20,314 nt of DNA from a virus. The stretch lies in the IMG/VR virus record IMGVR_UViG_3300026513_000029, positions 1 to 20,314 of that record. One strand, given 5' to 3'. The notes under the pieces were generated by a model that was not told where the DNA came from, did no database searches, and worked only from the letters and a program-made list of their open reading frames with translations. The translations under genes were made by a program, and so were the position numbers. How positions within the stretch are numbered: position 1 is the first letter of the stretch; every line of letters starts with the position of its first letter. Below, one piece after another: positions 1 through 20,314 of the stretch.

Positions 1-43
1 CCATAATTAAAAACAAATATTCATAATAAAACAAAAAAGAAAA

Positions 44-493
44 TTAAACGCAAATAAACTCAGGGTCTTTTAAATAGTTATCTGTATCGAAGTATATCCA
101 TTCATTAGTAACTTGTATTCTCTCTATTCCATATTGAATAAGACCCCTAATCATCTTAAACCTCTTAGTCTTGTTGATACACCTAAACTTAATTGACTTA
201 CCAACTCTATGACCACTATTACTTGGTAGTGCTATCTTATCAGCATAAGTCTTACTTGTATATCCTTGAAGTATGAATCCTGACATTCTATCTTTCCTAA
301 ATACCTCATCTAATATGAAAACTGGTTCACTTTCCATAAAGTATTTTCCACTACCCAATTTGTCAGGACTATCAAACATACTCCACTTTAAAACAGATAG
401 ACCTTCGCAATCCATTTCTTCAGTATAGGAATCAGTATAATCAACCTTATGTAAAGAAAAACTATATTGTTTTCTTTTATATTCCTTAGACAT
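44..493 (-). CDS. Degenerate M15 (D-Ala-D-Ala carboxypeptidase-like) protein, probably not a zinc peptidase
   Basis: This 149-aa protein has the layout of phage M15_3-type peptidases. It shows FDSPDKLGSG at residues 40-49, a GYTS...N-S-GH stretch at 77-95 where active enzymes have SxYR...NSxH, and RIQV...WIYFDTD at 125-138 where they have RIG...FIHVD. An ungapped by-eye alignment of its last 56 residues with the M15 gene at 1773-2099 matches at about 13 positions, mostly family motif sites. It keeps His95, but the expected Asp ligand is Lys102 and the expected last His is Tyr134, so zinc binding and catalysis should be lost. I chose the ATG at 493; an in-frame TTG lies two codons upstream. 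No signal peptide or membrane segment is visible. It follows the lysis genes after an AT-rich gap and has its own promoters. The family link is inference from motifs, and its role (wall binding, regulation of lysis) is unknown. Confidence 0.6.
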   Translation of the reverse strand: MSKEYKRKQYSFSLHKVDYTDSYTEEMDCEGLSVLKWSMFDSPDKLGSGKYFMESEPVFILDEVFRKDRMSGFILQGYTSKTYADKIALPSNSGHRVGKSIKFRCINKTKRFKMIRGLIQYGIERIQVTNEWIYFDTDNYLKDPEFICV

Positions 494-496
494 ATA

Positions 497-527
497 CAAA
501 TATAATTATTATAGGATAAATAAACAA
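497..527 (-). promoter_or_regulatory. Bacteroidota-type promoter, proximal to the M15-like gene
   Basis: On the minus strand, TTG (527-525) is followed by a 20-nt spacer and TATATTTG (504-497), matching the Bacteroidota consensus TTG/TTTG-N17-23-TAnnTTTG. The -7 box ends only three bases before the ATG at 493. A transcript from here would therefore be leaderless, or would begin just inside the gene. Confidence 0.5.
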
Positions 528-587
528 CTCTTTGTTAATAAGTATTTGTTTTTTTTTATTGAATAGGGGTCAGATGTCTTATATTTA

Positions 588-610
588 TTTTTATACTTAA
601 TAGTATTATT
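588..610. repeat. AT-rich 23-bp repeat, copy 1 (copy 2 at 1653-1675)
   Basis: Positions 588-610 and 1653-1675 match at 22 of 23 bases, with one G/C difference. The core here, TACTTAATAGTA, is a short inverted repeat (TACT-TAAT-AGTA). Copy 1 lies in the leader of the M15-like gene; copy 2 lies inside the 53-aa membrane protein gene. In DNA this AT-rich the match may be chance. Confidence 0.35.
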
Positions 611-683
611 TTTAAATATAATATTAATTATTATTATTATTTTTTTATAATTATTTTTATAATAGTGAAGTATTAATAAATTA

Positions 684-715
684 CAAAGTTATATATTTAT
701 TTTTAAATAAACAAA
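684..715 (-). promoter_or_regulatory. Bacteroidota-type promoter, distal, with a long leader to the M15-like gene
   Basis: On the minus strand, TTTG (715-712) is followed by exactly 20 nt and TAACTTTG (691-684), a full match to TTTG-N17-23-TAnnTTTG. It sits just after the stop of the holin-like gene at 727. Transcription from about 677 would give a leader of roughly 180 nt ahead of the ATG at 493. That leader contains no minus-strand ATG. Confidence 0.6.
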
Positions 716-726
716 TAAAAAGTGAA

Positions 727-1119
727 TTATTTTTTAATTGTGATGTTACCTGCTACTTTCTCTACACTTCTACCAACTACATATCCACCGATACCTAACT
801 GTAACAAGTCCCAAAACTCATTTTCTAAAGGAGGAATAGGTAAATTAAATAAAGGTGCAATAAATTTAACGTAGATAACTATAAAACCAAATGCTAACAT
901 AAGTATTGGTCTCCAACTTCTCTGTAACCAATTACCATTCGCTTCTGTAACAATGATTTCTGTTTGTAGTTTCTGTAATTCTAATTGTTGTTCTTGTAGT
1001 ACCTTGAATATCTCATTCTTGGCTTTTAAGCGTTCTTCTTCTGTGGTAAATAGTTTGTCTATCGCATTACCTATTTCTTTAATTACACCACCAGTAAACC
1101 AATTTAGTATCTTTTTCAT
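727..1119 (-). CDS. Holin-like membrane protein (gene-transfer-agent 3TM holin type)
   Basis: This 130-aa protein begins with an amphipathic region (residues 1-25) and a charged helical stretch (25-58) rich in Glu, Lys and Gln. It then has the segment NWLQRSWRPILMLAFGF (from about 63) leading into a long hydrophobic helix to about 92. A second, weaker hydrophobic stretch lies at about 103-120 (LLQLGIGGYVVGRSVEK). The charged helix, the W-x-x-R-S-W-R-P motif and the C-terminal GGYVVGRS are typical of the holin family first described for gene transfer agent release. It probably forms or regulates inner-membrane lesions that release the endolysin. It closes the lysis cluster, 45 bp after a 45-aa gene, and a promoter begins about 12 bp beyond its stop. 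The family assignment is by motif recognition. Confidence 0.75.
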   Translation of the reverse strand: MKKILNWFTGGVIKEIGNAIDKLFTTEEERLKAKNEIFKVLQEQQLELQKLQTEIIVTEANGNWLQRSWRPILMLAFGFIVIYVKFIAPLFNLPIPPLENEFWDLLQLGIGGYVVGRSVEKVAGNITIKK

Positions 1120-1164
1120 CTGTATAAGTTTAGTTATTTACCCTTGTTCGATTAACGAGAGTAA

Positions 1165-1302
1165 TTACTCCCATCGTACTTGTATCTGACCAAAGAATAA
1201 AAACAGATTAAGTTCTGAATACTCAAATCCTTTCTCTGGTTCGTGATACTGCCAACCCAATATCATTGCGTTAGGCACTAATAAAATTAAGTTTATTTCC
1301 AT
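1165..1302 (-). CDS. 45-aa small phage protein of unknown function
   Basis: The ORF runs from an ATG at 1302 to a TAA at 1165 and encodes 45 residues. Residues 2-15 are hydrophobic (EINLILLVPNAMIL), followed by WQYHEP and an aromatic C-terminus with FFGQIQVRWE. The pattern of an acidic-aromatic middle and an F-F-x-x-I-Q/x-x-W ending recurs in small proteins near phage lysis genes as I recall them, but I cannot name a family. The gene starts three bases after the stop of the preceding 47-aa gene, which supports it as coding. Its stop lies within a 12-bp perfect palindrome (1159-1170). Function is unknown; membrane association is possible. Confidence 0.6.
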   Translation of the reverse strand: MEINLILLVPNAMILGWQYHEPEKGFEYSELNLFLFFGQIQVRWE

Positions 1303-1305
1303 AAT

Positions 1306-1449
1306 TTACTCTTTTTTAAATATTGAATTAAAAAGTCCTATAAAACAAAAAACTGTCCATAAAATAGAGGAAGAACCTAATAAAAAATCTTGGAGTGAAA
1401 TATTATTTTGGATAATTGGTTCAATTATGTTTAATTCTGTTATTATCAT
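1306..1449 (-). CDS. 47-aa single-span membrane protein in the lysis region
   Basis: The ORF runs from an ATG at 1449 to a TAA at 1306 and encodes 47 residues. A polar N-terminus (residues 1-20, with NIIEPIIQNNISLQ) is followed by one hydrophobic segment at about 21-42 (DFLLGSSSILWTVFCFIGLF) and a basic tail NSIFKKE. This fits one transmembrane helix with the C-terminus in the cytoplasm. The stop is three bases ahead of the next ATG, so it is probably co-translated with the 45-aa gene. Its position between the M15 peptidase and the holin-like gene suggests a lysis accessory such as an antiholin or spanin-like part. No lipobox is present, so a role as an outer-membrane spanin is unsupported. 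Confidence 0.6.
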   Translation of the reverse strand: MIITELNIIEPIIQNNISLQDFLLGSSSILWTVFCFIGLFNSIFKKE

Positions 1450-1623
1450 TATTTACTCTTGTTTAAAATACTCCAAATACACACACTATTAGTTTGTAAA
1501 ATCTACTAATAACAAACAATTAGTAGATAAAATTTTAAGTAATCTTATTTACTGTCGTTTTTTAGAAACCTAATCACTTTTGGTTATAACTATCTGTTAA
1601 TATAATCTTGATTTCTTATCATA
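1450..1623 (-). other. Non-coding gap inside the lysis cluster
   Basis: This 174-bp stretch between two small membrane protein genes contains no open frame longer than about ten codons from ATG, GTG or TTG that I can find. Its only visible structure is the hairpin at 1501-1528. Confidence 0.5.
1501..1528. repeat. Perfect 10-bp inverted repeat with an 8-base loop
   Basis: Arms ATCTACTAAT (1501-1510) and ATTAGTAGAT (1519-1528) are exact reverse complements around AACAAACA. On the minus strand the hairpin is followed by only four T before an A. It could be a weak terminator or an RNA processing or stability element. The stem has just three G-C pairs, so strong termination is doubtful. Confidence 0.45.
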
Positions 1624-1785
1624 TTAAATCCCTTTTGTAAAGAGAATTAATTTTTTTATACTTAATACTATTATTAATAACCAACCAAATAACATTAGTA
1701 GGTTTGGATATTTAACACAGTCAGTTCTTATGATTGCTCCCATAATAAACATAACCGTATGAAATAATCCTTTTAATATGTCCAA
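1624..1785 (-). CDS. 53-aa small membrane protein, possible second holin or antiholin
   Basis: This open frame runs from a TTG at 1785 to a TAA at 1624 (53 aa). It has two hydrophobic segments, residues 5-19 (KGLFHTVMFIMGAII) and 29-49 (NLLMLFGWLLIIVLSIKKLIL), joined by a short loop RTDCVKYP that carries a lone Cys. The TTG start overlaps the end of the M15 gene by 13 bases. If TTG is not used, an ATG at 1752 gives a 42-aa protein that keeps the second segment. Two short membrane helices directly after the endolysin fit a small holin or antiholin, but this is inferred from context. The start codon is uncertain. Confidence 0.5.
   Translation of the reverse strand: MDILKGLFHTVMFIMGAIIRTDCVKYPNLLMLFGWLLIIVLSIKKLILFTKGI
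1653..1675. repeat. AT-rich 23-bp repeat, copy 2
   Basis: This copy matches positions 588-610 at 22 of 23 bases. It lies within the second hydrophobic segment of the 53-aa gene, where it encodes IIVLSIKK-type residues, so any regulatory meaning is uncertain. Confidence 0.35.
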
Positions 1786-2099
1786 ATTACATTACTCGCT
1801 TTTTCTTTATCGTCATCTACGTGAATAAATGAACTTGCAACACCAATTCTATTAAATCCAACGCTTATAAGAGCATTTAAGACAATATATCTTGTACTAC
1901 TATCATTTGCCCTTATATCTACTGCAAGTCCTTTTAAATGGCTTGAATTTGGTTTACCGCCTACTCTTGCATTTTGGTCTGGATTTCTGTAAGCAGAATT
2001 AATTGTAAAAGGTATGTTAGCCAACTCTCTTGCCTTATCTAATTTAGCAAGAAAGTCAGCATCCATTTTATACTCTATTTCTTTAAAGTATTTACTCAC
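1773..2099 (-). CDS. M15-family peptidase, probable endolysin
   Basis: The 108-aa protein is a compact M15_3-type zinc peptidase that cleaves peptide bridges in peptidoglycan. Visible motifs are LDKARELANIPFTINSAYR (residues 20-38), KPNSSHLKGLAVDI (49-62) and RIGVASSFIHVDDD (84-97). The expected zinc ligands are His54, Asp61 and His93, with Asp95 next to the last one; all are intact. There is no signal peptide, so export should depend on a holin. The start is GTG at 2099, inside the last codons of the 49-aa gene (8-base overlap), which indicates translational coupling. It lacks the FDSPD...GSG N-terminal segment seen in the M15-like protein at 44-493. The C-terminal NVIWTY is a common ending in this family. 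Confidence 0.88.
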   Translation of the reverse strand: MSKYFKEIEYKMDADFLAKLDKARELANIPFTINSAYRNPDQNARVGGKPNSSHLKGLAVDIRANDSSTRYIVLNALISVGFNRIGVASSFIHVDDDKEKASNVIWTY

Positions 2100-2241
2100 T
2101 CTTTTTATTTATGTTAAAAATCTTTAGAACTGTATATGCAATAGAAACTACTAAAAGCGTTAATTTTAGCCATTGCTCTGCATCAGAGAAACTTACTGTA
2201 AAAGTAAGGAAATTTATAAACGCTAATTTTAGGTCTTGCAT
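2092..2241 (-). CDS. 49-aa small membrane protein, holin candidate
   Basis: The ORF runs from an ATG at 2241 (an in-frame GTG lies two codons upstream) to a TAA at 2092, giving 49 aa. It has a hydrophobic N-terminal segment at about 5-18 (KLAFINFLTFTVSF), the polar linker SDAEQWLK, a second segment at about 27-42 (LTLLVVSIAYTVLKIF) and a charged tail NINKKSE. I recognise this layout as a frequent small protein placed directly ahead of M15 endolysins in Bacteroidota phages; a holin role is inferred from that placement. It follows the preceding gene by 10 bp and overlaps the GTG start of the endolysin by 8 bp. Confidence 0.7.
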   Translation of the reverse strand: MQDLKLAFINFLTFTVSFSDAEQWLKLTLLVVSIAYTVLKIFNINKKSE

Positions 2242-2251
2242 ATCCACTTTA

Positions 2252-2614
2252 TTAGAATTTTAATTCATCGTATTTTAACCCAAAGAAAGAATGTACTCCA
2301 TCACCCTCGATTTCTTCTGAATAAGATTTCCAACCGTATGGATGGTCTGCTTCTATTAAGTTTCCATCTTCATCGTAAGAATCTTCTAATCTCCAAGCAA
2401 CATCTAAATGCCATTTGTCTGATAATACTGGTGCAGATATTTCTTCTCCGTTCTCATCGTATTCCCCTTGTTCTAAAACGATGTTACCTAATTCTACGAT
2501 AGAATGTTTGTGCGTTGGATATTCGTTTCCGTTCTCATCTATTTCAGTACCTAAAGCATCAATCTTATCTTGTGCTTGTTCTTTACTGTTAAATGCGTAT
2601 TTACCTATGTACAT
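2252..2614 (-). CDS. 120-aa conserved marine phage protein, probable fibre-associated accessory
   Basis: This acidic 120-aa protein has no signal or membrane segment. Three similar short motifs are evenly spaced: IDENGN at 25-30, YDENGE at 52-57 and YDEDGN at 80-85, each resembling a beta-hairpin turn rich in Asp, Asn and Gly. Its ending, HPYGWKSYSEEI...DGVHSFFGLKYDELKF (91-120), is a pattern I associate with small proteins beside tail fibre genes in marine phages. It sits 11 bp after the second fibre gene and 10 bp before the lysis genes. A virion accessory or fibre chaperone role is possible. No function is established. Confidence 0.65.
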   Translation of the reverse strand: MYIGKYAFNSKEQAQDKIDALGTEIDENGNEYPTHKHSIVELGNIVLEQGEYDENGEEISAPVLSDKWHLDVAWRLEDSYDEDGNLIEADHPYGWKSYSEEIEGDGVHSFFGLKYDELKF

Positions 2615-2625
2615 AATTAATTAAT

Positions 2626-4485
2626 TTATATTGTTGTTAGTTTTTCTAATTCTTCGTCTGTTAATGATTTTGTGAATACTTGTACGTTTTTTACTTTTCC
2701 GTAGAAAGGTTGTGTTCCGTTAAATAAAGAAAGGTTTAATTTATTTAATCCTATTGGAATATTACCACTAATATCTGTTACTCTTTCAATTCCATTTATC
2801 CATAAAGAAAAGTAATGTTGTTTATAAACGCAAGCTATTTTTAAATTATCAGTTTGTTCAAAATTGTAATCTGATATATTTACTTGCTCAACACCTCCAC
2901 TATTAACCCTAAACACTATTCTGTTGTCGGTTGCGTGTAATATTAAATGAACATAGTTTAAACTTGTGCTATCATCCAAAGATATATATCGGTCAAAACC
3001 ACCATTATCCAAAGCACTAATCTCCGCATACAATACTCCCTCTTCACTATTAAAGTCTTGTGCTGAACCAGAGTTAGTACAAGTTTCTGCTATTCGAGTA
3101 GATGCTGAACCTTGTGTTGGGATATACGAGGTTGCGTATGGTAGTTGTTCAAGTTGGAATCCGTATAATAAAAAATCAACAGCACCACCACCATTAATAT
3201 TATCAATTCCAACTCTTACATCTGTATCTGCAATACCAGTAAAATCATATTTAACCCATTTGTCTGTTAGAGATATTGTTTGTAAATTATTACCTAACAA
3301 ATAAGTAGTTATATTTGTTACGCCTCCATTATTTTTAGCATAAAAACTAACAGTTAAGGTATTGCCTTGTAAACCCGATAAGTTTACATCCAAAAATGTT
3401 CCGCTTGTATCTGGCATTTGTATTCTTGTAGCGTTTTGTTTTCCCTCTGGAGATATAGCGTAGTTGTTTATGACTGTGGTATTTGAGCCTTTCCTCCAAT
3501 AACTATCACTAAAATCCTCACTATACTGAATCAAATTCGTACTCTGTGGCTCTAATAACAAAGCACCATCTGCTGAATCACTAAAGTCTATTCTTGGTGT
3601 GTTTACTTGTATTTCTTTAACCGAGATATTTGTTACAGAGCCAAGTGTATTATTAGGAAAACTTGTAAACCTAAAAAAAGTGGAATCTGCTACAAAATAA
3701 CTTACAATTTCTCCGTTATCGGCAGGATAATATGTTTCATAAACAGCATTACCTTTTGCTTGAATAACACCACTATCTAAATTTAGATTAAATTTTAATT
3801 CATAAGTTTTACCTATTGTTGTTACGCTACTTTGTTGTAGGCTTTCGTAATTAGTCTGTGTGTTGTCCGAATAAGCAACACCATCTCCATAACTCCATCC
3901 ACTTCCTAAAGTCCATTCATCGTTAGGGTCTACTTGTTTAACAGATACGTTGTCTATTGAGCCAATGAAATTAGATGGTAATAAATATAAATTAGGGTTT
4001 CCTTCTGCTTTTATATAATGTGTATGAACACCAATAGTGCTATTGGTTGGTGTATTTGAATTTGGATAACCTGCAAAAAGTTGAATAGAACCTTGTGTTC
4101 TTTCAATAATTTCGTAAGTTATTTTATAAGTTTTACCTACTACAATTATGTTTGATTGTTGTAAACTCGACCCGCTACCCGTTCCGTCTTGAATAGCAGC
4201 ACCTCCACTAATAGTCCAACCTGCACCTTTAGTCCAATCACTATCAGTAGCAAAATCTCCATTTACAACTTCCTCCGAACCTAACTCGCTAAAATCTCCG
4301 TTCTGTACTAAATTAGTATCTTGTAATCCAGCAGTTTTAATTAATCCATCTTTACCTACATAAGTAGCAGATGAACCCCTTGTAAAGTCAAACTCCTTGT
4401 TAAAGAACTGACCACTATTATCATTGTAAGCTAAAAGATTATTCTCTTTTACTGCCCATTTTCCGTTACCTAATTTTACTGCCAT
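2626..4485 (-). CDS. Tail fibre / receptor-binding protein with CenC-like and LamG-like modules (619 aa)
   Basis: A large Ser/Thr/Asn-rich beta protein. An N-terminal segment of about 55 residues contains FDFTRGSSATYVGKDGL (32-48), a motif frequent in marine phage fibres. Two carbohydrate-binding-like jelly-roll modules follow, at about 60-187 and 188-290. They carry a NGDF...DW...GW-x-ISGG type start and GSIDNVSVK-type endings. Next come LLLEPQSTNL and a third CBM-like region at about 315-470. The C-terminal region at about 475-615 looks like a LamG/concanavalin lectin domain (EGVLYAEIS...FYGKVKNVQVFTKSLTDEELEKL). It probably binds surface glycans and sets host range. It starts 1 bp after the stop of a longer paralogue, with which it shares module sequence at protein and DNA level. 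It has no obvious trimerisation or enzymatic domain. Confidence 0.75.
   Translation of the reverse strand: MAVKLGNGKWAVKENNLLAYNDNSGQFFNKEFDFTRGSSATYVGKDGLIKTAGLQDTNLVQNGDFSELGSEEVVNGDFATDSDWTKGAGWTISGGAAIQDGTGSGSSLQQSNIIVVGKTYKITYEIIERTQGSIQLFAGYPNSNTPTNSTIGVHTHYIKAEGNPNLYLLPSNFIGSIDNVSVKQVDPNDEWTLGSGWSYGDGVAYSDNTQTNYESLQQSSVTTIGKTYELKFNLNLDSGVIQAKGNAVYETYYPADNGEIVSYFVADSTFFRFTSFPNNTLGSVTNISVKEIQVNTPRIDFSDSADGALLLEPQSTNLIQYSEDFSDSYWRKGSNTTVINNYAISPEGKQNATRIQMPDTSGTFLDVNLSGLQGNTLTVSFYAKNNGGVTNITTYLLGNNLQTISLTDKWVKYDFTGIADTDVRVGIDNINGGGAVDFLLYGFQLEQLPYATSYIPTQGSASTRIAETCTNSGSAQDFNSEEGVLYAEISALDNGGFDRYISLDDSTSLNYVHLILHATDNRIVFRVNSGGVEQVNISDYNFEQTDNLKIACVYKQHYFSLWINGIERVTDISGNIPIGLNKLNLSLFNGTQPFYGKVKNVQVFTKSLTDEELEKLTTI
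4232..4315. repeat. 84-bp direct repeat shared by the two fibre genes, copy 1
   Basis: Positions 4232-4315 and 6219-6302 align without gaps with 11 mismatches in 84 by hand count (about 87 percent). The repeat encodes the NLVQNGDFSE(L/I)GSEE(V/I)VNGDFAT stretch that opens a CenC-like module in each gene. Both copies are in the same orientation, about 2.0 kb apart, so recombination would yield a fused fibre gene. Confidence 0.85.
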
Positions 4486-4486
4486 A

Positions 4487-6871
4487 TTATATTATTGTGT
4501 AATTATTAGCTAATGCTAAAGCGTTAAATGTATCATATCCCTCTCCAGTTAATCCCTCTAATTCATCGTTTGTCAATACTTCTTTATAGACTACAACGGA
4601 TTTAACGTTTCCGTAGAAATTATGCAACCCACTTGAATTATCAAATTGCAAACTATTTAAACCACTTAATATATTAGAGCTACTATTCGTGGCAACCTCT
4701 ATTCCATTTATCCATAAAGCGTAATTTTCACTTTTATATTTTAATCCTATTTTATTGTAATCAGATGTATTTGCATTTGTATAAATATAATCCCATATCA
4801 TACCACTTGCGTTTCTTATATATAACCTTATGCCATTTGCTTGAAGTGCTATACTGACTCTTTGGCTTGTTGTTCCATTTGATAAAGAAATCCATCCACC
4901 ACTTGAATTTTCGTTAGCACTTATCTCTGCATATAAAACACCCTCTGTTGAGTTTATTAAATCACTTGAACCTGCGTTGTTGCATAAATCAGCTAAACGA
5001 GTTGCAGTTGAACCGTTAGTTGGGATATAGGATGTTGGGTAAGAACCTTCTTCAAGCATTGCTCCCCATACATAAACTCCACTTGTTCCATCTCCAGTAT
5101 ATGATTCTGCTCTTAAAGATGTAAGTGATTGTATTTTCCAAACAAAAACATTTGTTGAAGTTGTTGCTGTTGACTGTGATGTAAAAGAGCATCTGTAAAA
5201 ATCTCCAACAGATTCTATTTTAGAAACACCATTACCAACACTACCTAAAACACCATTTAATAAATCAAAATTAGCATAATTATTAGAGCCGTGTGTTGTA
5301 GAAGAGAATAAAAGTTGTATAAAATTGCTTTCTCCTTTTTTAACAAATACTGAAAATGTGTAGTAATTACCACTTGTAACTGATATGTTTGTAGAACTTG
5401 CAAAATGTCCTCCAGCACCAGTACCTTCAACTAATTTATAAGCGTTATTATTACCGTCTGGTGAAATAAAACCACCTACTGCACTAACACCAATTCTTGA
5501 CCAAAAAGAATTACTAAAATCTTCTGAATAAGTAACTAAATTAGTACTCTGTGGCTCTAACAATAAACTACCACAACCATCTGTATAATCTATTCTTGGT
5601 AAGTCTGTATCGTCTGTTACTTCTTTAAGTGATATGTTTGTTACAGATGCGTTTGTTGAATTAGTTCTAATAATTAACGCTCCAGAATTTGTAGCTGTAA
5701 AAGTACCTTCGTATGTTCCTACTGCGTTATTGGATACATAAGTAGTAGAAGGAACGTATAAATTAACTACACCATCATCTATATTTGATATAGTGTAAGA
5801 ATATTTATAAGATTTACCAGACGTTATTTGAACGTTAGAAGATAAATTACCAGTAACTGAACCAGTATGAATCGCCACACCATCTCCAATACTCCAACCA
5901 GTACCCAATGTCCAATTCTGTCCGACCTCTTTGACTGATACGTTGTCTATTGAGCCATTAAAACCACTTCCATAAAAAACAAAACGTAAATCTGAAAGAG
6001 AAGAAATATAGGCAATATAAGTTCCATTTGCATTATAATCAATTGACTGTGAATACTGTCCTACAAATGCTGGTCTTATAGAACCAGATACATAATTTGA
6101 AATGCTAAAAACTATTTTATAATTTTTATTAGCGTTTCCAACATTACTTTGTAGTAAGTTTTCATTTCCACCATCACAAATTGCTTTACCTCCACTTATA
6201 CTCCATCCAGTTCCATATACCCAATCACTATCCGTAGCAAAATCTCCATTTACAATTTCCTCACTACCTATTTCACTAAAATCTCCATTCTGTACTAAAT
6301 TACCACTTAATGTCTGAACATTCTCTATAAGTCCTTGTGAGTTTACTCTTGTAGCAGCAGAACCTCTTTGGAAATCGAAATCAGCGTCTGTTACTTCTTT
6401 TACAGAGATGTTGTCTATTGAGCCAGTAAATCCCCCAGTGGATGGAACACTACCATAAAATCTTAATATTTTGTTTGTGCCACCAAATTCAAATGTGCTT
6501 TCATATACTCCCGTAGTTAAAGAAGGAGAATTAAATATATTAGTAAAAGTACCAGATGCTCCAGCGTAAGCGTAAACTCTTATATAACCATTTGTAACAG
6601 ATGTTACTTCAAATCTAACTTTATATTTTTTTCCAGCTTCAAATCCAGATATTGTTTGATAAATCGGGGTGCTTGTTTCAACACCATTTGCAGTTCCTCC
6701 ACTTATAGACCATCCCCCAGCTTCTTTGTTCCAATTACTATCAGTATCAAACGAGCCATTAGTAACTAACTCACTACCTAAAACTTCTTTTGGCTTAACA
6801 CTATGTAACTTCCCATCACTATAAGCAGTAGGAGTTGTTATTATACTTGCTTTCTCTAATAAATTACTCAT
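4487..6871 (-). CDS. Tail fibre / receptor-binding protein with three or more CenC-like modules and a LamG-like domain (794 aa)
   Basis: This is the longer paralogue of the next gene. CenC-like modules lie at about 30-160, 190-315 and 316-435. Each opens with V(T/Q)NG(S/D)F...DW or a WTLGTGWSIGDG variant and closes with GSIDN(I/V)SVKEV or NISLKEV. The FDFQRGSAATRV motif separates modules one and two. After LLLEPQSTNL (about 447) comes a further CBM-like region at about 455-640, ending in PTSYIPTNGSTATR. A LamG-like C-terminal domain follows at about 650-785, with FYGNVKSVVVYKEVLTNDELEGL. The protein should form part of the receptor-recognition apparatus. The start overlaps the stop of the 64-aa gene in an ATGA. 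Compared with its neighbour it has one extra module, consistent with growth by module duplication. Confidence 0.75.
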   Translation of the reverse strand: MSNLLEKASIITTPTAYSDGKLHSVKPKEVLGSELVTNGSFDTDSNWNKEAGGWSISGGTANGVETSTPIYQTISGFEAGKKYKVRFEVTSVTNGYIRVYAYAGASGTFTNIFNSPSLTTGVYESTFEFGGTNKILRFYGSVPSTGGFTGSIDNISVKEVTDADFDFQRGSAATRVNSQGLIENVQTLSGNLVQNGDFSEIGSEEIVNGDFATDSDWVYGTGWSISGGKAICDGGNENLLQSNVGNANKNYKIVFSISNYVSGSIRPAFVGQYSQSIDYNANGTYIAYISSLSDLRFVFYGSGFNGSIDNVSVKEVGQNWTLGTGWSIGDGVAIHTGSVTGNLSSNVQITSGKSYKYSYTISNIDDGVVNLYVPSTTYVSNNAVGTYEGTFTATNSGALIIRTNSTNASVTNISLKEVTDDTDLPRIDYTDGCGSLLLEPQSTNLVTYSEDFSNSFWSRIGVSAVGGFISPDGNNNAYKLVEGTGAGGHFASSTNISVTSGNYYTFSVFVKKGESNFIQLLFSSTTHGSNNYANFDLLNGVLGSVGNGVSKIESVGDFYRCSFTSQSTATTSTNVFVWKIQSLTSLRAESYTGDGTSGVYVWGAMLEEGSYPTSYIPTNGSTATRLADLCNNAGSSDLINSTEGVLYAEISANENSSGGWISLSNGTTSQRVSIALQANGIRLYIRNASGMIWDYIYTNANTSDYNKIGLKYKSENYALWINGIEVATNSSSNILSGLNSLQFDNSSGLHNFYGNVKSVVVYKEVLTNDELEGLTGEGYDTFNALALANNYTII
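6219..6302. repeat. 84-bp direct repeat shared by the two fibre genes, copy 2
   Basis: Partner of 4232-4315. A shorter identical string, TTGTCTATTGAGCC, also occurs three times across the fibre genes (near 3950, 5944 and 6411). It encodes the GSIDN module ending and marks the module boundaries. Confidence 0.85.
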
Positions 6872-7062
6872 AGTTCTATTTTTTCAAAGTCAGTTAATGT
6901 TGCAGTTGTACAAGTTTCATTCTCATAATATGCTGAACGAGATTCCAAAGATTTTAATAAAGATGGTACTTCACTTGGAAAAGCTAAATTATAGTAAATG
7001 TCTCCCCATCCATCTTCTACTGGATTACCCCACCAACTAACTGCGTATATTTCGTTTGCCAT
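6868..7062 (-). CDS. 64-aa conserved phage protein upstream of the fibre genes
   Basis: This short protein is rich in aromatic residues at its start (MANEIYAVSWWGNPVEDGWGDIYY). Its C-terminus (SAYYENETCTTATLTDFEKIEL) is acidic and polar. There is no signal peptide or clear membrane segment. Small proteins with this WWG...GWGDIYY opening recur ahead of fibre genes in marine phage sequences as I recall them, but no function is established. Its stop overlaps the start of the 794-aa fibre gene (ATGA), so the two are probably translated together. It may be a virion or fibre attachment protein. It begins a new block after a 96-bp gap. Confidence 0.6.
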   Translation of the reverse strand: MANEIYAVSWWGNPVEDGWGDIYYNLAFPSEVPSLLKSLESRSAYYENETCTTATLTDFEKIEL

Positions 7063-7095
7063 TATTTTTTTTCTTTTCTTTATTAAACTCGTTGT

Positions 7096-7130
7096 AAAAA
7101 CTATTTAACTTTATTATGTTAACTGTTTTT
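7096..7130 (-). terminator. Weak possible hairpin between the connector and fibre blocks
   Basis: On the minus strand AAAAAC-AGTTAAC and GTTAAATA-GTTTTT can pair imperfectly (six outer pairs, a mismatch, a bulge) around an A/T loop, ending in five T. It is much weaker than the terminators at 9836 and 10458, and the pairing may reflect base composition only. Confidence 0.25.
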
Positions 7131-7158
7131 GTCTTATATGTCTTTTTTTTTATACTCA

Positions 7159-7671
7159 TTACAGAACAAAACTTGAAAACTCATTAGCATCCTTGTCAGG
7201 GTACATATCTCCATTACTGTTATTGTTGTATTCAGGATATTTATTACTATTAAAACAAATGTAATCTAAGAACCTCTTCGTATAAAACTCAGCTCTATCA
7301 TTTATCTTACTCATCATTCTATCAACATCACTATAGTTAACAGAATCCGAATCTTCCCCTCTATGCTTCGATATACCTCCATTATCAATTTTAAACATAG
7401 AAAAAGGGAAGTATTCAGCTTGAGTAAACCAAATTAACATTGGCTTAATATAAACGTCTCTAAGGCTCTTATAATCGCTATTAGCAGGTAAGTCTATATC
7501 ACCTGATATTATTAAAGCCTGTAACTTGTCGTATAAGTTTCCACCTAAATAATTTTGTATGTGTATATCCTGTGCCACCTCAATAAAGTGAATTAGCTTG
7601 TCAGCATCAGTACTACCACTAATTATTGACTTAGCTTTTAAATCTTGTATTGTTATGAATAATGCTTTCAT
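7159..7671 (-). CDS. Head-tail connector-like protein next to the portal
   Basis: The 170-aa, mostly helical protein opens with FITIQDLKAKSIISGSTDADKLIHFIEVAQDIHIQNYLGGNLYDKL (about 5-49). This pattern is typical of Bacteroidota phage proteins placed beside the portal (DUF6712-like) and resembles gp6-type head completion proteins. The middle has helical segments (LRDVYIKPMLIWFTQAEYFPF) and the C-terminus is acidic and disordered. It starts inside an ATGA overlap with the portal stop, so translation is coupled. It would form a ring beneath the portal during DNA packaging closure. The connector role is inferred from position and resemblance. Confidence 0.7.
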   Translation of the reverse strand: MKALFITIQDLKAKSIISGSTDADKLIHFIEVAQDIHIQNYLGGNLYDKLQALIISGDIDLPANSDYKSLRDVYIKPMLIWFTQAEYFPFSMFKIDNGGISKHRGEDSDSVNYSDVDRMMSKINDRAEFYTKRFLDYICFNSNKYPEYNNNSNGDMYPDKDANEFSSFVL

Positions 7672-9434
7672 ATGCCTAAAGTCTTTCTTATTTTATTTAA
7701 AGTACTTCTATAAGCACCTTTGTCTGCTCTATCTATCATTCTTTCACCCATCTCACTTGGGTTTTTAGGTTCTTTTAAACCATCTCCGTAAGCATTAGAT
7801 GAATCAACTTGCTTACCATCTTTCTTCTTGTAAACTCTTAGTTCCCAATAGTGATGACAGTTCTTACCACCTTTGTATTTTAGTAAACTATAGTTCTGTT
7901 TCTTATGACCTAACTCTTTATTTACACCTCTAAAAGACATCATATTAATATCTTCCTTTCTAAATACAACCTTTCTACCTGTTAATACTTCCATTCTCTT
8001 ACAGAAATCTCTACTGTTCGGAGACTTTCTCTCTGGCATATAAGCGTATCTAATTTTGTATACACCATCGTCTTCAGATGATGCTTTATCAGAATACTTG
8101 ATTTCAGCCATTTTAACGGACTCATTTTCGTCTTGGTATATCTCACTATGGATTACCTCCCAATCATCGCTTAAAACCTCTCCTAAAGCCTCTAATTGGC
8201 TAATCATATCATCACCCTCTTCTTCAGAAAAGTCTTTATTGTCTTCAGCAGATAATTTCTCACCTGTTTCCTCTTCTTTTCTAATCTTAGTAGATACGTT
8301 ATCTAACTCTGTAAATTCGATTGGTTGTAGAGTAGTAAAGTATAAATCTTGGTATATCTTGTTAAATTCAAGTATCTCTGTTAATCCATAGATAATACCA
8401 TCTTGAAATGGTCTGATAATTACGTTATCCATTAATACAGATGCAGTTCTTAATTCTTCTGCATTGTTACCAAAACCTGTGTTGTCTTTAATACCTAAAA
8501 GTATTGGAGATACAATTCCGTGTCCTAACATTATCTTCTCTCTTGCCTCATCAGATAAGAATTGATATTGTGCGTGAGCATCTGGTAAGTGTATAGCTTC
8601 TATATCAGCTTTAGTTTCTGCTGATTCGTTAAATGCAATAATTGCTTTACCACTATTAGAACTACCACTAAACTTTTGGTTAATCTTACTCTCTATAGAG
8701 TGTTGAGTTTCTGCGTTAGGTATTCCATTGTTAAAGTTTATAAATAAACTTGGTTGTAACCCATTCTCTATATTAGATAAATGATAGTTAGATACCTCTG
8801 CTTCTAACTCTGTATACTGTAAACACGCTTGGTAATCTACAGTAGAGTAGTAATAGAAACCACTTCTGTAAGGTTTGAATACATAAAGTTCGTTTACCTG
8901 AGATTTACTACCATTACCAAATGTAGGTATTCTTTTAGGACTATCTGAGTTTTTACAGTCCTTCCAAGATGGATGATAGTAATAAGCCTTTATAACACCT
9001 TTAGTAGCCTTCTCAGCTCTAAGAGTCTCCATAGGAAAGTGAGATACCTTTAGTATCTTTGTTTTAGCTTTATTGTATGTTAGTTGCATAACACCTTGAC
9101 CTAACAACTTATAATCATTAACAAGTCTCTTAACTTCTCTTGGTCTAAGTAGTTTCTTCATTCTAACATAATCTTCAGGAAATAAATCTGAATTAGTAGA
9201 CTCTAAACCTCTACCATAAATCATATCAACAATACCGTTAATACATCTACCATTAGTAGGACTGTCAAGGTATCTATCTATAAGATTATCAAAATAATCG
9301 TTATTATCCCCAAATGCAACCCACTCTTTATTGTGAACCTCTTTGATTGTAGGAACTTGGTAAGAAGACATATTGACAACTCTAATGCTATCTTTGTATT
9401 CTTTACTAACTGTATTTTTCTTATTTAAACTCAT
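7668..9434 (-). CDS. Portal protein with an extra C-terminal NCHHYW domain
   Basis: The 588-aa protein has a portal core at about 20-395. Landmarks are VPTIKE...EWVAFGDNNDYFDNLIDRYLDSPTNGRCINGIVDMIYGRGL, the RPREVKRLVNDYKLLGQG helix region and SDEAREKIMLGHGIVSPILLGI. An acidic linker follows (about 395-455). A separate domain at about 461-540 carries SRDFCKRM (Cys478), YRKEDI-like FRKEDI and GGKNCHHYWELRVY (Cys526, His527, His528). I know this domain as an add-on in phage portal or minor head proteins of Bacteroidota; its biochemical role is unknown to me. Portal dodecamers form the DNA channel at one capsid vertex. The start overlaps the upstream stop (TAATG) and the end overlaps the connector start (ATGA). 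No terminase gene adjoins it, which is unusual. Confidence 0.85.
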   Translation of the reverse strand: MSLNKKNTVSKEYKDSIRVVNMSSYQVPTIKEVHNKEWVAFGDNNDYFDNLIDRYLDSPTNGRCINGIVDMIYGRGLESTNSDLFPEDYVRMKKLLRPREVKRLVNDYKLLGQGVMQLTYNKAKTKILKVSHFPMETLRAEKATKGVIKAYYYHPSWKDCKNSDSPKRIPTFGNGSKSQVNELYVFKPYRSGFYYYSTVDYQACLQYTELEAEVSNYHLSNIENGLQPSLFINFNNGIPNAETQHSIESKINQKFSGSSNSGKAIIAFNESAETKADIEAIHLPDAHAQYQFLSDEAREKIMLGHGIVSPILLGIKDNTGFGNNAEELRTASVLMDNVIIRPFQDGIIYGLTEILEFNKIYQDLYFTTLQPIEFTELDNVSTKIRKEEETGEKLSAEDNKDFSEEEGDDMISQLEALGEVLSDDWEVIHSEIYQDENESVKMAEIKYSDKASSEDDGVYKIRYAYMPERKSPNSRDFCKRMEVLTGRKVVFRKEDINMMSFRGVNKELGHKKQNYSLLKYKGGKNCHHYWELRVYKKKDGKQVDSSNAYGDGLKEPKNPSEMGERMIDRADKGAYRSTLNKIRKTLGI

Positions 9435-9796
9435 TATATTATGTATGTGTTATCATCTACTATACTATAAGGCTTGTAAATTGTGCCATTACCTATTTCG
9501 TGTTTCTCAGTTACTCTTTCAGAAGCAGTCTGAGATGTTACGTATATCTTGTCTCTATACCACAATTCATCATCTTTAGTTATCTCTAAATAATAAGTAG
9601 AATCCTCTTCAAGTATTGTTGACTGAAAAGTAACTTCGGTAAAGTTCACTATATTGCTTAAAGTAGCGTTTGTTATAGATTCTTCCTTACCATCACCATC
9701 TCTTCTTATATTTAAAACAAATGCTCCTGACAAGTCTGAACTTCTCGGTGCAATAGTTATTGTTTTATCTCCTACTGTTGGTTGTAATATTAACAT
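9434..9796 (-). CDS. 120-aa beta-rich phage structural protein of unknown role
   Basis: The 120-aa protein has alternating hydrophobic strands (TITIAPRSSDLSGAFVLNIRRDG, TLSNIVNFTEVTFQSTI, STYYLEITKDDELWYRDKIYVTSQ), suggesting a beta sandwich of Ig-like type. It contains no cysteine, signal or membrane segment. It lies between the tail tube candidate and the portal, downstream of a strong terminator, and its stop overlaps the portal ATG (TAATG). A capsid decoration or tail accessory protein would fit, but the sequence alone does not decide. Its start at 9796 is 40 bp beyond the terminator T-run, with an A/T-rich leader and no Shine-Dalgarno sequence. Confidence 0.6.
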   Translation of the reverse strand: MLILQPTVGDKTITIAPRSSDLSGAFVLNIRRDGDGKEESITNATLSNIVNFTEVTFQSTILEEDSTYYLEITKDDELWYRDKIYVTSQTASERVTEKHEIGNGTIYKPYSIVDDNTYII

Positions 9797-9835
9797 ACTA
9801 TGATAACTAAATAATTTATTTTTGTTTTATTTAAT

Positions 9836-9863
9836 AAAAAAACCCCACCAAATGGTAGGGTTT
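9836..9863 (-). terminator. Rho-independent terminator after the tail tube gene
   Basis: On the minus strand AAACCCTACC (9863-9854), loop ATTT and GGTGGGGTTT (9849-9840) form a 10-bp stem with one G-T wobble. The stem and tail give an unbroken run of seven T (9842-9836). It lies 22 bp past the stop of the 181-aa gene. Confidence 0.9.
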
Positions 9864-9884
9864 AGTTTAATTGATAAATTACTA

Positions 9885-10430
9885 TTATACAATAGTAAAT
9901 CCTGCGGCAGTAATGTTTTCAGCAGGGGTATTTCCTGCAACTGCAACGTTAATGAAGTTTGCAGGTGCTTTTTCCATACCTGTAAAACTCAAAGTATATC
10001 CACTCATATCAGCCATAGCTCCTCCTGTTACTACAGTACCTCCTGTTACGTCAGCACCATACTCAGCTCCAGCTAAGAATACATTTCCGTTATTGTCCTC
10101 GATAAGAATGTTTGGTCTTCCGAAAGATAATAATTTAATAGTATTGTGGTCTTCTTTAGTTAATTTTTTAAGTGTCAACTCTAACACTTGCTCAAAAGCA
10201 GTAGTTCCATTCTCTCTACTTGATTGAATGTTTTCTGTATAGGTAGAGTTTCCTCTAACCTCGTATTTGTAAGCGTTTGGACTACCAGCAACTGCATCAA
10301 TTACATCTACATCTGTAGAATCGTATGTTATACCAGTTATGTCTCCAAAATTTACAAAATAAACAGCATTGATTCCTCCAACACTATCTTTACAAGGTTC
10401 TGTTCTACCTAAAGTAATATCACAAGCCAT
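9885..10430 (-). CDS. Probable major tail tube protein
   Basis: The 181-aa protein begins MACDITLGRTEPCKDSVGGINAVYFVNFGDI, an opening I associate with an abundant structural protein of Bacteroidota phages. It continues with a beta-rich region (YKYEVRGNSTYTENIQSSRENGTTAFEQVLELTLKKLTKEDHNTIKLLS, about 54-103). It ends in a Gly/Ala-rich, hydrophobic tail typical of polymerising virion proteins. Its size, its place directly after the major capsid gene and its isolation between two strong terminators fit a highly expressed tail tube subunit. No sheath gene accompanies it, which supports a long non-contractile tail. A capsid decoration protein is the main alternative. Confidence 0.65.
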   Translation of the reverse strand: MACDITLGRTEPCKDSVGGINAVYFVNFGDITGITYDSTDVDVIDAVAGSPNAYKYEVRGNSTYTENIQSSRENGTTAFEQVLELTLKKLTKEDHNTIKLLSFGRPNILIEDNNGNVFLAGAEYGADVTGGTVVTGGAMADMSGYTLSFTGMEKAPANFINVAVAGNTPAENITAAGFTIV

Positions 10431-10457
10431 AATATTTATTTTTTATTTATTAGTTAT

Positions 10458-10487
10458 AAAAAAAGGGTAGGTAGCAATTACCCACCC
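10458..10487 (-). terminator. Rho-independent terminator after the major capsid gene
   Basis: On the minus strand GGGTGGGTA (10487-10479), loop ATTGC and TACCTACCC (10473-10465) form a 9-bp stem with one G-T wobble, followed by seven T (10464-10458). It lies 25 bp past the capsid stop and 28 bp before the tail tube start. The stem resembles that at 9836-9863. Confidence 0.92.
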
Positions 10488-10511
10488 TCTTTCTGTTTAT
10501 TTATTTGAATC

Positions 10512-11444
10512 TTAGATTCCGTAAGTTACGATGTCTTCTACAACTCCGTACTGTACTCCTGCGGTAAATCGCATAATGATTCTTACGTTTTGAGAACCAT
10601 CTAAGTCTGCCATATCTAATACTTTTACTTCTTGATGGTCTGATAATAAACCAGTTCCAAATTGTAAGTTATCTTTAGTAGTTGCTACCGCAGTGTTTGC
10701 TGCTAATCCGTTAGCCATAAAGATTTTTACACCATCAAAGTATAAGATGTTGATGTCTTGGTTGTTTCCTTGAGAACCTACACCAGCAGCACCTTCACCG
10801 TTAGCTTGGAATCCTCCTAATGCTCTCTTGTATGCTCTAAAGATGTTTTGAGAAACATAGATGAATAAATCATCTCTACCATATAAAGAAGCAGGGATTT
10901 GGTCAACAACTTTTCCTAACTCATCTACTACGTTAGCAGCAGTTACAGTAGTTCCAGCAATTTGTTGTGCAGCTGGTAAATCACCATCAGCAGCTAATAG
11001 AGTAGAGAATCCGTCAAATGAACCTTCTCCATCTGCACCTGCCCATATGTTCTGCTCATTCTTTTGTGCTACTTTAGCAGCAACATAAGAGATTAAGTAG
11101 TCTTGGAAAGAAGATGGTAAGTTATCAAATGCAGAATATCCCATTTGGATTGCATCCCAATCTGAACGGAAATCTTTCTTACATAATTCTAAGTTAACTT
11201 GTAATTCCTTTGGTTCAAGGATTCTTTCAGTTAAAGTCAAAGTTGAAGTGTCATTGAAGTCGCAAGTACCATTCTTAGTGATACCATCTAATTCCAATCT
11301 TTTAACAACCTCTTTGAACTTTACGTTTGGTCGGATAGTTAGTCCACCATTTGCAATAGTGTTACCTGAAAGTAAAGCAGCAGAAATATATTTCCCTGCT
11401 GATTCTCCAGCGTAAGTTGTAGTAATACTTGTAGTAGTAGCCAT
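10512..11444 (-). CDS. Major capsid protein, HK97 fold
   Basis: This 310-aa protein has the features of Bacteroidota phage major capsid proteins. There is a short Thr-rich N-terminus (MATTTSITTTYAGE), NVKFKEVVKRLELDG..., LEPKELQVNLELCKKDFRSDWDA (about 76-98), YLISYVAAKVAQKNEQNIWAG (about 119-139), DDLFIYVSQNIFRAYKRALGG, INILYFDGVKIFMANGL and a C-terminal MRFTAGVQYGVVEDIVTYGI. The missing N-terminal delta segment is supplied by a separate acidic scaffold gene directly upstream. An XkdF-like protease lies two genes earlier. A strong terminator follows 25 bp after the stop. The leader is A/T-rich with no Shine-Dalgarno sequence. The identification is strong from length, motifs and neighbours. 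Confidence 0.88.
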   Translation of the reverse strand: MATTTSITTTYAGESAGKYISAALLSGNTIANGGLTIRPNVKFKEVVKRLELDGITKNGTCDFNDTSTLTLTERILEPKELQVNLELCKKDFRSDWDAIQMGYSAFDNLPSSFQDYLISYVAAKVAQKNEQNIWAGADGEGSFDGFSTLLAADGDLPAAQQIAGTTVTAANVVDELGKVVDQIPASLYGRDDLFIYVSQNIFRAYKRALGGFQANGEGAAGVGSQGNNQDINILYFDGVKIFMANGLAANTAVATTKDNLQFGTGLLSDHQEVKVLDMADLDGSQNVRIIMRFTAGVQYGVVEDIVTYGI

Positions 11445-11455
11445 TTTGTCTAATT

Positions 11456-11932
11456 TTAATTAAATAACATTCTATTAACTCTTTGTTCAGTAGTCATAGA
11501 TTTGTTTAGGTTTGATAATAAATTCTTTTTCTTTTCGATTTCAGCCTCTGGAGAATGTACAACTTCTTCTACATTTTCAGATAGTTCAACCTCTTCTTGT
11601 TTAGATAACTCCTCAGGAACTTCTTTAGCTTCTCCCATTGGTTTATCTTCGATTAATGCTTTAATCATAGAAAGTAGCTCTGATTTTACTGCTGCTAACT
11701 CATCAGAAGTAGCGTAACTCATAGCAGGTGCTTCAACTTCCTCCTCGATTACAACCTCTTCTTTAGGCTCTTCAGCAAGTACAACCTCTTCCACTTCCTC
11801 TTTTACTTCTTCAGTTACTTCCTCTGTAGATAATTCTACTGACTCTTCAACTGCAATGTCTTCTGCTTTCAACTCTTCCTTAGAAAGATTTAAAAGTTCT
11901 TTGACATTGTTAAGGATTTCTGTCGCTTTCAT
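11456..11932 (-). CDS. Acidic scaffold protein
   Basis: The 158-aa protein is highly charged. Residues about 15-72 are dominated by Glu and Val (TEEVTEEVKEEVEEVV and similar), a helical or disordered acidic domain. A short helix-forming segment (DELAAVKSELLSMIKALIEDKP, about 77-98) probably mediates coiled-coil assembly. The basic C-terminus KKKNLLSNLNKSMTTEQRVNRMLFN could contact the capsid subunit. Low complexity, acidity, position between protease and capsid genes and an 11-bp gap to the capsid start all fit a scaffold that the protease later removes. The assignment is by composition and context, since scaffolds share little sequence. Confidence 0.75.
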   Translation of the reverse strand: MKATEILNNVKELLNLSKEELKAEDIAVEESVELSTEEVTEEVKEEVEEVVLAEEPKEEVVIEEEVEAPAMSYATSDELAAVKSELLSMIKALIEDKPMGEAKEVPEELSKQEEVELSENVEEVVHSPEAEIEKKKNLLSNLNKSMTTEQRVNRMLFN

Positions 11933-11982
11933 ACTTATTGATTTATATTAATATAACTATTTAAAATTTTACTGTCGTATTT

Positions 11983-12117
11983 TTACTCCTCTTCTTGCTT
12001 GTGAATTGAGCCTATACCTTGCTTCCAATACTCATCTGCATTGCACTTTCTTTTCTTTGAGTACTTATCACATTCTATAGAATAAGTATTCTTACATTTG
12101 CAATATTTAGCTTTCAT
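11983..12117 (-). CDS. 44-aa cysteine-rich protein between protease and scaffold
   Basis: The ORF runs from an ATG at 12117 to a TAA at 11983 and encodes 44 residues beginning MKAKYCKCKNTYSIECDKY. Four cysteines (6, 8, 16, 25) give the pattern C-x-C-x7-C-x8-C, and basic residues cluster at 19-24. The tail is acidic (HKQEEE). It overlaps the last 11 bases of the protease gene in another frame and ends 50 bp before the scaffold start. A small zinc-binding fold is plausible from the cysteine spacing, but no family is recognised. Apart from this gene, the 174-bp interval between the scaffold and protease genes shows no other open frame. Confidence 0.6.
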   Translation of the reverse strand: MKAKYCKCKNTYSIECDKYSKKRKCNADEYWKQGIGSIHKQEEE

Positions 12118-13000
12118 TGTCTATCTTTTTTAGTTTGCTGATTGCCCAATTAACACCTGCTGAACCACCCCAAGCATCCCACATAATACCACCACATCCT
12201 TCTGAATAAGGTACGTCTTTATGTTGCTGATGTCTTTTAAATGATGCCATTCTTGCAATAGTATCTCTACTTAAAGGCTCTCTGTTGGCTAATTGACTTG
12301 CTCTTGTCCATCCAACACTTGTACCACAAGAACTTCCGTTCTCTTTCTTATACTTTAACGCTCTCTTAGCATTGTTAGTTGCACCTTGTGGATAATCACT
12401 ATAAGACTTTAATTCTACATCTTCGGTTAATAGTTTCTTTATCTCTTCTAATACACTACTCGCCTCAACCTCTTCAATATCTTCTACATTATCGCTAAAC
12501 ATACCTTCAATACTTAACCCTAAGTATTTACCTTGTTTAACACCTTCCCATACCTCATCATTATCTATCTTCATAGTAACTGCCCAAGCACCTTTTACTG
12601 CGTTCAATCCATATAAAGCAGTTTTGTCTTTCTCTGGGTCTTCTACTATCCAAGATTCTATAACAGACACACCTCCTGTAAATTCAGCGTGTTCTAATGT
12701 TGTATTATTGTTTTTAAGACGTTTTAAGTATAGTTCAGACGCTTTTCTTACAGTTTCGGTAGAGAACGTTATATTGTACTCATAGTCTCCCTTACGTCTG
12801 TATATTAGCTTATTTGGCACTAATGCTAAACCAACGATTATTCTCTTTTCTGAATCAACAGTTTTAAACTCTACTTTATGTTTACTTAAAGCTACAAAGT
12901 TCTCTTCGATAGCAGGGAACTCAACTAAAGATATAGCCTCAATTCCATCTTCCTCTTTTGATTCGTCTATAAATAATTCTATTGTATCTAATCCTTCCAT
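12107..13000 (-). CDS. XkdF-like prohead serine protease with a C-terminal conserved phage domain
   Basis: The 297-aa protein has two parts. Residues about 15-170 match the XkdF/Peptidase_S78_2 prohead protease pattern: IEAISLVEFPAIEENF, RIIVGLALVPNKLIYR, TLEHAEFTGGVSVIESWIVED (His104 and Ser112/Ser116 are candidate catalytic residues), GAWAVTMKI and YLGLSIEGMF. After an acidic linker, residues about 199-292 form a separate domain: YPQGATNNAKRALKYKKENG, GWTRASQLANREPLSRDTIARMASFKRH, and GCGGIMWDAWGGSAGVNWAISKLKKI. I recognise this domain as often fused to phage head proteases, with unknown function. The enzyme should process scaffold and head proteins during capsid maturation. It starts 51 bp after the tape measure gene, behind an A-rich leader with a 10-bp tandem repeat. 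Confidence 0.8.
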   Translation of the reverse strand: MEGLDTIELFIDESKEEDGIEAISLVEFPAIEENFVALSKHKVEFKTVDSEKRIIVGLALVPNKLIYRRKGDYEYNITFSTETVRKASELYLKRLKNNNTTLEHAEFTGGVSVIESWIVEDPEKDKTALYGLNAVKGAWAVTMKIDNDEVWEGVKQGKYLGLSIEGMFSDNVEDIEEVEASSVLEEIKKLLTEDVELKSYSDYPQGATNNAKRALKYKKENGSSCGTSVGWTRASQLANREPLSRDTIARMASFKRHQQHKDVPYSEGCGGIMWDAWGGSAGVNWAISKLKKIDNES

Positions 13001-13026
13001 ATTTAACTTATTTATATTATGTTAAC

Positions 13027-13053
13027 TTATTTTGTTTTATTTTGTTTTATTTT
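13027..13053. repeat. Short 10-bp-period tandem repeat in the protease leader
   Basis: TTTGTTTTAT occurs twice in tandem (13031-13040 and 13041-13050) with partial copies on both sides. On the minus strand this gives A-tracts spaced about one helical turn apart, directly ahead of the protease gene. It could assist translation or bend DNA, or be simple slippage. Confidence 0.6.
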
Positions 13054-14944
13054 AAGTACCTGCTTGACCTACAATCATACCATCTAACTGTTGTTGAGTA
13101 GTAACATCTCTTGATACTACGTATGCTTTTAATGGCTTACCAAATTGTGCTTGTATAGCGTTTATAAGTAAGTTGTCGTTAGACCTCCCCACTATGTTAA
13201 ACGAAGGTTCTGAACGTTCAGATGCTCCTGCTGCACCACCACTTGCTGCCCCTATATTCGTAGGAGTTTGTGCTGATTCTGGTTGAAATTTCTGTCTCGC
13301 AATAACTGCTACTTGAGCCATACCTGCACCAATAACGGCAGTCATAGCTGCAATCTTTGCAAAAGCACCTCCATATTCTTGCTTAGCAGCACTAATACCT
13401 GCCACGATTGTATCTGCAACTGCAATGGATATGTTAAACGCTTTTTGTGTGTCAAACGCTTTTTTCTTAATCTTGTTTTGTTTTTTTCTTAACTCTTCAT
13501 CGTTTATAGCTATTTGATTTTGTATTTTAGCTCTTTCGTCTTTAGATAGATTTTCATTTAATAATCTATCATTTAATTCTTTATTTAAAACATTAGTTTT
13601 GTTTTGCTCTATGGTTAATTGCCTATCAGTTTCCCCTTGAAGAAAGTCACTAACACCACTCATTAACTGCTTATATTTGTCTAAGTAAAAAGTTAAATCC
13701 TCGAGGTCTTCTGGGTCTGGATTGTCAATCTTAGGCTTTAGTATAATTTGACCTGTTATCTTGGCAGTATCACTTATTCCATCAAAATCTTCATCTGGAA
13801 CAACATCTTGAATACCTGCTATTTCGTTGTAATAAGACTCTACGAATTTACCTGCAAATTTCTCTCCAGAATCTTTACCTTTACCCTTAAATAACTCATC
13901 AAATAAATCTTCTTCATTTAATTGATTAATAATAGAGTCTATTGATTTCTTACCCTCTGTCTCTATTTTATTAAAGTTATCTATTAACTTAAATCCTTGT
14001 TTTTCGTTTACTCTTAAAAAATCTCTTTGTAATTTTCTTCTTGCAGTACCTTGTTTGCCTTCCAGTTTTGCCTCGAACTCTTTTTTTCTTATCTCTAAGT
14101 CTTTTAATTTTAATCCTTTTTCAGCTAAGTCAGCATCAAGGTCAGCTCTCGCTTTACCTATTTTTTCATATTCGGCTTCTAACAATGCTTGTAAAGCCTG
14201 TGCCTTAGCTAATCTTTCTATTGCATCTATCTTATCGTCTATACGTTCAACACTATCTTTTGTGAGCTGATTATTTTCATCTAATTTAAGGTTTAAGTCT
14301 TTATATTCTAAATTAGCTTTATTAACTGCCCTATTAGCTTCTTCTGTAGATATAGTGCCCTCTTCTAATGCTTGTTTTAGAATCTTTAGATTAGAACCAG
14401 ATTTAGCTACAGTTCCACCAAAATTTCCTAAATCTTCTTCTGCCTTTTTAGTTTTTTGACTAAAAAAATCAAATGCAGCTATTATTCCTTGAAAAGCTAT
14501 AAGTATACCAGCAGGTCCTATCAACCCCTTAAGTACCTTACCTATAGCTCCTAAAAAACCTACGGATTTACCTGTAGCAGCATCAGTAGCTTTAGACATA
14601 AAGAATAAGTTAGAAGCTAATTGTTGCAAGTTATTGGCAACACCTCGAATACCATAAGGCATATCAGAAAGAACCCTACCGAGTTCAAGAGTAGCTGAAG
14701 TACTTGCACCTGTAGCAGTCTTAAAGCCACCAACTGATTTCTCAAGCCTTTTGAATTGGTCTGTAGTTAATTTCACTTGACCATCCATTTTAAGTCTACT
14801 TGTAGTAAAATTACCTATAGAATTATTTAAATCCTTTATAGCTACACCAGACTTTAAGACCTGATTTTCAAAGTTTTTTAACGTAGCTGTTGAGCCACCT
14901 TTTTCAACTTGTATCTTTAAAATTATTTTATTATCGTCAGCCAT
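13052..14944 (-). CDS. Tape measure protein
   Basis: The 630-aa protein sets tail length. The N-terminal part (MADDNKIILKIQVEKGGSTATLKNFENQV...) leads to ATLELGRVLSDMPYGIRGVANNLQQLASN (about 84-112), a recurrent motif of tape measures in Bacteroidota phages. Hydrophobic segments lie at about 128-165 (GFLGAIGKVLKGLIGPAGILIAFQGIIAAF) and about 500-550, the latter being small-residue-rich. Long charged coiled-coil stretches fill the middle, including NKELNDRLLNENLSKDERAKIQNQIAINDEELRKKQNKIKKK. By the usual rule of about 0.15 nm per residue, the tail would be about 95 nm. The start codon overlaps the stop of the 48-aa gene (TAATG). The tail-tip genes unusually precede it. Confidence 0.85.
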   Translation of the reverse strand: MADDNKIILKIQVEKGGSTATLKNFENQVLKSGVAIKDLNNSIGNFTTSRLKMDGQVKLTTDQFKRLEKSVGGFKTATGASTSATLELGRVLSDMPYGIRGVANNLQQLASNLFFMSKATDAATGKSVGFLGAIGKVLKGLIGPAGILIAFQGIIAAFDFFSQKTKKAEEDLGNFGGTVAKSGSNLKILKQALEEGTISTEEANRAVNKANLEYKDLNLKLDENNQLTKDSVERIDDKIDAIERLAKAQALQALLEAEYEKIGKARADLDADLAEKGLKLKDLEIRKKEFEAKLEGKQGTARRKLQRDFLRVNEKQGFKLIDNFNKIETEGKKSIDSIINQLNEEDLFDELFKGKGKDSGEKFAGKFVESYYNEIAGIQDVVPDEDFDGISDTAKITGQIILKPKIDNPDPEDLEDLTFYLDKYKQLMSGVSDFLQGETDRQLTIEQNKTNVLNKELNDRLLNENLSKDERAKIQNQIAINDEELRKKQNKIKKKAFDTQKAFNISIAVADTIVAGISAAKQEYGGAFAKIAAMTAVIGAGMAQVAVIARQKFQPESAQTPTNIGAASGGAAGASERSEPSFNIVGRSNDNLLINAIQAQFGKPLKAYVVSRDVTTQQQLDGMIVGQAGT

Positions 14945-15090
14945 TATCTTGTTAGTTTTTTTCTTTTTATACTTGTTTTTAACTCTCTAAAACTTGAAGG
15001 CATTTCATATAGTCCTTTAGCTATATTGACATCCTTGTCTTCAATTAACCACTCGTTATTCCTTAGTAATTCTAATGTTTGTCTTATCAT
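14944..15090 (-). CDS. 48-aa small protein between tail-tip and tape measure genes
   Basis: The ORF runs from an ATG at 15090 to a TAA at 14944 and encodes 48 residues beginning MIRQTLELLRNNEWLIEDKD. The N-terminal half is an amphipathic helix, and the middle contains GLYEMPSSFRELK. The C-terminus is strongly basic (TSIKRKKLTR). It starts in an ATGA overlap with the stop of the 801-aa gene and ends in a TAATG overlap with the tape measure. This exact packing, with no spare base on either side, is good evidence for a real gene. A tape measure chaperone or tail-tip assembly factor would fit the position. No family is recognised. Confidence 0.75.
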   Translation of the reverse strand: MIRQTLELLRNNEWLIEDKDVNIAKGLYEMPSSFRELKTSIKRKKLTR

Positions 15091-17492
15091 CCTTGAGTTG
15101 TTTCTACATCTATTACATTTGAGATGTTTGATTCATTTCCTGACGCATCAAATGCTGATAACGCTATTCTGTATACTGTAAGTCCGTTTAAACCTGTTAT
15201 CTGATAACTTGTTACATTACCTATAGTTATTATTTGCTCTCCTTGATTTAACTCTATATTATAACCTACAACACCAATATTATCTGTTGATTCAGTCCAT
15301 TGTATGGTTATTGTTGTTTCTGTTTTAGCTATATCTGTTAAATTACTCGGAGCGGTTGGTGCTTCGTAATCAATAGGTATATTAACATAATCATTAATTA
15401 ATTCTATATCTGATTTACCTGTATAGAAATCTGTCTCTATAGAGTTAATTTTATAACTTTTACCTAAATAAACAAATCTATCTGCTAATGTGTATTTATA
15501 CAATATTCTTAACGGTAAATAAGCACTTATCTTCTTTAATCTATTAGACTCATCAAAAACATTTGAAATATAATTTCTGTGGTAACTGTTAAACAAACTT
15601 TCCCTTGTAGTAACTAAATCCCATTCATCTTTTTCTGCACTAAAGTTTATAGATTGTCTATCCTCTACTTGAGTAGCTTTAAAATCTGAATTAGATGGCA
15701 CATAATAAGATGTGATAGGTACGTGGTCTATAGCTACATTATCTTCTTCATTTACAGTACCAACTTGATTGACAAAAGATATAGGTTTTCCTTGAGGAAG
15801 AACTTCTCGATTCATATAAAAAATCAAAGGATTTCCAATGTAACTATCTTGATTATCATCAACACAAAACCCCCATTGCACATATGTTAATTCACTTGTA
15901 TTTAAGTCTATTAATCTCTCAAACTTCATATGCTCAAAAGGTATTTCACTTTTAAATATACCTTCAGACAAAATAAGACCATCAGAACCCTTATACTCTT
16001 CTGTACCCCATTCTTCGTTAAACAACTGTTCGTGTTGCTTTGCTAAGAAAGTGCCTAATCCTTTATAAGTATAAACCACCTCTCTAAAAGGTAATGCTGA
16101 ATTAACTTGTGATGAATTAACATCCACATACTTTGTTATGTCGTAAGGCGAGTCTGCTGATGGATTATCATAAAAGTCATCTAATGTTTTTACAACCATT
16201 TCGCTCCCTTGAACATACGCAACCAAGTTAAACATCTTAAATAATGAAGTTAAGAAATCTAACACCTTCATTTTAGGTATTTGTTGTGTAATATTAAAAT
16301 TAATATCAGTTGTTATGTTAATGGTAGAACTCGTATATGTTTCCCATATAAAATCATTTTCGCTATCATAATAAGTATAACTCCAATCGGCTTTTTGAAA
16401 TGTGATTGATTGAGCAGAACTTATTTGAATAGTATATGATGAATTATTAGATACAGGTATGCTTACATTAGTCATACTGCCAGTTAATTCTGAAGCAGAA
16501 TACACAGAAACACCATCTCTAAATACAGTAACAGAATAATCTACATTTGTAGTTGTAGTGATAAGACTTAATTTTAGTACTTGATTATTGAAGTAATATC
16601 CATCAGATAAAGTAAGCACACTATCCTCCATAGAACTACCGTTGTAAAGACTGTAATCACTAAAATCATTAACAGTATAAATAGATGTTTCTAACTGCTC
16701 TCCACTTGTTATTTTTCCTTTAGACCTATGTAACCACATATACAAATTATCAAAAGAAGAATCTCCTCCTTTGAAAAAGTCATCACTAAAGTTTAATCCG
16801 TATTTCTCCTCTATAGCTTTTATTATAATACTTAATTTTATAGAATATTTTAGTTCGTTGTATTTAACTCCTTGATGTTTAGAGTTTCCAGTACCTTCAT
16901 AAGATAAGTTATCACTATTATTAGCGTGTGTTCCACTTTCATAATAAAGCCTTTGAGTATGTGTGATTAAAGGAACTTGTATAGGAGCTACATAGTCAAC
17001 ACTATCAACAGATTTAGTTATAGATGTTGTTAAATATTCCTTTATGTCTTCTTGAGTTGTTTTTAGATTACTGCCATTTGGTTTTTTACTAAATTTATCT
17101 AACCAAGATAAAGAAGATAATAAATCATCTCCTAAAAGGTTTTTTAACGATATGGTGTTACCGAAAAATGTTATTCTGTATGTATGTGCAGTATTGTTCT
17201 TTAAATCAACTCCTTCAAGTTTAATATATCCATTCTTGAAAGGTATAGAGTTAAGTTCTATACTTGCAGGTACTCTTATCCTTGCATCAAAACCATTCTG
17301 AATATCATTGTTATAAAAGTGTTTAAATATTTTGTTATTGGTTTTACTCGCTGGTAAACTAAATGTTTGAGAATATTCTGTAAACACTTTACTAATATCT
17401 CTAACGTCTTTTATAGTGTCAGTAATAGTAACACCAACATCATCAAACATATCAACTCTTTGACCATCTATGTATAACTGAGTTATCTGCAT
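15087..17492 (-). CDS. Tail-tip / tail-associated structural protein with C-terminal FN3 domain
   Basis: The 801-aa protein starts with MQITQLYIDGQRVDMFDDVGVTITDTIKDVRDISKVFTEYSQTFSLPASKTNNKIF, a stretch I associate with large tail proteins of Bacteroidota siphophages. Its N-terminus would therefore act as a tail hub or Tal-like platform. The middle has beta-rich regions and the segment VLDFLTSLFKMFNLVAYVQ (about 410). A fibronectin type III domain occupies about 711-801 (APTAPSNLTDI...TIQWTESTDNIGVVGYNIELN...TSYQITGLNGLTVYRIALSAFDASGN), a common carbohydrate-contact module on virions. The stop overlaps the 48-aa gene (ATGA), and the start directly follows the stop of the 340-aa gene. It may act with that protein in the tail tip or baseplate. 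The FN3 call is firm; the rest is inferred. Confidence 0.72.
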   Translation of the reverse strand: MQITQLYIDGQRVDMFDDVGVTITDTIKDVRDISKVFTEYSQTFSLPASKTNNKIFKHFYNNDIQNGFDARIRVPASIELNSIPFKNGYIKLEGVDLKNNTAHTYRITFFGNTISLKNLLGDDLLSSLSWLDKFSKKPNGSNLKTTQEDIKEYLTTSITKSVDSVDYVAPIQVPLITHTQRLYYESGTHANNSDNLSYEGTGNSKHQGVKYNELKYSIKLSIIIKAIEEKYGLNFSDDFFKGGDSSFDNLYMWLHRSKGKITSGEQLETSIYTVNDFSDYSLYNGSSMEDSVLTLSDGYYFNNQVLKLSLITTTTNVDYSVTVFRDGVSVYSASELTGSMTNVSIPVSNNSSYTIQISSAQSITFQKADWSYTYYDSENDFIWETYTSSTINITTDINFNITQQIPKMKVLDFLTSLFKMFNLVAYVQGSEMVVKTLDDFYDNPSADSPYDITKYVDVNSSQVNSALPFREVVYTYKGLGTFLAKQHEQLFNEEWGTEEYKGSDGLILSEGIFKSEIPFEHMKFERLIDLNTSELTYVQWGFCVDDNQDSYIGNPLIFYMNREVLPQGKPISFVNQVGTVNEEDNVAIDHVPITSYYVPSNSDFKATQVEDRQSINFSAEKDEWDLVTTRESLFNSYHRNYISNVFDESNRLKKISAYLPLRILYKYTLADRFVYLGKSYKINSIETDFYTGKSDIELINDYVNIPIDYEAPTAPSNLTDIAKTETTITIQWTESTDNIGVVGYNIELNQGEQIITIGNVTSYQITGLNGLTVYRIALSAFDASGNESNISNVIDVETTQG

Positions 17493-18515
17493 CTATCTTA
17501 TATTATTTATAGTATCGAATGATTTATCAAATTCTATTGTGTATTCTACTAATTTATTATTTAAAGAAGTCTTGTAAGTAATATCACTTGTCTTGACGTT
17601 AATTGGTAGCACTTGTTCTACACTATCAATTACATTGGTAACCCATACCTTTTCAGATAGCATCATTTGTTTAAACACTTCGTTGTATTCCTCACTTAAA
17701 AAACCACTACTTAATGTAACAGATTCTCTACCCATAACGTTAAAATCCCTGTAAACGTGATTGCTTGAACTATATGTATAATTAGAACTTAATATATTTG
17801 ACTTATAAGATTCTTTAGTTACATTCATTTTTTCTACTGCTTTTTTAAAGAATATCATATCTTGTAAAGCACCAAACTTATTTACAAATGTTACCTTTTT
17901 AGGTTCGTATTTACATTCTTCTAAAATCTCTATGTTTATCGTTTTAACACCACTACTATCTGTAACAGTTATCTTGTCATTATTGAGAATAGAAATATAT
18001 TCTATCTGTTCATCACTTTCGTTTGAAGATAAGTAAGTTACTGTGTTTGATAATTGACCATTTACATAATAACGAACTGTTGGACTTGTAGCAGTATAAA
18101 TAGGAATCTTAAAAGTATTGTCTTTTAAAACAGATAAGTTTCTATTTGTAATCATTATAGGATTTGATACATTGGCACTTTCTTCGAAATAGTTGTAACC
18201 ATCAAAAGCAACAAAACTTTCTCCATCATCTGCCACCTCTTCACCATCAGAATCATAAGCAAGTAAAGTAGTTGAAACCCAAACTGCTTGACCATTATAA
18301 TTTCCATCAAATGTTGTGTCTAAATAATCTCTTATTAATTCTGATATTTCAAAATATACTGTACCTGTACCAGATTTACGAATATTGTAAGTTTCTGTTG
18401 ATGGAAAATCAGCACTTCTATTTCCAGTCCAAATAAATAGTTTTAGTACTGCATAAGATAATTCAATCTCATCAATATATACATACTTCGGACTTCTTAC
18501 ATTTATTATTGCCAT
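17493..18515 (-). CDS. Tail structural protein, possible distal tail component
   Basis: The 340-aa, largely beta protein opens with MAIINVRSPKYVYIDEIELSYAVLKLFIWTGN. It contains KKVTFVNKFGALQDMIFFKKAVEKMNV (about 207-233) and a C-terminal region with SGFLSEEYNEVFKQMMLSEKVWV and NKLVEYTIEFDKSFDTINNIR. I recognise these blocks from proteins that always sit beside the large tail-tip protein in Bacteroidota phages, but no experimental function is known to me. It lacks signal or membrane segments. Its ATG overlaps the TAA of the gp10-like gene by one base. A distal tail (Dit-like) adaptor linking tube to tip is a reasonable hypothesis. Confidence 0.62.
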   Translation of the reverse strand: MAIINVRSPKYVYIDEIELSYAVLKLFIWTGNRSADFPSTETYNIRKSGTGTVYFEISELIRDYLDTTFDGNYNGQAVWVSTTLLAYDSDGEEVADDGESFVAFDGYNYFEESANVSNPIMITNRNLSVLKDNTFKIPIYTATSPTVRYYVNGQLSNTVTYLSSNESDEQIEYISILNNDKITVTDSSGVKTINIEILEECKYEPKKVTFVNKFGALQDMIFFKKAVEKMNVTKESYKSNILSSNYTYSSSNHVYRDFNVMGRESVTLSSGFLSEEYNEVFKQMMLSEKVWVTNVIDSVEQVLPINVKTSDITYKTSLNNKLVEYTIEFDKSFDTINNIR

Positions 18516-19087
18516 TAGTTAATTGATTTTAATTTATCAAGGCTTAACAGTATATCCTTTCTGTAACCTTCTTTTAATATTGTTTTTATTTGTTCTTTTG
18601 TTTGTTCTTGTACTGTTTTAATAAATCCACTACCTTTATATTTAAATCTCTTAGATATACCTCCATCAGGGTTTTTAGCATCTTTACCTGCTGGTGAATT
18701 ACCGGATATACTTGCTGCCAAAACAAAACCTAAAGACTTCCAACTGCTTTCATAAACCTTTCTGAACTTACCTGTAGGCTCGTATTTTCCATTAACTCCC
18801 TTTTGGTATTGCCTAAACATAGGTCTCATACCTTTAGTCTTTGCCCATCGAATTAAGTTATCGGACATCTTTTCACTATACTTGCCCTTATTTGTTATAC
18901 CTTTAGATAAAGCATTTGCATACTGTTCTCCGAATATGTATAACTCATTATCCTCAACCCTATACCTAAAAGACCTATCTAATTTACCAGAAGCCTTGAA
19001 CTTATCATTCTTAGCTTCTTGCTTTAGATTCTTTCTAATTAGCTTACCAACCTCTCTCAAGGCTAATTTTAGGTTCTCTCCTTCCAT
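18515..19087 (-). CDS. HK97 gp10-like neck / tail completion protein
   Basis: The 190-aa basic protein has an N-terminal helix (LKLALREVGKLIRKNLKQEAK). A gp10-like core follows: KASGKLDRSFRYRVEDNELYIFGEQYANALSKG (about 31-63), where other members have TGxLxxS followed by paired strands and YAxxxExG. The C-terminal part contains GFIKTVQEQTKEQIKTILKEGYRKDI, a helix common at the end of this family. Such proteins cap the head-proximal end of the tail or the neck. Its ATG overlaps the stop of the 152-aa gene by one base (TAATG), and its own stop overlaps the 340-aa gene in the same way. The family call rests on the SGKL...S pattern and context. Confidence 0.7.
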   Translation of the reverse strand: MEGENLKLALREVGKLIRKNLKQEAKNDKFKASGKLDRSFRYRVEDNELYIFGEQYANALSKGITNKGKYSEKMSDNLIRWAKTKGMRPMFRQYQKGVNGKYEPTGKFRKVYESSWKSLGFVLAASISGNSPAGKDAKNPDGGISKRFKYKGSGFIKTVQEQTKEQIKTILKEGYRKDILLSLDKLKSIN

Positions 19088-19545
19088 TAACAGATGCTTA
19101 TGCCATTAGGAATCTCTATTGATATATTTACTGCCCAACCTGCTAATTCGTTGCTAAAACGTTCTTTAAACGGTTGTGCAACAGGTTGTGTTGTTACTTG
19201 ATAGTTCATCTCAAACAAATCACCTCTCATCAACTTCATTATTAAAGAGTTTATAACTTCAAACTGAGTATTCATAACGTCTTGTAAGTTATCATTACCA
19301 TAAAACAGTTCGTAATCAGATTTCTTAGTATTGTAGTCAACTATGTCTGCACAAAGTAACTTAATGTCAAAAACAACTGTTCTTTCCTTGTAATTAGCAC
19401 TATCTATCAACATATGTGATAATGGAAACATAGTTGTCTTGTCTAAGTCAACATCAGTTATGTCTCCGTAAGTAACGGTATTTACTGATGGGTTAGTTAA
19501 TAACTCGTCTTTTATGACGTCTAATATGTCGTAAACGTGTGTCAT
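19087..19545 (-). CDS. Tail terminator / completion protein candidate
   Basis: The 152-aa protein begins MTHVYDILDVIKDELLTNPSVNTVTYGDI. It continues with a beta strand pair around MFPLSHMLIDSA and VVFDIKLLCADIVDY. A helix follows (NLQDVMNTQFEVINSLIMKLMRG) and it ends in ELAGWAVNISIEIPNG. This helix-strand layout, with a conserved terminal A-G-W-x-V-x-x-x-I-E-I strand, is typical of tail terminator proteins of Bacteroidota phages, which stop tube growth and join tail to head. The start ATG overlaps the TGA of the -1 frameshift product of the upstream gene (ATGA). This couples it to the frameshifted reading rather than to the zero-frame product, which stops 65 bp earlier. Confidence 0.6.
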   Translation of the reverse strand: MTHVYDILDVIKDELLTNPSVNTVTYGDITDVDLDKTTMFPLSHMLIDSANYKERTVVFDIKLLCADIVDYNTKKSDYELFYGNDNLQDVMNTQFEVINSLIMKLMRGDLFEMNYQVTTQPVAQPFKERFSNELAGWAVNISIEIPNGISIC

Positions 19546-20311
19546 CTCATTTTTTGTTTTAACATTCTACTTTCTAATTCTGATTTTTCTTTTACAAACT
19601 CTAAATACATTAAACATTGGTGTAAAGGGAGTTCTGTAACCTCTCCGATTCTTCTAACATCTTCTCTAGCGAGAGTAAATATTGCTTGATAGTCTCCCCA
19701 TTTTTTACCGAATGCTCGTCCTGAAGACCCTCCTGTTTCTTCTGCAACTCTTTGAGTGTATAAGCCATCGTATAATTCCCTAATTTTGTCGCTAAACGAT
19801 AAAAAAAAACCCTTGCACCAAGTGCAGCGTCTAATGGAGCATCTCTCATTACATCAGCCATATACTCTGTACCCTTGTAATCGTGTATAAGGTACTTATC
19901 TTTACTCTTGAACTTAATTGGTCTGTAAAGAACTGCCATTGCTTTATGGTAGTTATCATTATCAAACATATATTTCTCTAAGTCTATAAACTCACCATAA
20001 CTCATTTTATCAAAGTTAGGTATCAAACCAAACTCAACAACAACATCATCAGTTCCTATTAGACTAAACTTATGTACAAGTTCTGGTTTCTCATTCAGTA
20101 CAGATGATAAGTGAGCTAAAGTATCGTCAAACACATTTAAACCTATCTTATCAACTTCTGATAACTTTATGTTACAGAATATCTCTAACACCTTTTTGTT
20201 TAGAAACTCAGTAGCATTCTCATCATCCTTATTCTTGTCGTAGACATTAATATACTTTTGCCATTGACTCAACTTAATCCCTCTTAAATTTGCAGGTATA
20301 GTAAACTCCAT
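19542..20311 (-). CDS. Tail assembly chaperone-like fusion, expressed by -1 frameshift (256 aa)
   Basis: Reading starts at the ATG at 20311, proceeds in the zero frame through residue 170 (...GARVFF), slips back one base at the T9 run and continues 86 residues to a TGA at 19542. The added part contains FGKKWGDYQAIFTLARED, ELPLHQCLMYLEFVKEK and a basic end MLKQKMR. I recognise this W-x-x-Y...LA...D...LPL..CL..LEF pattern from Bacteroidota phages. The -1 frame has no ATG, GTG or TTG start until residue 65 of the extension, so it depends on the upstream start. Its third codon positions are about 23 percent G/C (20 of 86, hand count), like an AT-rich genome. Such fusions are typical of gpG/gpGT tail chaperones. 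A sequencing error in the T run is the main alternative. Confidence 0.65.
19610..20311 (-). CDS. Zero-frame tail assembly chaperone-like product (233 aa)
   Basis: This is the product without slippage. Residues 1-170 include EFTIPANLRGIKLSQWQKYINVYDKN, FSLIGTDDVVVEFGLIPNFDKMSYGEFIDLEKYM and NDNYHKAMAVLYRPI, a pattern I associate with tail chaperone-like genes in Bacteroidota phages. Residues 171-233 are a charged helical tail (ELQKKQEGLQDEH..., LEKMLEESERLQNSLYTNV). In this tail about half of the third positions are G/C (32 of 63, hand count), unlike the rest of the gene block. It may therefore be a by-product of selection on the overlapping -1 frame. It is the first complete gene at the right edge and lies four genes ahead of the tape measure's small upstream neighbour. 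A role in loading tail subunits onto the tape measure is inferred. Confidence 0.7.
   Translation of the reverse strand: MEFTIPANLRGIKLSQWQKYINVYDKNKDDENATEFLNKKVLEIFCNIKLSEVDKIGLNVFDDTLAHLSSVLNEKPELVHKFSLIGTDDVVVEFGLIPNFDKMSYGEFIDLEKYMFDNDNYHKAMAVLYRPIKFKSKDKYLIHDYKGTEYMADVMRDAPLDAALGARVFFYRLATKLGNYTMAYTLKELQKKQEGLQDEHSVKNGETIKQYLLSLEKMLEESERLQNSLYTNV
19801..19809 (-). promoter_or_regulatory. Frameshift slippery site (GGG-T9) in the tail chaperone-like gene
   Basis: On the minus strand the sequence is AGG GTT TTT TTT TAT. The heptamer T-TTT-TTT in the zero frame allows both tRNAs to re-pair after a one-base backward slip. The -1 frame then stays open for 86 codons. Immediately downstream, ATCGT (19800-19796) and ACGAT (19771-19767) could pair and form a modest stimulatory stem. 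Confidence 0.6.
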
Positions 20312-20314
20312 AAA

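Follow-up and report, generated by a model that had tools for sequence, protein, structure and literature searches.

We report a phage structural gene in which a run of nine Ts (T9) joins two coding frames, so that a programmed -1 shift would turn a 233-aa protein into a 256-aa fusion. The -1 recoding event is almost certainly real, and the comparison of related loci below shows that selection acts on the slip site, on each of the two frames and on the fusion. Programmed recoding thus has strong support. Two other parts of an initial annotation of this DNA, its ribosomal mechanism and its chaperone label, are unproven. As judged from sequence, the gene belongs to a large group of flavobacterial phages, the nine-T run has been kept by almost all relatives, and the way in which it has been kept hints that the enzyme copying the RNA, rather than the ribosome, is the slipping machine.

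In the scheme that we propose, the bulk of expression would stay in the zero frame and give a short form, the 233-aa protein with a 63-aa helical tail, and a minority would shift to the -1 frame at T9 and give a long form of 256 aa whose helical C-domain has 86 residues. Both forms would have the same 170-residue N-domain. The shift would come about by slippage of RNA polymerase on T9, with one U added to the mRNA (U10). Taken as a whole, that is, two products, polymerase slippage and a gpG/gpGT-like role in tail assembly, this is the best explanation and is modestly favoured.

The window, by which the whole stretch of DNA analysed is meant, comprises 20,314 bases of an IMG/VR record, and all of its major genes are on the minus strand. 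The features that bear on the argument are as follows.

20311-19610, minus strand: zero-frame gene, 233 aa, made up of the N-domain (residues 1-170, slip site included) and a 63-aa tail.
19809-19801, minus strand: T9 slip site, codons GTT TTT TTT TAT, with the in-frame heptamer T_TTT_TTT at 19808-19802.
19802-19542, minus strand: extension in the -1 frame, 86 aa and a stop codon, predicted to be helical, with its first ATG at residue 65.
19801-19613, minus strand: overlap of the two frames, 63 codons, zero-frame tail over -1 extension.
19545-19542, minus strand: ATGA, shared by the stop codon of the extension and the start codon of the next gene.
19545-19087, minus strand: next gene, 152 aa, of tail-terminator type by inference from sequence (phrog_30964, a PHROG without assigned function).
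19087-18515, minus strand: tail completion or Neck1-type protein, by a weak match (phrog_5, E 2.6e-4).
14944-13052, minus strand: gene of a 630-aa protein, putatively the tape measure, four genes downstream (phrog_3336, E 8e-5).

The minus-strand sequence around the run reads GCA AGG GTT TTT TTT TAT CGT. After GTT TTT TTT the zero frame runs for 63 more codons; in the -1 frame base 19802 is read again, as TTA, and 86 codons lead up to the TGA at 19544-19542. The virtual -1 fusion is therefore 256 aa long, with the junction GARVFF-LSFSDK, and its peptide is GARVFFLSFSDK. The 233-aa zero-frame product was present in the mechanical ORF list of the window and matched phrog_32199 (E 3e-20), a PHROG without assigned function; its N-domain was conserved in an 80-member alignment, and the predicted model of the zero-frame protein had a pLDDT of 84. 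The initial annotation had described a T9 run with both frames open for more than 60 codons, an extension without a start of its own before residue 65, and an ATGA overlap with the next gene. These descriptions proved accurate (63 zero-frame codons and 86 in the -1 frame; first ATG as residue 65; ATGA present at 19545), and its hand counts of G/C at third positions, 20/86 for the extension and 32/63 for the zero-frame tail, were exact on recount. Two more T9 runs were seen on the plus strand, at 549-557 and 7143-7151, both outside long ORFs.

Relatives were gathered by scans of viral contigs with each gene part and by alignments, which yielded hundreds of loci. In the first round T9 was present in 271 of 273 loci, one of the others having T10 and one lying on a contig that ended before the site. 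In the widened set of 335 loci, representing 215 distinct sites, the alignment of related phages that had been suggested as a check found T9 kept in 214 sites and T10 in the remaining one. These relatives reach down to approximately 28% identity. Judged against the remaining coding ORFs on those contigs, in which T runs of at least nine occurred 3 times in 610 kb, the conservation of T9 is far beyond chance. The -1 extension (81-91 codons) was found in every first-round locus with enough sequence, and at the lone T10 site it keeps the frame relation of the T9 sites. T9 with the -1 extension was also found in the isolated Nonlabens phages P12024L and P12024S and in the genome of Galbibacter pacificus CAA-3, so that the run is no artefact of metagenome assembly; further T9 relatives, down to 28% identity, were located in Flavobacterium, Psychroflexus and Flavobacteriales MAG contigs.

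The genes gp40-gp41 of phage P12024L (phrog_32199) are direct homologues with T9 and the -1 extension, and differ in a zero-frame tail of just 25 codons; the junction of their fusion would read LFFLSF. In that genome gp41 (JQ823123.1, 24473-24640; 12528-12695 of our locus L113) is annotated as a separate 55-aa gene that begins at an internal ATG; in fact it corresponds to the latter part of the -1 extension of gp40, and the fusion was missed by the annotators. Annotations of such phages either miss the extension or, as here, call it a separate gene.

Sequence comparison further showed that both frames are constrained and that the 63-codon overlap is truly dual-coding. When the extension codons were recoded synonymously in simulation, the zero-frame tail was expected to stay open for 14.6 codons, against 63.5 observed (median P 0.008 per sequence, for 154 sequences that are related and not independent). 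Across 58 pairs, substitutions at extension positions 1:2:3 were 382:242:464 in the overlap and 77:66:187 in the extension-only part; the corresponding figure for the upstream zero-frame part was 822:395:2228. The case for dual coding is built on the open-frame simulation together with the position-1 to position-3 ratio. The third-position rate by itself was dropped as proof, because the extension-only part is slow too (0.147 vs 0.130). With both frames constrained, the two C-termini would be alternative products of the same DNA. Both are predicted to be helical, the zero-frame tail at low confidence. A stop in the +1 frame within 2 codons (152 of 154 sequences) was set aside as well, as the F and L codons conserved in the two frames account for it.

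As to the machinery, slippage is somewhat more likely to be transcriptional than ribosomal; the fusion product is identical under either mechanism. Selection against A/T runs starts at nine in many bacterial genomes, and transcriptional slippage on such runs is used by mxiE (on a U run), dnaX and IS elements (PMC1088944). The site in its usual phase is [GC]TT TTT TTT T[AG]N. Another phase, seen in 31 distinct sites, reads [AG]GT TTT TTT TTG, shifted by one base relative to the codons, with nine Ts and, where checked, the -1 relation; this shifted phase arose twice independently on the tree, in the L239 clade and in L278/L281. In all sites the in-frame heptamer T_TTT_TTT would be fully adequate for a ribosome, but it takes up no more than 7 of the 9 Ts. 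Runs shortened to 7 or 8 Ts would retain it as well, yet none occurs among the 215 distinct sites. Folding downstream of the run (mean z -0.13 to -0.44, for pseudoknot-free structures) was no stronger than in upstream windows, and SD-like motifs upstream of it occurred in 12 of 215 sites (5.6%, against a background of 4.2%), giving no conserved signal. Transcriptional slippage is favoured both by the retention of a run length of nine, where a ribosome would need merely the heptamer, and by the failure to find a conserved RNA structure or SD-like stimulator. Ribosomal -1 frameshift sites of low level can do without stimulators.

Programmed -1 ribosomal frameshifting on U_UUU_UUU, in which two tRNA-Phe would slip in tandem to give a fixed low ratio, is a serious though less probable account of the same data. 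It agrees with the direction of the shift and with the in-frame heptamer in every phase-1 and phase-2 site, and in the phage tail genes studied so far, the well-studied G/GT genes, the shift takes place at the ribosome (PMC5009743). The outer two Ts, which this account leaves over, may be partly fixed by the flanking residues (V/L, Y/W/C) and the overlapping frame. Against the ribosome stand the phase changes, no more than two in number, after which all nine Ts were retained where seven suffice, and the lack of a conserved downstream structure or SD-like element. Of the 'ribosomal frameshift' in the initial annotation, the -1 recoding was thus upheld and the ribosome was not, as T9 without conserved stimulators fits transcriptional slippage at least equally well.

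Slippage by the polymerase would place this gene beside Shigella mxiE, Thermus dnaX, IS elements (PMC1088944) and Citrobacter tssM (PMC4256274), in which a long A/T run likewise joins two coding frames, slippage sets the ratio of two products and RNA structure is not needed. Those are cellular or mobile-element genes, none of them of phage tail type, whereas the present case is known from DNA alone. If the family does use the polymerase, the control of product ratios in phage assembly would have switched from one level of gene expression to another, as is known for dnaX.

By analogy, the pair probably has a gpG/gpGT-like role, in which the short form would be in excess and the long form would contribute a second binding domain to tail assembly. 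Tail assembly genes are a textbook example of recoding by ribosomal frameshifting, and Xu et al. reportedly described in 2004 a conserved -1 frameshift of these genes. As in lambda gpG/gpGT, a zero-frame product and a -1 fusion with a common N-domain are encoded in a tail-gene region, the direction is -1 and the extension lacks its own start. The differences from lambda are several: the sites there are of GGGAAAG type and here a T9 homopolymer, and the present gene has a conserved dual-coding tail of 63 codons, a shift possibly made at transcription, relatives with a single ORF, no match in sequence or fold, and a position four genes away from the tape measure gene. Of the traits of tail chaperone genes, one N-terminus for two predicted products, with a -1 shift late in the first ORF, was found (215 distinct loci, from sequence), and a place between the major tail protein and tape measure genes, directly upstream of the latter, was not. 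The remark in the initial annotation that several structural genes lie between this gene and the tape measure gene agrees with the four counted by us.

The gene might instead encode another head-tail or neck protein, with a real recoding that swaps its C-terminus, and this we consider less likely. In its favour, the gene directly follows the large terminase gene in P12024L and precedes tail-terminator-like and Neck1-like genes instead of the tape measure gene, a homologue in phage Ingeline_1 sits between adaptor and tape measure genes, and single-ORF relatives exist. The N-domain model has a mixed alpha/beta fold that matches no chaperone, which points the same way. On the other side, two-product genes with a -1 extension usually encode chaperones when they lie in the tail module of a long-tailed phage, and gene order is reshuffled in these phages anyway, with tail genes before head genes. 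In the window and relatives it starts with the terminase (L016, P12024L), the recoded gene, the tail-terminator-like and Neck1-like genes and two large tail proteins, and continues with the tape measure protein, a protease, a probable major capsid protein, a tail-tube-like protein and the portal, the capsid and tube assignments being probable ones read from sequence and position. The rearranged module order weakens the argument from position both ways. Head genes (protease, capsid, portal) downstream of tail genes, at 7668-14944 of the window, are unusual for a siphophage. A putative major tail protein is encoded at 9885-10430. Separately, two adjacent large tail proteins of 619 and 794 aa at 2626-6871 look like paralogues, with similar repeated segments and C-terminal domains.

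None of the searches linked the gene to a family of known tail chaperones. For both parts of the gene, PHROG, Pfam and NCBIfam contained no functional family, and PDB searches by sequence profile returned nothing usable. Foldseek and VIA-align against the PDB matched the C-terminal helices to coiled-coil look-alikes only and left the rest without a significant match, a result that does not show a new fold. One family member matched Phage_TAC_7 weakly (E 0.043 only). The search of the extension and zero-frame tail proposed in the initial annotation thus found relatives and no functional family, and its label 'tail chaperone-like' holds by analogy (common N-domain, helical extension, tail neighbourhood) and finds no match in sequence or fold.

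Several features mark the extension as part of a fusion. It is conserved down to approximately 33% identity, only 4 of 154 sequences have an ATG or GTG within the opening 40 codons of it, and the following gene begins at the stop of the extension, not at the zero-frame stop (in relatives, mostly -1 to +5 nt from it). A Foldseek search against viral models led to phage 6H and then to its relatives 23T, laban6-1 and Ingeline_1. In Flavobacterium 23T, laban6-1 and Cellulophaga Ingeline_1 (Duneviridae; phrog_25418) the homologue is one uninterrupted ORF of 293-301 aa without a T run, located in the head-tail part of the genome, upstream of the tape measure gene. The profile of the virtual fusion aligned end to end and scored 97.7 bits over 227 columns against these ORFs, compared with 71.1 bits for the N-domain alone, 70.9 bits for the zero-frame protein, 70.0-74.4 bits for ten control profiles with shuffled extension columns and 73.7 bits for a reversed one. 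As the fusion profile exceeds the N-domain and the shuffled controls, the extension and the C-domain of these naturally fused homologues are collinear.

The Duneviridae gene thus has, by profile alignment, the same two domains in the same order, and differs in lacking the T run and hence the short form. As these phages make the long form only, a separate short form is not required by all relatives; either the T9 clade gained it as a further function or Duneviridae lost it. Recoded and single-ORF relatives form a natural comparison, which makes the reason for keeping the short form testable. In the initial annotation, homologues encoding the extension in the same frame with no T run were to count as a sign of an indel. 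The Duneviridae phages are literally such homologues, but with T9 invariant in more than 200 relatives they support a fusion and not an indel, and programmed -1 recoding to the 256-aa product is corroborated by a conserved site, two conserved frames and these single-ORF homologues. That a true fusion gene, as the Duneviridae ORFs might suggest, was broken by a 1-nt indel or by a sequencing or assembly error in the T run has a negligible probability and was ruled out by the conservation of run and frame relation (214 of 215 sites, plus the T10 site) across isolates, prophage-like loci and many metagenomes, and by the evolution of both frames as coding sequence across the overlap.

A broader proposition is that an invariant T9 and polymerase slippage set a gpG/gpGT-like ratio in a widespread flavobacterial phage clade, that the same 63 codons encode two selected C-terminal domains, and that the related Duneviridae, without recoding, keep only the fused form; we regard it as evenly balanced.

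Homology of the downstream genes between T9 phages and Duneviridae was not found. The extension of the window gave no match by tblastn against isolated phages, where that of a more distant member did find P12024L and P12024S; likewise, the extension profile matched none of the named genomes and the N-domain profile did work. Compared with 23T (L340), the homologue in phage 6H (L279, 9900-10927) is broken by a substitution patch of approximately 40 nt and a 2-nt length difference, and its ORF stops at 191 aa; 23T and relatives have intact copies. An apparent T6 slip site in gp10 of 6H was accordingly rejected, since it reflects a local difference from the unbroken gene of 23T.
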